Positions 1-64,000 of a stretch of DNA of 64,000 nucleotides are shown here, in pieces. The stretch is from contig NZ_CP049109.1 in assembly GCF_011057975.1 (NCBI RefSeq), positions 2,201,001 through 2,265,000 on the forward strand, written 5' to 3'. Made by a program: the position numbers and the translations under genes. Numbering within the stretch: position 1 is the first letter of the stretch; each line of letters starts with the position of its first letter. Under the pieces are notes generated by a model, which was not told the DNA's origin, made no database searches, and saw only the letters and a program-made list of their open reading frames with translations. This DNA comes from Sphingosinithalassobacter tenebrarum. GTDB lineage: Bacteria > Pseudomonadota > Alphaproteobacteria > Sphingomonadales > Sphingomonadaceae.

Positions 1-267
1 AATCGGATGGACGGGAAATTCGAGCGCGATGCCGCCCGCTTCGCGAATACCCTCGCGGATGCGCTCGGCAAGGACGAGGTGATGGCGATTGCACGGCGAA
101 AGGTCGCTGCCGGTCTGGGCGATGCCGATGATCGGCTTGCCCGAACGCAGTTCCTCGAGGCTCAGCCCGAAGTTCAGATAGCGTTCGAGATAGAGCGCGG
201 TCATGTCGACATTGGCGGGGTTGTCGAACCATGCGCGGCTGCGCAGCTTCTTGTCGGGGGTCGTCAT
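1..267 (-). CDS. IlvD/Edd-family sugar-acid dehydratase, partial (N-terminal 89 residues)
   Basis: The first 89 codons of a leftward gene that runs off the window. The reading begins [17 protein letters not shown] and contains [24 protein letters not shown], typical of the N-terminus of the IlvD/Edd dehydratases that act on sugar acids such as galactonate and arabonate. The Cys in SPCNRHH is an expected Fe-S cluster ligand. A GGAGATT box lies just before the ATG at 267. It is 12 nt downstream of galM on the same strand. With dgoK, dgoA and galactose dehydrogenase nearby, galactonate dehydratase is the best guess, but arabonate dehydratase would look the same here. Confidence 0.85.
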
Positions 268-279
268 TGGAATCTCCGA

Positions 280-1425
280 TCAGCGTGCCACGGACACGCG
301 GTAGATCATGCGGTGGTGATAAGTTTCGCCCGGATCGACACGCGCCGTGCCAAAGGAGGGCTGGTTGGGCGTGTCGGGGAAAAGCTGGGGTTCGAGCGCG
401 ATGCCGTCGCCCATGCGATAGAGGTGGCCGTTCTTCCCGATCAGCGTGCCGTCGAGGAAATTGCCCGAATAGAATTGCAGGCCCGGTTCGGTACTGAGCA
501 CTTCGAGCACGCGGCCGCTGGCCGGGTCTTCCAGCCGGGCGACCAGTTCGGGCGCGTCGGTCCGGCCCTTGTCGAGCACGAAATTATGATCATAGCCGCG
601 GCCCAGAACGATCTGTTCGTCGCTGCCGTCGCGGATGCCATCGGCAAGGACGCGGCCTTCGCGGAAATCGAACACGCTGCCTTCAACCGGGCGTAATTCG
701 CCGGTCGGAATCAGCGCTTCGTCGACGGGGGTATAGCGGCTCGCCGGAATGGTGAGGCGATGCTTCAGCGTTCCGATGTCCGAGCCTTCGCCGCCCAGAT
801 CGAACAGCGCGTGGTTCGTCATGTTGATGACGGTCGGCGCGTCGGTCGTCGCATCGAAATCGATGGTCAGTTCGCCCTGATCGTCAAGGGCATAAGTGAC
901 GCGCGCCTGGACCGTGCCGGGATAGCCCTGATCGCCGTCGGGGCTGGTGAGCGACAGGACGACACGGGCAACGGGCCCCTGTTCGACCTTCTCGATTTTC
1001 CACACCCGGATGTCCCAGCCTTCGGTGCCACCGTGCAGCGACGCGGTGCCGTTGTTGAGCGTCAGCTGAAAGACTGCATCGTCGAGCGTGAAACGTCCGC
1101 CGCCAATCCGATTGGCGTAGCGACCGATCGTCTGGCCCCAATAATTGGGGTGGGAGAGATAGGATTGCGGATCGTCATAGCCGAGCGTGATGTCGGCGAT
1201 GTCGCCGTTGCGGTCCGGTGCCTCGAACGCCTGCAGCGTCGCACCGAGCGTGATGATTCGCACCGAAACGCCATTGTCGCCGCGCAGCGTGACCGACTCG
1301 ATGGTAGTGCCGTTGTCGAGCGTGCCGAACGTGCCGCGCTCGGCGCTGGCGGCACTTGCGCCCGTCGCCCAGCCGGTAGCGCTCAGCATTGCCAGCGCCA
1401 GCATTCCTGAATTGCCTGCCTTCAT
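280..1425 (-). CDS. galM: Aldose 1-epimerase (mutarotase), exported
   Basis: A 381-residue mutarotase that interconverts alpha and beta anomers of galactose and similar aldoses. HGGTEGWD and NHALFDLGG carry the expected catalytic histidines, and LEPQLFPDTPNQPSF carries the C-terminal catalytic glutamate region. The first 26 residues (hydrophobic LALAMLSATGWATGASA) look like a Sec signal peptide, so it probably acts in the periplasm. I chose the ATG at 1425 because AGGAGAGAG precedes it. An upstream in-frame ATG at 1503 would add a non-signal extension. It is transcribed with the dehydratase downstream and divergently from the permease gene. Confidence 0.93.
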   Translation of the reverse strand: MKAGNSGMLALAMLSATGWATGASAASAERGTFGTLDNGTTIESVTLRGDNGVSVRIITLGATLQAFEAPDRNGDIADITLGYDDPQSYLSHPNYWGQTIGRYANRIGGGRFTLDDAVFQLTLNNGTASLHGGTEGWDIRVWKIEKVEQGPVARVVLSLTSPDGDQGYPGTVQARVTYALDDQGELTIDFDATTDAPTVINMTNHALFDLGGEGSDIGTLKHRLTIPASRYTPVDEALIPTGELRPVEGSVFDFREGRVLADGIRDGSDEQIVLGRGYDHNFVLDKGRTDAPELVARLEDPASGRVLEVLSTEPGLQFYSGNFLDGTLIGKNGHLYRMGDGIALEPQLFPDTPNQPSFGTARVDPGETYHHRMIYRVSVAR

Positions 1426-1508
1426 CGCTCTCTCCTGCGCTTGTTCGCTTTTTTTGGTTGACCGTTGGTTTGATCTCTCTACCGCGTTGGACAGCGACCG
1501 CACAAGAC

Positions 1509-1520
1509 GGTAGCGCTATC
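1509..1520. promoter_or_regulatory. LacI/GalR-type operator candidate
   Basis: GGTAGCGCTATC is centred on the perfect palindrome TAGCGCTA, in the divergent region between galM and the permease gene. Operators of LacI-family sugar regulators in alphaproteobacteria often have a GGTAGCGCTACC-like core. Its position, about 24 nt before the permease start and 85 nt before galM, would allow control of both arms. No regulator gene is visible in the window. Confidence 0.45.
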
Positions 1521-1543
1521 ATAAATTTCACAGGAGAGATTCG

Positions 1544-2857
1544 ATGGCAGGTGGGGCAACACCGGTTGGTAGCAAGACTGGCGGCGGAGGTGGCGCGTCC
1601 TACCTTCCTGCGCTCACGCTTCTCGCAAGCCTCTTCTTCATGTGGGGCTTCATCACCGTCATCAACAACACGCTGCTGCCGCATCTGCGCAGCGTATTCG
1701 ATCTGAGCTATACCCAGACGACGCTGATCGAGAGCGTGTGGTTCATCGCCTATTTCTTCGCGTCGATTCCCTCGGCCAAGCTGATCGAGCGAGTCGGGTA
1801 CAAGAGTTCGCTGGTCATCGGCCTGGGCATCATGGCCGCCGGTTCGCTCGGCATGACCCTGGCGGCGAGCATTCCCTCCTACGGCGTCACGCTGTTCATG
1901 CTGTTCGTCATCGCCAGCGGCATCACGCTGCTGCAGGTGGCGGCCAACCCCTATGTGGCAGTGATCGGAACGCCCGAAACCGCGTCGTCGCGGCTCAATC
2001 TGGTGCAGGCGATGAATTCGGCGGGCACGATGCTCGCGCCGCTGTTCGGCGCCTATCTTATCCTTGGCCAGTCGAAGGGCGGGACGTCCGCCGTCGGTAC
2101 GGTGCTGACCGAGGCCGAACGGCTTGCCGATGCGCGGTCTGTTATCCTGCCGTACATCCTGGTCGCGGCGGTGCTGATCGTCCTTGCGATCATCATCGCG
2201 CGCTTTCCGCTTCCCGCAATGAATTCGACTGCCAACCGTGTCGCCAAGGAAGAGCGCAAGAAGCACTCGCTCTGGAAGCACCGCAATCTGGTGTTCGGCA
2301 TCCCGGCGATCTTCATCTACCTGATCGCGGAAATCGGCGTCGCCAACCTGTTCGTCAATTTCGTCAGCCAGCCCGACATTGCCGATCTGACGCATGAGCA
2401 GGCGGGGCGCTATCTCACTTTCCTGTGGGGCGGAATGATGGTCGGCCGGTTCGCCGGCTCGGCGATCATGCAGAGGATTCCCGCCGAAACCGTTTTGGCC
2501 GCATTTTCGGTCGGCGCCTTTGTCGTGATGCTGGTAACCGTCTTCACCACCGGGCCGGTTGCCATGTGGTCGCTGATCCTGGTGGGGCTGTTCCATTCGA
2601 TCATGTTCCCGACGATCTTCACGCTCGGCATTCGCGGTCTCGGTCCGCTTACCGAGGAAGGGTCGGGGCTGCTGATCATGGCGATCGCAGGCGGTGCGCT
2701 TGTGGTGGTGCAGGGCTGGATTGCCGATATGTACGGCCTTCAGCTGTCGTTCCTGCTGACGGCGGTCTGCGAGCTTTACATCCTGTTCTACGCGCTTTGG
2801 GGTGCGAAGGTGACGCAGCCGCTGCCCGATCCCGAGGCGGTTTCCGAACAGGCGTAA
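1544..2857 (+). CDS. fucP: MFS sugar permease, FucP/GluP family
   Basis: A 437-residue, 12-helix major facilitator of the fucose/galactose/glucose:H+ symporter type. The signature GFITVINNTLLPHLRSVF in helix 1 and the conserved LLQVAANPYVAVIG in the first half mark the FucP/GluP group. It sits in the inner membrane and presumably imports galactose or a related sugar. The ATG at 1544 follows CAGGAGAG. It is the first gene of a rightward operon, 12 nt ahead of dgoK, which supports galactose as substrate, although the family also moves glucose, fucose and arabinose. Confidence 0.9.
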   Translation: MAGGATPVGSKTGGGGGASYLPALTLLASLFFMWGFITVINNTLLPHLRSVFDLSYTQTTLIESVWFIAYFFASIPSAKLIERVGYKSSLVIGLGIMAAGSLGMTLAASIPSYGVTLFMLFVIASGITLLQVAANPYVAVIGTPETASSRLNLVQAMNSAGTMLAPLFGAYLILGQSKGGTSAVGTVLTEAERLADARSVILPYILVAAVLIVLAIIIARFPLPAMNSTANRVAKEERKKHSLWKHRNLVFGIPAIFIYLIAEIGVANLFVNFVSQPDIADLTHEQAGRYLTFLWGGMMVGRFAGSAIMQRIPAETVLAAFSVGAFVVMLVTVFTTGPVAMWSLILVGLFHSIMFPTIFTLGIRGLGPLTEEGSGLLIMAIAGGALVVVQGWIADMYGLQLSFLLTAVCELYILFYALWGAKVTQPLPDPEAVSEQA

Positions 2858-2869
2858 CGGCGGTCGGCC

Positions 2870-3751
2870 ATGCCGGAAAAAGGCGCCTATATCGCCATCG
2901 ATTGGGGCACGACCAATCGCCGCGTCCATCTGGTCGCGGCGAGCGGGCGGGCACTGCGCAGCGAGCGCGATGATCGCGGGGTATTGGCGATGGAGCCGAC
3001 GGACTACCCCGCTGCGATTGCCGATGTCCGGGAACGGTTCGGGACGTTGCCGATCCTCGCCGCGGGCATGATAGGTTCCAATCGCGGCTGGGTGGATGTG
3101 CCCTATGTCGACCTGCCCACTGGCTTTGCCGCACTGGCCGAAGCTGTGGTTTGCCCGGAGGAATCGGTCTTCCTGATCCCCGGCGTCGCGCGTCGCCAAC
3201 GCGATCGGGCGGATGTGATGCGCGGCGAAGAGGTGCAGGTTCTCGGCGCGATCGCTGCGGATATGGCACCGGGAGACGGGCATTTCTGTCAGCCCGGCAC
3301 CCACAATAAGTGGGTGGTCACCGATGCTGGCCGGATCGTCGACTTTGCCACGACCATGACCGGAGAGCTGTTTGCACTGCTCAAGGCCCAGGGCACTCTG
3401 GCCGGGATGCTCAATGCGCCCGTTTGCGACGGGCCGGCCTTTCGCGAGGGGCTGGCGCGCGGCACGACGTGCCGGGACCTTTCCGCGCAGCTTTTCGGCG
3501 TTCGCGCTGGCGTATTGCTGGAAACGATCGCACCCGAAGATGCCGCCAGCTATGCCAGCGGGGTGCTGATCGGTGCCGATGTTCGCGCGCAATCCGATTC
3601 TTCGGCCGGTAGGATTCACCTGATCGCGCAGGGAACCCTTGCGACGCTCTATGCGGCGGCGTTCGCCGCTGCCGGAATGCGCGTTGTCGCGATCGACAGC
3701 GACGCTGCCTTCCTCGCCGGAGTTCACGGGATATGGGAGAAGCTGCAATGA
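2870..3751 (+). CDS. dgoK: 2-dehydro-3-deoxygalactonokinase
   Basis: A 293-residue kinase that phosphorylates 2-keto-3-deoxygalactonate at O-6 with ATP. The N-terminal YIAIDWGTTNRRVHL is the phosphate-binding loop of the DgoK family, followed by ILAAGMIGSNRGW and GTHNKWV, both typical. Length matches the family. Its TGA overlaps the ATG of dgoA (ATGA), so translation of kinase and aldolase is probably coupled. This gene defines the cluster as a De Ley-Doudoroff galactonate route rather than a Leloir pathway. Confidence 0.95.
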   Translation: MPEKGAYIAIDWGTTNRRVHLVAASGRALRSERDDRGVLAMEPTDYPAAIADVRERFGTLPILAAGMIGSNRGWVDVPYVDLPTGFAALAEAVVCPEESVFLIPGVARRQRDRADVMRGEEVQVLGAIAADMAPGDGHFCQPGTHNKWVVTDAGRIVDFATTMTGELFALLKAQGTLAGMLNAPVCDGPAFREGLARGTTCRDLSAQLFGVRAGVLLETIAPEDAASYASGVLIGADVRAQSDSSAGRIHLIAQGTLATLYAAAFAAAGMRVVAIDSDAAFLAGVHGIWEKLQ

Positions 3752-4380
3752 ACGCCGAATTGTTCGAACGCGCATTTTCGCAATGCCCGCTCGTCGCGAT
3801 TCTGCGCGGCCTGACGCCCGGTGAAGCGCCGGCGGTGGGCGATGCGCTGGTCGATGCCGGCATTACCATCATCGAAGTTCCGCTCAATTCGCCCCATCCG
3901 CTGGAAAGCATCGGCCTGCTGGCCAGGCGCCTGGCGGGCAGGGCAGTGGTCGGCGCCGGGACGGTGCTGACCATCGAGCAGGTGCGGCAAGTCGCATCTG
4001 CGGGGGGACAGCTGATCGTGTCGCCGAACAGCGATCCCGAGGTGATCCGGGCCGGCGTGGCTGCCGGGATGGCTTGTGCACCCGGCTATTACACGGCGAC
4101 CGAGGCTTTTGCCGCGCTTGCCGCCGGTGCGCACGCGCTGAAACTGTTTCCCGCCGACAGTGCGGTACCCGCGATGTTGAAGGCGCAGCGGGCCGTGCTG
4201 CCGCGCGAGGTACCGGTGCTGGCAGTCGGCGGTATCACCCCCGACACGATGGCGGCATGGCGGACAGCGGGTGCCGATGGCTTCGGCCTTGGCTCCAACC
4301 TCTATCGTCCCGGAAAACCGGCCTCTGCGGTCGCCGCCGATGCGCGGCGTTTCCTCCAGTCCCTTTCGGAGCTTGCATGA
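3748..4380 (+). CDS. dgoA: 2-dehydro-3-deoxy-6-phosphogalactonate aldolase
   Basis: A 210-residue class I aldolase of the KDPG/KDPGal family, cleaving 2-keto-3-deoxy-6-phosphogalactonate to pyruvate and glyceraldehyde-3-phosphate. PLVAILRGLTP, the GAGTVLT loop and KLFPADS, whose lysine forms the Schiff base, are all present. I chose the ATG at 3748 because it makes a 4-nt overlap with the dgoK stop. An ATG at 3733 adds five residues and is less likely. The stop again overlaps the next gene by ATGA. Confidence 0.94.
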   Translation: MNAELFERAFSQCPLVAILRGLTPGEAPAVGDALVDAGITIIEVPLNSPHPLESIGLLARRLAGRAVVGAGTVLTIEQVRQVASAGGQLIVSPNSDPEVIRAGVAAGMACAPGYYTATEAFAALAAGAHALKLFPADSAVPAMLKAQRAVLPREVPVLAVGGITPDTMAAWRTAGADGFGLGSNLYRPGKPASAVAADARRFLQSLSELA

Positions 4381-5372
4381 CTTTCCAACGTCTCGTCCAA
4401 CATCGTGCCGACGACGGCACTCGCGGGGTCATCTGGGCGAACGGCGAGCAGGCCGTGTTTGTCGACCAGGTAGATACGACACGCGCACTGGCGCTCGCCG
4501 CGATTGGGGAAGGGCGCACACTTGCCGAAGAGGCGCAGAGGCGCGCCGGCAGCCGTGGTGTCGATCTGGCAGCCGAACTCGCGGCGGGGCGGCTGTTGCC
4601 CGCCATCGACCACGATGACCCGGCACGAATGATCCTTGCCGGCACCGGCCTGACGCACCTCGGTTCGGCCGAGGGGCGCGACAAGATGCACAAGGCGGCC
4701 GCGCAGGCCGAGCATCAGACCGATTCGATGCGCATGTTCCTTGAAGGTGTGGCGGGCGGGAAGCCTGCTCCCGGCGAGACGGGGCAGCAGCCGGAATGGT
4801 TCTACAAGGGCGACGGCAGCGGCCTGGTCGGCCCCGGCGCGCCGCTGCGCTCTCCCGCCTTCGCTCAGGACGGCAGCGAAGAGCCCGAGCTTGCCGGTAT
4901 CTACGTGATCGGTGAGGACGGCACGCCCTGGCGGCTTGGCGTCGCGCTTGCCAACGAATTCAGCGATCATGTGACCGAGCGGCACAATTATCTGTGGCTC
5001 GCTCATTCCAAGCTTCGCCCGGCGGCGCTCGGCGCGGAACTGCTGCTTGGCACGCCGCCCGCCGATATTCGCGGCACCAGCCGCATTCTGCGCGACGGCG
5101 CCACGCTCTGGGAAAAGCCGTTCCTGACCGGCGAAGCCAATATGTCGCACCATATCGCCAATCTCGAGGCGCACCATTTCAAATATGCCGGTTTCCGGCG
5201 GCCCGGAGACATTCATGTCCATTTCTTCGGGACGGCTACCTTGTCATTTGCTGATGGCGTGACGACGCAGCCGGGTGATGAATTCGAGATTTCGGCCGAG
5301 CCCTTCGTCTTGCCGCTGCGCAATCGGCTCGAAGTCGGGCCTGCGGATAACGTGACGGTGCGCGCGCTGTGA
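4377..5372 (+). CDS. AraD1/GguC-like fumarylacetoacetate hydrolase-family protein
   Basis: A 331-residue protein resembling the AraD1/GguC group, which belongs to the FAH superfamily and travels with arabinose/galactose catabolic genes. Visible FAH-like motifs are GTGLTHLGSAEGRDKMH and, in the C-terminal half, VHFFGTATLSFADG and a metal-site-like stretch around EFSDHVTERHNYLWL. The exact reaction of this group is not settled; a keto-deoxy sugar acid hydratase or hydrolase role is inferred from context. It overlaps dgoA and the dehydrogenase by 4 nt on each side. Its presence suggests the operon also handles L-arabinose. Confidence 0.8.
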   Translation: MTFQRLVQHRADDGTRGVIWANGEQAVFVDQVDTTRALALAAIGEGRTLAEEAQRRAGSRGVDLAAELAAGRLLPAIDHDDPARMILAGTGLTHLGSAEGRDKMHKAAAQAEHQTDSMRMFLEGVAGGKPAPGETGQQPEWFYKGDGSGLVGPGAPLRSPAFAQDGSEEPELAGIYVIGEDGTPWRLGVALANEFSDHVTERHNYLWLAHSKLRPAALGAELLLGTPPADIRGTSRILRDGATLWEKPFLTGEANMSHHIANLEAHHFKYAGFRRPGDIHVHFFGTATLSFADGVTTQPGDEFEISAEPFVLPLRNRLEVGPADNVTVRAL

Positions 5373-6304
5373 GCGGCGCGATCCGGCTGGCGGTGATCGG
5401 GCTGGGCAAGATCGCGCGCGACCAGCATCTACCCGCCATTGCATCGAGCGACGCGTTCGAGCTGGTCGCGACGGTGAGCCGCGACGGAGCGCGCAGCGAC
5501 GGCATTCCGCATTTCGAGGAAGTCGGCGATCTGGCGGAAAGCAATATCGGCGTCGACGCAGTTTCGGTCTGTACGCCGCCGCAGGTGCGCCGCGCAGTGG
5601 CGCAGGCCGCCCTTGCGCGCGGCTGGCACGTCCTCCTCGAAAAGCCGCCCGCCGCCACGCTGGGTGAGGCCGAGGCGCTGCGCGATCTCGCCTGCGCGCG
5701 GGAGACGACGCTGTTTGCGAGTTGGCATTCGCGGCATGCGGCGGGCGTCGCTCCCGCCCGGGCCTGGCTTGCCGATCGCGAGATACGCAGCGTTCGAATC
5801 GCCTGGCGCGAGGATGTTCGCGTCTGGCATCCCGGTCAGGCATGGATATGGCAGCCCGGGGGATTTGGTGTGTTCGATCCGGGGATCAACGCGCTGTCGA
5901 TCATCACGCATATCCTGCCGCGGCCGCTATTCGTGACCGCAGCCGACCTGGAGGTGCCGGAAAATTGCGCCGCCCCGATCGCAGGCACGGTTTCAATGTG
6001 CGATTCGGCGGGCGTGAACGTCGCGATGGAGCTCGACTTCCTGCAGCAGGGCCCGCAGAGCTGGGATATCGCGATCGAGACGGACGCAGGCACGTTGCGC
6101 CTTGCCAAGGGAGGCGCGGAGGTCAGCTTTCCTGACGGCCGGCAACCGCCGGCGGAGAATGACGGGGAATATCCGGCTCTCTATGCGCATTATGCCGAAC
6201 TGATCCGGGCGGGGGAATCGGATGTCGATCTGGCGCCGCTGCGTATCGTTGCCGATGCGTTTCTGAAAGGGCGGCATCGGCAGGTCGCGGCCTTTATCGA
6301 ATAG
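5369..6304 (+). CDS. D-galactose 1-dehydrogenase, Gfo/Idh/MocA family
   Basis: A 311-residue NAD(P)-dependent dehydrogenase. The Rossmann motif VIGLGKIARDQHLPAI and the catalytic EKPPAATLGEAEAL are clear. WREDVRVWHPGQAWIWQPG followed by GFGVFDPGINALSI is nearly the same as I recall from the characterised Pseudomonas fluorescens galactose dehydrogenase. It oxidises beta-D-galactose (often also L-arabinose) to the lactone, the first step of the pathway encoded here. It starts with GTG overlapping the previous stop (GTGA). No lactonase gene is visible in the operon. Confidence 0.9.
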   Translation: MSGAIRLAVIGLGKIARDQHLPAIASSDAFELVATVSRDGARSDGIPHFEEVGDLAESNIGVDAVSVCTPPQVRRAVAQAALARGWHVLLEKPPAATLGEAEALRDLACARETTLFASWHSRHAAGVAPARAWLADREIRSVRIAWREDVRVWHPGQAWIWQPGGFGVFDPGINALSIITHILPRPLFVTAADLEVPENCAAPIAGTVSMCDSAGVNVAMELDFLQQGPQSWDIAIETDAGTLRLAKGGAEVSFPDGRQPPAENDGEYPALYAHYAELIRAGESDVDLAPLRIVADAFLKGRHRQVAAFIE

Positions 6305-6636
6305 CGCGGAACGGGCACCTGGCGGCGAACGGAAAAGCGCAAACGCTCGTTGGCCGCAGTCCGCTCGACCGGGCTGTTGTTCGATCCGGGCAGGCGAGGT
6401 GCCTCGCGAGCAGCCCCCCCGGCAGAGCGTTTTCGCGCCGCCCCGGCAACGTCGCCATTGTCTCCCCCATAATTTTTCCATCGAATCGGGAAATCGTCCG
6501 GGGCTGACCGGTTGAGATATGGATGAGCTGCGCATCTTCGCACCGATGGCAAGAACATGTGCCGCGGAAGCGCGCCTGCCTGCGCTTCAGGGTTTCGCGC
6601 GCTGCCCGTTCGACGCGAACGATATGGATCGCCCGG
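6305..6636 (+). other. Intergenic region, galactose operon to cyoA
   Basis: A stretch of 332 nt without a gene I can support. It holds a short hairpin GCGAGG-TG-CCTCGC near 6399-6412, possibly part of a terminator for the galactose operon. The promoter of the oxidase operon probably lies in the last 150 nt, but I see no convincing -35/-10 pair. The cyoA frame is open from 6523, so part of it could be coding if translation begins upstream. Confidence 0.4.
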
Positions 6637-7548
6637 ATGCTTGCTTCGCTCTTGCCGCTTTGGCTCGTGGCGGGCTGTGGCGTGCATGGCGACGGGATGC
6701 TGGCCGCAGCCGGCGAAGTTGCTGAAATCCAGCGCGATCAACTGATGCGGATCACACTGCTGGTGCTGGTGGTGATCGCGCCGGTATTCATCGGGCTACC
6801 GCTGATTTTGTGGCGCGATCGGCTGTCGCGCGGTGCAGACGCATATCGCCCCGACTGGCATTTCTCGGCGCGGCTTGAATATTTCATCTGGGGTGTTCCG
6901 ATCGTTATCGTATCCCTGCTCGCAATCTCGCTGTGGACGACCTTGCACGAAATCGATCCCTATCAGCGGTTGCGCCCGGGCACCGATCCGGTGCGGGTTC
7001 AGGTGGTAGGCCTCGACTGGAAATTCCTGTTCATCTATCCCGACGAAGGCGTGGCGAGCGTGAACAGGCTCGTGCTGCCCGAGGGGCGCGAAGTCGCGTT
7101 CGACATTACCGCTGACGGGCCGATGATGGCGTTCATGATCCCCCGGCTGGGCGGACAGATCTATGCGATGGCCGGGATGCGGACCAAGCTGCACCTGATC
7201 GCCGACCGAACGGGCAGCTATCGCGGGCTCAACACGCAGTTCAACGGCAGCCATTTTCACGAACAGCATTTCGCGGTGCAGGTGCGCGACGCGGCGGGTT
7301 ATCGCCGCTGGGTGGAAGGCGCGCGGGCCGCGCCGCCGCTCGATGGCGCGCGCTATGCCGCGCTCGCCAGACCCTCGACGGTGGCGCAGCCGATGACCTT
7401 CGGCCGAGCGCAGCCGGGACTGTTCGACCATATCGTCGCCAAATATCATCATGCCGGAAGCCCCGATGGCGCATTGCGCGGCGTTGCACCTACACCGCCC
7501 GATCACGGCAAAGCGGCGCAGCCCGTCCCGGCGGAGGCGATGCCTTGA
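6637..7548 (+). CDS. cyoA: Ubiquinol oxidase subunit II (lipoprotein)
   Basis: About 303 residues. A lipoprotein signal (LLPLWLVAGCG, with lipobox cysteine) is followed by two membrane helices (LLVLVVIAPVFIGLPLIL and FIWGVPIVIVSLLAISLW) and a periplasmic cupredoxin domain (VVGLDWKFLFIYPDEGVASVN). The CuA ligands of cytochrome c oxidases are absent; the corresponding stretch reads NGSHFHEQHFAVQV. This marks a quinol-oxidising enzyme. The ATG at 6637 is chosen because it directly precedes the signal; there is no strong Shine-Dalgarno and the frame is open from 6523. It overlaps cyoB by TTGA. Confidence 0.88.
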   Translation: MLASLLPLWLVAGCGVHGDGMLAAAGEVAEIQRDQLMRITLLVLVVIAPVFIGLPLILWRDRLSRGADAYRPDWHFSARLEYFIWGVPIVIVSLLAISLWTTLHEIDPYQRLRPGTDPVRVQVVGLDWKFLFIYPDEGVASVNRLVLPEGREVAFDITADGPMMAFMIPRLGGQIYAMAGMRTKLHLIADRTGSYRGLNTQFNGSHFHEQHFAVQVRDAAGYRRWVEGARAAPPLDGARYAALARPSTVAQPMTFGRAQPGLFDHIVAKYHHAGSPDGALRGVAPTPPDHGKAAQPVPAEAMP

Positions 7549-9608
7549 ACACGCATGACCTGACCTACTGGCTGTTCGGCAATCTGCGCTGGTCGGACTT
7601 TCCGCCCAAGAGCGACCTGATCGCCACCGGCGCAGCATCGCTGGTGATCCTCGGCGCGCTTGGCGTGGTGGTGCTGCTCACCGTCACGCGGCGCTGGCGC
7701 TGGCTGTGGTCGGAATGGCTGACCAGCCTCGATCACAAGAAGATCGGGATCATGTACATCGTCATCGCCTTCGTCATGCTGGCGCGCGCGGTGGTCGAGG
7801 CGGCGTTGATGCGCACCCAACAGGCCGTGGCGATCAATGCGCCCGGCGTGGTCAGCCCGGAGCATTTCGCGCAGCTTTTCACCACTCACGGCTCGGTGAT
7901 GATCTTCTTTATGGCGATGCCGTTCCTTTCGGGCATCATCAATTACGTCATGCCGCTGCAGATCGGCGCGCGCGACCTGACCTTTCCCTTCATGAACGCG
8001 GTCGGGCTGTGGCTTACCGGGGCGGGGGCGGCGCTCGTGATGGTCAGCCTCGTCATCGGCAAATTTTCGATCGGCGGATGGAGCGGCTATCCGCCCTTTA
8101 CCGAGCTGCCCTTCTCGCCCGGCGAAGGCGTAGATTACTGGATATGGGCCGTTACCCTGTCGTCGCTGGGAACGACGCTGACGGGAATCAATTTTGCCGT
8201 GACGCTCTACAAGGAGCGCGCGCCGGGGATGCGCCTGTTCCGCCTGCCGCTCTTCGCCTGGACGTCGCTCTGCACGGCGATCCTGATGATCTTCGCGATG
8301 CCGCCGCTCACCGTCGCGACCGCGCTGCTCGCGCTCGATCGCTATGCCGGCTTTCATTTCTTCACCAACGATCTCGGCGGCAACATGATGAACTATGCCA
8401 ACCTCTTTTGGCTGTTCGGTCATCCCGAGGTCTATATTCTGATCCTGCCCGCCTTCGGCATCTGGTCCGAGGTCATCTCAACCTTTTCGGGCAAGCGGCT
8501 CTACGGGTACAAGTCGATGGTTTTCGCGGTGATGTGCATCGCGGTGCTGAGCTTCACCGTCTGGCTGCACCACTTCTTCACGATGGGGCAAAGCGCCAAC
8601 GTCAACGCGGTGTTCGGCATCGCGACGATGCTGATCGGGATTCCCACCGGCGTGAAGGTCTATGACTGGCTGCTCACCATGTATGGCGGGCGCCTCCGGC
8701 TGACCGCGCCGATGCTGTTCGCCGTCACTTTCCTCTTCTGCTTCGTGCTCGGCGGGTTATCGGGGATTATCCTCGCCAATCCGCCGGTTGATTTCAGTGT
8801 GCATAATTCGCTGTTCCTGGTCGCGCATTTCCACAACATGCTGATCCCCGGAACGCTGTTCGGGATGATTGCGGGCTATATGTTCTGGTTTCCCAAGGCG
8901 TTCGGCTTTCGCCTGGAAGAGACTTGGGGCCGAATCGCCTGGGGCTGCTGGAGTGCGGGGTTCCTGTTGGCCTTCCTGCCGCTCTACATGCTCGGGCTGT
9001 TCGGCATGATGCGGCGCACGGCGGAGACGTTCCGCGCCGAATATGCGCCCTGGCTGTGGACGGCATGGGGTGGTGCGGGGCTGATCGTCTGCGGCCTCGG
9101 GGCGCTGATCGTGCAGCTGATCGTCAGCATCCGGCGCCGCGAGGCGCTTGCAGTGCCGGTCGGCGATCCGTGGGACGGGCACAGCCTCGAATGGTGGACC
9201 AGTTCGCCGCCCCCCGAATATAACTTCGCCGTGCTGCCCAAGATCGAGGAGACCGAGGCGTTCACTGCGATGAAGCGCAGGGGCCGCGCCTATGAATCGC
9301 CCGAAGATTATGCGGACATCACCATGCCCAAACACACCGGGTTGCCGGTGATGATCGGCGCGGCGGGGTTCGTCTGCGCCTTCGCGCTGACCTGGCATAT
9401 CTGGTGGGCCGCCGCGCTGGGGCTGCTGGCGATGTGGGGCGGGGTGGTCGCGCGCAGTTTCCGCAGCGATTTCGAGCATGTCATTCCCGCCGCGCAGATC
9501 GAACGCGAAAACGAGGCCTGGCTGGCGCGCGCTCGCGCGACGACGCCGGTCGATCGTTTCGCCGAACTCGACCCCGCCAATCGTGGAAAGGCGGTGGAGC
9601 GGCAATGA
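7545..9608 (+). CDS. cyoB: Ubiquinol oxidase subunit I (heme-copper)
   Basis: A 687-residue subunit with about 15 transmembrane helices holding low-spin heme, high-spin heme and CuB; it reduces O2 to water and pumps protons. WLFGHPEVYILILPAFG and LHHFFTMG give CuB ligands, and VAHFHNMLIPG gives the heme ligands with the Asn typical of bo-type quinol oxidases. The start is TTG overlapping the cyoA stop, an arrangement kept through the whole operon. Length is near that of E. coli CyoB. Confidence 0.95.
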   Translation: MNTHDLTYWLFGNLRWSDFPPKSDLIATGAASLVILGALGVVVLLTVTRRWRWLWSEWLTSLDHKKIGIMYIVIAFVMLARAVVEAALMRTQQAVAINAPGVVSPEHFAQLFTTHGSVMIFFMAMPFLSGIINYVMPLQIGARDLTFPFMNAVGLWLTGAGAALVMVSLVIGKFSIGGWSGYPPFTELPFSPGEGVDYWIWAVTLSSLGTTLTGINFAVTLYKERAPGMRLFRLPLFAWTSLCTAILMIFAMPPLTVATALLALDRYAGFHFFTNDLGGNMMNYANLFWLFGHPEVYILILPAFGIWSEVISTFSGKRLYGYKSMVFAVMCIAVLSFTVWLHHFFTMGQSANVNAVFGIATMLIGIPTGVKVYDWLLTMYGGRLRLTAPMLFAVTFLFCFVLGGLSGIILANPPVDFSVHNSLFLVAHFHNMLIPGTLFGMIAGYMFWFPKAFGFRLEETWGRIAWGCWSAGFLLAFLPLYMLGLFGMMRRTAETFRAEYAPWLWTAWGGAGLIVCGLGALIVQLIVSIRRREALAVPVGDPWDGHSLEWWTSSPPPEYNFAVLPKIEETEAFTAMKRRGRAYESPEDYADITMPKHTGLPVMIGAAGFVCAFALTWHIWWAAALGLLAMWGGVVARSFRSDFEHVIPAAQIERENEAWLARARATTPVDRFAELDPANRGKAVERQ

Positions 9609-10231
9609 GCGATCAGCAGAGCCTCCACGCGGGCGTCAATATCGGCCGCACCGATCCCGAGGCGCACGAGGAAGCCGGGCCGGTGATGTTCGGCTTCTGG
9701 GTGTTCCTGATGAGCGATCTGGTGCTGTTCGCGCTGTTGCTCGCTACCTATTCGGCGATGAGCCTGCACGGAATCGCCGGCGGGCCGACGCCGAAGGACG
9801 TCACCGACCTCAAGAGCGCGGGGATCGAGACCGCGCTGCTGCTGGCATCGAGCTTCACCTTCGGGATGGCGTCGCTCGCGCAGAAATATCGCGACGATCG
9901 CGCGCCGATGGTCGCCTGGATGGTGGCGACGGCATTGCTCGGCATCGCCTTTCTGGGGTTCGAGGCGCGCGATTTCGTCAAGCTCGCGGAGGAGGGGCAT
10001 ATGCCGCAGCGCAGCGGCTTCCTCTCGGCGCATTTCACGCTGCTCGGCTGCCATGGGCTGCATGTGAGCGCGGGGCTGGTGTGGATGGCGGTGCTGTTCG
10101 TGCAGATGCGCGTGCCGGGGCTGGAGAGGCTGGTGCGGCTGCGGATCATGCGGCTGGCGCTGTTCTGGCACATGCTCGACGTCGTCTGGATCGCGATTTT
10201 GACCTTCGTCTTTCTTTATGGAGCCGCATGA
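9605..10231 (+). CDS. cyoC: Ubiquinol oxidase subunit III
   Basis: A 208-residue membrane protein with five predicted helices, matching the heme-copper oxidase subunit III family (FGFWVFLMSDLVLFALLLATYS near the start, GCHGLHVSAGLVWMAV near the end). It stabilises subunit I in the membrane. The ATG at 9605 overlaps the cyoB stop by ATGA; a much longer upstream extension in this frame only shadows cyoB. Confidence 0.93.
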   Translation: MSDQQSLHAGVNIGRTDPEAHEEAGPVMFGFWVFLMSDLVLFALLLATYSAMSLHGIAGGPTPKDVTDLKSAGIETALLLASSFTFGMASLAQKYRDDRAPMVAWMVATALLGIAFLGFEARDFVKLAEEGHMPQRSGFLSAHFTLLGCHGLHVSAGLVWMAVLFVQMRVPGLERLVRLRIMRLALFWHMLDVVWIAILTFVFLYGAA

Positions 10232-10548
10232 TGGCGCAGGAACAAGCAGGGGAACGCCGCCGCGAATATCGTGACAAGCTGATCGGGCTCGCCGGCGCGG
10301 CGGTGCTGACGGCGGCGAGCTTCCTGCTGGTAGTACTCAAGCCGGTTTCGCGCGACTTGATCCTCGCCGGGCTGGGGGCGCTGGCACTCGCGCAGATCGG
10401 CTGGCAGTTCCGCTTCTTTCTCGACATCGACTTGAGGAAATCGCATCGCGACGATTTGCAGCTGGTGCTGTTCACCGGGCTGATTGTCGCGCTGATGATC
10501 GGCGGGTCGCTGTGGATATTGTTCAACCAGCATGCGCGAATGGGCTGA
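10228..10548 (+). CDS. cyoD: Ubiquinol oxidase subunit IV
   Basis: A 106-residue protein with three membrane helices, the usual size and layout of CyoD, which helps CuB binding during assembly. The ATG at 10228 overlaps the cyoC stop; a second ATG follows immediately at 10231, so the start may be one codon later. The operon ends here without a heme O synthase (cyoE), which must be encoded elsewhere. The next gene is convergent and only 3 nt away. Confidence 0.9.
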   Translation: MMAQEQAGERRREYRDKLIGLAGAAVLTAASFLLVVLKPVSRDLILAGLGALALAQIGWQFRFFLDIDLRKSHRDDLQLVLFTGLIVALMIGGSLWILFNQHARMG

Positions 10549-10551
10549 CGC

Positions 10552-12360
10552 TCAGCCGTTTTCCTCCGCCTCGCCGCCGCGTTCGTGCGCGGGTCCGCCG
10601 CCGCCGAGATTCATTGCCGTCGCGACCAGCGAGAGATGCGATAGCGCCTGCGGGAAGTTGCCGAGCATGCCCTCGGCGCCGACTTCCTCCGACAGCAGCC
10701 CGACATCGTTGGCGACGCCGCACAGCCGCTCGAACAGGTCGCGTGCATCGTCCATCCGGCCCTGCAGCGCATAGACGTCGGCGAGCCAGAAGCCCGCCGC
10801 GAGGAACGCGCCTTCGCCACCGCCGACGCCGTCATCATTGTCTTCGGTCTTGTAGCGCAAGACATAGCCGTCGCGGATAAGCTCGTTCTCGATCGCCTCG
10901 ATCGTGCCGGTGATGCGCGGGTCGTCGATCGGTAGGAATCCGACCAAGGGCAGCCGCAGCAGCGCGGCGTCCAGCGCTTCCTCGCCGAACGCGGCCACGA
11001 AACTGTTGCGCTTCCTGTGAAAGCCCTTTTCGAGGACGAGCCCCTTCACCTTGTCGGCCAGCTCACGATAGCGCGCGCTGGCATCGTCATCCTCGCCGTC
11101 GAACCATTTGGCGGCACGATCGAAGGCGGCCCAGCACATTACCTTGGAATAGACATGCTGGCGCTGCGGGCCGCGGCTTTCCCATATCCCGGCATCGGGA
11201 TGCTCCCATTGGTCCTCGAGTTTGTCGGCGAGCAGGCGGACGAGTGCGGTGCTGTCGCCATTGTCCTCGAGCCCGTGGCGCCGCGCGGCGGTGATCGTGT
11301 CGAGCACTTCACCATAGACGTCGAGCTGGCACTGCCCGGCCGCGGCGTTTCCGAAGCGGACCGGCGTCGCGCCGTTGAACCCGGCGAGCCAGGGCGCTTC
11401 CCATTCGAGGATGCGGCGATCGCCGCCGACTGTGTAGAAGGGCTGGATGTCGATCGGCTCGCCCGCCACTGCGCGGCGCAGCCAGCCGACCCAGGCACCG
11501 GCTTCCTCGCGCAGCCCGGACTGCAGCATCGCGAGCAGCGAAAAGGTCGCGTCGCGCAGCCAGCAATAGCGATAGTCCCAGTTACGCTTGCCGCCGGTCC
11601 GCTCGGGCAGCGACGCGGTCGGCGCGGCGATGATGCCGCCGGTTGGGCGATGGGTCAGTGCCTTCAGCGTTATCAGCGATCGGATCACCTGATGGCGATA
11701 GGCGCCGTGATATCCTGCACCACTCGTCCAGTCTGTCCAATAGTCCTTCGTCTCGTCTAACGCCTCGCGCGGGTCGATCGGTTCGGGCACGTCGCCGTGG
11801 CCGGGAAACCAGGTGAGAACGAAGCTCCTGCAATCGCCTTCGGCCATTTCGAAGCAGCTGCCGAACCAGCGATCCTCGAAGGTCACGGGGACGTCGAAGT
11901 CGAGCCGAACCGCATCGGGGCCGGCGATGGCGAGCACCTGCCGGTCCGAACATTCGCGCACCAGCGGGTGGAGCTGGCCATAGTCGAAGCGGATAGCGAG
12001 TTCGGAACGCATCGTCACGCTGCCGCTACGGCATTCGACGATGCGGACCACGTCGGGCGCCTCGCCGCGGATCGGCATGAAATCGGTGACCGCGACGGTA
12101 CCCGTCTCGGTCTCGAACAGCGTTTCGAGGATCAGCGTATCGGGCAGATAGCGACGCGAGACGCTGCGAAAGCCGCCCTCGGGCGCCATTTCCCAGCAGC
12201 CGTTCTCGCGGTCGCCCAGGATCGCGGCGAGACAGGCCTCGGAATCGAAGCGCGGCATGCACAACCACTCGATCGCCCCGCCGCGATGCACCAGCGCGGC
12301 GGTCTCGCCGTCGCCGATCAGGGCATAATCCTCGATCCGCTTGTGCGGGTGGGTGGTCAT
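10552..12360 (-). CDS. Glycoside hydrolase family 15 protein (glucoamylase/trehalase-like)
   Basis: A 602-residue GH15 enzyme of the bacterial short type. The N-terminal beta-domain begins IEDYALIGDGETAALVHRGG. The (alpha/alpha)6 catalytic domain has NWDYRYCWLRDATFSL, and LLSEEVGAEGMLGNFPQALSH carries the general base region. Members hydrolyse alpha-glucosidic bonds of glucans or trehalose; the substrate cannot be decided from sequence alone. There is no signal peptide, so it is probably cytoplasmic. Its ATG overlaps the stop of the SDR gene (ATGA), so the two are co-translated. Confidence 0.88.
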   Translation of the reverse strand: MTTHPHKRIEDYALIGDGETAALVHRGGAIEWLCMPRFDSEACLAAILGDRENGCWEMAPEGGFRSVSRRYLPDTLILETLFETETGTVAVTDFMPIRGEAPDVVRIVECRSGSVTMRSELAIRFDYGQLHPLVRECSDRQVLAIAGPDAVRLDFDVPVTFEDRWFGSCFEMAEGDCRSFVLTWFPGHGDVPEPIDPREALDETKDYWTDWTSGAGYHGAYRHQVIRSLITLKALTHRPTGGIIAAPTASLPERTGGKRNWDYRYCWLRDATFSLLAMLQSGLREEAGAWVGWLRRAVAGEPIDIQPFYTVGGDRRILEWEAPWLAGFNGATPVRFGNAAAGQCQLDVYGEVLDTITAARRHGLEDNGDSTALVRLLADKLEDQWEHPDAGIWESRGPQRQHVYSKVMCWAAFDRAAKWFDGEDDDASARYRELADKVKGLVLEKGFHRKRNSFVAAFGEEALDAALLRLPLVGFLPIDDPRITGTIEAIENELIRDGYVLRYKTEDNDDGVGGGEGAFLAAGFWLADVYALQGRMDDARDLFERLCGVANDVGLLSEEVGAEGMLGNFPQALSHLSLVATAMNLGGGGPAHERGGEAEENG

Positions 12361-13382
12361 GCCGCCTTTCGCCGTGCGAAGAGCGCGCCGGCCACGCCCA
12401 GCCCCGCCAGCGCGGCCGCGCCGACACCGAGCAATGTGCGATGCGTGGTGATCCAGAGCTGCGAACTATGCGTGCGTGCCTCGTCGTCGAACCGGCCATG
12501 CGCGCCGTGGTCGCCTGGAACCGGCTCGTAGAGATTGTCCTTGCGATCCGCCGAGACCGGTTCCGCACCCTGCTGGCCGTCGAACGCGGTTTGGGCGAGA
12601 TAATGGTCGAGCAGGCCCGAGGCCATGCGATCGCCCCAGATCGCTTTCCAGGTCGGCCAGCCTAGCTTGATGCTCTTGCGCTTGTGATGCGCGGCGAAGA
12701 CGATCGCCTTTGCCGGGATTTCGGGCTGATAGGGTGGGCTCGCCGGGCGCGGCTTGTTGGGCAGGTTGGTACGGATCCAGTCGAATTGCGGTGTGTTGAC
12801 GCCGGGGAGCTGAACCATCGAGACATGCACGTCGCGCTTCGCGTGGAACAGTTCGGCGCGGATCGAATCGTGAAAGCCCTGGATCGCGTGCTTGGCGCCG
12901 CAATAGGCGGATTGCAGCGGAATGCCGCGATAGGCGAGCGCGGACCCAACCAGCACGATGCTGCCCCGGTTGCGCGGCAGCATGCGCTTCAACGCCGCAT
13001 GGGTGCCGTGCACCTGTCCGTGATAGGTGACGTCGGTGACGCGGTGATAATCGGCGAGTGACATGTCGATGAAGCGCGAGAAGACGCCCGCGAACGCCGC
13101 ATTGACCCAGATGTCGATCGGGCCGAATACCGTTTCGAGCTTTTCGGCGGCGGCGTCGACCGCGTCGGCATCGGCGACGTCGCACGGTAACATCAGCGCC
13201 TCGCCGCCGGCTTGCCATACTTCGTTAGCCGCGCCTTCGAGACCATCCCTGCCGCGCGCGATCAGGCCGATCCGCGCGCCCTGTTTCGCGAATTCGCGCA
13301 CCACCGCGCGACCCACGCCAGCCGACGCGCCCGTGATCATGACGACCGGGCGGCCGTCACCTCCGTCAAGCTTGCTTCCCAT
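12357..13382 (-). CDS. SDR-family oxidoreductase with C-terminal membrane anchor
   Basis: A 341-residue short-chain dehydrogenase. MITGASAGVGRAVVREFAKQG is the dinucleotide-binding motif, WVNAAFAG replaces the usual NNAG, and YCGAKHA is the YxxxK catalytic pair. The core ends near residue 250. The tail contains a hydrophobic segment LLGVGAAALAGLGVAGALFARRKAA, so the enzyme is probably tethered to the inner membrane. The substrate is unknown. It is co-transcribed with the GH15 gene, and a small membrane protein gene lies 4 nt upstream. Confidence 0.85.
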   Translation of the reverse strand: MGSKLDGGDGRPVVMITGASAGVGRAVVREFAKQGARIGLIARGRDGLEGAANEVWQAGGEALMLPCDVADADAVDAAAEKLETVFGPIDIWVNAAFAGVFSRFIDMSLADYHRVTDVTYHGQVHGTHAALKRMLPRNRGSIVLVGSALAYRGIPLQSAYCGAKHAIQGFHDSIRAELFHAKRDVHVSMVQLPGVNTPQFDWIRTNLPNKPRPASPPYQPEIPAKAIVFAAHHKRKSIKLGWPTWKAIWGDRMASGLLDHYLAQTAFDGQQGAEPVSADRKDNLYEPVPGDHGAHGRFDDEARTHSSQLWITTHRTLLGVGAAALAGLGVAGALFARRKAA

Positions 13383-13386
13383 CGGT

Positions 13387-13551
13387 TCAGAGGACGCCGA
13401 TCACCGTGGCGATCGCCGCGAGCAATACCATCGCTGCCAATCCCGAGACGAAGAGCAATCGCTCGTCGCGGTGCTTGAGAATGATCGTGCCGCCACGCGC
13501 ATCGCGTGAAGAGATGTGCGTCGCTTCGTCCTTTGTGCGTTTCTGTTCCAT
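13387..13551 (-). CDS. Small membrane protein, unknown
   Basis: A 54-residue reading frame starting at the ATG at 13551. A polar, charged N-terminal half (EQKRTKDEATHISSRDARGG) is followed by a single hydrophobic segment (LLFVSGLAAMVLLAAIATVIGVL). It lies 4 nt upstream of the SDR gene, on the same strand, and probably heads that operon. I do not recognise a family. The frame stays open further upstream, but the extension is Arg-rich and unlikely to be coding. Confidence 0.55.
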   Translation of the reverse strand: MEQKRTKDEATHISSRDARGGTIILKHRDERLLFVSGLAAMVLLAAIATVIGVL

Positions 13552-13637
13552 ACCGATTGCAACGTGACGCGTGCGCGCGGGTTCCGAACTTTCCCGGCGC
13601 CGGGAAACCTTCGCGCTGCGCCCGCGCTTGGTAGGGC

Positions 13638-14882
13638 ATGACGCCGATGACATCCCCCGAAAGCGCCGCGCGTTTCCGCCATTCGCCGCGCCGGCAATAT
13701 TATCGCGGCGGCAACCTCGATCGAGTGCGGGCAGTCGAGGATTTGCGCGCGCGGGCGCACAAGCTGATGCCGCGCCTCGTCCTCGAATATCTCGAGGCCG
13801 GGGCAGGCAGTGAAGCGACGCTCGACCGCGAGCGCGAAGCGTTCGCCGAATGGCGCTTCCTGCCGCATACGCTAGTCGATGAATCGCATCGTTCGACCGA
13901 GCGCGAACTGCTCGGCAGGACGGCGGCGATGCCGCTCGCGATCGCGCCGACCGGCCTCAACGGCCTGTTTCGCTATCATGCCGATACGATGCTGGCGAAG
14001 GGGGCGGCGCGGTTCGGGGTGCCGTTCATCCAGAGCACCATGTCCAACGACCCGATGGAGGAGGTCGGCAAGGTGCCGGGACTGCGCCACTGGTGGCAGC
14101 TCTATGTCTTCGGCGGCGAGGAAATCTGGCAGGAATTGCTGCGCCGCGCCGATGCGGCGGGGTGCGAGGCGCTGGTGCTCACCACCAATTCTCAGATTTT
14201 CGGCGACCGCGAATGGAGCGATCGCACACGCACCGCCACGGGCGGGCCGACGCTGGCGAGCATATTCGATGCGGCACGTCACCCGCGCTGGATGGTCGCA
14301 GCGCTGCGCCACGGGCTGCCGAGATTCGCCAATGTCCTGGACTTCATTCCCAAGGATCAGCGCGGCTTTTTCGAAAGCGCGCACTGGATTCGATCGCAAA
14401 TGCCGCGTGACCTCAGCTGGAACGATGTCGCGCGCATCCGCTCGCGCTGGAAGAAGCCGATGTTCCTGAAAGGACTGCTCAATCTCGAGGATGTGCGTCG
14501 CGCGCGCGACAGCGGCGTCGACGGTATTATGCTCGGCAGTCATGGCGGTCGGCAGATGGACTGGGCGGCCTCCGCGCTCGATATCCTGGCGCCTGCGCGC
14601 GAAATCGTCGGGGAGAGCGTGGCGCTCTACATGTCGGGCGGTATTCGCCACGGCACCGACATATTGAAGGCGCTCTTGCTCGGCGCCGACGCAGTGCTCT
14701 CCGGTCGCGCGACGCTCTACGGCCTATGCGCGGCGGGCGCCGACGGCGTGACCTGCGCGCTCGAAACGCTCCGGCGCCAGATGCTGAACGAGATGGGACA
14801 GCTCGGCGTATCGTCGCTCGACGCTCTCTCGGCCGAGGTGATGGTCCGGCGCGAGAAGCTGCCGGTGGCGCTCGCAAGTTAG
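13638..14882 (+). CDS. FMN-dependent alpha-hydroxy acid dehydrogenase (LldD-like)
   Basis: A 414-residue TIM-barrel flavoenzyme of the lactate/glycolate/mandelate oxidase family. It oxidises 2-hydroxy acids and passes electrons to quinone or oxygen. The active-site block IMLGSHGGRQMDWAASALDIL corresponds to the family signature with the catalytic histidine, and GGIRHGTDILKALLLGADAVLSGR binds the FMN phosphate. The N-terminal YYRGGNLDRVRAVEDLRARA is usual. The start at 13638 has a competitor three codons later. The substrate is not deducible; the nearby quinol oxidase suggests a respiratory role. Confidence 0.87.
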   Translation: MTPMTSPESAARFRHSPRRQYYRGGNLDRVRAVEDLRARAHKLMPRLVLEYLEAGAGSEATLDREREAFAEWRFLPHTLVDESHRSTERELLGRTAAMPLAIAPTGLNGLFRYHADTMLAKGAARFGVPFIQSTMSNDPMEEVGKVPGLRHWWQLYVFGGEEIWQELLRRADAAGCEALVLTTNSQIFGDREWSDRTRTATGGPTLASIFDAARHPRWMVAALRHGLPRFANVLDFIPKDQRGFFESAHWIRSQMPRDLSWNDVARIRSRWKKPMFLKGLLNLEDVRRARDSGVDGIMLGSHGGRQMDWAASALDILAPAREIVGESVALYMSGGIRHGTDILKALLLGADAVLSGRATLYGLCAAGADGVTCALETLRRQMLNEMGQLGVSSLDALSAEVMVRREKLPVALAS

Positions 14883-14969
14883 TTTCGAAACGATCGGAAC
14901 AGCCGGGCGTGCCAGCCCGTTACCGAAGCAACGGGAGAAAATTTCGGAGCTATCTCAAGGAGGCGCATC

Positions 14970-16748
14970 ATGGCGCAGACAGTCGGTGATTTCGTATGGC
15001 AACGCCTGCATCAATGGGGCGTGCGACGGATATTCGGCTATCCTGGAGACGGCATCAACGGATTGCTCGGCGCGCTCGACCGCACCGGGGACGAGTTCGA
15101 ATTCATTCAGGCGCGGCATGAAGAAATGGCCGCCTTCATGGCATCTGCGCATGCCAAGTTCACCGGTGAGCTTGGCGTATGCCTCGCCACCTCAGGCCCG
15201 GGCGCGTCGCATGTGCTGACCGGACTTTACGACGCGCGGATGGACCATATGCCCGTGCTCGCGATCGTCGGGCAGCAGGCACGGACCGCGGTCGGCGCGC
15301 ACTATCAGCAGGAGCTCGATCTCGGCGCGATGTTCAAGGACGTGGCGGGCGCCTTTACCGGCTATGCGATGGCGCCCGCGCAAGTGCGCCATCTGGTCGA
15401 TCGCGCGGTGCGGATCGCCCTGGGGCAGCGGCGCGTCACCGCGCTGATCTTCCCCAACGACCTGCAGGAAATGGAAATGGAGCAGCCGCCGCGCAGCCAC
15501 GGCGCGGTCTTTTCGGGCGTCGGCTACAGCGAGCCCAGGGTGGTGCCGCATGACGAGGATCTGCGCCGCGCCGCCGAACTGCTCAATTCGGGCGAGAAGG
15601 TCGGCATGCTGGTCGGGGCGGGCTGCAAGGGGGCGACTGACGAGGTGATCGCGCTTGCCGATCGGTTGGGCGCGGGCAGCGCCAAGGCGCTGCTCGGCAA
15701 GGACGTGCTCCCCGACGACCTGCCCTGGGTAACGGGTTCGATCGGGCTGCTCGGAACCAAGCCGAGCTGGGATCTGATGCAGCAATGCGACACCTTCCTG
15801 ATGCTCGGATCGGGCTTCCCCTATTCGGAATTCCTTCCCGAGGAGGGTCAGGCAAAGGGCGTGCAGGTCGATATCGATCCGGGCATGCTCTCGCTGCGCT
15901 ATCCGATGGACGTCAATCTGACCGGCGACATCAAGGCGACGCTCGACGCGCTGCTGCCGATGCTCGATCAGAAGGATGGCGCGTGGCGCGACGAGATCGC
16001 GGGGTGGAAGCGCGACTGGGACGAAACACTCAAGGACCGCGCGATGGTCTCGGCCGATCCGGTCAATCCGCAGCGCATTTTCACCGAGCTTTCGCCGCGC
16101 CTGCCCGACGGCGCGATCGTGACCAGCGACAGCGGCAGCTGCGCCAACTGGTATGCGCGCGACCTGCAGTTCCGCCGCGGGATGATGGGCTCTCTTTCGG
16201 GTGGTCTCGCCTCGATGGGGGCGGGCGTACCCTATGCGATCGCTGCGAAGTTCGCGCATCCCGACCGGCCGGTAATCGCCAGCGTCGGCGACGGCGCGAT
16301 GCAGATGAACAACATGGCCGAGCTGATCACCATCGCCAAATATCACGATCGCTGGCCCAACCAGACCTTCGTTGTCTGTGTGCTCAACAACGAGGATCTC
16401 AATCAGGTCACCTGGGAACAGCGGGTGATGGAAGGCAATCCCAAGTTCGAGGCGACGCAGAAAATCCCGAGCGTTCCCTATCACCGCTTCGCGCAGATGA
16501 TCGGGCTCGAAGGCATTTATGTCGATGATCCCGAGGATCTTGGCAGCGCCTGGGATCGCGCGCTTTCGGCGGGCAAGCCGGTGCTGCTCGAGGTCAAGAC
16601 CGATCCCGAAGTGCCGCCGCTGCCGCCACACATCACGCTCGATCAGGCCAAGGCCTTCAGTGCGACGCTGTTCAAGGGCGATCCCGACCAGTCGGGGCTG
16701 ATCAAGGGAAGTGCCAAGCAACTGCTTGCCAACGTCTTCGGCGACTGA
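14970..16748 (+). CDS. TPP-dependent oxidase/decarboxylase (pyruvate oxidase-like)
   Basis: A 592-residue thiamine-diphosphate enzyme with the three-domain layout of acetolactate synthase/pyruvate oxidase. The N-terminal Pyr domain has GYPGDGINGLLGALDR and the catalytic Glu in ARHEEMAAFMA. A central FAD/ADP-type domain follows. The C-terminal PP domain has GDGAMQMNNMAELITIAK, the metal/TPP motif. The closest resemblance I recall is to PoxB-type pyruvate dehydrogenase (quinone), but the C-terminal membrane-binding peptide is not obvious. CAAGGAGG precedes the ATG. The stop overlaps the next start (TGATG). Confidence 0.85.
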   Translation: MAQTVGDFVWQRLHQWGVRRIFGYPGDGINGLLGALDRTGDEFEFIQARHEEMAAFMASAHAKFTGELGVCLATSGPGASHVLTGLYDARMDHMPVLAIVGQQARTAVGAHYQQELDLGAMFKDVAGAFTGYAMAPAQVRHLVDRAVRIALGQRRVTALIFPNDLQEMEMEQPPRSHGAVFSGVGYSEPRVVPHDEDLRRAAELLNSGEKVGMLVGAGCKGATDEVIALADRLGAGSAKALLGKDVLPDDLPWVTGSIGLLGTKPSWDLMQQCDTFLMLGSGFPYSEFLPEEGQAKGVQVDIDPGMLSLRYPMDVNLTGDIKATLDALLPMLDQKDGAWRDEIAGWKRDWDETLKDRAMVSADPVNPQRIFTELSPRLPDGAIVTSDSGSCANWYARDLQFRRGMMGSLSGGLASMGAGVPYAIAAKFAHPDRPVIASVGDGAMQMNNMAELITIAKYHDRWPNQTFVVCVLNNEDLNQVTWEQRVMEGNPKFEATQKIPSVPYHRFAQMIGLEGIYVDDPEDLGSAWDRALSAGKPVLLEVKTDPEVPPLPPHITLDQAKAFSATLFKGDPDQSGLIKGSAKQLLANVFGD

Positions 16749-17587
16749 TGCGACCCGCAACAGGCGCCGATCTCACCGATGCGCGTCACGCCGTCCGGCT
16801 GATCGCAGGCGGCGCGACGATGCTTGCCGGGTCCGTGCTCGCCGACAGCGGGATGGAGCATTATCGCGGGTCGTTTTCGAACCCCGCGATGGCGCTGCCG
16901 CTCGCATCGTCGGGGATATCGCTGCTGTTCAACGGCGAGCGCGTGCGCGAGCCGAACAGTAGCGAGACGGTATATCCGCGGCTCAGCCACGGCATCTCGC
17001 TCGCGATCGGCGCGGTGGGGTTCGGCTTTCATGTCTATAACATCCTCAAGCGGGAAGGCGGGCCGAGTTTCACCAACCTGTTCTACGCGGCGCCGGCCGG
17101 TGCACCTGCCGCGCTGGTGCTGGCGGGAATGCTGGGCGGCGCGGCGGACCGGCTGGGGCATGACGATATGCGGATCGGTCCGGTCGGTCTCGAATCGGGG
17201 AGGGTGATCGGCGGGCTGGTGTCGGCCGGTATCGTCGGCACCGTCGCCGAGGCCGGGCTGCTCCACTTCCGCGGCGCCTATCACAATCCGGCGATGTGGA
17301 TTCCGGTCGCGCTGCCGCCGGTCGCGGCGGTTTCGCTGGCGCGGGACGCCATCGAGGACAAGCCGCGCGGGGTGACGACGGCGCTGCTCGGCGCGACCGT
17401 GGCGATGGGGATCGCGGGAGTCGGCTTCCATGCCTTTGGTGTGGCGCGCAACATGGGCGGCTGGCGCAACTGGCGGCAGAATCTGCTCGCCGGGCCGCCG
17501 ATCCCGGCGCCGCCCGCCTTTACCGGGCTCGCCGTGGCGGGGCTGGGCGCCTTGCTGCTGATGAAAAGGAGGAAGCGCAGTGGCTGA
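16748..17587 (+). CDS. Membrane protein with internal duplication, unknown
   Basis: A 279-residue protein with several hydrophobic segments and two clear internal repeats. Residues about 37-48 (EHYRGSFSNPAM) match 172-183 (LHFRGAYHNPAM), and 86-105 (AIGAVGFGFHVYNILKREGG) match 219-238 around GIAGVGFHAFGVARNMGG. Each half is roughly 100-130 residues. I recognise no named family. It sits between the TPP enzyme (1-nt overlap) and the dehydrogenase subunit-3-like gene (8-nt overlap), so it probably serves the same membrane redox unit, perhaps as an anchor. Confidence 0.75.
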   Translation: MRPATGADLTDARHAVRLIAGGATMLAGSVLADSGMEHYRGSFSNPAMALPLASSGISLLFNGERVREPNSSETVYPRLSHGISLAIGAVGFGFHVYNILKREGGPSFTNLFYAAPAGAPAALVLAGMLGGAADRLGHDDMRIGPVGLESGRVIGGLVSAGIVGTVAEAGLLHFRGAYHNPAMWIPVALPPVAAVSLARDAIEDKPRGVTTALLGATVAMGIAGVGFHAFGVARNMGGWRNWRQNLLAGPPIPAPPAFTGLAVAGLGALLLMKRRKRSG

Positions 17588-18221
17588 TCGCTTTCCCGAC
17601 TATCATGTCCTCGCCAAGCGCGACACGGCCAGCTGGAACGCGCAGACGGGCGCAGTGGTCGACGCGCGGCTGGCGAAGGATCCGCCCGAAGGCGTATTGT
17701 CCGATCGCCAGCGCCAGACGCTGGCTCGGGTCATCGACCGCATCGTGCCGCAGCCCGAGCACCGCCCGCCGGTTAACACGCTCGCGCTGGTGATGGGCAA
17801 GATCGCCGCCAACGGCAGCGACGGGTTTCGCCATCATCAACTCCCCGAGACGCGGCGGGCGTGGGAGCGCGGGCTCGACGCCGTCGATGCCGAGGCGTGC
17901 GTGCGGCACGGCAGCGGCTTTGCGTTTCTGAGCGACGATCAGGCCGATGCAGTGCTCTGCGCGGTCGAGAAGGGCGAAGTGGAAGCGCCCGAATGGCAGG
18001 ATCTGCCCGCCGGCCTCTTCTGGTCGTGGCGGCTGATTCCCGACATCGTCTCGGCCTATTACGCCCATCCCAGCGCCTGGAGCGCGATGGGCTTCGGCGG
18101 CCCCGCGAGCCCGCGCGGCTATGTGCGGCTGCAGGCCAATCGTCGCGATCCCTGGGAAGCTGCAGAGCGCGACGATCAGGCGCCATCCCCGGCGGAAGCA
18201 CGCAACCATCATGCCGAGTGA
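17580..18221 (+). CDS. Gluconate 2-dehydrogenase subunit 3-like protein
   Basis: A 213-residue protein with the pattern of the gluconate 2-dehydrogenase subunit 3 family (LSDRQRQTLARVIDRIVPQ near residue 40, later LPAGLFWSWRLIPDIVSAYYAHPSAWSAMGFGGPASPRGY). In known systems this small subunit supports a GMC-type flavoprotein, and the next gene here is one. There is no Tat or Sec signal, unlike the periplasmic enzymes, so the complex may face the cytoplasm. It starts with GTG, overlapping the previous gene by 8 nt, and overlaps the GMC gene by 11 nt. Confidence 0.82.
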   Translation: MADRFPDYHVLAKRDTASWNAQTGAVVDARLAKDPPEGVLSDRQRQTLARVIDRIVPQPEHRPPVNTLALVMGKIAANGSDGFRHHQLPETRRAWERGLDAVDAEACVRHGSGFAFLSDDQADAVLCAVEKGEVEAPEWQDLPAGLFWSWRLIPDIVSAYYAHPSAWSAMGFGGPASPRGYVRLQANRRDPWEAAERDDQAPSPAEARNHHAE

Positions 18222-19839
18222 ACCCGAACAGCAGTTACGCGCCGGCGGCGGACGCGCGCCCGATGTCTTCACGCCCGGCGGCTGGGTGCCGATGCGCGAA
18301 TATGGCGAGGCGGAGGAAGTCGATTTCGCGATCGTCGGCACCGGCGCGGGCGGGGGGACGCTTGCCTGCAGGCTCGCCGAGGCAGGCTTTTCGGTGGTCG
18401 CGTTTGATGCCGGAGCCTATTGGCGCCCGCTCGAGGATTTCGCTTCGGACGAGACCGAGCAGCAGAAACTCTATTGGACCGATCGCCGCATCGTCGACGG
18501 CAGCCATCCGCTCAAGATGGGGTCGAATAATTCGGGCAAGTCGGTCGGCGGATCGACGGTACATTTCGCGATGGTTTCGCTGCGCTTCCGACCCGAACAT
18601 TTCAAGGCGCGCTCGAAACTCGGCTATGGCGTCGACTGGCCGGTCGATTGGCGTGAGATGTGGCGCTATTACGACGAAGTCGAGGACGCGCTGAAGATCG
18701 CTGGTCCGGTCAGCTATCCCTGGGGCCCGAAACGCGGCCGCTATCCCTATCGCGCGCATCCGATGAACGCGGCCGCAAATTATCTGGCGAAGGGCGCCGA
18801 CGCGCTTGGCATTGACTGGACCGAAACGCCGTTGGCGACGCTGTCGGCGCCGCGCGGCAAGGCGCATCCGTGCGTCTATCGCGGCTTCTGTGTCACCGGC
18901 TGTTCGACCAACGCCAAGCAATCGGTGCTCGTCACCTGGCTGCCCCGCGCGCTCAAGGCAGGCGCGGAAATACGCGATCTTGCGATGGTCGGGCGGATCG
19001 AGACGAAGAACGGCCGAGCGACCGGCGTTCACTATCTCCGTGCGGGCGCATGGCGCTTCCAGAAGGCGAAGAATGTGATCGTCGCCGGATATGCCATCGA
19101 AACGCCGCGGCTGCTGCTGATGTCGGCCAACAGTGAATTTCCCGACGGGCTCGCCAACAGCTCGGGGCTGCTCGGCAGGAATCTGATGGTTCAGCTCAAC
19201 CAGGCCGCTTGGGGGCAGGTCGCGGATGAAGTACGCAGCTACAAGGGGCCGCCCAGCCTCGCGATCAGCGAGCACTGGAACTACGAGGATCGCGGCAAGG
19301 ATTATTTCGGCGGCTGGTCCTATATGAGCCAGGGGCCGCTGCCGATTACCTGGGCCAAGAGCCTTGCGGGCGGGCGCGGGCTATGGGGGCAGGCGCTGAT
19401 CGACGAAATGGCGCGCAACAATCATTCGGTGGGCCTGAAGATGGTCGGCGAAGTGCTGCCCTATGAACATAACCGCGTGACGCTCTCCGACGAGACCGAT
19501 CAATATGGCCTGCCCGTCCCGCGCATCACCTTTTCGCTCGGCGAGAACGAGCAGGCGATGATCGCTCATGCGACCGATTTCATGGACCGCAGCCTCGAAG
19601 CAGCTGGCGCCGCCGAACGCTGGAAGGAAATGGACGATACCTGTCATCTGGGCGGCACCGCGCGGATGGGCGATGATCCCGCGACGAGCGTGGTCGACCC
19701 CGATTGCCGCAGCTGGGACATCCCGAACCTGTGGGTGTGCGACGGATCGGTCTTTCCGACGGTCGGCGGAGTTAATCCGTCGCTTACTATCCAGGCGCTC
19801 GCCTGTCGTCTCGCGGACAGGGTCAAGGCTTTGTGCTAG
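18211..19839 (+). CDS. GMC-family FAD oxidoreductase
   Basis: A 542-residue flavoprotein of the glucose-methanol-choline family. The N-terminal AIVGTGAGGGTLACRLAEAG binds FAD. GSNNSGKSVGGSTVHF is the second FAD contact, and CVYRGFCVTGCSTNAKQSV is a Cys-rich stretch seen in membrane-linked sugar and alcohol dehydrogenases. The C-terminal DTCHLGGTARMG with GGVNPSLTIQALA holds the catalytic His region. It likely oxidises a sugar or alcohol and, with the subunit-3-like partner, feeds the quinone pool. The start at 18211 is the first ATG fitting the family N-terminus. No cytochrome c subunit is encoded beside it. Confidence 0.88.
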   Translation: MPSEPEQQLRAGGGRAPDVFTPGGWVPMREYGEAEEVDFAIVGTGAGGGTLACRLAEAGFSVVAFDAGAYWRPLEDFASDETEQQKLYWTDRRIVDGSHPLKMGSNNSGKSVGGSTVHFAMVSLRFRPEHFKARSKLGYGVDWPVDWREMWRYYDEVEDALKIAGPVSYPWGPKRGRYPYRAHPMNAAANYLAKGADALGIDWTETPLATLSAPRGKAHPCVYRGFCVTGCSTNAKQSVLVTWLPRALKAGAEIRDLAMVGRIETKNGRATGVHYLRAGAWRFQKAKNVIVAGYAIETPRLLLMSANSEFPDGLANSSGLLGRNLMVQLNQAAWGQVADEVRSYKGPPSLAISEHWNYEDRGKDYFGGWSYMSQGPLPITWAKSLAGGRGLWGQALIDEMARNNHSVGLKMVGEVLPYEHNRVTLSDETDQYGLPVPRITFSLGENEQAMIAHATDFMDRSLEAAGAAERWKEMDDTCHLGGTARMGDDPATSVVDPDCRSWDIPNLWVCDGSVFPTVGGVNPSLTIQALACRLADRVKALC

Positions 19840-19887
19840 AGGCCGGCTCTGCTCGATCGGAGCGAGCCGGGAATCCGTGCCGGCAGG

Positions 19888-20493
19888 TCAGACGTTGGAT
19901 TCCGCGCTGCATTGAACCGCCGGCACCGGCGCGGGGTCAGTGTCTTCGGCGATCAGGTGCAGCATCGACCGGCTGACATCGATAACCGCTCGGTGCTCGG
20001 TCAGGACGTCCTGACCGATGATGCCGGCGACATCGCTATTGGTTGCCTGCCCCAGCGCCGAGAGCATCTGACCCAGGTCGGCGCTGACGATGGTCTCCTG
20101 CCGGATCGTGACGGGACCGATGACGAACGTGTCGATCGACGCCTGTTGTGCCTTGCCTGCTCCGGCGATCGATCGCGCTCCGAGCCTGGAAAGAACATCC
20201 GCGGACGGCTCAAGCCCGAACCGCTCCGCATACGCATTGTCGATCACGCTTACGTTCGCGCCGGTATCAATCACGAAACTTGCGGTTTGCCCGTTGATCG
20301 TCGCCTCTGCCAGATGGTGTCCGGTCGAGACCTCGCGCATCGGAACCGCAGTGAAACCGAGCAGGCAGAGCGCGTGATCGACGGTGCCCGATTCGGTCGG
20401 TCGATATTCGACCGTCCGGTTGGCACCGCCCGGCAATTGTTCGCATCCGGTTGAGGTGACCAATGCGGACAGGATGACGATCGCGCGCTTCAT
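19888..20493 (-). CDS. Retropepsin-like aspartic protease, predicted lipoprotein
   Basis: A 201-residue protein. Residues 1-17 form a lipoprotein signal ending in TSTGC. A single retropepsin-type domain follows, with the catalytic ASFVIDTGANVSVID and later DVAGIIGQDVLTEHRAVID. Such one-domain bacterial proteins would have to dimerise for activity. The substrate and role are unknown. It is a stand-alone gene, 49 nt downstream of exoD on the same strand and convergent with the GMC gene. Confidence 0.78.
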   Translation of the reverse strand: MKRAIVILSALVTSTGCEQLPGGANRTVEYRPTESGTVDHALCLLGFTAVPMREVSTGHHLAEATINGQTASFVIDTGANVSVIDNAYAERFGLEPSADVLSRLGARSIAGAGKAQQASIDTFVIGPVTIRQETIVSADLGQMLSALGQATNSDVAGIIGQDVLTEHRAVIDVSRSMLHLIAEDTDPAPVPAVQCSAESNV

Positions 20494-20542
20494 CGTTGCT
20501 CAATCGCCGGGCGACTGCATTGGTTCCTGTCCGCAATCGGCT

Positions 20543-21067
20543 TTACGTGATCTCGACCCCGACAAGCCCGAACCCCACCCCCAGCGCCGCCATTGCGAGA
20601 ACACCGGCGACCGCCATCAGCAGTCCGTCGCGGACGAGCAACGCGAGTCCGAACGCGGCGATCGCAGCCATTGGAGCGGTGCTGGCAAAGGGCAGCAGTT
20701 CGAGCGGCGGCACAGTGCAGGCAAGCAGGATGACGATCGCCGCGGCGATCCGCGGGATCGGCGCTCGGGTCAGGGTCGGCAGGCCGCCATGAACCCAGCG
20801 ATCGAGGAACCGGGCAGTTCCCCGCAGCTTCGCCGTTGCATCGCAAAGCTTGCCGGAGGAAATGCGCCGCCGCTCGATGAATCCGGGCAGCCAGAGATGG
20901 GTGTGCCCGATCAGTATCTGCACCGCGAAGGTGATGATGATCGCCGCCAGGAAGGTCGGCACACCCGGTATGCCGCCTACAGGCGTTATTTCGAGAAGCG
21001 CGGGAACGAGCAGGATCGGACCGTAGCCGCGCTGACCGAGCCCGGCGAGGAAATCACCGATCGACAC
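20543..21067 (-). CDS. exoD: ExoD-family exopolysaccharide synthesis protein, N-terminus uncertain
   Basis: At least 174 residues of an ExoD-type membrane protein (VSIGDFLAGLGQRGYGPILLVPALLEITP, GHTHLWLPGFIERRRIS). The first usable start is GTG at 21067. The frame stays open for 20 more codons upstream, up to TGA at 21128-21130, and those codons (DVLDALERLAESADT) still look like the ExoD N-terminus. No ATG, GTG or TTG is among them. The end of the CRISPR array begins only 28 nt further. The gene therefore appears to have lost its original start and may be truncated or non-functional. Confidence 0.75.
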   Translation of the reverse strand: MSIGDFLAGLGQRGYGPILLVPALLEITPVGGIPGVPTFLAAIIITFAVQILIGHTHLWLPGFIERRRISSGKLCDATAKLRGTARFLDRWVHGGLPTLTRAPIPRIAAAIVILLACTVPPLELLPFASTAPMAAIAAFGLALLVRDGLLMAVAGVLAMAALGVGFGLVGVEIT

Positions 21068-21158
21068 CGTATCCGCGCTTTCCGCGAGTCGCTCCAGCGC
21101 GTCCAGAACATCACCGACAGCGACGCGTCAGCCGGTATCGCGTTTATGCGCGAGTCTT

Positions 21159-24100
21159 GTTTCGATCCACGCCCCCGTGTGGGGGCGACCCCATCAGCTT
21201 CACGCGCGACATGACGAAGGTGATGTTTCGATCCACGCCCCCGTGTGGGGGCGACATGCGAGCATTGCCGTTTTTGCGCACATAGTCCTGTTTCGATCCA
21301 CGCCCCCGTGTGGGGGCGACAACGCTCACGGTCGTCTTCACCGGCGTCTCGTCGTTTCGATCCACGCCCCCGTGTGGGGGCGACGACATCGCCGCCGCCG
21401 GACACAGGCGTCTGAATGTTTCGATCCACGCCCCCGTGTGGGGGCGACAATACGAACGGCGTTTTCACCACCACGGCCAGCGGGTTTCGATCCACGCCCC
21501 CGTGTGGGGGCGACCGCACGCTTGTGCATTCGTCTGTGATGACGAGCGCGTTTCGATCCACGCCCCCGTGTGGGGGCGACTCGATCATCGACAGTCACGT
21601 CGCCGCCAAATACCGTTTCGATCCACGCCCCCGTGTGGGGGCGACACCGCCGCGCCTATCGTCGCCACATGGCGGCTCTGGTTTCGATCCACGCCCCCGT
21701 GTGGGGGCGACCCTGCTTTATCAGTGCCTGCCCTGTCGTGCCTCCGGTTTCGATCCACGCCCCCGTGTGGGGGCGACCGCCTCGCCCATCTCGCCGAAGC
21801 GCGAGCCCTTGGCGTTTCGATCCACGCCCCCGTGTGGGGGCGACGTGTTCAATACCGGCTATGGCCGTTCGTGGCGCGTTTCGATCCACGCCCCCGTGTG
21901 GGGGCGACGGCAGCGGTCGCGAGCGCCGGCCTGCTTACCGGAGTTTCGATCCACGCCCCCGTGTGGGGGCGACCAGTCGCCGACAAGATCATCACCCCCG
22001 CCACGATGTTTCGATCCACGCCCCCGTGTGGGGGCGACCCACGCGGATGGATGAGCGATTGCAGCTTACCGGCGTTTCGATCCACGCCCCCGTGTGGGGG
22101 CGACCATGGCGACAACCGGGAGCGCAAGAAGGTTCGGGTGGTTTCGATCCACGCCCCCGTGTGGGGGCGACCGTTCGCCGACGAGGCCTTCTACGCGGGC
22201 GACAAGTTTCGATCCACGCCCCCGTGTGGGGGCGACCCGGTCAGGTCCTTGGTGGTGCTAATCAGCGCGGGTTTCGATCCACGCCCCCGTGTGGGGGCGA
22301 CCCCGCCAGAGCTTCGACGACTTCCGCAACCGCTTCATGTTTCGATCCACGCCCCCGTGTGGGGGCGACCGAGCGGCCTACATGATCAAGAGCCCGCCCG
22401 GCATGTTTCGATCCACGCCCCCGTGTGGGGGGCGACCGATCGGCTCTTGAACTATACGCAGCCGTAAAAAGCGGTTTCGATCCACGCCCCCGTGTGGGGG
22501 CGACCGTCTTCAGCGGCACCTGCGGACGGCCACAGTGTCCGTTTCGATCCACGCCCCCGTGTGGGGGCGACCGAGGCGCCGCTGATCGTGCCGGGCAGGG
22601 TGCGGTTGTTTCGATCCACGCCCCCGTGTGGGGGCGACCACTTCAAGAGCTTTCTGACGCGCGGCGATCACGAGTTTCGATCCACGCCCCCGTGTGGGGG
22701 CGACCGGCGGCGGCGGAGGCCGCGCTGCGTAAATTCGAGGTTTCGATCCACGCCCCCGTGTGGGGGCGACCGCGCGGCTGCGACGCGCGCCAATCCTTCG
22801 ATCCTGTTTCGATCCACGCCCCCGTGTGGGGGCGACCGATTGGCCGCGGCACCGATCGCCGGGCCGGGGTGTTTCGATCCACGCCCCCGTGTGGGGGCGA
22901 CCCAGCTGGTGCCAGGGCGACCGCTATATCAGCATGTTTCGATCCACGCCCCCGTGTGGGGGCGACCCACGCCCACGCAGATAGGCCGCGTTCTTCACGG
23001 TGTTTCGATCCACGCCCCCGTGTGGGGGCGACCTAGGTCGCGCTCAAAGGCCGCGCCGCTTCGCGCGTTTCGATCCACGCCCCCGTGTGGGGGCGACCGG
23101 CAGCACGCGGCGCTATCGGCAGGCAGGGGGCAAGTTTCGATCCACGCCCCCGTGTGGGGGCGACCGCCCGGCTGTATCGCGATACGCCGCCGACCGACGT
23201 TTCGATCCACGCCCCCGTGTGGGGGCGACCCGCGCGAGTTACGCGCGCGCGGCAATGGAACGCTGGTTTCGATCCACGCCCCCGTGTGGGGGCGACCTTT
23301 CCTCGACCGCTTGAATTTCGCGGAAGATGATGTTTCGATCCACGCCCCCGTGTGGGGGCGACCATAGGAGGCCGACCAAATGAGCGCATTTATACTTGTT
23401 TCGATCCACGCCCCCGTGTGGGGGCGACCATGCTGTCGCCAAGTTCTATTGGGGGCTCCGGGAAGTTTCGATCCACGCCCCCGTGTGGGGGCGACCACGA
23501 GACTTTTTCGGGGTGGACCGAAGGGGTGTTCGTTTCGATCCACGCCCCCGTGTGGGGGCGACCGCCTGTAATCCCGGACCCGTTCTTCTCAATCAGAGTT
23601 TCGATCCACGCCCCCGTGTGGGGGCGACCGCGCGCAGGGCGTCGAGGACATCGGGCGAGAGGCGGTTTCGATCCACGCCCCCGTGTGGGGGCGACCCGGC
23701 GGGCAGGCGCTGGCGAGCGTCATCAAGGCATGGTTTCGATCCACGCCCCCGTGTGGGGGCGACCGCGGTATCGCTGGATACTGTAGTCTGACTGCACTCG
23801 TTTCGATCCACGCCCCCGTGTGGGGGCGACCCACGCCTCTCCGCTTCCTGCACGAGACGATCGAGTTTCGATCCACGCCCCCGTGTGGGGGCGACCCGCC
23901 TGCCGCACCGCCGCCTCGCTGCCGTCCGTGATGTTTCGATCCACGCCCCCGTGTGGGGGCGACCAGGGCATCTTCAACTTCGAGGCGCTCGATCTGCCGG
24001 TTTCGATCCACGCCCCCGTGTGGGGGCGACCATCATCGTCCACCGGCGGCGTGACGCCAGCGAGGTTTCGATCCACGCCCCCGTGTGGGGGCGACCTCGC

Positions 24101-25733
24101 TGACCGCGTGAGCCGAAACGAACGGATCGAGTTTCGATCCACGCCCCCGTGTGGGGGCGACCGCGCCATTACCGGCGCGAAGGCGCCATTCGGCATCGTT
24201 TCGATCCACGCCCCCGTGTGGGGGCGACCCGAGCGTCTGCTTTGAGCCCCAGGCGAACTGCCAGTTTCGATCCACGCCCCCGTGTGGGGGCGACCACGGC
24301 AAACCCAGCTGGAGGACAGCCTGATAGAGTTTCGATCCACGCCCCCGTGTGGGGGCGACCGTTCATGGCGGTCGAGCGCCTAACCGGGCTGGGAGTTTCG
24401 ATCCACGCCCCCGTGTGGGGGCGACCCGCGGCGGCGAGGCGATGCTGGCCGTCGACGACGTTTCGATCCACGCCCCCGTGTGGGGGCGACCGCGGGAGCA
24501 AAAGCGCGCTCTTTTGCTGGCAGAGTTTCGATCCACGCCCCCGTGTGGGGGCGACCAGCCGGTGAGCGAGACGGGCAGCGCCGCGTTGGGTTTCGATCCA
24601 CGCCCCCGTGTGGGGGCGACCCACATAGACGAGGCCGTTATCGGCGCGCACCGCGTTTCGATCCACGCCCCCGTGTGGGGGCGACCTCCGCCGCCTTCAT
24701 GGGGTCGAGATCACCCGAGCGTTTCGATCCACGCCCCCGTGTGGGGGCGACCTCGCCGCGTTCGGTAACGCCGCCGTAAATGCGCTGTTTCGATCCACGC
24801 CCCCGTGTGGGGGCGACCGGCGGGGCCGTGGAACGCGGCCGAGTATCGCGCGTTTCGATCCACGCCCCCGTGTGGGGGCGACCATATGTCTACGAAAAGG
24901 AGTTCCGGCTCAAAACGTTTCGATCCACGCCCCCGTGTGGGGGCGACCCCTATCAGACATCGAGCTGGCCTGCCGTGGGGTGGTTTCGATCCACGCCCCC
25001 GTGTGGGGGCGACCCTCGTTTCCAATTCTGCCGATGTCTTCACTCGGGTTTCGATCCACGCCCCCGTGTGGGGGCGACCAGGGCGCCGAATACCTCGCGC
25101 TGCTCGCAAACCGTTTCGATCCACGCCCCCGTGTGGGGGCGACCCTGCCGATCTTCGATCCATCGGGCATCAATGCCCGTTTCGATCCACGCCCCCGTGT
25201 GGGGGCGACCGTTTTTGGAAGCCCGACAGGGATACCCATGAGTGTTTCGATCCACGCCCCCGTGTGGGGGCGACCCTCCTCTATCTATCGTCCTGTCTTG
25301 GGGTGGTGGGGTTTCGATCCACGCCCCCGTGTGGGGGCGACCAGGGCGCGGCGGCGACGGCAAATCGACCGCAATGTTTCGATCCACGCCCCCGTGTGGG
25401 GGCGACCTACCGGGGCAGCTCAGATCATCGAGAGCAACTGGTTTCGATCCACGCCCCCGTGTGGGGGCGACCGCCGTCGATCAGCATGTCGCCCGAAGTG
25501 GTGACGTTTCGATCCACGCCCCCGTGTGGGGGCGACCACGGCCGTCGGAGCGCGTGATGGCCGGATTGATGTTTCGATCCACGCCCCCGTGTGGGGGCGA
25601 CCCGGGTTCGCTTTCCTCGCTCGCATCCTCAAGCAGTTTCGATCCACGCCCCCGTGTGGGGGCGACCGCCACCCCGATGATGACCGACCGACCGCCATTG
25701 AAGTTTCGATCCACGCCCCCGTGTGGGGGCGAC
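21159..25733 (-). CRISPR. Type I-C CRISPR array, 70 repeats and 69 spacers
   Basis: By hand I count 70 copies of a 31-nt repeat. On the plus strand it begins GTTTCGATCCACGC and ends GGGGGCGAC, with a CGCCCCC/GGGGGCG stem. Spacers are 33-37 nt. The cas genes, the leader promoter and the repeat end GTGGATCGAAAC (the 5' handle of I-C crRNAs) show that transcription runs on the minus strand, from 25733 toward 21159. The newest spacers should therefore be near 25700 and the oldest near exoD. All repeats look identical except the one at 22405. I saw no duplicate spacers. Confidence 0.98.
22405..22436 (-). repeat. Variant CRISPR repeat with one extra G
   Basis: This repeat, the 20th counted from the plus-strand left end, reads GTGTGGGGGGCGAC where all others have five Gs, making it 32 nt long. 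It lies in the older third of the array. A one-base slip in the stem would lengthen one arm of the crRNA hairpin. It is the only repeat difference I noticed. Confidence 0.85.
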
Positions 25734-25924
25734 CGGGGTGGGCTGTAACACCCAGAGCAACAACAGAAAATATACGTCATTGCGCGATGCGGCTTCAAAA
25801 TCATCAATGGGTGCCTGACCGTGCCGACGAAGATTCTGGAGGTCTTTGACAATCCGCCGAAAAGTTCGCGCGCGAACCCTATGGGGTCCGGCTGCCCGCT
25901 TGGGGTTCGCGCCGGGCCGAACGA
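25734..25924 (-). promoter_or_regulatory. CRISPR leader
   Basis: These 191 nt lie between the cas2 stop and the newest repeat. On the minus strand they contain a good promoter: TTGAAG (25798-25793), 18 nt, TATATT (25774-25769), placing the start of the pre-crRNA about 30 nt before the first repeat. The cas2-proximal part has the palindrome GTTCGCGCGCGAAC (25865-25878), whose GCGCGAACCC (25871-25880) also pairs with GGGTTCGCGC (25904-25913). The hairpin may end the cas transcript or serve adaptation. Confidence 0.75.
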
Positions 25925-26215
25925 TCAGAAGAGGAGCGGGCCATCCAGATCGAGGGCAGGTTTCGCGCCGACATGCTCGATCCGGCGCTTTCCATCCGCA
26001 CCCAGACGATAAAAACGCAGGCTGTCGCGTTCAACGTCTATCTCTGACAGGAGACGGGCTCGCAGCATGGCCCACATCGCCGGATCGACTTCGCATTCGA
26101 AGACCGAATTCTGCACGCGCTGGCCATGGTCGAGGCAGGCGCGGGCCACGCGGCGCAGGCGGCGGCGACCGGCGGCATCCTCAGTCGAGACGTCATAGGT
26201 GACAAGCATCAGCAT
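25925..26215 (-). CDS. cas2: CRISPR-associated endoribonuclease/integration factor Cas2
   Basis: A 96-residue Cas2, the dimeric core that bridges two Cas1 dimers during spacer integration. The first beta strand MLMLVTYDVSTED holds the conserved Asp, and RVQNSVFECEVD follows as usual. It lies 3 nt downstream of cas1 and is the last cas gene before the leader. Length and position fit type I-C. Confidence 0.95.
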   Translation of the reverse strand: MLMLVTYDVSTEDAAGRRRLRRVARACLDHGQRVQNSVFECEVDPAMWAMLRARLLSEIDVERDSLRFYRLGADGKRRIEHVGAKPALDLDGPLLF

Positions 26216-26218
26216 CCG

Positions 26219-27259
26219 CTATTTCCATATGAAGCCAGGATAGCCGTCGATATCCCCACGCAGATGCCGGGCGAGCAGCAGCGCCTGAACGTGCGGCACA
26301 AGGCCGAGCGGCATGGTTTCGCCCAGAAAGGGGTGGCGCAATTCGTCCTTTTTGCGTTCCTGCCACGCGGTTAGCACGCGCTTGCGCGGTTCCTCCTTTA
26401 ACGAGACGGCACCGCCTTCGTCGACTTTGAAATCGCCCGCCTCTATTTGCCGCCGATTGACAAGGCTTAGCGCCAGGCGATCGGCCAGCACCGGGCGCAG
26501 TTCCTCCATCAGGTCAAGCGCAAGGCTGGCGCGGCCCGGACGATCGGCATGGAGGAAGCCGATCTGAGGATCGAGACCCACGCCCTCCGCCGCAGACCGG
26601 CAATCATGTCCAAGCATAGCATAAAGAAAGGAGAGAAGCGCGTTCATCCGATCGAGCGGGGGACGGCGTGAACGCGTGGTGAAGGCGAATTCGGTCGCGG
26701 GCACGCGGCGGAGAAAATCGAAAACGGCGAAATATTGCTGCGCACCCTCGCCCTCGGCACCGCGCAGCTTGTCCACATCGTCCAGCATCACCGCATGGCA
26801 GCCGATACGATCGATGCGGCGCTCGGCCATGTTTATCGCGGTTCGCGCGGATTCGTCCATGCCGCTGCCATGGTCGCGCAGCGCCCGCCGCAGCACGGTG
26901 CGCTGATTGGCTAGCTTGGCCGTTACCATTCCGCGCACAATCGCGGCGGAGCGCACCGGATCGTCCGCAATCCGATGCTGGGTGCGGCGCAGCAGGACAT
27001 TGCCGCTGCGCGGTCCTTCGACCCGGGCGAGGAAGCGGCCAGTCGGCGTGAGGAAAGACATCGCGATCCCAGTTTCGGCGCAGGCGGCCATCAGGGCCGG
27101 GCTTGCCCCGGCGCGGGCGAAACACACGATGCCGCCAATCATATGGAGCGGCGCGCGTCCGCGTTCCTCGCCGTCCACCTCCACCACGACATTCTGGCCG
27201 TCCTTACGCAGCCAACCTCCTTCGCTGGTCACATAGATGGTGTTGAGGTGGCGGCGCAT
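26219..27259 (-). CDS. cas1: CRISPR integrase Cas1 (type I-C)
   Basis: A 346-residue integrase that inserts prespacers next to the leader. The N-terminal beta domain begins MRRHLNTIYVTSEGGWLRKDGQ. The helical domain holds the metal ligands: the Glu in RGAEGEGAQQYFAVF, the His in GFLHADRPGRASLALDL and the Asp after it. I chose the ATG at 27259 because it shares one base with the cas4 TGA. A longer frame to 27328 would overlap cas4 and lacks homology. Confidence 0.96.
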   Translation of the reverse strand: MRRHLNTIYVTSEGGWLRKDGQNVVVEVDGEERGRAPLHMIGGIVCFARAGASPALMAACAETGIAMSFLTPTGRFLARVEGPRSGNVLLRRTQHRIADDPVRSAAIVRGMVTAKLANQRTVLRRALRDHGSGMDESARTAINMAERRIDRIGCHAVMLDDVDKLRGAEGEGAQQYFAVFDFLRRVPATEFAFTTRSRRPPLDRMNALLSFLYAMLGHDCRSAAEGVGLDPQIGFLHADRPGRASLALDLMEELRPVLADRLALSLVNRRQIEAGDFKVDEGGAVSLKEEPRKRVLTAWQERKKDELRHPFLGETMPLGLVPHVQALLLARHLRGDIDGYPGFIWK

Positions 27260-27903
27260 CAGGCCCCGATCTGGCGTTCGAGCCAGCGACGGACGCTGGG
27301 CGGTTGCTGAAACGTTGCAGGGCGGCACAGATCGGCCAGCGAACAGCGCGTACAGCCTTTGAAGGGGACGGGCGGCGGGGTGCGGCGCGCAGCGAACATG
27401 GCGCGCGTTTCTTGCACGATGCGCAGCGTCAGCGCGCGCAAGTCGTCGTCAAAGGAAACGGCCCTTCGTCGCCGCACCTCGCCGTAAAACAGCGCACCTT
27501 CGGGAACGGCGTGGCCGAACATCGCTTCGAGGCAGAGGCCCTGCGCGCAAAGCTGTACCTCGTCTGCGCGGTGCGCTTTGGGCTTGCCGCGCTTATATTC
27601 GACCGGGAAGGGACGCGCCGCCGCACCGCGCCCGTGAAACTCCACCACATCGGCGACGCCGATCAGGCCCAGCTCGGGCGCGCGGATCGGCAGCGATCGC
27701 ACGAGGCGCACATCGCGTCTTCGATCGCCACCGCCCTTGTCCACTCTGTCGTGCAGAATGCGGCCTTCGGCGGTGGCACCGTCCTCCGCCCATTGCCGCT
27801 CGACATGGATTAGCGCGCATTGGCGCGGGCAGAACAGATAATGCTGGAGCGCGGATACGGGAATAAGGACATCGTCGTACCTATCGTCTGTGGCAGCGCT
27901 CAC
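27259..27903 (-). CDS. cas4: CRISPR-associated exonuclease Cas4
   Basis: A 214-residue RecB-like nuclease that trims prespacers and selects the PAM. SALQHYLFCPRQCALIH has the first Cys, PVEYKRGKPKAHRADEVQLCAQGLCLE gives the nuclease core (E, K, Q motif), and GCTRCSLADLC supplies three more Cys for the Fe-S cluster. The start is GTG at 27903, one nucleotide after the cas7 stop; the longer frame to 28056 only shadows cas7. Confidence 0.94.
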   Translation of the reverse strand: MSAATDDRYDDVLIPVSALQHYLFCPRQCALIHVERQWAEDGATAEGRILHDRVDKGGGDRRRDVRLVRSLPIRAPELGLIGVADVVEFHGRGAAARPFPVEYKRGKPKAHRADEVQLCAQGLCLEAMFGHAVPEGALFYGEVRRRRAVSFDDDLRALTLRIVQETRAMFAARRTPPPVPFKGCTRCSLADLCRPATFQQPPSVRRWLERQIGA

Positions 27904-27904
27904 C

Positions 27905-28870
27905 TCAGCACGGTTCCAGTATCTCGATCCCGTCGGGCAGACCGTCGCGCTCAATCCGCACGGCATAATCGCTCCAGCTTCGCGCGGCGGGCCAGTTGTC
28001 GGTGCTGTTGTGATAGGCATCGCTGCCGATCTCATGGGCAATCCCCTGATACACACGGTCGACCTTCACCCGATCAAACAGCGCCTGTGCCTGAGCATTG
28101 CCGAGCGCGGAAGCGTGACGGAAGACGATCAGCTTACGGCTCGCCATCTGTCCGCGCGCGGCGGAGCGATCGTGCTCGAACATGTTGCAAAGCGCGTCCC
28201 AGAGGAGGTCGAGATCGGCTTCGGAAAAACCCGTGCCCTTCGTGTCGTGCGAAGCGAGCGGCGCGGAAACGAAGCCGTGCACGCGATAGGCACCATAGGG
28301 TACGATATGCTTGCGGCCCATGGTGCGACCGCCCTTGGCCTCGGCATCCGCCTCCGTCGTTGCCGCCATGCGAGTGATCGAGATTTCGAGCGGCAGGATG
28401 CGTTCGAGCGAACGGGAGAAGGCGATCTGTACCGGGCCGCGGACCTGTCCCGCATTGACGCCTGTCGTCATCACCGCGCCGAATGTGCGAATGTCCCAGA
28501 AATTCGCGCACATCCACCGCGTCAACTCGCGCGATTTCTGCTGGTCCTTGGGCAGCTTCTTATACTCTTCGCTTTTGTCGACCGGCGGCATCACTGCTTC
28601 CCAGGCGCGCTTGTGCTGGTTGTTGAGCGTGGCGCCCTCGCTCATGTAGATTTCGTGGCCTTGCGCCAGAATGTCCCCGACTTCGGCCTTCAGCGCGACG
28701 TAATTGCGGATCTTGCGCTTCAACGCGACATCGGAAACCAGACCTAGATTGGTTTCGGGATCGATCCTCGGCAGATTGCCGGCGTCTGGGTCGCCGTTGG
28801 GGTTTCCGTCCTGCACGTCGAAGAACAGCACGAATTCGTGGCGGTGGGTCACGGCTGGGCTGTCGCTCAT
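27905..28870 (-). CDS. cas7: Type I-C Cascade backbone protein Cas7 (Csd2)
   Basis: A 321-residue Csd2-type Cas7 that polymerises along the crRNA spacer in the I-C Cascade. HRHEFVLFFDVQDGNPNGDPDAGNLPR near the start is the family hallmark. It starts with ATG sharing a base with the cas8c TAA, so its synthesis is coupled to that of Cas8c/Cas11c. The length is typical. Confidence 0.96.
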   Translation of the reverse strand: MSDSPAVTHRHEFVLFFDVQDGNPNGDPDAGNLPRIDPETNLGLVSDVALKRKIRNYVALKAEVGDILAQGHEIYMSEGATLNNQHKRAWEAVMPPVDKSEEYKKLPKDQQKSRELTRWMCANFWDIRTFGAVMTTGVNAGQVRGPVQIAFSRSLERILPLEISITRMAATTEADAEAKGGRTMGRKHIVPYGAYRVHGFVSAPLASHDTKGTGFSEADLDLLWDALCNMFEHDRSAARGQMASRKLIVFRHASALGNAQAQALFDRVKVDRVYQGIAHEIGSDAYHNSTDNWPAARSWSDYAVRIERDGLPDGIEILEPC

Positions 28871-29310
28871 TATTCACTGTCCCCTTCATTGTCGGTGGCG
28901 TTCGCCTCGGCCTCGGCGAGACTGATCTCGTCCCCCTTGTCGCTTTTCAGCTTGGCGCTTCGCTGGTGGTAATAGCCGATGGCGAATTCGGCCTGATCCT
29001 CCAGCGGCAGTGCGCGCGGCAGGGTGTGGGGAAGGCCGGGTTCGATCGTATCCATGATCGATTCCAGCTCGCGTTCGATCAGGAATGCCCATCCGGGGCT
29101 GGTTTTTCGGGCCTTGGCAAGGTGATTCTGCCCGTTCGAGATCACCAGCGGGAAGATGCTGGCAGGCGTTGCACTGGCACCGCCGAAAAATTTGTCCCGC
29201 ATCGTGGCGTTGACGCCGCGCCCCAGCGCCGCGATCTGCGCCAGTTCGTACACCGCGAACAGGCGGCCGAGCAGATAGCCCGGATTTGCATGCGTTCGAT
29301 CGAGCGCCAT
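28870..29310 (-). CDS. cas11c: Cas11c small subunit from internal start in cas8c
   Basis: Inside cas8c, the ATG at 29310 is preceded at ideal spacing by GGGAGGTGCCG. It opens 146 in-frame residues beginning MALDRTHANPGYLLGRLF. Known I-C systems make the Cascade small subunit by internal initiation at this conserved point, just before the NPGYLLGRLFA block. The strong ribosome site in the middle of a coding region is the evidence here. Cas11c forms the belly of the complex and stabilises the R-loop. Confidence 0.85.
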   Translation of the reverse strand: MALDRTHANPGYLLGRLFAVYELAQIAALGRGVNATMRDKFFGGASATPASIFPLVISNGQNHLAKARKTSPGWAFLIERELESIMDTIEPGLPHTLPRALPLEDQAEFAIGYYHQRSAKLKSDKGDEISLAEAEANATDNEGDSE

Positions 29311-30696
29311 CGGCACCTCCCTTTCCCTGAAACCCAGTCGATATTCGCGGTGCAGCACGCCGCGGCAGGCCGCTGCGTGCCAGCCGAAGGACGGATCGTC
29401 GCCCGCGCGCAGCCGGATGAGGATCGCCGACAGCCAGCTGCGCGGATAGGGGCGACCGGTGAGTACGGAGCGCATCACCTCACCGGCCAGTTGATTGGGG
29501 ATATTCTCGAACTTGCCCTGTAGCGCGGTGGTGCGCGCGAGCAGCAGCGAGACCGACGGAGCCTTCCACCCCGAAGGCAGGGGCTTGATGGTAAGGTCGC
29601 GATGATGATCGGCAAGGCGTCGCGCAAAGCGCTCGAAATCGCCTTCCTCCCAGAAGCGTACCGAAAGCCGCGCGGCATTGGGCGAAAGGCCGAGAACGTG
29701 GAATTTCGTGCCCTTCGCTATCGCCGGCCGAACATCCGAGATCGGACGGCCCGCCGCGACCGCCTCCAGCTCCACGCGCAGCTTCTCCGCCTCCTCGGCA
29801 TCGGTGATCCCCTCGATGGGACCGGCAAACCAGGCTTCCGCCGCCGCCGCCGCTTCCGCGCTGTCTTCGGTCTCCGCCTCGCCAGCATCGGCCCAGAAGA
29901 CGGTGGTGGCGTCGCCAATCGGCTGGCTGACGCGGTTCACGCTGTCCCGCGCCAGCATCGCGTTCAGCGCGCCGCCATAGCGCGCCGCCGCTTCTTGGGA
30001 GGTGGGGGCGTTGGCGCCCTGGATCTGTCCGTAGGAGGTGAAGGCGTCGAGGTTGAAGGAGACGAGCGCCGCGCCAGAGCTTTGCGCATCGCGCACGCCT
30101 TTGATCGCCGGATGCAGCCGTTCGAGCGTTCCCTGACGACCGGTGACGAGGCACATCACCGTGTCCGATGTCGCGCCATCGGCCGCGAAGTGGTCGACCA
30201 GCCGAACCGCTTCGTCGCTTTCGTGGATATAGCCCGTCGTGCCGTCCAGCCGGAACATGATGTTGGCGTCCAGCATCTCATCGGTGAAGGGCGAGTCGTC
30301 GTCAAAGCGTTCGGGGCGCCAGTTTTCGAGGAAAGCGAGCAGCGCCTTGAGCCCCGCATCCGCAACCCCCGCCAGCCTCTCGCGATGAAGCGTGACGAAC
30401 GCCTCATGCTCCTGCATCACGCGTTTGCCTGCGCCCGCGGTACGGCCAAGCGTGTAGGACGTCTTGTCCCACAGGAAATTGGGCGCGATGCCCGATGTGC
30501 GCTTCGGTCCGGCGGGCACGTTGAACTCGACCCGACGGGGCTTCCTGCCGCTATTGTCATGCAGATCGTTTACCGCGACCACCGATCCGTCGGCGCCAAG
30601 CACTATGCACCATCCGAAGCCCGCTTTCGTCCAGCCGGATGCTGCGGCACCCGCCATCCGGTCGTAATAGCGGTCGAGCGCCTGAAGTATCGTCAC
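28870..30696 (-). CDS. cas8c: Type I-C Cascade large subunit Cas8c (Csd1)
   Basis: A 608-residue Csd1. The N-terminal MTILQALDRYYDRM and the middle block VLGLSPNAARLSVRFWEEGDF are standard for the family, which recognises the PAM (TTC in studied I-C systems) and recruits Cas3. The start is GTG overlapping the cas5 stop (GTGA). The C-terminal quarter also encodes Cas11c from an internal start. Confidence 0.96.
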   Translation of the reverse strand: MTILQALDRYYDRMAGAAASGWTKAGFGWCIVLGADGSVVAVNDLHDNSGRKPRRVEFNVPAGPKRTSGIAPNFLWDKTSYTLGRTAGAGKRVMQEHEAFVTLHRERLAGVADAGLKALLAFLENWRPERFDDDSPFTDEMLDANIMFRLDGTTGYIHESDEAVRLVDHFAADGATSDTVMCLVTGRQGTLERLHPAIKGVRDAQSSGAALVSFNLDAFTSYGQIQGANAPTSQEAAARYGGALNAMLARDSVNRVSQPIGDATTVFWADAGEAETEDSAEAAAAAEAWFAGPIEGITDAEEAEKLRVELEAVAAGRPISDVRPAIAKGTKFHVLGLSPNAARLSVRFWEEGDFERFARRLADHHRDLTIKPLPSGWKAPSVSLLLARTTALQGKFENIPNQLAGEVMRSVLTGRPYPRSWLSAILIRLRAGDDPSFGWHAAACRGVLHREYRLGFREREVPMALDRTHANPGYLLGRLFAVYELAQIAALGRGVNATMRDKFFGGASATPASIFPLVISNGQNHLAKARKTSPGWAFLIERELESIMDTIEPGLPHTLPRALPLEDQAEFAIGYYHQRSAKLKSDKGDEISLAEAEANATDNEGDSE

Positions 30697-31370
30697 GACA
30701 CCAGGTCCGCGCTGTTCCAGGCGGGCACCTCGATCACGCCATCTTCCATGCGCGCGTGGAAGAAGCGCGACGCGCTGCCATTTGCGAAATCGATATCATG
30801 GAGCATCCAGCCAAGGTCGCGCTCGCGCTCGGTAAAGGACGCATCGGGCGAGGGCAGCGGATCGCCTTCGGCAACCAATGCGAATTCGGCGGGAAACTCG
30901 CGGGTGCCGAGGCAGGGGCGGTGAAAGCACTGGCCGGAAGCGGCGCGGCGGTTGAACATCGAGATATGCTTGGCCGCCGTATCGCCCGGCCCGGCTTTCT
31001 CGGTCATCTCGAAATGGGCTTCGATCACATAGGCGACATCGACCAGCAGCATCGCGGCGCGTTGCTGCCGATCTTCGTCCACCGCGATCCCGAGCCCGCT
31101 CGTATCCTTGCGCTTCATCGCTCCAGAGGCGAGGCTGGCACTTGCCTTCGCCCCGACCTCATTGCGGCGGAACGACTGGAAGCGGATGGGCTTGAGCACA
31201 TGGATGCGATCGACGTGCCAGCGGATCGCGGGTTTCCAGTGAATCGCTTCCAGAATGCCGCGTGCGGCAGATGGGGTGATGACGTCATAGCTGACGCGTT
31301 CGACCTTCATCTCCGGCCGGGTAAAGCAGGCGCGCTCCCCCCAGATATGCAGTCGTACGCCCATAGTCAT
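30693..31370 (-). CDS. cas5: Cas5d, crRNA-processing Cascade subunit
   Basis: A 225-residue Cas5d. In type I-C it replaces Cas6, cutting the pre-crRNA below the repeat hairpin and capping the 5' handle. GVRLHIWGERACFTRPEMKVERVSYDVITPSAARGILEAIHWKP is the characteristic beginning. I chose the ATG at 31370, preceded by GGGGAAGAG; an ATG at 31388 is also in frame. A run of eight G residues directly precedes the ribosome site. It is the first gene of the cas5-cas8c-cas7-cas4-cas1-cas2 operon. Confidence 0.95.
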   Translation of the reverse strand: MTMGVRLHIWGERACFTRPEMKVERVSYDVITPSAARGILEAIHWKPAIRWHVDRIHVLKPIRFQSFRRNEVGAKASASLASGAMKRKDTSGLGIAVDEDRQQRAAMLLVDVAYVIEAHFEMTEKAGPGDTAAKHISMFNRRAASGQCFHRPCLGTREFPAEFALVAEGDPLPSPDASFTERERDLGWMLHDIDFANGSASRFFHARMEDGVIEVPAWNSADLVS

Positions 31371-31463
31371 CTCTTCCCCCCCCAGCATAGCCTAGTCAAA
31401 AGACGTCAATTGCCAAAAAGAAATTTCTCCGTTTCGGTCACTCTTCACAGGCTTCCATAAATT

Positions 31464-31489
31464 GGCCCCCGAGCAGAAGCTCGAGGGCC
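31464..31489. terminator. Strong stem-loop downstream of the degenerate CRISPR repeat
   Basis: GGCCCCCGAGC and GCTCGAGGGCC (plus strand) pair over 11 bp with one G-T, around the loop AGAA. On the plus strand it is followed by TTTT, the form of an intrinsic terminator, but no plus-strand gene precedes it. On the minus strand it begins about 31 nt after the degenerate repeat, where the second repeat of a mini-CRISPR would be, so it may instead define the 3' end of the small RNA. Confidence 0.6.
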
Positions 31490-31550
31490 TTTTAACATGA
31501 AGCGACGCTTCACTTCCTAGGTTTCGATCCACGCGCTCGTATCGGGCGAC
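31490..31550 (-). ncRNA. Candidate CreA/CreR-like crRNA: degenerate repeat plus spacer-like sequence
   Basis: A lone repeat-like element (31521-31550) has the first 14 plus-strand bases of the array repeat intact (GTTTCGATCCACGC) and ends GGGCGAC. Four substitutions and one deletion separate it from the consensus. It can still fold (CGCCCG-ATA-CGAGCG, one mismatch) and keeps the full 5' handle GTGGATCGAAAC. The following minus-strand sequence from 31520 starts CTAGGAAGTGA. Cas5d could process it into a guide RNA. The matching target is at 31702-31726. It lies between cas3 and cas5, where such regulatory guides have been found in other type I systems. Confidence 0.75.
31521..31550 (-). repeat. 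Solitary degenerate type I-C repeat
   Basis: This is a 30-nt sequence about 84% identical to the array repeat, 5.8 kb away from the array and outside any gene. The half carrying the crRNA handle is perfectly conserved, while the changes fall in the stem and loop. That bias suggests selection on processing and Cascade loading rather than random decay. Confidence 0.9.
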
Positions 31551-31580
31551 TATGTTGGTTCTTCGGGTACCGCAGCGGTT

Positions 31581-31640
31581 TCACCGGAAAGCGTAAAGCG
31601 TAAAGCCCCCGCTGCCGACTGTTTCACTGTATCTTACCAC
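31581..31640 (-). CDS. Candidate mini-ORF between promoter and degenerate repeat (CreT-like?)
   Basis: A 19-codon frame starts with GTG at 31640, directly after GGAGG at 5-nt spacing (31650-31646), and ends TGA at 31581-31583, 30 nt before the degenerate repeat. The third codon is AGA, rare in this GC-rich genome. CreT toxins described in other type I loci are very small genes, some acting through rare Arg codons, repressed by Cascade guided by CreA. Here only the arrangement and the ribosome site support it; the peptide has no recognisable domain. Confidence 0.35.
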   Translation of the reverse strand: MVRYSETVGSGGFTLYAFR

Positions 31641-31688
31641 GTTTGCCTCCACCTGCCTCGATGGTGAGCGTTACGGTAACGATACGGA

Positions 31689-31726
31689 TGGTCAATTGGC
31701 GGAAGCGCCCAATCACTTCCTAGGAA
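31689..31726 (-). promoter_or_regulatory. Cascade target site overlapping a candidate promoter
   Basis: On the minus strand TTC (31726-31724) is followed by CTAGGAAGTGA (31723-31713), identical to the first 11 bases after the degenerate repeat. Positions 15 and 17-22 (CGCTTC) also match, giving 18 of 22 in register. TTC is the usual I-C PAM. A 35-nt protospacer would cover TTGACC (31695-31690), a good -35, with TAACGC 16 nt on as a weaker -10. The core ACTTCCTAGGAAGT (31715-31728) is also a perfect palindrome, so a protein operator is an alternative. Confidence 0.7.
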
Positions 31727-31749
31727 GTAAGATAAATGCTCCTTGGAAT

Positions 31750-34074
31750 TCAAACAATGAAATTGCTATCCGCCGACCGCCACGTCGGATCGTCCAGTCG
31801 AAGCCCGGTGTCCCGGTCGTACAGCGAACTGCTCTCCAGTACCACGAAGCGGTCGCCGTACAGGTCGGGCCGCACCGCCTGCACCGCGCCGGTCCCCAGC
31901 ATCGCGGCGCGCACATTTGCGGGCACCGGCACCGTATATTGCTGCAGCTTGCGGGTGACGCCGGCGGGCGGGAGGGGAGCGTGCTCCAGGATGTTGATCG
32001 CCGTGCGGGCTTCGTCGTCCCAGGGAATGAGGACGGGTTCCATCGTTTCTTCAATCAGGCGAAAAGCGGCATCGATGGCGGCGAAGGGAAAGTCGAAGCT
32101 GCGTCCAGCCGCCGCGATCGCGGGCAGGGTCGCGAACCGCTCGCCGCGAAGCGTCGCGGCATCGAGTTGGTCGGCGCCTTTGCGGAAATAGAGCTCCTTG
32201 AAATATTCGCGAACCCCAACAAGGCCGAGCGGGTCCAGCCCCTGGCGCCGGACCCAACCGGTGGCTTCGGCAAAAAGTCGCAACGCGCGGGGCGTCGGGC
32301 GGTCGGCATGGTCGAAAACCACGGTACGGCCAAGCCGTCCGTTCAGCCTTCCTTCGCGATTGCAGCGGCCCGCTGATTGCGCAATCGAATCCAGTCCTGC
32401 CATCGCGCGCCAAACTTCGGGGAAGTCCACATCCACGCCTGCCTCGATCAGGCTGGTGCTAACCAGTCGGACCGGACGGTCGTGGCGCAGGTCGTTGCGA
32501 AGCTTCGCCAGCACCGCGCGCCGATGCTTCGCACACATCAGCGTGGTCAGGTGGCAGGCGCCGTCCGTCCCGGCGATAGCATCATATAACGCCTTCGCAT
32601 GGGCGCGGCTGTTGACGATGCACAGCATTTGCGGCGCCTGCGCAAAGCCGGCCACAATATCTTCGTCCGTCACCTGAGCGCCCGCAACGGGCCACTCGAT
32701 CTCCACACGTTTCAACACGCCGTAGAGCGCCTTCGGATCGGGGGCGAGTTCGCGCTCATCGTCGATGTCGAGCCCCGCCACACCCTTTGGCAATGCGCCG
32801 TCCTGGCGGCGTAGCGCCGGTTGGGTGGCGGTGCACAGGACCGGGCTGGCACCGTAATTGTTCGCCAGTTCCTCGATCGCGGCAAGGCAGGGGTGGAGGA
32901 GCCGGACGGGCAGGCTCTGCGCCTCGTCCAGTACTATGACGCTGTTCGCCAGGTTGTGCAGCTTGCGCGCCTTGCCGCGCTTTGCCGCGAACAGGCTTTC
33001 AAAAAACTGCACTGCGGTGGTGACAATCACCGGCGCATCCCAATTTTCAGAATCGCGCCGTAATTTGGCGAGGCCTGCGCGGCCTTCGTGTTCGACATCG
33101 TCCCCATCGGCGGGCGCGCTTCCGTCCCAGTCGAATGCACTATGGTGTTCGAGCACCGCATCCTCGCCCAACACGTCGCGGAATATCGCCGCGGTCTGTT
33201 CGATGATCGAGGTATAGGGGATGACATAGACGATTCGTCGCAGGCCGTGCAGTGCGGCATGTTCGATCGCGAAGCGCAGCGATGTCAGCGTCTTTCCGCC
33301 GCCGGTCGGCACGGTCAGTGTGAACAGGCCGGGGGGCAGCGCCGCCTTTCCAACAGCGTGGTCGAGAACCGTGGCGCGAATGCGGTTCACTGCGGTATCG
33401 TCAGAGCGCTTTGCTTCGGTCTTTTCGCGGACCAGTGCGAGATGATCGGGCGTCAGCACCCCGCCGCGTGGCGGCGGGTCGCGGCCTTCGACCCTGGCAT
33501 AGAATCGTTCGGTGGCAATCGAATCGGCATCGACCAGGCAGGAGAACAGCATCCGCGTAAGAAACGCACGTTCGAAAAGCGGGCCATGGGCGTTCGGCTC
33601 GAACTGCCGTTTCGGCACCATGGCCGCCATATCAGGCAGGCCCTCAACATGGTTCTCCCAGCCTGAATAGTCCGGTAGTTCGCCCGCTTCGCTGAGGCGC
33701 TGTTCCAGCGTCGAACGGCCATAGTCATTATGCCCGGCCCCGTTGGCGAGCCCGGCATGGTGCCCCGCCACAGCAAAGGCGATCATCTTGCTCAGCGGAT
33801 GAGGAAATAGCCGTATCGCCTCTATCGCGCCCGCTGTGCTGTGGTTCGGGCTTGGCCCCTTGCCAGCGATATAGTCCTGATACTCGGTGGAGGCCTTTCC
33901 GATATCGTGGAGAAGGCCGCTCGCGACCGCCGGTCCGGAAGCGCCGAAGATACCGGCAAATTCTCCGGCCAGCGCACCGACCGCCGACAGATGATCCGCG
34001 AGCGGCTCCCAATTGACACAATCTGGAGCGCCTTCAATCGAATGGGCGAAGAAGTGGTTTTTCTGGTCGCTGAT
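31750..34074 (-). CDS. cas3: CRISPR helicase-nuclease Cas3 (type I-C), non-canonical start
   Basis: About 775 residues. The HD nuclease has FFAHSIEG, GLLHDIGKAS, NHSTAGA and AGHHAGLANG. The SF2 helicase has TVPTGGGKTLTS (Walker A), VIVLDEAQSLP, CTATQPAL, and STSLIEAGVDVDF with QSAGRCNREGR. All motifs are intact. The first ATG (33786) lies inside the HD domain, after the HD pair. The homologous frame continues upstream to TAA near 34118 without ATG, GTG or TTG. The ATC at 34074, giving ISDQKNHFFAHS, sits where family members start; a CTG at 34080 is the alternative. Start placement is therefore uncertain. Confidence 0.9.
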   Translation of the reverse strand: MSDQKNHFFAHSIEGAPDCVNWEPLADHLSAVGALAGEFAGIFGASGPAVASGLLHDIGKASTEYQDYIAGKGPSPNHSTAGAIEAIRLFPHPLSKMIAFAVAGHHAGLANGAGHNDYGRSTLEQRLSEAGELPDYSGWENHVEGLPDMAAMVPKRQFEPNAHGPLFERAFLTRMLFSCLVDADSIATERFYARVEGRDPPPRGGVLTPDHLALVREKTEAKRSDDTAVNRIRATVLDHAVGKAALPPGLFTLTVPTGGGKTLTSLRFAIEHAALHGLRRIVYVIPYTSIIEQTAAIFRDVLGEDAVLEHHSAFDWDGSAPADGDDVEHEGRAGLAKLRRDSENWDAPVIVTTAVQFFESLFAAKRGKARKLHNLANSVIVLDEAQSLPVRLLHPCLAAIEELANNYGASPVLCTATQPALRRQDGALPKGVAGLDIDDERELAPDPKALYGVLKRVEIEWPVAGAQVTDEDIVAGFAQAPQMLCIVNSRAHAKALYDAIAGTDGACHLTTLMCAKHRRAVLAKLRNDLRHDRPVRLVSTSLIEAGVDVDFPEVWRAMAGLDSIAQSAGRCNREGRLNGRLGRTVVFDHADRPTPRALRLFAEATGWVRRQGLDPLGLVGVREYFKELYFRKGADQLDAATLRGERFATLPAIAAAGRSFDFPFAAIDAAFRLIEETMEPVLIPWDDEARTAINILEHAPLPPAGVTRKLQQYTVPVPANVRAAMLGTGAVQAVRPDLYGDRFVVLESSSLYDRDTGLRLDDPTWRSADSNFIV

Positions 34075-34518
34075 ATTCAGGTGCTTTATCCCGCCTATAC
34101 CCTGGGCAGAAGCTTATAGCCCGTTGCACTGGGCCATGAAATCTTTGCTGCGCCTCTTCTGGAAAGAGTTGAAGCGTTCCTCTCCCTATCAAGCTACCTT
34201 CATCGGCGAATATCTGAATATACGACTGCTTTTGGCGCGCTAATTCGAAGCTGGGAATGTCAGCTACGTTGGCGGCGGCGGCCATTCCGTTCATGCGACA
34301 GCCCGTCCGCTTTTAGCGTATCGGCGGTGAGGGGTGAATGATCGGATTTTCGGGCGCGAATCAGACGGTCGTTAATCCGCTCCGCGGCAGCAGGACCGGA
34401 AGGGATCACTCCAGAACAATCCATGAAAATTCGCTGATTTCCGACCACGGTTTTGCAGTAAATTTGCAGTAAGTTGCAAATCCACGCAGGTTTCTTCGTG
34501 CCAAGTCATTGAAATTAC
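34075..34518. other. Intergenic region between cas3 and tRNA-Glu
   Basis: I see no gene in these 444 nt. A possible minus-strand -10 TATAAG (34118-34113) lies about 40 nt before the cas3 reading frame. Near the tRNA 3' end there are two tandem copies of TTTGCAGTAA (34452-34461 and 34463-34472) followed by GTTGCAAA, about 40 nt from the tRNA. Such repeats beside a tRNA 3' end could be a relic of an integration site, but no integrase is present. Confidence 0.5.
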
Positions 34519-34594
34519 TGGTGACCCCTACGGGACTCGAACCCGTGTTTTCGCCGTGAGAGGGCGACGTCCTAGACCGCTAGACGAAGGGGCC
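34519..34594 (-). tRNA. tRNA-Glu (anticodon CTC)
   Basis: A 76-nt minus-strand tRNA including encoded CCA. The acceptor GGCCCCT pairs with AGGGGTC, the anticodon stem TCGCC/GGCGA encloses the loop CTCTCAC with anticodon CTC, and GGGTTCGAACCC forms the T arm. It reads GAG codons. Its 3' end faces the CRISPR-Cas locus, a position often used by integrative elements. Confidence 0.95.
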
Positions 34595-34764
34595 GCTGCT
34601 GCGGGAGCGGCGCGTTTACGAGCGAGCGGGGGATGCGTCAAGCGAATGCGTCAGGGCAGAAAGCGACGACGCCGGCCCGGACAGATCACGCCCGGCGCAA
34701 GCAATCCTTGCGGCGCGAACGCGCGTCGTCCAAAAGGCGCTCGAGGGGAAACCGGAGGCTTTCG

Positions 34765-35409
34765 TTGAACATCAGTCCCACCGAATTTGCGAGCCTTCTC
34801 TGCTCTCGCCTGTGCCATGATCTGCTCAGTCCGGTCGGCGCGCTCAACAACGGGCTCGAGCTGCTCGCGGATGAACATGACCCCGAAATGCGCGCGCGAT
34901 GCCTTGAGCTGCTCGGCGAAAGCGCGCGCGCTTCGGCCAACAAGCTAAAATTCTTCCGTCTTGCTTTCGGCGCTGCCGGCGGATTCGGCGAAACTGTCGA
35001 CACGCGCGAGGCGCATGCCGCGATCGAAGGACTGTTCGGCGACAATCAGCGCGTCCAGATCGGCTGGATGATCGAGGATTCGGTGTTGCCGAAACAGGCG
35101 ATCAAGGTGCTGCTCAATCTGGCGTTGATCGCCGGCGATGCTCTGATTCGCGGCGGTCAGCTCGATATCGGTGCCGAAGTGGTCGGCGATCAGGTCGAAA
35201 TCGTCGTGCGTGCCGACGGACCGCGCATCGTGCTCGACCCCGAACTGCGCGTCGCCCTGTCGGGCGGCTCGGACGAAGTCCCGGTGACACCGCGCGCCGC
35301 TGCTGCCTATCTGGTGCAGGCGCTGGTATCCGCGGGCAACGGGCAGCTTCAGGTTTCTCCGCCCGATGCGGAGTTTCTCTTGTTCGGCGCAGCTTTCCGC
35401 GTGGGATAA
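34765..35409 (+). CDS. chpT: Histidine phosphotransferase ChpT
   Basis: A 214-residue phosphotransferase with a DHp-like helical pair and a degenerate ATPase fold. SRLCHDLLSPVGALNNGLELL holds the phosphorylated His. In alphaproteobacteria ChpT relays phosphate from CckA to CtrA and CpdR, controlling cell cycle and motility. I chose TTG at 34765 because GGAGG lies 7 nt before it and the family N-terminus begins there; the longer frame from 34633 is Arg-rich and non-homologous. It lies 53 nt upstream of cheA. Confidence 0.9.
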   Translation: MNISPTEFASLLCSRLCHDLLSPVGALNNGLELLADEHDPEMRARCLELLGESARASANKLKFFRLAFGAAGGFGETVDTREAHAAIEGLFGDNQRVQIGWMIEDSVLPKQAIKVLLNLALIAGDALIRGGQLDIGAEVVGDQVEIVVRADGPRIVLDPELRVALSGGSDEVPVTPRAAAAYLVQALVSAGNGQLQVSPPDAEFLLFGAAFRVG

Positions 35410-35462
35410 CGAGGTCTTAACCACCCAGCGTACATGGTCGCCCGGCTTAAACGTGGGGCATC

Positions 35463-37784
35463 ATGGACGACCTGCTGCAGGAATTCATCGCCGAGACGCG
35501 CGAGACGCTGGAAGCGCTCTCGGGTGAGATTGTCGCGTGGGAGGCTTCTCCCGGCGATCGCGCCCGGCTCGACGCCATTTTCCGGTTCGTGCATACGGTG
35601 AAGGGAAGCTGCGGGTTCCTCGACCTTCCGCGCCTGGGACGGCTGAGCCACGCCGCCGAGGATGTGCTCGACCAGGTGCGTCGCGGCGAACGTGCGCCCG
35701 ATCGCGGGCTCGTCAACGCCGTTCTGGCAGTTGTCGACCGCATCGGTGAGATCGTCGAGGCAATCGATGGCGGACGCAGCCTCGACGACAGCGGCGAGGA
35801 TATGCTCATTTCGGCGCTGGCCGAGGGGCTGGACGAAGTCGCGCAGCCGGCTGCCGCATCCGCGGCTGTCCGCGCGCCCAATCGCAGTGTTCGGCTGAAC
35901 GTCGATCTGCTTGACCGGATGATGAGCGGCATGTCCGACATGGTGCTCGCACGCAATGAACTGGCGCGTCATTTGCGCGCGCATCAGATAGATCCGCAGA
36001 TCGAAGCGGCGCTGGAACGGCTTTCGAATACCGTCGCTGAAATGCGCGATACAGTCACCCGCACGCGCATGCAGAAGATCGACGCGCTGTTTTCGGCGCT
36101 GCCGCGCATGGTGCGCGATACCGCCGCCGGGCTCGGAAAGTCGGTGATGCTGCAGATCGAAGGCTCCGACGTCGAACTCGACCGCGAGATGATCGAAGTA
36201 CTGCGCGATCCGCTCGTCCACATGATGCGCAACGCGATCGATCACGGCATCGAAGCGCCGGCCGATCGGCGCAAGGCGGGAAAGCGCGAAAACGGGCGCC
36301 TCTATGTCGCCGCCCGTCAGTCGGGTAACCAGATCATCGTTGAAATCGCCGACGACGGGCGCGGTATCGACATCGATCGGCTGATCGCCAAGTTGGTGGC
36401 CGGCGGCCGCGACGAACGCGAATTGCGCAGTCTGTCCGACGCGACGAAGATGCAGCTGATCTTCGAGCCGGGTCTGTCGGCGCGCGACGAAGTAAGCGAG
36501 GTTTCGGGCCGCGGAGTCGGCATGGACGTGGTTCGCGCCGCGATCGAGCAGATCGGCGGACGCGTGGAAGTGGAGAACAGCCCCGGTCGCGGCGTACGCA
36601 TTGCGCTGCACGTGCCGCTGACCTTGTCGATTATTTCGGCGATCGTGCTCGGTGTGGGCGATCAGCGTTTCGCAATCGCACGGCCCAACATCGAGGAAAT
36701 CGTCGCCAATCGCGGTGAGGCGATCCGTATCGACACCGTCGGCAGCGCCCGGGTGGCGACGGTTCGCGACCGGCGGTTGCCGCTGATCGACCTGGCCGAA
36801 CTGCTCGGCGTCGATGCCGTCGTCAATGATCAGCCGCGCATGCTTGCCATCGTGTCGATCGGTTCGGGCAGCTATGCACTGATGGTCGACAGTGTGCTCG
36901 ATAATGAGGAACTGGTGATCAAGCCCGCCTCGCCGGCGGTCATGGCTACGGGTGTCTATGCCGGGCAGTCGTTGCCCGATAGCGGGTCGCCAATGCTGAT
37001 GCTCGATCCCGCCGGTATCGCGCATGTTGCAGGACTGGAGTTCAATCGGGTCCTGGTCGCGGACGAAGCCGAACCAGTCGAGGACGCCGAGGAGGGCGGT
37101 CTGGAATCACTGCTTTTCCGCGATCTCGACGGTGCTGTACGGGCCGTGCCGCTTGAGGTGGTGGACCGTGTCGAGAAGATCGCTGCCGATCGGATTCGTT
37201 TCAGCGCCGGTCGGCTGCGCGTCACTATCGACGAACGGCTGCTGCCCATCGCCACGCAAGGCGAAGTGGGCGACCGCAGCGTCGTCAGCCTTCTGCGTCT
37301 GAAAGACGGCAGCGGAGAGGTCTCCTATGCCATCGACGACGCGCTCGACATCGTGATGCTGCGAGACATCCGGGCTTCGGACGCCGGTGGCGCCGCAACC
37401 GGCGTCGCCTTGTTCGAAGGCGAGCAGATCGAACTGCTCGACCCGTTCTGGGTCTTCGCCAATTTCGGCGAGGATAGCGATAGCGGCGGTGAGCCTGTGT
37501 GCCTGCTCAACGACGATGGCCAGGGATGGATGGCGGCCTTCCTGCGTCCGTTGCTCGAATCGGCGGGATATCGCGTCGCGCTGGCCGGGGAGCGGGACGT
37601 CGATCCGGCAGTTGTCCTCACCTTCGAGGACAGCGAGGCGAGTGCCGACAGCGAAGCGCCGGTCGTCCGGCTGCGTCGGCGCAAGACACGCTCGGGGGCC
37701 GACGACCGGACGATCTACCGCTACGATCGGGCCGCGCTGCTTTCGGCACTCGAAGCCCATCTGATCAGCCGGGGAGCGGCGTGA
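35463..37784 (+). CDS. cheA: Chemotaxis histidine kinase CheA
   Basis: A 773-residue kinase. Residues 1-105 are the Hpt domain with RFVHTVKGSCGF (His44). A dimerisation region is near 145-215. The ATPase domain (about 220-385) has HMMRNAIDHGIE, DDGRGID and SGRGVGMDVV. A CheW-like domain lies at about 395-525 and a second, weaker CheW-like stretch at 545-665. Residues about 675-773 look like a degenerate receiver (PVCLLNDDGQGWMAAFLRPLLES). No separate CheY-binding P2 domain is visible. The stop overlaps the cheW start (TGATG). Confidence 0.94.
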   Translation: MDDLLQEFIAETRETLEALSGEIVAWEASPGDRARLDAIFRFVHTVKGSCGFLDLPRLGRLSHAAEDVLDQVRRGERAPDRGLVNAVLAVVDRIGEIVEAIDGGRSLDDSGEDMLISALAEGLDEVAQPAAASAAVRAPNRSVRLNVDLLDRMMSGMSDMVLARNELARHLRAHQIDPQIEAALERLSNTVAEMRDTVTRTRMQKIDALFSALPRMVRDTAAGLGKSVMLQIEGSDVELDREMIEVLRDPLVHMMRNAIDHGIEAPADRRKAGKRENGRLYVAARQSGNQIIVEIADDGRGIDIDRLIAKLVAGGRDERELRSLSDATKMQLIFEPGLSARDEVSEVSGRGVGMDVVRAAIEQIGGRVEVENSPGRGVRIALHVPLTLSIISAIVLGVGDQRFAIARPNIEEIVANRGEAIRIDTVGSARVATVRDRRLPLIDLAELLGVDAVVNDQPRMLAIVSIGSGSYALMVDSVLDNEELVIKPASPAVMATGVYAGQSLPDSGSPMLMLDPAGIAHVAGLEFNRVLVADEAEPVEDAEEGGLESLLFRDLDGAVRAVPLEVVDRVEKIAADRIRFSAGRLRVTIDERLLPIATQGEVGDRSVVSLLRLKDGSGEVSYAIDDALDIVMLRDIRASDAGGAATGVALFEGEQIELLDPFWVFANFGEDSDSGGEPVCLLNDDGQGWMAAFLRPLLESAGYRVALAGERDVDPAVVLTFEDSEASADSEAPVVRLRRRKTRSGADDRTIYRYDRAALLSALEAHLISRGAA

Positions 37785-38227
37785 TGACGGAACTCTATCT
37801 CATTGCCCAGGTCGCCGGACGGGCCGTCGCAATCGAATCCGACCAGGTGGAATCGGTGGTGGATATCGGCGAAGTAACCGCCGTGCCGCGCGCCACCAGC
37901 CATATACGGGGGCTTGCCGCACTGCGCAGCCGCGTCGTTACCGTTGTAGACACGCCGGCGGTTCTCGGGCTCGAATCTTCCTGCGGGACGCAGCAGCGGG
38001 CCGTCATCACGGTCCTGGACGGCCATCATTACGCCTTGCTGGTCGATGCGCTGGAAGATGTGGCGCCATTCGAGAAACAGGCAATCCTGACGGGAGGGCC
38101 GGCGCTGGACGCCAGCTGGCGCGCGGCGGGCACCGGCATCATCGAGCGCGATGGCGAGCCGATTCTGGCGATCGATCTGCATCGGCTCGTTCCGGGGCAC
38201 GCACCGGCCAACCTGTCGGCACATTAA
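37784..38227 (+). CDS. cheW: Chemotaxis coupling protein CheW
   Basis: A 147-residue CheW-domain protein that links receptors to CheA. AGRAVAIESDQVESVVDIGEVTAVP and HIRGLAALRSRVVTVVDTPAVLGL follow the family pattern. The ATG at 37784 shares its first base with the cheA stop, and a GTG one codon earlier is also possible. No receptor gene is found in the window. Confidence 0.92.
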   Translation: MTELYLIAQVAGRAVAIESDQVESVVDIGEVTAVPRATSHIRGLAALRSRVVTVVDTPAVLGLESSCGTQQRAVITVLDGHHYALLVDALEDVAPFEKQAILTGGPALDASWRAAGTGIIERDGEPILAIDLHRLVPGHAPANLSAH

Positions 38228-38289
38228 CGCTGCGCTAAAGCATTTGGGGCACAAGGCGCGGCTTGGTACTGGAGTGGAGAACGGGGTTT

Positions 38290-38655
38290 ATGAAGACGTG
38301 TCTGGTCGTCGATGATTCGAAGGTGATCCGCAAGGTTGCGCGTCACATCCTCGAAACCCTCCATTTCGAAGTGCGCGAGGCTGGCGACGGTCGCGAAGCG
38401 CTCGACAGCTGCATGACCGCGGCGCCCGACGTGATTCTACTCGACTGGAACATGCCGGTGATGAGCGGGATGGATTTTCTGCGCGCGCTGAAGGATTCGG
38501 GGCTTTCGCAAAAGCCCAAGGTCGTCTTCTGCACCACCGAGAACGGCATGGCCTATATTCGTGCCGCGATCGAAGCGGGTGCGGACGAATATGTGATGAA
38601 ACCCTTTGACCGCGAAACGCTCGAGAGCAAGCTGCAGATCGTCGGCGTCGCCTGA
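38290..38655 (+). CDS. cheY: CheY-type response regulator
   Basis: A 121-residue single receiver domain. VVDDSKVIRKVARHIL carries the acidic pocket, VILLDWNMPVMSG the phosphorylated Asp, CTTEN the conserved Thr and MKPF the Lys. There is no output domain, so it probably acts on the flagellar motor or as a phosphate sink. I chose the ATG at 38290, as the upstream 9-codon extension does not belong to the fold. Confidence 0.92.
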   Translation: MKTCLVVDDSKVIRKVARHILETLHFEVREAGDGREALDSCMTAAPDVILLDWNMPVMSGMDFLRALKDSGLSQKPKVVFCTTENGMAYIRAAIEAGADEYVMKPFDRETLESKLQIVGVA

Positions 38656-38674
38656 GCCGCACGGAGAAGCGGCC

Positions 38675-39748
38675 GTGGCGCGTGCCTTCAAAATTAGGAC
38701 CGACGACGCGACGGCGCTGCCCGCAGCCGCGCGCGTACTGATCGTTGACGATTCGGTGGTCGCGCGGACCGTTCTCGCGCGGATGCTCGAATCGAGCGGG
38801 AAGTTCGTCGTGGCAAATGCGGTTGGCAATGTGCAGGCCGCGCTGGGATTTCTCGAGACCCAACAGGTCGATATCGTGTTGCTCGACATCGAAATGCCCG
38901 GTGTCGATGGATTGACGGCGCTGCCGGATGTGCTCGCGGCCAGCGGCGGCGCAAAGGTGTTGATCGTTTCCTCCACCTGCGATGATGGTGCCGCCGCGAC
39001 GATCCAGGCCCTGGCACTCGGCGCTGCCGATACGCTGGTCAAACCCGGCATCGGCGCATTCGCCGGCAAATTTTCGGAAGTACTGCACGAGAAGGTGAAG
39101 CGCCTGCTCGACGCGCCCGCCGAAGCTTCGGGGGCGATGCGGGGCAACCTTGCCGCCTGCAAGGTTGCGGACGATTTCGATGTCGTGGCGATCGGCGCCT
39201 CGACGGGCGGCATCCACGCGCTCAGCCAGTTGCTGCGAGAAGTTCCGCCTGATTTTCAGGTGCCGATTCTGATCACGCAGCATCTTCCCGGCTCGTTCAT
39301 GAGCTACTTCGCCACGCAGCTCGCGGTCCTCGCGGGGCGGCCTTGCGAAGTGGCGACGGATTGCATGCGGATCCGCCCCGGGCGACTGATCGTGGCGCCG
39401 GGGGACGCGCATCTGCGCTGCGTGCGCATGTCCGACGGCACCGCGATCCGGTTGAGCCATGACAGGGTCGCCAATGGCTGCATGCCGTCAGTCGATCCGA
39501 TGCTGGCATCGGTGGCGCAGACCTATGGCGCGCGGGCGCTGGCCATTGTGCTGAGCGGCATGGGACGCGACGGCAGCGAAGGCGCGCGTGCGATCGTGCA
39601 GGCGGGCGGAAGCGTCGTCGTGCAGGATCGCGAAAGCTCGGTCGTGTGGGGCATGCCCGGCAGCGTGTTCAATGCCGGCCAGGCGAGCGCGGCACTGTCC
39701 CCGAGCGATATCGGCAGGTTGATCGCCAGCCGCAAGCGGCCGTCATGA
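38675..39748 (+). CDS. cheB: Chemotaxis protein-glutamate methylesterase CheB
   Basis: A 357-residue CheB. The N-terminal receiver has VLIVDDSVVARTVLARML and VDIVLLDIEMPGVDGL. The C-terminal methylesterase has the catalytic Ser in VVAIGASTGGIHAL, the His in TQHLPGSF and the Asp in SGMGRDGSEGA. It removes methyl groups from receptor glutamates. I prefer GTG at 38675, 9 nt after GGAG; the frame opens earlier, at 38606, but that would overlap cheY by 50 nt. It overlaps cheR by ATGA. Confidence 0.93.
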   Translation: MARAFKIRTDDATALPAAARVLIVDDSVVARTVLARMLESSGKFVVANAVGNVQAALGFLETQQVDIVLLDIEMPGVDGLTALPDVLAASGGAKVLIVSSTCDDGAAATIQALALGAADTLVKPGIGAFAGKFSEVLHEKVKRLLDAPAEASGAMRGNLAACKVADDFDVVAIGASTGGIHALSQLLREVPPDFQVPILITQHLPGSFMSYFATQLAVLAGRPCEVATDCMRIRPGRLIVAPGDAHLRCVRMSDGTAIRLSHDRVANGCMPSVDPMLASVAQTYGARALAIVLSGMGRDGSEGARAIVQAGGSVVVQDRESSVVWGMPGSVFNAGQASAALSPSDIGRLIASRKRPS

Positions 39749-40617
39749 TGCACGCGCAGCCTGTCGCCGCCGCATCGAGCGGCGCAATGAACATGATCGC
39801 GGCGCTGCTGGAACAGCGCACGGGCCAGCAGATCGCGGCCAACCGCGCCTGGCGGATCGAAACGGCGGTGAAGCCGATCCTGCGCGAACTGAACCTCGAG
39901 ACCCTGGATCAACTGGTGTCGATGCTGATCACGGCGCGCGACTCGCAGATCGCCGACCGGCTCGTCGATGCGCTGCTGAATCAGGAAACATCGTTTTTCC
40001 GGGACGCCGCCGTGCTCGACACGGCGATAGCGGCGCTTGCCGACCTTCAGCAGGAGGCGCCCCAGCGCCGGCTGCGGATCTGGTCGGCTGGATGCGCGAC
40101 CGGACAGGAGCCGCTCTCCCTCGCGATGCTCCTTTCCGAACAGGAGGCCGCAGGAAACTGGAATATTCCAGAGATTGTCGCGACGGATATATCCGTTTCC
40201 GCGCTCGAACGCGCGCGAACGGGCCGGTATTCCCAGTTCGAGATCCAGCGCGGCCTGCCGGTTCGCCGCATGATGCAATGGTTCGAAGGCAAGGACAGCG
40301 GCTGGACCGCGCGGCCCGAGCTGGTCCGCCGCATCCGTTTTCGACAACATAACCTCTCGATCGACCCGCCGCCGCCGGGCAGATTCGATATGATCCTCTG
40401 CCGCAACGTGATGCTGTATTTCTCGTTGTCGCTGCGCCGTCGCGTGTTCGAAACGCTCGCCGAGGCCCTGCGTCCGGGCGGTCTGCTCGTGCTCGGCGCC
40501 GGAGAAACTGTGATCGGTCAAACCGATGCATTCGTTCCGTCGCAGCGGTATCGCGGATTCTATGCGCGACTGGACAGCGAAGCCGCCCCGTCCGGCGGGA
40601 CGCACGAGGCCGGATAA
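39745..40617 (+). CDS. cheR: Chemotaxis protein methyltransferase CheR
   Basis: A 290-residue SAM-dependent methyltransferase that methylates chemoreceptor glutamates. NQETSFFRD, WSAGCATGQEPLSLAML (SAM loop) and FDMILCRNVMLYF are the CheR hallmarks. The ATG at 39745 overlaps the cheB stop; a second ATG follows at once. It completes the cheA-W-Y-B-R order. Confidence 0.94.
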   Translation: MMHAQPVAAASSGAMNMIAALLEQRTGQQIAANRAWRIETAVKPILRELNLETLDQLVSMLITARDSQIADRLVDALLNQETSFFRDAAVLDTAIAALADLQQEAPQRRLRIWSAGCATGQEPLSLAMLLSEQEAAGNWNIPEIVATDISVSALERARTGRYSQFEIQRGLPVRRMMQWFEGKDSGWTARPELVRRIRFRQHNLSIDPPPPGRFDMILCRNVMLYFSLSLRRRVFETLAEALRPGGLLVLGAGETVIGQTDAFVPSQRYRGFYARLDSEAAPSGGTHEAG

Positions 40618-40684
40618 CACTGCGCTTGCCCAACCGGCTTGCCATTCTCTAACGCAGGCTATCTCGGTCCCAAGGGGGTAGTCC

Positions 40685-41386
40685 GTGCAGGATGGGCTGA
40701 ACATCATCGAAGCGCCGTCGCCGAATTTCGACGAGCGCACGCTGCCGATCACGATGCTGGTGCTGCATTATACCGGCATGGTCGATGCGGCATCCGCGAT
40801 CGCCCGCCTGCGCGACCCCGAGGCGAAGGTTTCCGCGCATTACCTCGTGGCCGAGGACGGCACGATTCTGCGATTGGTCGACGAGGACAAGCGCGCCTGG
40901 CATGCGGGCCGCTCGTACTGGCGGGGTATCACCAATGTGAACAGCGCCTCGATCGGTATCGAGATCGTCAATCCCGGGCATGAATTCGGTTATCGCCCAT
41001 TTCCCGACGAACAGATCGGCGCACTCGTTCCTCTGGTGCACGATATCGAACGGCGGCACGGCATCACGCGCGGCAACGTCGTGGGCCATTCGGATATCGC
41101 GCCGGCGCGCAAGCAGGATCCAGGCGAGCTGTTTCCTTGGGGCAAGCTGGCGCGGCTGCGGCTCGCGCTCCCGCGCCCGACGAAGAATCTGATGGATCCG
41201 GGATGGACCGATGGCGGCTTCCTGATGGCGCTCGAACGCTTTGGCTATGACGTCGAGCAGCCCGAGGCCGCCGTCACGGCCTTTCAGCGCCGCTTCCGCC
41301 CCGAGCTAATCGACGGCGAGATTGACGCCGAGTGCCGCATGATCCTGCTCGCGCTGCTACTTCCCAAACCGCAGGGCGACGACTAA
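40685..41386 (+). CDS. N-acetylmuramoyl-L-alanine amidase (AmpD/AmiD-like)
   Basis: A 233-residue amidase_2 protein that cleaves the lactyl-L-Ala bond of peptidoglycan or its fragments. The zinc ligands fit the His in VLHYTGM, the His in GHSDIAPARKQDPG and the following Asp. A peptidoglycan-binding-like helical tail (ALERFGYDVEQPEAAVTAFQRRFRP) follows. No signal peptide is seen, so it is either cytoplasmic AmpD-like or exported by another route. The start is GTG at 40685 after an AAGGGGG box. Confidence 0.88.
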   Translation: MQDGLNIIEAPSPNFDERTLPITMLVLHYTGMVDAASAIARLRDPEAKVSAHYLVAEDGTILRLVDEDKRAWHAGRSYWRGITNVNSASIGIEIVNPGHEFGYRPFPDEQIGALVPLVHDIERRHGITRGNVVGHSDIAPARKQDPGELFPWGKLARLRLALPRPTKNLMDPGWTDGGFLMALERFGYDVEQPEAAVTAFQRRFRPELIDGEIDAECRMILLALLLPKPQGDD

Positions 41387-41397
41387 GTCGGGCCCAA

Positions 41398-41770
41398 CCA
41401 GAGGGCCGGGCGGCCGCGGGGCATCCGTTTCGGATGCCGCGAGGAAAGTCCGGGCTCCGCGGAACCACGGTGCCGGGTAACGCCCGGCGGGGGCAACCCC
41501 AGGGAAAGTGCCACAGAGAGCAGACCGCCAATGTGCCCTTCGGGACGCAGGCAAGGGTGAAAGGGTGCGGCAAGAGCGCACCGCGCGACCGGCAACGGAA
41601 GCGGCAAGGCAAACCCCACCGGGAGCAAGACCGAATAGGGGCGGCATATGGGCCTGGTTCCGGCCCGTCGCCCGGGTTGGTTGCTTGAGGCGGCGCGCGA
41701 GCGTCGTCCTAGAGGAATGGTCGCCCATCGCGTTCGCGCGTGGACAGAACCCGGCTTACAGGCCCTCTGG
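41398..41770 (+). ncRNA. rnpB: RNase P RNA (type A)
   Basis: The ribozyme subunit that matures tRNA 5' ends. The conserved core is plain: GAGGAAAGTCCGGGCTCC near 41440-41457 and ACAGAACCCGGCTTACAGG near 41745-41763. The ends CCAGAGGGCC (41398-41407) and GGCCCTCTGG (41761-41770) form helix P1 exactly, which sets the borders. The length, about 373 nt, fits alphaproteobacteria. Confidence 0.95.
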
Positions 41771-41850
41771 CCGCTACCTTCGTGCTGTTTCGCGGCAGCC
41801 GCCGCAAAGCTCCGGCGCTTGCGCCGCCGGCGAAAGAAACCCGCGTGGCG

Positions 41851-42015
41851 TCAGCGGGCGACGGTCCAGTTTCCTTTCGAAACACGCTTCATCTGAACGC
41901 CGCAATGCGTGCACTGGCTGAAAATCTGGCCGTCGCGCGGGTCCAGTCTGGCAAGCCGGCGCGAACGGTGGTGTTTCCCCACCATGCAGCCGAGGCGCCT
42001 CAGAAGATTACTCAT
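41851..42015 (-). CDS. Small CxxC protein, unknown
   Basis: A 54-residue basic frame from the ATG at 42015 (MSNLLRRLGCMVGKHHRSRR), with QCTHCG near residue 37-42 that could form half of a zinc knuckle together with Cys10 or His residues. It runs antisense to the downstream flank of rnpB. The ribosome site is weak. Only composition and motif support it, and I do not know a function. Confidence 0.5.
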   Translation of the reverse strand: MSNLLRRLGCMVGKHHRSRRLARLDPRDGQIFSQCTHCGVQMKRVSKGNWTVAR

Positions 42016-42168
42016 TTATGCACTCTTGCGGAAAAGAACCGCGCGGCGCGATAGCGATATCAACGTCCTCATGTCGAGTCGGCGTCACCGATTCCGACCG
42101 GAAATTTGTTGGACCGCGACTTCGCTGCAACTCTGGCCAGCGGCGGTCTGGATGCCTATCTTGCGCGT

Positions 42169-42705
42169 GTGAGCCGTTCGACACGATCCAATGACTGGGG
42201 CTTTCCGCGGTGGCGCAGCTATGGCGCGAGCCGCGAAGCAACGCAGGTCAAGCTTTGCGACCGCGCCGGGTGCGAAGAGCCCGGCGATCGTCCCGCGCCC
42301 AAGTCGCCCAACAGCCGCGAACGCTGGTATTTCTGCGAGCGGCACGCGGCGGAATATAACCGTAACTGGAACTATTTCGAAGGGCTGACCGCCGAGGAAG
42401 CGGCCAAGCGGGAGGCCGAGGAAAGGCGCGATGCCAGCGGATTTGCCGAGACCAGCCATTACAGCTGGGCAGGGCCCGGCGACGGCACGCGATCCCGTGA
42501 CGAAATGCGCGCACTGGAAGTGCTGGAACTTGAATCGGATGCCGATTTCGAATCCGCGCGCGCCGCCTGGCGCCGGCTCGCCAAGGAAAACCATCCCGAT
42601 GTACGGCCTGACGATGCCGAAGCCGCGAAACGCTTCCACGCGATTCAGGCGGCATGGGACGTCCTGAAATCCGCCGAGGACCGGCGGCAGTGGCGGGCCG
42701 ATTGA
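42169..42705 (+). CDS. J-domain (DnaJ-like) protein
   Basis: About 178 residues. A C-terminal J domain (about the last 60 residues) has LAKENHPDVRPDD with the HPD motif that stimulates Hsp70 ATPase. The N-terminal part has VKLCDRAGCEEPGDRPAPKSPNSRERWYFCERHAAEYNR, a Cys/His-rich segment typical of a sphingomonad J-protein group. I place the start at GTG 42169; TTG at 42106 is in frame and would add 21 residues. It overlaps the next gene by TTGA. Confidence 0.82.
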   Translation: MSRSTRSNDWGFPRWRSYGASREATQVKLCDRAGCEEPGDRPAPKSPNSRERWYFCERHAAEYNRNWNYFEGLTAEEAAKREAEERRDASGFAETSHYSWAGPGDGTRSRDEMRALEVLELESDADFESARAAWRRLAKENHPDVRPDDAEAAKRFHAIQAAWDVLKSAEDRRQWRAD

Positions 42706-43007
42706 AGACTCGCGTCCGGTCCAACTGGTCGAACGCCATTCTCGTCTGTTCGAAATGTTCGAAAAAGGTCGGCGGCGGCTTCGGCCCCAACGGCAAACAG
42801 TCGCTCGCCAAGGCTCTGCGCAAACATCTGGGGTTGAAGAAGGGACGCAAGAGTGCCGTCGGGATCGTCGAGGTGAAATGCCTCGGCATCTGTCCCAAAA
42901 ACGCCGTAACGGTCGTCAACACCGATATGCCCGGCGAATGGCAGCTGGTGGAGCCGGGCGCCGATCTCGATCAAGTGGCCGCGGCGCTGGCGCTTTCGGA
43001 CGACTGA
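42702..43007 (+). CDS. (2Fe-2S) ferredoxin-like domain protein
   Basis: About 101 residues with the thioredoxin-like ferredoxin pattern: ILVCSKCSKKVGG at the start and VEVKCLGICPKNAVTVVN later, giving the four cysteines that hold a 2Fe-2S cluster. The partner is unknown. Start TTG at 42702 overlaps the J-protein stop, suggesting coupled translation; the frame is open further upstream. Confidence 0.78.
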   Translation: MKTRVRSNWSNAILVCSKCSKKVGGGFGPNGKQSLAKALRKHLGLKKGRKSAVGIVEVKCLGICPKNAVTVVNTDMPGEWQLVEPGADLDQVAAALALSDD

Positions 43008-43012
43008 CCGCT

Positions 43013-44887
43013 TCAGAAATTCAGCGCTTCCGCCGCGGCGCGTTCGCAATCGAGATCGGCTGCGCGCGGGCTGTCCTCGCCGAAGATCGCTTCGGCGAGC
43101 TGCCCGATGAAATCACCGATCGAATCCGCCGATTCCGGTTCGTCGATCGACGGCGATTTGATCGTGCCGCGCACGGGAACCGCGCCTTCTACTCGCAACG
43201 TCACGTCCTGCTTGGGTATGCCGTTGAGCGCTATCGCCAGCCTTTCGTCGGGGAAGGCGATGGTGCCGCCCGCGCGGGTCAGCGCCCGGCTGGTGTCGAT
43301 CCGCACGTTGCGCAGTGTCGCGGTTCCGTTTGCGAAATCGAAGCCCGCGACCAGGCAGCGCAGCCGTGCCTGTTCCGCATCATCGGGGAACAGTCCTCCG
43401 CCGACGTCCTGGCCGAGGAGCAGCGCCGTCTCTTCGGGAATGCTTCCCCCGGCGGCGGTGAGCGCGACCCGGCCGTCGGCCGCGCCGATCGCAGCCCGGA
43501 CAGTGTCGCCGGTTCCGGTCAGCGCGATTCTGCCGTGCGCCGGCGCGGAAATGCCGGCGGACGGAAACAGATCGGCCAACTGGCCCTCGGATAGTTGGAG
43601 CTGCAGATGGAGTTCGGGACCGGCATCCTTCTGCGTTACCGTGGCTTCGCCGGCCAGGGTGCCGTTCGGCATGCCGAATGTCAGTGGCGCGATCGTCAGC
43701 GTGTCACCTTCCAGCTCGAGCACCGCGTCGAGGCTACGGAACGGCTTGGATCCCGGCCAGAGCAATTGATCGGCGGTGATCCGCAGCACGCCGTCGGTAT
43801 TGCCGAGATTGTCCAGGTCGATCGCGGTATCGGGCACGACGCGCTCGCCGATGCGGGCGGTCTTTGCGGCTGCCTCGGCGCGACCGGCGTCGGATGCGAG
43901 ATCGGCGAAATCGAATTGATCGGCGTGAAGTTCGCCGTCGATGCGAGTGTGCCCATCCTTTTTGAGCAGCGTGGCGCGGCCGGAGAAATCGGAACGGCCG
44001 ACCCTGCCTGTGAGGTCCTCAATCCGCCACGTCTCGCCGTCACGGTACAACTGTGCCGCCATCCGCACCGGCTGCGTGCTCGGCAGACCGGCTTCGATCA
44101 ACGCATCGACATTGGCGAGATCGCTGCCGTGGGCGCTCACCAGCGCATCGAGATCGGTGAAGGCCAGCGGGGCACCCATTGTGCCTTGCAGCGTCAGGCC
44201 CACCGCGCTTCCGTCAATTTGCAGGCCAAAGGGCCAGCGACCGGATTCGCGAACTGCGAAACCCGCGCCCTGCGCACGCACGGTTACCGAAGCGCCGCGC
44301 ACCGTGCCGTTGCCGTTCAGCCGCAATCCCTTGTCGGAGCTGCCCGCGAGCGTCACGCGAAAGCTGCGATCCTTCACGGCATCGCGATAGTCTATCGCGA
44401 CATTGCGCAACGTTAAGCGGGAAAGCCCGGCCAGCGGTGCCCCGCCGGAGCCGCTACCCTCGGGTTCGCCGGACCAGTTGGTGCGCTTGTCCGCGCGCCG
44501 GATCAGCCGCGCCTCAACCCCTTCGAGTCCGATTTGTTCGATCCGCACTGAGCCCCAGAGCAGCGAGAGCGCCGAAAAGCCCAGCTCTATGCGCTCGGCC
44601 TGCAGCATGGGCTGGTCGGTCTCGGCCCAGTCGGGCTGCGGAATGGAAAGATTCCGTATTTCGATAACCGGGTGAAGCGACACGCCGTCGACGCGAGCAA
44701 CCGAACCGATCGAAACCGGCCGGTCCAACGACCGGCTGAGTTCGCGCCGTATGGTGTCGTCAAGCATCCCCCACGGAAAGGCGGCGAGCGCCAGCGTGGC
44801 GAGAACCAGCAACGCCAGCAGGCCGGCCAGGAGATAGCGCCAGTGGCGCTGCGTCCAGCGGCCGACGTCTGCAAACGTTGCGGGAAT
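43013..44887 (-). CDS. AsmA-family protein, possible ATT start
   Basis: About 624 residues. One N-terminal membrane helix (WRYLLAGLLALLVLATLALAAF) is followed by a large periplasmic beta-rich region. LDRPVSIGSVARVDGVSLHPVIEIRNLSI and FGMPNGTLAGEATV are AsmA-like. The family is thought to help outer-membrane assembly or lipid transfer. The first TTG (44812) cuts the helix. The frame continues upstream and ATT at 44887 lies exactly 7 nt after AAGGAG, giving a sensible N-terminus (PATFADVGRWTQRHWRY). I therefore propose an ATT start. Confidence 0.82.
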   Translation of the reverse strand: MPATFADVGRWTQRHWRYLLAGLLALLVLATLALAAFPWGMLDDTIRRELSRSLDRPVSIGSVARVDGVSLHPVIEIRNLSIPQPDWAETDQPMLQAERIELGFSALSLLWGSVRIEQIGLEGVEARLIRRADKRTNWSGEPEGSGSGGAPLAGLSRLTLRNVAIDYRDAVKDRSFRVTLAGSSDKGLRLNGNGTVRGASVTVRAQGAGFAVRESGRWPFGLQIDGSAVGLTLQGTMGAPLAFTDLDALVSAHGSDLANVDALIEAGLPSTQPVRMAAQLYRDGETWRIEDLTGRVGRSDFSGRATLLKKDGHTRIDGELHADQFDFADLASDAGRAEAAAKTARIGERVVPDTAIDLDNLGNTDGVLRITADQLLWPGSKPFRSLDAVLELEGDTLTIAPLTFGMPNGTLAGEATVTQKDAGPELHLQLQLSEGQLADLFPSAGISAPAHGRIALTGTGDTVRAAIGAADGRVALTAAGGSIPEETALLLGQDVGGGLFPDDAEQARLRCLVAGFDFANGTATLRNVRIDTSRALTRAGGTIAFPDERLAIALNGIPKQDVTLRVEGAVPVRGTIKSPSIDEPESADSIGDFIGQLAEAIFGEDSPRAADLDCERAAAEALNF

Positions 44888-44945
44888 GGGATTTCTCCTT
44901 GCCTTTCAAGGCAAGGGGAGCGCCCGAGCGCCCGGATCGTTCCGT

Positions 44946-45353
44946 TCAGCCGGCGTATCGCCGCGCAGTCTCCTGGATCAGGGCAATCATGTTGGGAATG
45001 CCCTGTGTCCGGTTCGAACTGAGCTGATTGCGCAGGTCGAACGGCTCAAGCTCGGCCGTAATGTCGATCGCAACGATTTCCTCCGGCCTACGGTCCTGAA
45101 CCGCGACCAGCACCAGCGCTATGATGCCTTTGGTGATCGCGGCGTTGGAATCCGCCAGAAAATGGAGCCGGCCATCGTCGCGGACGGTGGGATAGACCCA
45201 GACCTTCGCCGAACAACCGCGCACCAGCGTCGCGTCGGTCTTGAGCGCCTCGGGCATGGGTTCGAGCTGGCGCCCCAGATCGATCAGCAGCCGATAGCGG
45301 TCATCGGCTTCGAGGAAGTCATATTCGTCGTGGATTTCGCTGAGCGTCGGCAT
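44946..45353 (-). CDS. sufE: SufE-family sulfur acceptor
   Basis: A 135-residue SufE. It accepts persulfide from SufS during Fe-S cluster assembly. LVRGCSAKVWVYP carries the active-site Cys, and the start LSEIHDEYDFLEADDRYRLLIDLGRQLEPMPE is standard. No other suf gene is nearby. It is a single-gene unit between the asmA-like gene and the psp locus. Confidence 0.93.
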   Translation of the reverse strand: MPTLSEIHDEYDFLEADDRYRLLIDLGRQLEPMPEALKTDATLVRGCSAKVWVYPTVRDDGRLHFLADSNAAITKGIIALVLVAVQDRRPEEIVAIDITAELEPFDLRNQLSSNRTQGIPNMIALIQETARRYAG

Positions 45354-45370
45354 GGGCGCGCTATAGCGAA

Positions 45371-45415
45371 GACGGGCTCCCTGTGAACCCTTTGCCAGGG
45401 TCGGGGGAGCCCGTC
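45371..45415 (-). terminator. Stem-loop at the end of the psp operon
   Basis: GACGGGCTCC (45371-45380) and GGAGCCCGTC (45406-45415) pair perfectly over 10 bp, with an inner ACCCT/AGGGT stem. It lies 50 nt after the last psp-locus gene and before sufE, and there is only a short T stretch, so termination is likely but not certain. Confidence 0.6.
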
Positions 45416-45464
45416 GGTGGGTACGAAAGCCGCCTCGATGGGGGACGGGCGGCTTCCGATCCGG

Positions 45465-45722
45465 TCAGAGGTCGACGCCGGCGGCGATCGCCTCAAGCTT
45501 GCGGATGCGTTCCTTGAGATCGGCGATCTCGATCCGCGATCCGACCGTCCCATTGTCTTCGGCCGGGCCTTCGCGATCGCGCACCGGGCGACGATTGCTG
45601 AGCTCTTCCTGCTTGAGCGCGAGCCAGCCGCGCCAGCCGGAAAGTCCCGCGGTGATCATCATTGCCAGGCCGATCAGGCCGGCGGCGGCGACGGTGAGAT
45701 AGATGTTGGGGTCGGTTGCCAC
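45465..45722 (-). CDS. Small PspB-like membrane/coiled-coil protein
   Basis: An 85-residue protein. One N-terminal membrane helix (YLTVAAAGLIGLAMMITAGLSG) is followed by a polar linker and a short coiled coil ending RIEIADLKERIRKLEAIAAGVDL. It is the last gene of the psp operon and the least similar of the PspB-like set. Function is inferred only from position. Confidence 0.75.
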   Translation of the reverse strand: MATDPNIYLTVAAAGLIGLAMMITAGLSGWRGWLALKQEELSNRRPVRDREGPAEDNGTVGSRIEIADLKERIRKLEAIAAGVDL

Positions 45723-45734
45723 ATCGTCCTCCTG

Positions 45735-46010
45735 TCAGGCTTCGTTCTTGTCGCGCAGCTTTTCGATCTCGCGGTCGAGCCGCAGGCTGCTGTCATTGTC
45801 GGTGATCACGCGTTCGAGAACCTGTACCCGGTCCTTCAGCGTGCGGACTTCCTCGCGGAGCCGGGCGTTCTCTGCGGCCGAAGCGCCATCGTTGCGATCG
45901 ACCTGATATTCGTTGCCGCGCCAGTCCTTGCGAATGCCGTAGCGGGCCTGAAGCACCCTGCCGATCGTGACCACCACGATGATGGCGACGACCATTTCAA
46001 AGGGGTTCAT
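45735..46010 (-). CDS. Small PspB-like membrane/coiled-coil protein
   Basis: A 91-residue protein with an N-terminal helix (MVVAIIVVVTIGRVL) and a cytoplasmic coiled coil, RTLKDRVQVLERVITD, followed by LDREIEKLRDKNEA. The LERxxTD and EIExLRD motifs recur in its neighbours and in PspB/PspC here, which points to family expansion by duplication. Confidence 0.78.
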   Translation of the reverse strand: MNPFEMVVAIIVVVTIGRVLQARYGIRKDWRGNEYQVDRNDGASAAENARLREEVRTLKDRVQVLERVITDNDSSLRLDREIEKLRDKNEA

Positions 46011-46034
46011 GGGTCTGTCTCCTTTGTGTGGTGG

Positions 46035-46154
46035 TTATTCGGCGGGCGTCAGCGCTGCTTCGCGCTCTGCCCGGCGGCGGGGGCGGTCCCGGCTTTCGGC
46101 GGCCCAGACGCCGAGGGCGCAGAAGGTGGCGATAACTCCAAATACGACGGTCAT
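46035..46154 (-). CDS. Short membrane protein in the psp operon
   Basis: A 39-residue frame from the ATG at 46154: one hydrophobic segment (VVFGVIATFCALGVWAAE) and a basic tail (SRDRPRRRAEREAAL). The spacing to the neighbouring genes on the same strand fits an operon member. It lacks the coiled-coil motif of the PspB-like proteins. Confidence 0.6.
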   Translation of the reverse strand: MTVVFGVIATFCALGVWAAESRDRPRRRAEREAALTPAE

Positions 46155-46180
46155 TTTCTTATACTCGCTCCCTGGCGCGC

Positions 46181-46450
46181 TCAGTTCATCGACTGGTCGC
46201 GCAGATTTTCGATTTCTTCGGCGACATCGACGCCGCGGTCGGTGGCGATCCGCTCGAGGACGCGCACCCGTCGTTCGAGCCGTTCGGTATGCGCCGCATA
46301 TTGCGCGGCCTTTTCGGCGGTCTGGGCGGTGATGGCTTCGGACATCGCTTCCTTGTGCTTCAGCCAGCGTTCGAACCCGGCATATCCGATGCCCATCACG
46401 ACCGGCAGGCCGACGACGATCACGAAGAAGAAGATCAGTGTTGCGTCCAT
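46181..46450 (-). CDS. Small PspB-like membrane/coiled-coil protein
   Basis: An 89-residue protein: membrane helix LIFFFVIVVGLPVVMGIGYAGF, basic stretch, then a coiled coil with RLERRVRVLERIATDRG and the tail VAEEIENLRDQSMN. The tail nearly repeats the C-terminus of PspC (LADEIENLR). A tidy GGAGAATT box precedes the ATG. Confidence 0.8.
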   Translation of the reverse strand: MDATLIFFFVIVVGLPVVMGIGYAGFERWLKHKEAMSEAITAQTAEKAAQYAAHTERLERRVRVLERIATDRGVDVAEEIENLRDQSMN

Positions 46451-46461
46451 GACAATTCTCC

Positions 46462-46761
46462 TCAGTCGGCGTCGCGAAGTGCGTCGATTTCGCGGCGGGT
46501 GCGCTCACCGGGATCGGTGGCGATCCGTTCGAGAACGGCAATCCGTTCCTCGAGCCGCGAAATCTGGCCGGTCAGCCGTTCATTCTCGTTCGAGAGCAGC
46601 GCGATCTTGCGATCCGCCTCGGGGTCGGTGCGCTGCGCGCTGCCGCCCCATTCATTTTCCAGCGGATATCCGTGGCGGGCGCGGATCGCGGTGGTGATCA
46701 CCCATCCGATCGTAGAGATCGCGATGATCGCCAATATGAAACCCGGACCACTCCAACTCAT
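46462..46761 (-). CDS. Small PspB-like membrane/coiled-coil protein
   Basis: A 99-residue protein: helix FILAIIAISTIGWVITTAI, a linker with ENEWGG, then a coiled coil RLEERIAVLERIATDPGERTRREIDALRDAD. It shares the LERIATD block with the gene downstream and with PspB, and is in the same operon 33 nt after pspC. Confidence 0.8.
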   Translation of the reverse strand: MSWSGPGFILAIIAISTIGWVITTAIRARHGYPLENEWGGSAQRTDPEADRKIALLSNENERLTGQISRLEERIAVLERIATDPGERTRREIDALRDAD

Positions 46762-46793
46762 CTCACTGCTCCCTGTTCGTTATTGCTCTGCGT

Positions 46794-47174
46794 TCAGCGC
46801 AGATTTTCGATTTCATCAGCCAGGCGCGTGTTGCGGCTGGTGTAGAAAACCTCGATATCCGACAGGCGACGGTCGATATCGCGGAATTTCGACCGGACTT
46901 CCGAAGTCGAGCGACGCGGATTGGTCCGAACGCCCTGCCAGAACTTGGCATCCTCCGGGTTGTCATAGAGCCCGAGGGGCTTGGGGCTGGCCATCCATGC
47001 GACTGCGAAATAGGCGATCAGCGTCCAGGGAAAGCCCCCGGCGATGGTCAGCAGGACCGCGCCAAGGCGGACCCAGATCACTTCCACGCCGGTATAGTCG
47101 GCGATGCCCGCGCAGACCCCGGACCATTTGCCGTTCTGCTTGTCGAGATAGAATTTGGTGCGGCTGGCGGACAT
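46794..47174 (-). CDS. pspC: Phage shock protein C
   Basis: A 126-residue inner-membrane protein. FYLDKQNGKWSGVCAGIADYTGVEVIWVRLGAVL is the PspC domain, with a second hydrophobic stretch (GGFPWTLIAYFAVAWMA). The C-terminal extension (RDIDRRLSDIEVFYTSRNTRLADEIENLR) is coiled-coil-like and matches the tails of the small neighbouring proteins. It senses envelope stress together with PspB. The ATG at 47174 follows GGAGG at 7 nt. Confidence 0.92.
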   Translation of the reverse strand: MSASRTKFYLDKQNGKWSGVCAGIADYTGVEVIWVRLGAVLLTIAGGFPWTLIAYFAVAWMASPKPLGLYDNPEDAKFWQGVRTNPRRSTSEVRSKFRDIDRRLSDIEVFYTSRNTRLADEIENLR

Positions 47175-47175
47175 C

Positions 47176-47448
47176 TCAATTCCTCCGGCTATAGTCATAG
47201 GGGTCGGCCTCTTCCGAAGCCGGCGGGGCAGGGCGGAAATCGGGATTGTCGGCGGCGATGATCCGTTCGATCGTCTGCAGCCGGTCCTCCAGGCGCCGGG
47301 CCGTATAGTGAAGCTCGTCGAGCAGCTTCTCATCCTCGTTGGTGATCGAGGCGGACTGTTTCCACTTGGTGACATAGTGAAGGATCACCCAGGGAAGTCC
47401 GATGAAGAGAATGCCGAGGACGATGATCGGCATGAAAATGTCTTCCAT
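47176..47448 (-). CDS. pspB: Phage shock protein B
   Basis: A 90-residue protein with one N-terminal helix (IIVLGILFIGLPWVILHYV) and a coiled coil LLDELHYTARRLEDRLQTIERIIAADNPDFRP, the PspB signature. With PspC it binds PspA under stress and releases PspF. It lies between pspA and pspC with gaps of 3 and 1 nt. Confidence 0.92.
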   Translation of the reverse strand: MEDIFMPIIVLGILFIGLPWVILHYVTKWKQSASITNEDEKLLDELHYTARRLEDRLQTIERIIAADNPDFRPAPPASEEADPYDYSRRN

Positions 47449-47451
47449 CGA

Positions 47452-48120
47452 TCAACCCTCCTTGTTGACGCGCTTCTTCAGAGCTTCCAGTTCGGCTTCG
47501 ACCTTCTCCGACGAACGCAGCTCGTTGATTTCCTCGTCGAGCGTCTTGGGCTGATCGCCCATGCCGGCGGCGTCCGCGCGCCCCTCGGCGAAATCGACCC
47601 GGCGTTCGAGCATGTCGAAGCGCGAAAAGGCTTCGCTCATGCGGCTGCCGTTGGTCATTTCGCGCATCCGGTAACGGTTGTTCGCCGTTTCGAGGCGCGT
47701 CATGATCGAATTCTGGCGGGTGCGTGCTTCGCGCAGCTTGTTCTGCAGCTTCGCGATATCCTCTTCCGAAGCCTTGAGCGCTTCGTCGAGCACCGAAATC
47801 TCGCTTTCGAGCTGTTCGCACATGTCGGCGGCCTTCTGGCGTTCGATCAGCGCTGCCTTGGCAAGATCCTCACGATCCTTGGAAAGCGCCAGCTCGGCCT
47901 TTTCGGTCCAGCTTTCCTGGAGCTTTTCCAGCTTGGTGATGTGGCGACGCATTTCCTTCTGGTCGGCGATGGTGCGAGCGGCGGAGGCGCGAACCTCGAC
48001 CAGCGTTTCTTCCATCTCCAGAATGATCATGCGGATCATCTTCGCGGGGTCCTCGGCCTTGTCGAGCAAGTCGGTGACATTGGCGGCGATGATATCGCGG
48101 GTTCGTGAAAAGATGCCCAT
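47452..48120 (-). CDS. pspA: Phage shock protein A
   Basis: A 222-residue ESCRT-III-related coiled-coil protein. It begins MGIFSRTRDIIAANVTDLLDKAEDPAKMIR, with an amphipathic helix for membrane binding, then long helices (RTIADQKEMRRHITKLEKL, RQKAADMCEQLESEISVL). It binds damaged membrane and inhibits PspF. It is the first large gene of the operon. Confidence 0.96.
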   Translation of the reverse strand: MGIFSRTRDIIAANVTDLLDKAEDPAKMIRMIILEMEETLVEVRASAARTIADQKEMRRHITKLEKLQESWTEKAELALSKDREDLAKAALIERQKAADMCEQLESEISVLDEALKASEEDIAKLQNKLREARTRQNSIMTRLETANNRYRMREMTNGSRMSEAFSRFDMLERRVDFAEGRADAAGMGDQPKTLDEEINELRSSEKVEAELEALKKRVNKEG

Positions 48121-48225
48121 TGCAACGCTACTCCTTCGTGGTGGGTGGCGCCGGGACGGCTAGGGGGCCCCGTCCCGGCGCGAACCGCTCACCGGGGCAA
48201 GTGAGCGGAATTGGTTTGCCCGGCT

Positions 48226-48333
48226 TCAGGCGATGGCGGGGCCGACCGAGCTCAGCATGAAAATCGCGCTGAAAACGATCGAGCAGGCAACCGCTGCGAA
48301 AGCCGTGCGATAGTTGGTGCCCTGATAAGTCAT
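48226..48333 (-). CDS. 35-residue membrane peptide at the head of the psp operon
   Basis: The ATG at 48333 opens MTYQGTNYRTAFAAVACSIV followed by a hydrophobic FSAIFMLSSVGPAIA, ending TGA at 48226. It is the first frame after the sigma-54 promoter and 105 nt before pspA. It could be a single-pass membrane peptide or a short secreted one. I recognise no family. Confidence 0.6.
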   Translation of the reverse strand: MTYQGTNYRTAFAAVACSIVFSAIFMLSSVGPAIA

Positions 48334-48393
48334 TGTCTGTATCCTGAACCTTGGTTGTCGTTTTGCCCGTGTTGCCGGGCTTGCCCAATGCAT

Positions 48394-48409
48394 TGCAGCA
48401 ACCGTGCCA
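48394..48409 (-). promoter_or_regulatory. Sigma-54 (-24/-12) promoter of the psp operon
   Basis: The minus strand reads TGGCACGGTTGCTGCA, matching the sigma-54 consensus (TGGCAC, 5 nt, TTGCA) at all but one position of the -12 box. It lies about 60 nt before the 35-aa gene and between it and divergent pspF, a sigma-54 activator, so PspF almost certainly drives it. Confidence 0.85.
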
Positions 48410-48483
48410 GTTTTTAAAACTGCGTTATATCAATAGGTTAGGATATTTTTCCGCGACCCGGAAAATTTGCAACTTGCCAAACA

Positions 48484-48500
48484 TTGGTGAAGTACACCAA
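48484..48500. promoter_or_regulatory. Inverted repeat before pspF, candidate PspF site
   Basis: TTGGTG-AAGTA-CACCAA lies 9 nt before the pspF start and about 75 nt upstream of the sigma-54 promoter. The location suits both an activator-binding site for the psp operon and autorepression of pspF. Confidence 0.5.
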
Positions 48501-48509
48501 ATATTGGGC

Positions 48510-49541
48510 ATGGAGCGCATTACACAGGTTATCGGGCAATCGGGCGCGTTCCTCGACGCTCTGGAAAAGGCGAGCCGTGCGGCGGAGCTAGACCGGCCCG
48601 TGCTTGTTATCGGCGAGCGCGGCACCGGCAAGGAACTTGTCGCGGAACGCCTCCACCGCCTTTCGCGTCGCTGGGATCAGCCGCTCGTGGTCATGAACTG
48701 CGCGGCGCTACCGGAAACGCTGATCGAGGCTGAACTTTTCGGGCACGAGGCAGGGGCCTTTACCGGCGCCGCAAAGGCGCGCGCGGGCCGCTTCGAGGAA
48801 GCCGACGGCGGAACCTTGTTTCTCGATGAACTCGGCACGCTTTCGATGGCGGCTCAGGATCGTCTGCTGCGCGCGGTTGAGTATGGCGAGATCACCCGGA
48901 TCGGCGCCTCGCGTCCGATCGAGGTCGATGTTCGCATCGTCGCGGCGACAAACGAGCATCTTCCCGATCGGGTCGAGAAGGGCACGTTCCGCGCCGACCT
49001 GCTCGACAGGTTGAGCTTCGAGGTCGTCACCTTGCCGCCGCTGCGTGCGCGGGCCGGGGACGTGATGGTGCTCGCCGATTTCTACGGGCGGCGCATGGCC
49101 GCTGAAATCGGCTGGCTCGACTGGCCCGGGTTCGGCCCGGCGGCCGAGGCCGCACTGCGTGGGTATGACTGGCCTGGGAACGTCCGCGAGCTACGCAATG
49201 TCGTGGAACGCGCCGTGTATCGTTGGGACCAGGATGGGCCGGTCGACGCCATCCAGATCGATCCGTTCGATTCGCCGTACCGTCCGCGCGCCAGGGCGCA
49301 GCCGCCCACAAGCGAAAGTTCCGAGACCGCCGGACAGGCCGCGGCTCCGGCCACGCCCGCATTCGATCCGTCGGGCGATTTCAAGGAACAGGTGGCGCAG
49401 TTCGAGCGGAGCCTGCTCGCGCAGGCACTTGCCGAGCAGCGCTACAACCAGCGCGCGACCGCCGAGGCGCTGGGCCTGAGCTATGACCAGCTTCGCCATG
49501 CGTTGAAGCGTCACGATCTGCTCGGCGGCAGTCCCGGCTGA
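48510..49541 (+). CDS. pspF: Sigma-54 activator PspF
   Basis: A 343-residue enhancer-binding ATPase. VLVIGERGTGKELVAERLH is Walker A, GHEAGAFTGAAKARAGRFEEADGGTLFLDE contains the sigma-54-contacting GAFTGA loop and Walker B, and GYDWPGNVRELRNVVERAVYRW is the R-finger/sensor region. A C-terminal Fis-type helix-turn-helix ends EALGLSYDQLRHALKRH. There is no N-terminal sensory domain, as in PspF, because PspA regulates it. The start at 48510 fits the family; the upstream frame has no similarity. Confidence 0.94.
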   Translation: MERITQVIGQSGAFLDALEKASRAAELDRPVLVIGERGTGKELVAERLHRLSRRWDQPLVVMNCAALPETLIEAELFGHEAGAFTGAAKARAGRFEEADGGTLFLDELGTLSMAAQDRLLRAVEYGEITRIGASRPIEVDVRIVAATNEHLPDRVEKGTFRADLLDRLSFEVVTLPPLRARAGDVMVLADFYGRRMAAEIGWLDWPGFGPAAEAALRGYDWPGNVRELRNVVERAVYRWDQDGPVDAIQIDPFDSPYRPRARAQPPTSESSETAGQAAAPATPAFDPSGDFKEQVAQFERSLLAQALAEQRYNQRATAEALGLSYDQLRHALKRHDLLGGSPG

Positions 49542-49658
49542 GCGCGCAAGAAAGGCAATCGGTCGTTTCGATCACGACACAAGAAATTTTGATGGGGCCA
49601 TATCGCGACCTATGCGTTAGGCGCGGTGATGGCTGGATACCAAAAGGAGGAAAACTAC

Positions 49659-50279
49659 ATGGCTTTCGAACTCCCCGCGCTCCCCTATGCGAAGGACGCG
49701 CTGGCGCCGCACATGTCGGCCGAAACGCTCGATTTTCATCATGGCAAGCATCACAAGGCCTATGTCGACAAGACCAACGGCTTCGTCGATGAAAAAGGCT
49801 TGGGCGGCATGAAGCTGTCGGAAATCATCAAGAAGGCCAAGGCCGATGGTGACAAGGGCCTGTTCAACAACAGCGCCCAGGTCTGGAACCACAGCTTCTT
49901 CTGGCAGTGCCTGACGCCGGAAACGACCGCGCCGACCGGCAAGCTTGCCGAACTGATCAGCGAAGGCTTCGGTTCGACCGACGCGCTGGTCGACAAGATC
50001 AAGGCCGAAAGTGCCGGTCATTTCGGCAGCGGCTGGGGCTGGCTGGTCCTCGACGGCGGCAGCCTGAAGGTAACGTCGCTGCACGACGCGGATACGCCGG
50101 TCGCCTATGAAGGCATGGTGCCGCTGCTGACGATCGACGTGTGGGAACACGCCTATTATGTCGATTATCGCAATTCGCGTCCGGGCTATCTGGATGCGGT
50201 TACGAGCAAGCTGATCAACTGGGACTTTGTCGCGAAGAACCTCGACGGCAGCGGCATCGCCGCGGCTGATCAGGGATAA
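49659..50279 (+). CDS. sodB: Superoxide dismutase (Fe type)
   Basis: A 206-residue dismutase converting superoxide to H2O2 and O2. Metal ligands sit in FHHGKHHKAYVD, NHSFFWQCL and DVWEHAYYVDYRN. QVWNHSFFWQCLTP and GSGWGWLV favour the iron rather than manganese form. The ATG at 49659 follows AAAAGGAGG; a frame from 49626 adds a non-homologous lead. No signal peptide is seen, so it is cytoplasmic. Confidence 0.95.
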   Translation: MAFELPALPYAKDALAPHMSAETLDFHHGKHHKAYVDKTNGFVDEKGLGGMKLSEIIKKAKADGDKGLFNNSAQVWNHSFFWQCLTPETTAPTGKLAELISEGFGSTDALVDKIKAESAGHFGSGWGWLVLDGGSLKVTSLHDADTPVAYEGMVPLLTIDVWEHAYYVDYRNSRPGYLDAVTSKLINWDFVAKNLDGSGIAAADQG

Positions 50280-50302
50280 GCCACACGACAGTTGCAGGAA
50301 GA

Positions 50303-50335
50303 ACGGGCGTCGGGAAACCGGCGCCCGTTTCCGTT
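50303..50335 (+). terminator. Terminator after sodB
   Basis: ACGGGCGTCGG and CCGGCGCCCGT pair over 11 bp (one G-T) around GAAA, followed by TTCCGTTT. It is 24 nt after the sodB stop. Confidence 0.75.
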
Positions 50336-50424
50336 TGCGCCCCTTCGCGGGTCCCGAATCCTCTGCACTTGCCTTTCTAAGCCTGCCAAGCTTAGGTTGC
50401 TCCCGGGGCAACTGGGGGCTGGGC

Positions 50425-51618
50425 TTGGCACAAATCGCCGGGGGAGACGGTGCGCGTCTCCACCATTTCGACGCCGCGCACGCGATCATGTTGCTGATGG
50501 GGATCCCCTATCACGCCGCCTTGCTCTATCGCCTTTCCGGCGACTGGATTCTGGTTTCCCCCGACAGGAGCGTCACTGCAACGCTGATCGTGGCGTTGAT
50601 CCACAGCTTTCGCATGCCCGCCTTCTTCATCCTTTCGGGATATTTCGGGGCGATGTTGCTGCACCGGCGCGGCGCGAGCGCATGGTTGCGCCAGCGGCTG
50701 CTGCGCATCGGTGTTCCAATTGTCGGTAGCCTGTTGCTGTTCGGGTTTGCCGAGCATTTCCTGTTGTCGATGGCGCAGGGCGACATGAATCCGGCGGAAG
50801 TGCTGGCGGACATGGCGTCGCGGCCCGATTTCCTGTTCCATCGCTGGTTCCTGATCGTACTGCTGCTGCTCTCGCTCGCGCTTTTGGGAGTATTGCCACT
50901 TGCGCAGCACTATCGCTCCGCGGCCGCTGTTTTCGTCCGGCGGCTTCAGGTGCGCGGGCTGATCTGGCTCCCGCTGGCGGCGCTGTGCCTCGCTTCGGTC
51001 GCAGCGGGGCTTTTCGATGTCGCGGCGCAGGCGCTGGGGTGGCCGCTTTTCGCCGAATATGGCCGCAAGTTCCTCTACTTCGCGCCGTTCTTCTTTGCGG
51101 GCGCCGCGTGCCAGCTTCACGGGCGATTGCTCGTACACTTCCTCAACGTCACCCGTCGCCAGATCTGGATCACGGCAATCCTGCTGCTTTGCTATGTAGC
51201 CAGTTATCGCGGCTTCTACGGCCCTGACTTCGTAGCGGCTCACCCCTATGTCGCGCTGGGAATCGGCATCGTGCGCGATTTCACTGCCGTCGCGACGGGA
51301 TTTGCCGTTACCAGGTTATTCCTTGCATGGGCGCGAAACCGGTTCGCCGCGCCCAGCCAACGCGTCCGCTATGTCGTCGACGGCGCACTGGGCATCTACC
51401 TGTCCCATATGCTGTTCGTGTTGCTGTACGGCGGGATGTTCCTTCATGTGACACTGCCGCCGATGCTGGAGATCGCACTGATTTCCGGTGCTTCACTGCT
51501 GAGCGTGCTGGCGGTGCATCATCTGACCCAGCGAAGCCACCTTCTCGCGCTGCTGTTGAACGGCACGCCGCTCAGGTTGCGCGCCGAACCGCGGTTCCGC
51601 TCACCCTTCCGGCGGTAG
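50425..51618 (+). CDS. Acyltransferase 3 family membrane protein
   Basis: About 397 residues with roughly ten membrane helices. The start ARLHHFDAAHAIMLLMGIPYHAALLYR is the acyltransferase-3 first helix with its His, and HSFRMPAFFILSGYFGAMLLHRRG is the second hallmark. Relatives O-acetylate or succinylate glycans such as periplasmic glucans. The proposed start is TTG at 50425 after a GGGGG stretch; the frame is open to 50227 without similarity. The 3' end overlaps convergent yciB by 18 nt. Confidence 0.82.
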   Translation: MAQIAGGDGARLHHFDAAHAIMLLMGIPYHAALLYRLSGDWILVSPDRSVTATLIVALIHSFRMPAFFILSGYFGAMLLHRRGASAWLRQRLLRIGVPIVGSLLLFGFAEHFLLSMAQGDMNPAEVLADMASRPDFLFHRWFLIVLLLLSLALLGVLPLAQHYRSAAAVFVRRLQVRGLIWLPLAALCLASVAAGLFDVAAQALGWPLFAEYGRKFLYFAPFFFAGAACQLHGRLLVHFLNVTRRQIWITAILLLCYVASYRGFYGPDFVAAHPYVALGIGIVRDFTAVATGFAVTRLFLAWARNRFAAPSQRVRYVVDGALGIYLSHMLFVLLYGGMFLHVTLPPMLEIALISGASLLSVLAVHHLTQRSHLLALLLNGTPLRLRAEPRFRSPFRR

Positions 51619-52221
51619 CGGCGCGTCCTTTTCGGTTTGCAGCCCGTGCTTCATCAGCATCGGGATGTTCGCCAACGCGAACACGAACGTCATCGGGATG
51701 ACGCCCCATGTCTTGTATGCGACCCAGCCGTCCCAGCTCAGAAAATAGCGGGCGACTTCGTTGAGCACTGCCATCGCGACGAAAAAGACCGCCCAGTTGA
51801 CCGTTAACAGTCGCCAGCCTCTGGCGGTCAGCCCGGGATAGGCGCTTTCGAGCAGCATCTGCAGCAAGGGCTTTTTCGCAACCAGCCCGTAAAACAGGAT
51901 CGCGGCGAACATCGCATAGACCAGCGTCGGCTTGATCTGGATGAAGACCTCGTCGTGGAAATAGATTGTGAGGCTGCCGAAAACCAGAACCAGCCCGCCA
52001 GAGATCCACAGCATCGGCGAGATCCGCCCGGCCTTCCAGAAGGAAAGCGCCATCGCCGCGGCCATCGTGACCATGAAGGCCGCAGTCGCCGCTAGCGCCT
52101 TCTGGAGCTCGGATTCGGCGGGGTACAGCGCGTTGACCGCGAAGAAGACGATCAGCGGACCGAAATCGATCAACATCCGCATGCCCGGCGAAAGCGGTGG
52201 TTTCGTGGAAGAGCCGTTCAT
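51601..52221 (-). CDS. yciB: YciB-family inner-membrane protein (septation protein A)
   Basis: A 206-residue protein with five or six membrane helices. MRMLIDFGPLIVFFAVN, IKPTLVYAMFAAILF and RGWRLLTVNWAVFFV follow the intracellular septation protein A/YciB pattern, linked to envelope synthesis and cell division. I chose the ATG at 52221, 8 nt after AGGAAT. ftsY lies just upstream on the same strand. Confidence 0.9.
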   Translation of the reverse strand: MNGSSTKPPLSPGMRMLIDFGPLIVFFAVNALYPAESELQKALAATAAFMVTMAAAMALSFWKAGRISPMLWISGGLVLVFGSLTIYFHDEVFIQIKPTLVYAMFAAILFYGLVAKKPLLQMLLESAYPGLTARGWRLLTVNWAVFFVAMAVLNEVARYFLSWDGWVAYKTWGVIPMTFVFALANIPMLMKHGLQTEKDAPLPPEG

Positions 52222-52301
52222 CTTGAAATTCCTGTTGGGGCCGCGCCTCTGGAGGCCCGTTAGCATCGTTGCGAAGGCATGGCGTGCGAGGAATTGCTAC
52301 G

Positions 52302-53240
52302 CTAGTCGCCGGTCAGTTCCTCAACCCCGGCGATGATGCGGGCGACTTCCTGCGCGTCGAAGGGGCGCAGGTCGTCCACCTTTTCGCCGACGCCGATCGC
52401 ATGGATCGGCAGACCGTATTTTTCGGCCGCCGCCACAAGCACGCCGCCGCGCGCGGTGCCATCGAGCTTGGTCATTACCAGGCCGGTGACGCCGGCAACT
52501 TCCTTGAAGACCTCGATCTGGCTCAGCGCATTCTGTCCGGTCGTCGCATCGAGCACCAGCACCACGTCGTGCGGCGCCGCAGGATTGAGGCGCCCGAGCA
52601 CCCGACGGATCTTGGCCAGCTCGTCCATCAGTTCGCGCTTGTTCTGCAGGCGCCCCGCCGTGTCGACGATCAGGACGTCGGTGCCGATCTCGGTGGCCTT
52701 CTTGACTGCTTCGAACACGATGCCCGCAGCATCGCCGCCCTCCGGGCCGGACACGATCGGCACGCCGATGCGATCGGCCCAGGTGCGCAGCTGCCCGATC
52801 GCGGCGGCACGGAATGTGTCGCCGGCGGCAAGCATCACCTGATAATCCTGTTCGAGGAACAGATTGGCGAGCTTGGCGATGGTCGTGGTCTTGCCCGATC
52901 CATTGACGCCGATGACCAGGATCACTTGCGGGCGCGGAAACGCATCGATCTCCAGCCGCTTTGCCGCCGGTTCGAGCGACTTGGCGATTTCCTCGGCGAC
53001 GACCAGCCGGATGCCGAGTTCCTCCATACCGCGTTCGAACTGGCCTTCGGCAAGCCGCTCGCGAATCCGCGCGGCGACACCGGGGCCGAGATCGGATGCG
53101 ATCAGCGCTTCCTCGATTTCGTCGAGCGTGTCGTCGTCGAGGCGCGCGCCGGTGAGGCCCGCCAGATTGCCGAGCAGCCGGTCCGATGTCTTGCGAAAGC
53201 CGCCGAGCAGCTTCTGATGCCAACCGGGACGTGTGCTCAT
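52302..53240 (-). CDS. ftsY: Signal recognition particle receptor FtsY
   Basis: A 312-residue NG-domain GTPase that docks SRP-ribosome complexes at the membrane. GVNGSGKTTTIAKLA (G1), DTFRAAA, DTAGRLQNKRELM (G3) and TKLDGTARGG (G4) are complete. The acidic A domain of E. coli FtsY is missing, as in many alphaproteobacteria. The ATG overlaps the mtaB stop by ATGA. Confidence 0.95.
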   Translation of the reverse strand: MSTRPGWHQKLLGGFRKTSDRLLGNLAGLTGARLDDDTLDEIEEALIASDLGPGVAARIRERLAEGQFERGMEELGIRLVVAEEIAKSLEPAAKRLEIDAFPRPQVILVIGVNGSGKTTTIAKLANLFLEQDYQVMLAAGDTFRAAAIGQLRTWADRIGVPIVSGPEGGDAAGIVFEAVKKATEIGTDVLIVDTAGRLQNKRELMDELAKIRRVLGRLNPAAPHDVVLVLDATTGQNALSQIEVFKEVAGVTGLVMTKLDGTARGGVLVAAAEKYGLPIHAIGVGEKVDDLRPFDAQEVARIIAGVEELTGD

Positions 53241-54493
53241 GCCGGCTCTCCCAACAGATGATCTCCTTCGATGCCGGTGATGGAAATGCCGATCACCGGG
53301 GACAGTCCCGGTGCCGGTTCGAAATGGATTTCGGCGTAGGATTCGCCATGCCCGCGCGTTCCGCTGCGTTCGACCAGCACATTCTGCCGCGTGCCGACCA
53401 GGCTTTCCAGCCAGCGATCACGGCGTGCGGCAGAGGTTGCCCGCAACGCCGCAGCGCGCGCCTTGACCGTTTCGCGCGGAAGCTGGGGCATGCGCGCCGC
53501 CGGCGTGCCTTCGCGCGGGCTGTATGGGAAAATATGGCCGTGCACGATGTCGCAATCGTCGATCAGCGCCAGCGTATTGGCGGCCATCGCCTCGTCCTCG
53601 GTCGGGAAGCCGGCGATGAGGTCGGCGCCGATCGCGATTTCGGGCCGCGCAGCCTTGAGCCGTTCGACGATGCGAACGGCTTCCGCGCGATTGTGGCGGC
53701 GCTTCATCCGCTTGAGGATCATATCGTCGCCAGCCTGCAGCGAAAGATGGACGTGCGGCATAACCCGCGGCTCCTGCGTCATCAGCGTGAAGAGCCGGTC
53801 GTCGATTTCAATCGAATCGAGCGAGGATAGCCGCAGCCGGGGCAGGGCAGGGACGTGCTTCATAATGCGCTCGACCAGTGTGCCCAGCGTCTGCGTTCCG
53901 GGCAGGTCGGCGCCGTAGCTGGTTAAATCTACGCCCGTGAGCACGATTTCGTGATGACCGGCATCGACCAGTGCGGCGATCCGCTCGACCACTGCCCCCG
54001 CGGGCGCGGAACGGCTGTTCCCGCGTCCGAACGGAATCGCGCAAAAGGTGCAGCGGTGATCGCATCCGTTCTGCACCTCGACAAACGCCTTGGCATGGGC
54101 GGAAAAGCTCGCGGAGAGATGCTGCGCCGTTTCCGCCAGCGCCATCACGTCGCTGACGATCACCGGCTCCGCGCTCTTCCAGGCCGACGGCGACAGCTTC
54201 TCGGCGTTTCCGATCACCCGGTCGACTTCGGGCATGGCGGCAAAGGTCTGGGGGTCGAGTTGTGCCGCGCAGCCGGTTACGATCAGCTGCGCACCGGGGC
54301 GAGCGCGTCGGGCCCGCCGAATTGCCTGGCGTGTTTGCTTTACTGCCTCGTTGGTCACGGCACAGCTGTTCACCACCACCGTGTCGGCTTCGCCGAGCAG
54401 CGTGCGTATCGTTTCGCTTTCGGCTAGGTTGAGCCTGCAGCCCAGCGAAACGACATCGGGTGCATGAGAGGCCTGGAGGGAAGGAGCCGTCAT
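53237..54493 (-). CDS. mtaB: tRNA (N6-threonylcarbamoyladenosine-37) methylthiotransferase MtaB
   Basis: A 418-residue radical-SAM enzyme that adds a methylthio group to t6A37 of tRNA. The N-terminal domain has VVSLGCRLNLAESE, VVNSCAVTNEAV and VTGCAAQ, giving three Cys of the auxiliary cluster. The radical-SAM CDHRCTFCAIPFGRG gives the second cluster, and a TRAM-like tail ends the protein. The ATG at 54493 shares bases with the start of the opposite gene, and no clear ribosome site precedes it. A longer frame upstream is antisense shadow. Confidence 0.93.
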   Translation of the reverse strand: MTAPSLQASHAPDVVSLGCRLNLAESETIRTLLGEADTVVVNSCAVTNEAVKQTRQAIRRARRARPGAQLIVTGCAAQLDPQTFAAMPEVDRVIGNAEKLSPSAWKSAEPVIVSDVMALAETAQHLSASFSAHAKAFVEVQNGCDHRCTFCAIPFGRGNSRSAPAGAVVERIAALVDAGHHEIVLTGVDLTSYGADLPGTQTLGTLVERIMKHVPALPRLRLSSLDSIEIDDRLFTLMTQEPRVMPHVHLSLQAGDDMILKRMKRRHNRAEAVRIVERLKAARPEIAIGADLIAGFPTEDEAMAANTLALIDDCDIVHGHIFPYSPREGTPAARMPQLPRETVKARAAALRATSAARRDRWLESLVGTRQNVLVERSGTRGHGESYAEIHFEPAPGLSPVIGISITGIEGDHLLGEPA

Positions 54494-55070
54494 GGCGGAC
54501 GATCTAGTTGCGGCGGACGGCGAAGTCCACGCGAAGGCGCGTGAGATATTGGTCTTCTGGTTCGAATGGCTGATGCCCGAACAGCATTTCTCGAAGTCGG
54601 AGGCGCTCGACGCGACGATCTCGGAACGGTTCGGCGCCTTACGCGACCAGGTTCTCGCAACGCGTGCCAAGGGCTGGCGTGCGGATCGCGACACATTGCT
54701 CGCCGCGGTAATCCTGCTCGACCAGTTCTCGCGCAACATGCATCGCGGCACGGCAGACGCCTTTGCCGGCGATGGGCTTGCCCTGGAGCTTTCGCAACTG
54801 GCGATCGCGCGCGAATGGGATCGCGGCATGACGACCGCGCAACGGCAGTTTCTCTACATGCCATTCATGCATGCCGAGGATGCCGAGCTGCAGCGGCGGT
54901 CAATCGCATTGTTCGAATCGCTGGGCGACGCCTATGTGTTGAAGTTCGCGCGCGAACATGCCGAAGTGATCGCGCAATTCGGTCGTTTTCCGTCGCGCAA
55001 TGCTGCCTTGGGCCGAATCTCGACGGCCGAGGAGCAGGCCTATCTCAGCCGGCCAGACGCTGGCTGGTAG
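54492..55070 (+). CDS. DUF924-family protein
   Basis: A 192-residue alpha-helical, TPR-like protein of the DUF924 family. EILVFWFEWLMPEQHFSKSEALDATISERFG, ILLDQFSRNMHRGTADAFA and FLYMPFMHAEDAELQRRS are the recurring blocks. Its role is unknown. AAGGAG lies 5 nt before the ATG. The start codon overlaps the divergent mtaB start (CATG), and the 3' end overlaps the convergent GGDEF-EAL gene by 26 nt. Confidence 0.9.
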   Translation: MADDLVAADGEVHAKAREILVFWFEWLMPEQHFSKSEALDATISERFGALRDQVLATRAKGWRADRDTLLAAVILLDQFSRNMHRGTADAFAGDGLALELSQLAIAREWDRGMTTAQRQFLYMPFMHAEDAELQRRSIALFESLGDAYVLKFAREHAEVIAQFGRFPSRNAALGRISTAEEQAYLSRPDAGW

Positions 55071-56703
55071 CGGGGCGCGGTGGGACATCGCCCGAGGACT
55101 GGACATCGGATTCGCGCGGCGTCGACTGGCCCCGCAGCAGGCGCCGCTCGGCAAGCAGGCGCCGTGCGGCGGTGACCGATAGCGGCTTGCCGTAATACCA
55201 GCCCTGCGCCTTGGCGCAGCCGATCGCGCGGAGCCGTTCCGCGATCGCCGCGGTTTCGATCCCCTCCGCAGTGACGGGTAGGTTAAGGCTTTCGCCGAGC
55301 CGTGCAATCGCATTGACGATCGCCGCTGAATCGGCGCTTTCATTGATCGACTGAACGAAGCTCTTGTCGATCTTGATCCGGTCGAACGGCAAGGCGCGCA
55401 GGTGCGCGAGCGAAGAATAACCGGTGCCAAAATCGTCGAGTGCGATGCGAACGCCCTGGTTCTTGAGGCTTCCGACGATCGACTGGGCCAGCGCCAGATT
55501 CTCGAACAGGGAGCTTTCCGTGATCTCCACCTCGAGCCGGGTAGGCGGAAAGCCGGTTTCGGCGAGCACCTTGATGATCTTCTGCGCCAGCCATGCGTCG
55601 CGGAGCTGCCAGGGCGAGATATTGACCGAAAGCGAGAGCGAGGGATCCCAGTCGCGCGCGGCAGAGAAGGCCTGCTTCATGATCGAAAGCGAGAGATCGC
55701 CGATCATGCCGGTTTCCTCGGCGATCGGAATGAATATCTCGGGACTGATCGTGCCGCGCTGGGGATGCTCCCAGCGCGCCAGCACCTCGAAACCGTGCAG
55801 CCGTTCGCTGGCGAGATCGATCTGCTGTTCGAAATAGGGAACGATTTCGTGGTTGGGAATCGCGTGGCGCAGGCCGTTTTCCAGGTCGTTCCGGGTCTGA
55901 AGCTCGCGCTCCATCGAATGATCGAAGCACGCGAAGCGATTGCGCCCCGACTTCTTGGCCGCATACATGGCAATGTCCGCGGATCGCATCAGCGTGTCGA
56001 TCGACCGGCAATCGAAATCCGATCGCGCGATGCCCAGCGAACAGCTGATGTGCAGCCGCAGGCCCTCGGCTTCGAACGGTTGCGCCATGCGGCTGACCAG
56101 CCGCTCGGCGATACGCTCCACGGTCGATGGGTCGGCAGGATCGAACTTGAACGCGCAGGCAAATTCGTCGCCACCCAGTCGTGCGGTCAGCGCCGCGGGC
56201 GGCATGGCATCGGCGATTTCGGCGGCAACCGCACGCAAAAGCGCATCTCCCACCGCATGGCCGTGCATGTCGTTGATCGTCTTGAAATGATCGAGATCGA
56301 GCACCATCAGCGCCATCGCTTTGTGGCGCCGTCCCGCGCGCACGAACAGTGAAGCACCTTCCTCGGCGATGCTGCGGCGATTGAGAAAACCGGTCAGCGG
56401 ATCGCGAGAGGCCAGCATATAGGCGCGTTCCTCGGCAGCCGCGCGAACTTTGACTTCGTCGCGAAGCGCGGCATGGCGACGCCAGCCGAACAGAATCAGG
56501 GCGACGTTGAGCAATAGTGCGATGACAAGCGATCGATCCGCCGGCGCGCCGCCTTCGAAATAATATCCGATGCTGGTCGACAGCACGGAGCTGCCGATGC
56601 CGACGAACATCAGGATGGCCGCGATGCTGAACGCGCCGATCAGCAGGTCGCTGCTCCCGGCGTTTCGCGTCTCCGCCTCAGTATCCGCTTTTTGCGATGC
56701 CAT
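55045..56703 (-). CDS. Membrane GGDEF-EAL cyclic-di-GMP protein
   Basis: A 552-residue protein: two N-terminal membrane helices (about 20-75), a GGDEF domain with ARLGGDEFACAF (synthase motif intact), and an EAL domain in which the signature reads GFEVLARWEHP. EVL is a known active variant, and LDDFGTGYSSLAHLRALPFDRIKIDKSFV and TAEGIE are intact. It could therefore both make and degrade c-di-GMP, which fits control of motility versus attachment. Confidence 0.93.
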   Translation of the reverse strand: MASQKADTEAETRNAGSSDLLIGAFSIAAILMFVGIGSSVLSTSIGYYFEGGAPADRSLVIALLLNVALILFGWRRHAALRDEVKVRAAAEERAYMLASRDPLTGFLNRRSIAEEGASLFVRAGRRHKAMALMVLDLDHFKTINDMHGHAVGDALLRAVAAEIADAMPPAALTARLGGDEFACAFKFDPADPSTVERIAERLVSRMAQPFEAEGLRLHISCSLGIARSDFDCRSIDTLMRSADIAMYAAKKSGRNRFACFDHSMERELQTRNDLENGLRHAIPNHEIVPYFEQQIDLASERLHGFEVLARWEHPQRGTISPEIFIPIAEETGMIGDLSLSIMKQAFSAARDWDPSLSLSVNISPWQLRDAWLAQKIIKVLAETGFPPTRLEVEITESSLFENLALAQSIVGSLKNQGVRIALDDFGTGYSSLAHLRALPFDRIKIDKSFVQSINESADSAAIVNAIARLGESLNLPVTAEGIETAAIAERLRAIGCAKAQGWYYGKPLSVTAARRLLAERRLLRGQSTPRESDVQSSGDVPPRPATSQRLAG

Positions 56704-56933
56704 CCCGATTGGACCCCTATAGATCGTGCGGTTATTCCTCCACGGAAGTATAGATCGGGTTAAACCCCGTTCCGCTTGCGCCGTGCAGCCGGTTCGGCTA
56801 TTGCGCCGCGCAGTCGTTCCTGACGAACGCGTACCGACAGGCCCCTATCCGGGCTACGCTGGCCGACGAGGTTTCGTCCGCCGGCGTTTTGTGCGTTTTC
56901 GCCATACGGCGCTGAATTTGGAGTGATTGTGTC

Positions 56934-58439
56934 ATGTTCGATAGTCTGAGCGAACGGCTTGGCGGCGTATTTGATCGCCTGCGCAGCCGTGGCGCGCTGA
57001 CCGAGGCCGATGTCCGCACCGCGATGCGCGAAGTGCGGGTCGCGCTGCTCGAAGCGGACGTGGCGCTGCCGGTCGCGCGAAAGTTCGTCGACCAGGTTAC
57101 CGAAGCGGCGATCGGCCAGAATGTCCTGCGCTCGGTGACGCCGGGCCAGCAGGTGGTGAAGATCGTCCACGACGCACTCGTGGAGATGCTCGGCCCCGAC
57201 ACCGCCGAGCTCGAAATCGACGTCACGCCGCCCGCCGTGGTCATGCTGGTGGGTCTTCAGGGCTCGGGCAAGACCACCACCACCGCCAAGCTCGCCAAGC
57301 TGCTCAAGAAGCAGGGCAAGAAGGCGATGATGGCGTCGCTCGACGTCAATCGGCCCGCCGCGCAGGAACAGCTTGAAGTGCTCGGCACGCAGACCGAGGT
57401 CAACACGCTGCCGATCGTAAAGGGGCAGCAGCCGGTCGAGATCGCCAAACGCGCGCTGCAGTCGGCGAAGCTGCAGGGCTATGACGTGCTGATGCTCGAT
57501 ACGGCGGGCCGTTTGCACGTCGATCAGGCGCTGATGGACGAGATGAAGGCAGTCGCCGACATTTCGAAGCCGCAGGAAATCCTGCTCGTCGTCGACTCGC
57601 TGACTGGCCAGGACGCCGTCAATGTCGCGCAGAGCTTTTCCGAACAGGTGCCGCTGACCGGTGTCATTCTGACGCGCATGGACGGCGATGCGCGCGGCGG
57701 CGCGGCGCTGTCGATGCGCTCGGTCACGGGCAAGCCGATCAAGTTCGCGGGCGTCGGCGAAAAGCTGGACGCCATCGAGCCCTTCCATCCCAAGCGCGTT
57801 GCGGGCCGTATCCTCGGCATGGGCGACGTCGTGTCGCTGGTCGAAAAGGCCGCCCAGTCGATCGAGCAGGAAGATGCCGAGCGCATGGCGCAGCGGCTGG
57901 CCAAGGGAAAGTTCGACATGAACGACCTGCGCTCGCAGCTTGCGCAAATGCGCAACATGGGCGGGCTCGGTGCGCTGGCCGGGATGATGCCCGGCATGAA
58001 AAAGGCGCAGCAGGCGATGGCGAACGGCGCGGTCGACGAGCGCGTGCTGCTGCGCATGGATGCAATGATCACCTCGATGACGCCAAAGGAGCGCGCCAAG
58101 CCCGAGCTGCTCAACGCCAAACGCAAGATCCGTATCGCCAAGGGCTCGGGGACGACCGTTCAGGACGTCAACAAGCTGCTCAAGATGCATCAGGAGATGC
58201 AGACCGCGATGAAGAAGCTCAAGAAAATGGGCGGCATCAAGGGGTTGATGGCGATGCTCGGCAAGGGCGGGCCCGGCGGCGGCATGGGCGGCGTCGGCAA
58301 TGCGCTGGGCGGTCCTGAACTGGGTGACATGATGGGCAAGATGGGCGGGCCCGGCGGCGGCCTTCCCGGGCTTCCGGGCGGTGGCGGCGGCCAGCCCAAA
58401 CTTCCGCCCGGCTTCGAGAATCTGATCAAGAAAAAGTGA
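56934..58439 (+). CDS. ffh: Signal recognition particle protein Ffh
   Basis: A 501-residue SRP54 GTPase. NG-domain motifs are VGLQGSGKTTTTAKLA, DTAGRLHVDQALMDE and TRMDGDARGGAALS. The Met-rich M domain (from about 330) binds signal peptides and 4.5S RNA. The C-terminal tail is a Gly/Pro/Met-rich repeat (GGPGGGMGGVG). It heads the ffh-rpsP-rimM operon. Confidence 0.97.
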   Translation: MFDSLSERLGGVFDRLRSRGALTEADVRTAMREVRVALLEADVALPVARKFVDQVTEAAIGQNVLRSVTPGQQVVKIVHDALVEMLGPDTAELEIDVTPPAVVMLVGLQGSGKTTTTAKLAKLLKKQGKKAMMASLDVNRPAAQEQLEVLGTQTEVNTLPIVKGQQPVEIAKRALQSAKLQGYDVLMLDTAGRLHVDQALMDEMKAVADISKPQEILLVVDSLTGQDAVNVAQSFSEQVPLTGVILTRMDGDARGGAALSMRSVTGKPIKFAGVGEKLDAIEPFHPKRVAGRILGMGDVVSLVEKAAQSIEQEDAERMAQRLAKGKFDMNDLRSQLAQMRNMGGLGALAGMMPGMKKAQQAMANGAVDERVLLRMDAMITSMTPKERAKPELLNAKRKIRIAKGSGTTVQDVNKLLKMHQEMQTAMKKLKKMGGIKGLMAMLGKGGPGGGMGGVGNALGGPELGDMMGKMGGPGGGLPGLPGGGGGQPKLPPGFENLIKKK

Positions 58440-58443
58440 GTTT

Positions 58444-58503
58444 CCGTCGCTCCTGTGGAGGCGGGAGCCCAAGTCTCTCCATCATGAGGGGCGACGGTTT
58501 TTT
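58444..58503 (+). terminator. Stem-loop with T-run between ffh and rpsP
   Basis: CCGTCGCTCC (58444-58453) pairs with GGGGCGACGG (58488-58497) with one mismatch, followed by six Ts. An inner GCTCC...GGAGC pair also exists, like repeated extragenic palindromes seen in sphingomonads. It may attenuate rather than fully stop the operon transcript. Confidence 0.6.
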
Positions 58504-58558
58504 GGAACGTGAAACGGCCCCTGCCTCCGAAGGGGCGATGAAGGAAAGAGACTGAACA

Positions 58559-59023
58559 ATGGCAGTTAGCATGCGTCTGTCGCGCGGCGGTTCGAAGAAG
58601 CGCCCCTATTACCGGATCGTGATCGCCGACGCGCGCAGCCCGCGCGACGGCAGCTTCATCGAGAAGATCGGCACCTACAACCCGCTGCTCGCCAAGGATG
58701 ACGAGAAGCGCGTCACGCTCGACGCCGAGCGCGCCAAGCATTGGCTGAGCGTGGGTGCACAGCCGACCGATCGCGTTGCCCGCTTCCTCGATGCCGCTGG
58801 TCTGAAGGAACGCGCCGCTCGCAACAATCCCAAGAAGGCGGAACCGGGCGAAAAGGCCAAGGAACGCGCCGAGGAGCGTGAAGAGAAGCTGAAGGCGGCG
58901 CAGGAAGCCGAAGCTGAAGCGGTTGTCGCGGCGGAAGTCGAAGCGGCGACCGAAACGCCGACGCCGGAAGCCGAGCAGGTCGCCGAAGCGACCAGCGAAG
59001 AGACGCCCCCGGCCGAGGCCTGA
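58559..59023 (+). CDS. rpsP: 30S ribosomal protein S16
   Basis: A 154-residue protein. The first 80 residues are standard S16 ([40 protein letters not shown]). The rest is a Glu/Ala-rich extension, common in this bacterial group, doubling the usual length. AAGGAAAGAG precedes the ATG. Confidence 0.96.
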
Positions 59024-59026
59024 GCC

Positions 59027-59506
59027 TTGCCAACCGACAAGCCCGTCACGCTCGCCGTCGTCATCGGCGCACATGGCGTGACGGGCGAGGTTCGCCTCAA
59101 GATCTTTGCCGAGGATCTCGACGCCTACAAGGCGTTCAATTCGGGCCGCCTCACGCTCAAATCGCTGCGTGAGGGCCCGAACGGCGCCATCGCACGCTTC
59201 GCCGAAGTGAAGGACCGAAACGCGGCCGAGGCGATGCGCGGCACCGAGCTCACCGTGCCGCGAACCGCGCTGCCCCCGCTGGGCGAGGGCGAATATTATC
59301 ATGTCGACCTGCTCGATCTCGCTGCCGTCTCCGAAAACGGGGAGACGTTGGGACGCGTGATCGCTGTCGACAATTACGGCGCCGGGGACGTGCTCGAAGT
59401 CGAACGGCCCGACGGCAAGCGCTTCATGGTGCCGATGCAGCCGGACGCCGTTCCCGAGTTCGACGACAACCGAATCATTATCGCGCAAGCGTTTGCCCAA
59501 GGCTGA
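59027..59506 (+). CDS. rimM: Ribosome maturation factor RimM
   Basis: A 159-residue two-domain protein for late 30S maturation. VVIGAHGVTGEVRLKIFAED is the N-terminal domain, and EYYHVDLLDLAAVSENGETLGRVIAVDNYGAGDVLEV is the PRC barrel that binds S19. It starts with TTG at 59027, 3 nt after the rpsP stop. Confidence 0.94.
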   Translation: MPTDKPVTLAVVIGAHGVTGEVRLKIFAEDLDAYKAFNSGRLTLKSLREGPNGAIARFAEVKDRNAAEAMRGTELTVPRTALPPLGEGEYYHVDLLDLAAVSENGETLGRVIAVDNYGAGDVLEVERPDGKRFMVPMQPDAVPEFDDNRIIIAQAFAQG

Positions 59507-59559
59507 TTTGCCTTGCGGTTCCGGCATCCGGGCCGCGCGCCGGGCCGCGACATGCCATA

Positions 59560-59800
59560 GTATCTAGCCGAGATATTCTATCCGAGCGGACTCTTCTATG
59601 GTGCGCGAAGGAAATAAATTTTATATATGAACAAGAAAATATCGATACTCTATAACAATATATAAAATAATACTGCAGGACCTTCGGGATAGTGAAAAGT
59701 GTATTGCACTTTATTTAGTGATGTCGTGCCTCTGTCATTGTTCTGTAACGAACGTTATTTTGTATTTTTCATACCGCGATAAATTTGCGTTTATGGGAAG
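59560..59800. other. Strikingly AT-rich intergenic stretch
   Basis: About 240 nt between rimM and the methyltransferase gene have runs such as AAATTTTATATATGAAC and CAATATATAAAATAATA, against a window otherwise rich in G and C. I find no credible gene. It probably holds the promoter and regulatory sites of the betaine genes and may mark the edge of an inserted segment. Confidence 0.8.
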
Positions 59801-59937
59801 CTTTCGTTGCGTTCGCCGGCGGTTCCTGTTCTAATACATTCGCTATTCCAAGCGGCCTGATTGTCTCTCGACAGCGCACGCCCCCTTTTCGGGGTGCCTC
59901 GCGCATTCGGCCCGCGCACAACAGAGGAGCGATGTGG

Positions 59938-60759
59938 ATGCAGAGCCAGAACGGCGTCTTTGCGCCTGAAACGACGCAGGATTACGGGGACGATCCGGTC
60001 GCCGTCCGCGATACCGACACCTATACCGGAGAATATGTCCGCGGGTTCGTCGACAAGTGGGACGAGCTGATCGATTGGGACGCCCGCGCCAAGAGCGAGG
60101 GCCAGTTTTTCATCGACGTGCTGAAAGCGCGCGGCAAGAAGAGCGTGCTCGACGTTTCGACCGGCACGGGCTTCCACTCGGTGCAGCTGCTCAAGGCGGG
60201 ATTCGACGTGACGTCGGCCGACGGCTCAGCGGAAATGCTCGCAAAGGCGTTCAAGAATGCAATGGACCAGGGCTTGATGCTCAAGACCGTTCATGCCGAC
60301 TGGCGCTGGCTCAATCGCGATGTCCACGGCAAGTATGACGCGATCATCTGTCTCGGCAACAGCTTCACGCATCTGTTCGACGAGAATGATCGTCGCCGCG
60401 CGCTCGCCGAATTTTATGCCGCGCTCAAGCATGACGGCATCCTGATTCTCGATCAGCGCAACTACGACCGGATTCTCGACGAGGGATTCGATACGAAGCA
60501 CAAATATTATTATTGCGGGGACAAGGTCACTGCCGAACCCGAGCATGTCGACGATTCACTGACGCGCTTCAAATACAGCTTCCCGGACGGGTCGCATTAC
60601 TATCTGAACATGTGTCCGATCCGTAAGGACTACATCCGTGGCCTGCTGCGTGACGTCGGTTTCCAGCAGATCCACAGCTACGGCGACTTCCAGGAGGAAG
60701 GCGAGGAAAAATCCCCCGACTTCTTCATCCATGTCGCGGAGAAAAGCTATGACGGTTGA
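59938..60759 (+). CDS. Glycine/sarcosine N-methyltransferase
   Basis: A 273-residue SAM methyltransferase. VLDVSTGTGFHSVQLLKAGFDVTSADGSAEML is the SAM-binding motif in the form seen in glycine sarcosine N-methyltransferases, and HKYYYCGDKVTAEPEHVDDSLTRFKYSF is a long conserved block of that family. It adds the first methyl groups to glycine in betaine synthesis. I chose ATG 59938, 8 nt after GAGGAG; ATG 59932 is also in frame. It overlaps the next gene by 11 nt. Confidence 0.88.
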   Translation: MQSQNGVFAPETTQDYGDDPVAVRDTDTYTGEYVRGFVDKWDELIDWDARAKSEGQFFIDVLKARGKKSVLDVSTGTGFHSVQLLKAGFDVTSADGSAEMLAKAFKNAMDQGLMLKTVHADWRWLNRDVHGKYDAIICLGNSFTHLFDENDRRRALAEFYAALKHDGILILDQRNYDRILDEGFDTKHKYYYCGDKVTAEPEHVDDSLTRFKYSFPDGSHYYLNMCPIRKDYIRGLLRDVGFQQIHSYGDFQEEGEEKSPDFFIHVAEKSYDG

Positions 60760-61573
60760 TGCCGGCGTAGCCACTGCCCGCGATTATTACGACAGCGCCG
60801 ATGCCGACGATTTCTACCACACCATCTGGGGTGGCGAGGACATTCATGTCGGCCTCTACGGCGAGACGCAGGATATTCGCACCGCGAGCCGCAAGACCGT
60901 GGATCACATGGCGGCCCGCCTCGGCGACCTGTCGGGGAAGAAGATCCTCGATATCGGCGCCGGTTACGGTGGCGGCGCGCGGCGGCTGGTAACCGAGCAT
61001 GGGGCGGGGCACGTCACCTGCCTCAACATCGCCCCGCGCGAGAATGACCGGAACCGCGAACTGACCAAGGCGGCGGGCCTGAATGACCGGATCGACGTGG
61101 TCGACGGCTCGTTCGACGACATCCCGTTCGATGCCGACAGCTTCGACATCATCTGGAGCCAGGACGCGATCCTGCACGCGCCCGATCGCAAGGCAGTGCT
61201 CGACGAAGTCGCGCGCGTGCTCAAGCCGGGCGGCCAGTTCATCCTGACCGATCCGATGCAGGCGGACGGGCTGACCGATACCTCGGACCTGCAGCCGATC
61301 TATGATCGCATCCACCTGCCCGATCTGGCGTCCTTCGGTTTTTACCGTGAGGAACTGGGCAACCGCGGTTTCGATGTGGTCGAGATCGAGGATCACACGC
61401 CGCAGCTGGCCAATCACTATGGCCGCGTCGCCGAGGAACTTGACGCGCGCCGCGCCGATGTGAAGGCAAGCGACGCGTTCGTCGACCGGATGCTCAAGGG
61501 CCTGTCTTATTGGGTGGAAGGCGGCCGGGCGGGCAAGCTCGCCTGGGGCATCATGCACTTCCGCAAGCGCTGA
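60749..61573 (+). CDS. Sarcosine/dimethylglycine N-methyltransferase
   Basis: A 274-residue SAM methyltransferase. The start ARDYYDSADADDFYHTIWGGEDIHVGLY and LDIGAGYGGGARRLV are typical of dimethylglycine methyltransferases, and WSQDAILHAPDRKAVLDEVARVLKPGG completes the fold. With its partner it makes glycine betaine, an osmoprotectant, from glycine and three SAM. Overlapping genes suggest coupled expression. Confidence 0.9.
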   Translation: MTVDAGVATARDYYDSADADDFYHTIWGGEDIHVGLYGETQDIRTASRKTVDHMAARLGDLSGKKILDIGAGYGGGARRLVTEHGAGHVTCLNIAPRENDRNRELTKAAGLNDRIDVVDGSFDDIPFDADSFDIIWSQDAILHAPDRKAVLDEVARVLKPGGQFILTDPMQADGLTDTSDLQPIYDRIHLPDLASFGFYREELGNRGFDVVEIEDHTPQLANHYGRVAEELDARRADVKASDAFVDRMLKGLSYWVEGGRAGKLAWGIMHFRKR

Positions 61574-61584
61574 TCGGCGTTTCA

Positions 61585-61620
61585 GCGCCCCGGCCGGTGC
61601 CATGCGCGCGGCCGGGGCGC
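61585..61620 (+). terminator. Terminator-like stem-loop after the betaine genes
   Basis: GCGCCCCGGCCG and CGGCCGGGGCGC pair perfectly over 12 bp, 11 nt after the methyltransferase stop. Only a short GATTTA follows, so the T-run is weak. Confidence 0.65.
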
Positions 61621-61664
61621 GATTTATCGGGTGCGCGGCGCCCGCGAAGCTGCGACACGGCACC

Positions 61665-62048
61665 ATGACCGCGCCGCGCTATCTGATCGACACCAATATC
61701 GCCATTCGCCTGATGCGCGGCGGCAGTTCGCGCATCGAACATCGTATTGCCAGCTTGGGGCAGGGCGCCGTCGCGCTGTCGGCGATCAGCCACGCCGAGT
61801 TGATGCAGGGTATAGGGCGACACGGTGCTGAGGCCGTTACCCGGCTAGAGGGGCTGCTCGAAACCATCCCGGTTCTGCCCTTTGACGATACCGCCGCGCG
61901 TGCCTTGCCGAGGGCGCAAAAGGCAAAGGGACGGATGGACCGGATGATCGCCGCGCATGCGCTGACGCTTGACTGTTGCCTCGTCACCGCCAACACGCGC
62001 GATTTCCGGGACGTGCCCGGGCTGCGTATCGAGGACTGGACGATCTGA
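61665..62048 (+). CDS. PIN-domain protein (VapC-like ribonuclease), solitary
   Basis: A 127-residue PIN domain. [15 protein letters not shown] has the first catalytic Asp, [13 protein letters not shown] the conserved Glu, and [24 protein letters not shown] the remaining acidic residues. It looks catalytically complete. VapC toxins normally follow a vapB antitoxin gene. Here none precedes it; the gene sits between a terminator and trmD. The start at 61665 fits the domain. Confidence 0.88.
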
Positions 62049-62049
62049 C

Positions 62050-62772
62050 GTGCCCTTTGCCGCGACGATATTGACGCTCTACCCGGAGATGTTCCCCGGG
62101 CCGCTCGGGATTTCGCTGGCGGGCAGGGCGCTACGCGAGGGAAGCTGGTCGCTCGATGCCGTGCAGATCCGCGATTTCGCGACCGACAAGCATCGTTCGG
62201 TGGACGACACCCCGGCGGGGGGCGGCGCGGGCATGGTGCTGCGCGCCGATGTGCTTGCGGCGGCGGTCGACAGCGTCGCCGACGATCGCCCGGTGCTGGC
62301 GATGAGCCCGCGTGGCAGACCGCTGACGCAGGAACGGGTTCGGCAACTTTCGGCAGGGCCGGGCGTGACGATTTTGTGCGGGCGTTTCGAAGGCTTTGAC
62401 GAGCGTTTGTTCGAGGCGCGCGACATCGAACCGGTGTCGATCGGCGACTATGTGCTTTCGGGCGGCGAAATCGGCGCGTTCGTGCTACTCGACGCTTGCA
62501 TTCGGCTGCTTCCCGGCGTAATGGGCGCGGCTTCAAGCGGAGATGACGAGAGCTTCGAGACGGGGCTGCTCGAATATCCGCAATATACCCGACCTGTCGA
62601 ATGGGAAGGACGCGCGATCCCCGAAGTGCTGCGATCGGGGGATCATGCGAAAATCGCGGCCTGGCGCAAGTCGATGGCAGAGCGAGATACACGGCTAAGG
62701 AGGCCGGACCTTTGGGAGCGCCACGAGGGCGCTCGGGTTCAGTCTCCCTCTGGCGCGCGGCGAAAAGACTAG
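62050..62772 (+). CDS. trmD: tRNA (guanine-37-N1)-methyltransferase
   Basis: A 240-residue knotted SPOUT methyltransferase. [50 protein letters not shown] and [20 protein letters not shown], which forms the SAM-binding knot, are all present. It starts with GTG one nucleotide after the PIN gene stop and continues into rplS 11 nt on. Confidence 0.96.
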
Positions 62773-62783
62773 GGACGATTGAG

Positions 62784-63173
62784 ATGAACCTCATTCAGAC
62801 GCTCGAAGCCGAGCAGATCGCCAAGTTCAACGAGGCGAAGAAGATACCGGATTTCCGCGCCGGCGACACGCTGAAGGTCGGCGTGAAGGTGGTCGAAGGC
62901 GAACGCACCCGAATCCAGAATTTCGAAGGCGTGTGCATCGCGCGTTCGAACAAGGGCATGGGCTCGAGCTTCACCGTGCGCAAGATTTCGTTCGGTGAGG
63001 GCGTCGAGCGCGTCTTCCCGCTCTATTCGCCCAACGTCGACAGCATCGAAGTCATCCGTCGCGGCGTCGTGCGTCGCGCCAAGCTCTATTATCTGCGCGG
63101 TCGCCGCGGCAAGTCGGCGCGTATCGCCGAGCGTCGCGACAACCGCCCGCAGGAAACCGAAGCGGCCGAATAA
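62784..63173 (+). CDS. rplS: 50S ribosomal protein L19
   Basis: A 129-residue L19. [35 protein letters not shown] and [28 protein letters not shown] are the invariant core. The C-terminal tail is slightly extended. It is the last gene of the operon, with a terminator behind it. Confidence 0.97.
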
Positions 63174-63201
63174 GCCGGGTTTCCCGTAAGGGGTTTGCAA
63201 A

Positions 63202-63235
63202 GGGGCGCGGAAGTATCGGCTTCCGCGCCCCTTTT
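63202..63235 (+). terminator. Intrinsic terminator after rplS
   Basis: GGGGCGCGGAAG and CTTCCGCGCCCC pair perfectly over 12 bp around TATCGG and are followed by TTTT. It lies 28 nt after the rplS stop. Confidence 0.92.
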
Positions 63236-63261
63236 CGTTTCGGCCGTGGGTATGATCTTCT

Positions 63262-63714
63262 TCAGTCGGCGGCTTCCAGCATGTGCTTGATCTCGGCCAC
63301 GCGGTCATGCCCTGCGCGGACCGACATATAGCAGGATTCGATCAGCGCCCGCGTTTCTGCGGAGACATGTTCGTCCCGCATCGCGCGCTCGAATTCCTCC
63401 TTGAGATAATCCTCGCCGCGCTCGATTTCGGAAACCATCGCTTCGTCGCCGCCGCCAAGGACGCGACGAAAGGCTTCGATACGGCGGTGCACCGTCGCTG
63501 CAAAGGACCCATATTCGGCGGGCGTTCCGCCTAGTGCGCGGCTTCCCTGCTGCAGCCGATCGAGCATTTCGAGCCGATCCTGCGCCATTTGCGCGAAAAA
63601 TGTCGCATATCGGCCGGCATCGGAATGTTCCGACGAATATTCATAGCCGCGAATGCTGTCGATCGTGGTGACGATGAGGTCGTCGAGCTTCGCGATGTCG
63701 GTGTTGGCGGACAT
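63262..63714 (-). CDS. DUF2383/PA2169-family four-helix protein
   Basis: A 150-residue helical protein. IAKLDDLIVTTIDSIRGYEYSSEHSD and FFAQMAQDRLEMLDRLQQGSRALGG fit the ferritin-like DUF2383 group, of unknown stress-related function. Acidic residues and His that could bind metal are scattered along the helices. The ATG at 63714 follows AAGGAG at 8 nt; six upstream codons are in frame but unlikely. Confidence 0.82.
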   Translation of the reverse strand: MSANTDIAKLDDLIVTTIDSIRGYEYSSEHSDAGRYATFFAQMAQDRLEMLDRLQQGSRALGGTPAEYGSFAATVHRRIEAFRRVLGGGDEAMVSEIERGEDYLKEEFERAMRDEHVSAETRALIESCYMSVRAGHDRVAEIKHMLEAAD

Positions 63715-63882
63715 GGGGGAATCTCCTTGCAATCACCGTTCGTCAACGAATGTCGCCGAGCGCCGGTCCGGGCAAAGATGCCTAATCGAAGCTGAATCGG
63801 AGACATATGTGTCACGCGGGCCGGCCACGGGGCGGCTGACGGGTGATTGTAGAGCCGGGTGCGTGCAGCTAGACCGGCGCAC

Positions 63883-64000
63883 ATGGCCGGTTCGGATCAT
63901 TCAGATATCAGCGCGGCGCCCATCAAGTGGCGGTTTCCCGAAGTGCACCCCGAAGGGCGCAAATATGTCCTGATCGCGGGCGTGCTGACCTTCGTGTCGC
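63883..64000 (+). CDS. psd: Phosphatidylserine decarboxylase, partial (N-terminus)
   Basis: The first 39 codons, cut by the window end: IKWRFPEVHPEGRKYVLIAGVLTFVS after a short polar start. This N-terminal block, just before a membrane helix, is typical of the short (archaeal-type) phosphatidylserine decarboxylase proenzyme of alphaproteobacteria, which makes phosphatidylethanolamine. The self-cleavage site would lie outside the window. Confidence 0.72.
   Translation, partial: MAGSDHSDISAAPIKWRFPEVHPEGRKYVLIAGVLTFVS

Follow-up and report, generated by a model that had tools for sequence, protein, structure and literature searches.

What does a single degenerate repeat do in the gap between cas3 and cas5d of a type I-C CRISPR-Cas locus? 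The question is raised by a stretch of 64,000 nucleotides of Sphingosinithalassobacter tenebrarum DNA (hereafter the window; contig NZ_CP049109.1, positions 2,201,001 to 2,265,000), for which the original prediction was that the repeat gives rise to a guide RNA of the CreA/CreR type by which the I-C Cascade is led to a promoter within that gap. All positions given below are those of the window and, unless stated otherwise, of features on its minus strand.

That strand carries a type I-C locus in the order cas3, gap, cas5d, cas8c, cas7, cas4, cas1, cas2 and array. The gene cas5d (30693..31370; TIGR01876; start probably at 31370) encodes the enzyme that processes the crRNA in this subtype, a job that is ascribed to Cas5 in a figure legend of PMC10651486. 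The genes cas8c, cas7, cas4, cas1 and cas2 (25925..30696) were recognized by NCBIfam models above cut-off, and the array (21159..25714) contains 70 exact repeat handles. The 3' part of cas3, as listed from its first ATG (31750..33786), matched the NCBIfam models TIGR01587 and TIGR01596, both below the curated cut-offs. The late first ATG would fit a broken gene, an option that was ruled out because nearly all of Cas3 is covered by one frame (34050-31762, in a tblastn search with the Cas3 of locus L021 as query). The open frame continues well upstream of the first ATG, GTG or TTG codon (33786-34050) and the Cas3 match extends to around 34050. A search for Cas6 (PF10040) in the host genome yielded nothing, which is a weak negative considering that the same search matched only 2 of 14 control genomes. 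A plasmid as the source was considered and set aside, as no similarity was found at E <= 0.01; nor was a similar phage record found at that threshold.

The handle, GTGGATCGAAAC, occurs in 71 exact copies in the window, 70 of them in the array and one alone in the cas3-cas5 gap. The latter copy (31532-31521) closes a degenerate I-C repeat (psiR1, 31521..31550), precisely as had been claimed for a lone degenerate repeat with a complete handle. The accompanying claim of a foldable stem fared poorly: the stem is imperfect, with a C-A mismatch and an energy of -3.8 kcal/mol when the handle is kept free, and 114 of 200 shuffled sequences fold equally well. Behind the repeat lies the guide or psi-spacer (31490..31520), 31 nt up to an 11-bp hairpin (31464..31489; -25.2 kcal/mol, z -6.4) that takes the place of a second repeat and that is absent from the original prediction. 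The hairpin was also considered as an intrinsic terminator, which was ruled out given the lack of a T run behind it on the minus strand and a negative terminator scan. The predicted guide RNA of the window (11 + 31 + 26 nt) would have around the length of a normal crRNA of the window's array.

The guide was said to match a site 200 nt away at positions 1-11, 15 and 17-22, and this is indeed the case: the first 22 nt of the protospacer (31702..31723, read from 31723 to 31702) match the guide at 18 of the 22 positions, and the TTC PAM is found directly next to it (31724..31726, read from 31726 to 31724). The full protospacer of 34 nt (31723-31690) includes the TTGACC at 31697-31692, also in line with the prediction. 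When the guide was shuffled 200,000 times and compared to any of the 25 TTC sites in the gap region, the 11/11 seed was reached by a single shuffle and the 18/22 match by none. The exact pattern of PAM and positions 1-11, with position 6 left free, occurs once in the 3.86-Mb genome. The target coincides in part with a palindrome, ACTTCCTAGGAAGT (31715..31728), which is perfect over 14 bases and creates on the plus strand a further TTC site (PAM 31717-31719), back-to-back with the first, that matches guide positions 1-9 and 11. We have high confidence that the guide and the target in the window are real and, judging from their sequences, RNA-guided binding at this target is very likely.

Related loci provide a further view of the same arrangement. 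Loci with Cas5 were taken from a genome collection (the best 80 of a longer list), from samples of the genus, order, class and phylum, and from viral contigs (3 loci); of the 131 loci obtained, 125 had cas3 upstream, and these represented 119 distinct gaps. The gap was short (<190 bp) in 73 of the 119, and none of these 73 contained a handle on either strand. Within the 46 long gaps, 33 hold a lone handle (at least 11/12 matches), oriented along the cas genes in 29 cases and reversed in four, and 13 are without one. Stretches of 350 bp taken as controls, one within cas3 and one within cas5, contained no handle in any of the 119 loci. An ectopic degenerate repeat that keeps its handle beside the cas genes is found in the window and in 32 of the 118 other loci. 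Two of the long gaps that lack a handle (L086 and L090) contain frames that, by eye, recall a GIY-YIG nuclease.

To score the targets, the 34 nt after each handle were compared with the TTC-flanked sites of the same gap over seed positions 1-5 and 7-11. A target in their own gap with a score of at least 9/10 was found for 26 of the 33 modules, versus 5 of 1,056 swapped pairs and 8 of 6,600 shuffled guides, and when one module per related group was kept the numbers were 20/26 versus 1/650. The 26 high-scoring modules carry 24 distinct seeds. With the PAM left free, the best sites scoring at least 9 have TTC in 26 of 27 cases and TTT in the other one. Seven modules scored lower (L112, 6; L020, 7; L026, 8; L039, 5; L040, 7; L051, 6; L093, 8). 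In L039 a site flanked by TTT was seen by eye.

The mismatch at position 12 of the window target had been ascribed to the fact that every sixth position remains unpaired in type I R-loops, and the relatives agree with this explanation. Among the 28 loci with a score of at least 8, pairing occurs at position 6 in seven and at position 12 in six, which is chance level; positions 13-15 pair in 19-21 of these loci and positions 16-17 in 15-17, and beyond position 17 pairing is near background, except at position 21 (16/28). Such a rhythm is the pattern that would be expected of a type I R-loop. For an archaeal CreA of type I-B, mutations have been reported to show that pairing is dispensable at positions 6 and 12 and required at the remaining ten of the first twelve positions (PMC8501985). 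The hairpin behind the guide is likewise common, with z < -2 in 26 of the 33 modules, GC-rich and mostly without a T run, and in L073 and L071 it is followed by remnants of a handle.

An alignment of related I-C gaps had been put forward as a check, with co-varying guides and targets on the one hand and handles that decay beside a preserved palindrome on the other as the possible outcomes. The former was observed: the target sequence changes with the guide while the TTC and the 6-nt rhythm are kept, and the handle is conserved, which is the opposite of decay. Within the window's genus, this Cas5 was present at E <= 1e-60 in six of the 295 genomes, and four further members matched it only weakly. 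Of the six, only the window's own genome has the module, and in the remaining five the gap is short and contains none, leaving the module of the window without a close relative for comparison. The parts, their match, the PAM, the uniqueness of the pattern and a logic that is conserved in relatives are evident at this level of analysis, and we regard the comparative evidence as decisive for a Cre-type reading of the predicted module.

The target would have to lie at a promoter for such a module to act as a repressor, and a probable -35 box, TTGACC (31692..31697), is present, identified from the sequence and from the TTGAC pattern of the group; the accompanying -10 box at around 31674-31669 is weak. 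More specifically, 14 of the 24 forward modules with good targets, the window included, have TTGAC at the target edge that faces cas5, versus a mean of 1.3 and a maximum of 7 modules for shuffled segments (2,000 rounds). The span searched ran from -20 to +35 of that edge and the starts were found from 9 nt before to 12 nt after it, a range that is fitted by the TTGACC of the window at -6. A consensus scan detected no promoter in the window's gap. An E. coli-type matrix preferred a different pair of boxes in the window's gap (-8 to 21 behind the cas3 stop), and over the 24 modules its boxes overlap the protospacer in 7 only, lying mostly just beside it. A possible separate promoter for cas5, TTGACG-N12-GCTATGCT (31384..31409), was recognized by reading the sequence, and presumably resembles an alphaproteobacterial promoter type. 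Taken together, the matched pairs with unrelated seeds, the TTC, the pairing rhythm and the -35 box strongly support the prediction of a CreA/CreR-type guide that leads the I-C Cascade to a promoter in its own gap.

Considering that relatives show the same arrangement with different but matching guides and targets, Cascade would very probably not cut DNA here but switch off a nearby gene, perhaps a toxic one. In the scheme that we propose, a promoter just behind cas3 (-35 at 31697-31692) would give rise to a short RNA that spans the small product region, the degenerate I-C repeat, the 31-nt guide and the hairpin. Cas5d would then cut the repeat, and the resulting crRNA-like guide of around 68 nt (handle, guide and hairpin) would enter Cascade, after which the complex would occupy the TTC-flanked target, and with it the -35 box, and block the promoter. 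With pairing in the seed and little beyond position 22, Cascade would stay bound and cutting by Cas3 would not be licensed; loss or inhibition of Cascade would open the promoter. Transcription, processing, repression without cutting and a toxin-like product (not only the guide or the cas genes) are what we infer from this arrangement. Our preferred reading, to which we assign a probability of around 0.6, is that the gap in the window is a CreTA-type module in which the Cascade-bound guide would repress the promoter of a small toxin-like peptide or RNA.

The candidate for such a product in the window, a weak one, is a GTG frame of 19 codons (31581..31640) that starts 5 nt after a GGAGG; a comparable frame was encountered in 96 of 5,000 shuffles. 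A second, overlapping frame of 25 codons (31550..31627) starts from a GTG without a ribosome site and its stop shares the last base with the repeat; the stops of the frames in L034 and L093 likewise adjoin their repeats. No relative of either the 19-codon or the 25-codon frame was found among the 1,357 frames of the gaps in the survey. We rate a toxin as more likely than not, if unproven, as the product in the window.

Ribosome-site-led frames of at least 20 codons are present in 11 of the 29 forward modules versus 2.6 expected from mononucleotide shuffles, a count outside which the 19-codon frame of the window falls. The frames of L066, L118/L068, L076 and L081 encode basic peptides with a hydrophobic stretch, of which three further relatives of 54 residues, 76-94% identical and unnamed, were found in the protein database. 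L076 and L081 differ by 7 silent changes in 35 silent sites versus 7 changes in 103 others. In Alphaproteobacteria, short peptides ending in '...EWEPP' could be grouped in a profile that held firmly in leave-one-out for L034, L041 and L093 only; when left out, those of L045, L051 and L039 did not stand out from the best unrelated frame (11.2/11.1, 6.3/6.2 and 6.2/5.8 bits, respectively), and the peptide of L036 was missed. This profile gave one strong match per genome in 5 of the 7 module genomes searched. The peptide of the 25-codon frame of the window, whose end looks similar by eye, was tried as a member of this group and rejected, as it has no relative and the profile matched neither the frames of the window's gap nor anything elsewhere in the genome. 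None of the ten module peptides searched matched a Pfam or NCBIfam family at cut-off. By eye, the peptides of L071 and L073 are alike, and so are those of L006 and L121, which contain a DFW motif.

Other modules point to other kinds of output. In L020, L040, L077, L085 and L091, which belong to the Alpha- and Betaproteobacteria, the start codon of a mini-ORF was seen by eye to lie within a small hairpin after a strong ribosome site, and as far as can be judged by eye these five share an RNA-toxin design. In L066, L068 and L041 the small frame runs on and its stop lies in or behind the handle of the repeat, so that product and guide share bases. Locus L021 (Gluconacetobacter diazotrophicus PA1 5, 3965-5000) has a lone reversed I-C handle in a cas3-cas5 gap of 1,049 bp. 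The guide of this handle has a 10/10 TTC-flanked target at around L021:4867, 108 bp upstream of vapB-vapC (4759-4125, minus strand), and a CRISPR-regulated VapBC pair is possible there.

The rival that survives best has the same guide and target and no toxin: as in CreR, the promoter would drive the guide and, by read-through, cas5 to cas2, so that Cascade limits its own supply and a load of crRNA or anti-CRISPRs would relieve the repression. Some of the relatives seem to be organized this way. The matrix-called -10 box is separated from the repeat by 22-25 nt (L108 and L109) or 32-39 nt (L060 and L075), which leaves hardly any room for a toxin and makes these modules, with their good targets, resemble CreR; L110, in which the box was called elsewhere, shows the same tight layout by eye, and L108, L109 and L110 are from one genus. 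We consider these five as candidates for CreR-type autorepression in I-C, and both kinds of output between which the original prediction had not chosen, toxin and cas operon, seem to occur in this subtype. CreR has moreover been reported for types I-B, I-E and V-A (PMC13131331) and is called widespread in type I and V-A (PMC12737573), and a convincing toxin is absent from the window. In the window, however, the presumed -10 box lies 118 nt from the repeat, with a ribosome-site-led frame in between, and the second promoter-like stretch lies directly before cas5, which, as far as the sequence can be read, indicates that the repressed promoter may differ from the one of cas5. A toxin-like output as in CreTA is most likely in the window, and autorepression of guide and cas genes, while possible, is less likely and on balance doubtful.

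Two further explanations do without a functional guide and are both highly improbable. A repressor protein could bind the palindrome at 31715-31728, in which case the guide would match this site by coincidence or through a relic duplication. The palindrome is without a mismatch in its 14 bases, but an operator would explain neither the matching at unrelated sequences in 26 of the 33 loci nor the TTC and the chance-level pairing at positions 6 and 12, and the former, seen across the relatives, is the reason why we set this option so low. The arrangement could equally be a functionless stray repeat, or a relic mini-array with a self-matching spacer, in keeping with the poor stem of the repeat and the confinement of the module to a single genome of the genus sample; against this stand the exact handle, the exact seed, the strong hairpin and the recurrence of the same arrangement in 33 of the 119 loci. 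A phage-derived solitary repeat (Racr) was set aside, given that the repeat is located within the cas operon, has a matched target and shows no phage similarity at E <= 0.01.

The CreTA-type module that we favor for the window would have counterparts in several other subtypes. The CreTA systems of Haloarcula hispanica and Halobacterium hubeiense (I-B) resemble it in having degenerate repeat(s), partial complementarity to a promoter at positions 1-5 and 7-11, and a guide and toxin that are adjacent and located in or beside the cas operon (PMC8501985). According to the same source, the CreA of H. hubeiense has a TTC-flanked target and represses a joint creTA promoter. In contrast to I-C, where Cas5d is used, the I-B guides are cut by Cas6, and the I-B toxins are tRNA-sequestering RNAs, whereas several I-C modules hold small peptide frames instead. 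The I-F CreTA of Acinetobacter likewise occupies a gap of around 400 bp behind cas3 (cas3-csy1) that is present or absent among relatives, with a PAM-flanked target and a mini-ORF (PMC10097628). It differs in subtype and PAM and in the divergent direction of guide and toxin, which would run in the same direction here, and the seed rule fails for it. The I-E CreTA of Citrobacter rodentium lies in the cas3-casA gap with repeat- and spacer-like parts and a target at the promoter, and its toxin frame of 96 bp is translated (PMC12055562); unlike here, the guide is encoded on the strand opposite the toxin, and subtype and PAM are different.

CreR, a crRNA-like RNA that partly matches a promoter of the cas operon (PMC12737573, PMC13131331), resembles the predicted guide of the window, and differs from the toxin reading in that there is no toxin and the target is the cas promoter itself. 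The Racr elements, solitary repeats of phages that include RacrIC1, share the solitary I-C repeat outside an array (PMC10651486), yet these are phage-encoded CRISPR inhibitors and the window repeat sits in a chromosomal cas gap with a matched target.

The toxin of CrePA is a phage-derived protein of the KilA-N type; in the gap of the window, ribosome-site-led frames ahead of the repeat reach 23 codons at most. According to PMC10097628, all of the earlier creTA genes are found around cas6, a location that would exclude I-C. The same paper also describes CreTA as associated with diverse Class 1 systems. The wording of PMC12737573, which speaks of type I and V-A in general, leaves room for a CreR in I-C. 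We found no I-C CreTA or CreR in the literature searched, in agreement with the original prediction, which knew of no described I-C case; the original papers on CreTA (Science 2021), CreR (2023) and CrePA (2024) lie outside that search, and an earlier mention is possible.

The guide of the window would thus work like CreA/CreR, in a subtype without Cas6 and with outputs that appear exchangeable across relatives. The wider proposal, to which we give even odds, is that Cre modules are general in the Cas6-less I-C systems (33 of the 119 sampled), with Cascade serving as a private repressor of an exchangeable output; as part of this proposal, the output may be a membrane-type or other short peptide, an RNA-like mini-ORF, a VapBC pair, or the guide and cas operon itself. 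If so, Cas5d would cut repeats of which the stem has almost gone. The survey yields 26 matched guide-target pairs and new small toxin candidates that are directly testable, together with a rule by which such modules can be detected on sequence grounds, i.e. a long cas3-cas5 gap, a handle and a match next to TTC in which positions 6 and 12 are free. If true, addiction or self-control modules are also found in a CRISPR subtype that lacks Cas6, and this would help to explain why costly systems are retained and how the host answers anti-CRISPRs.
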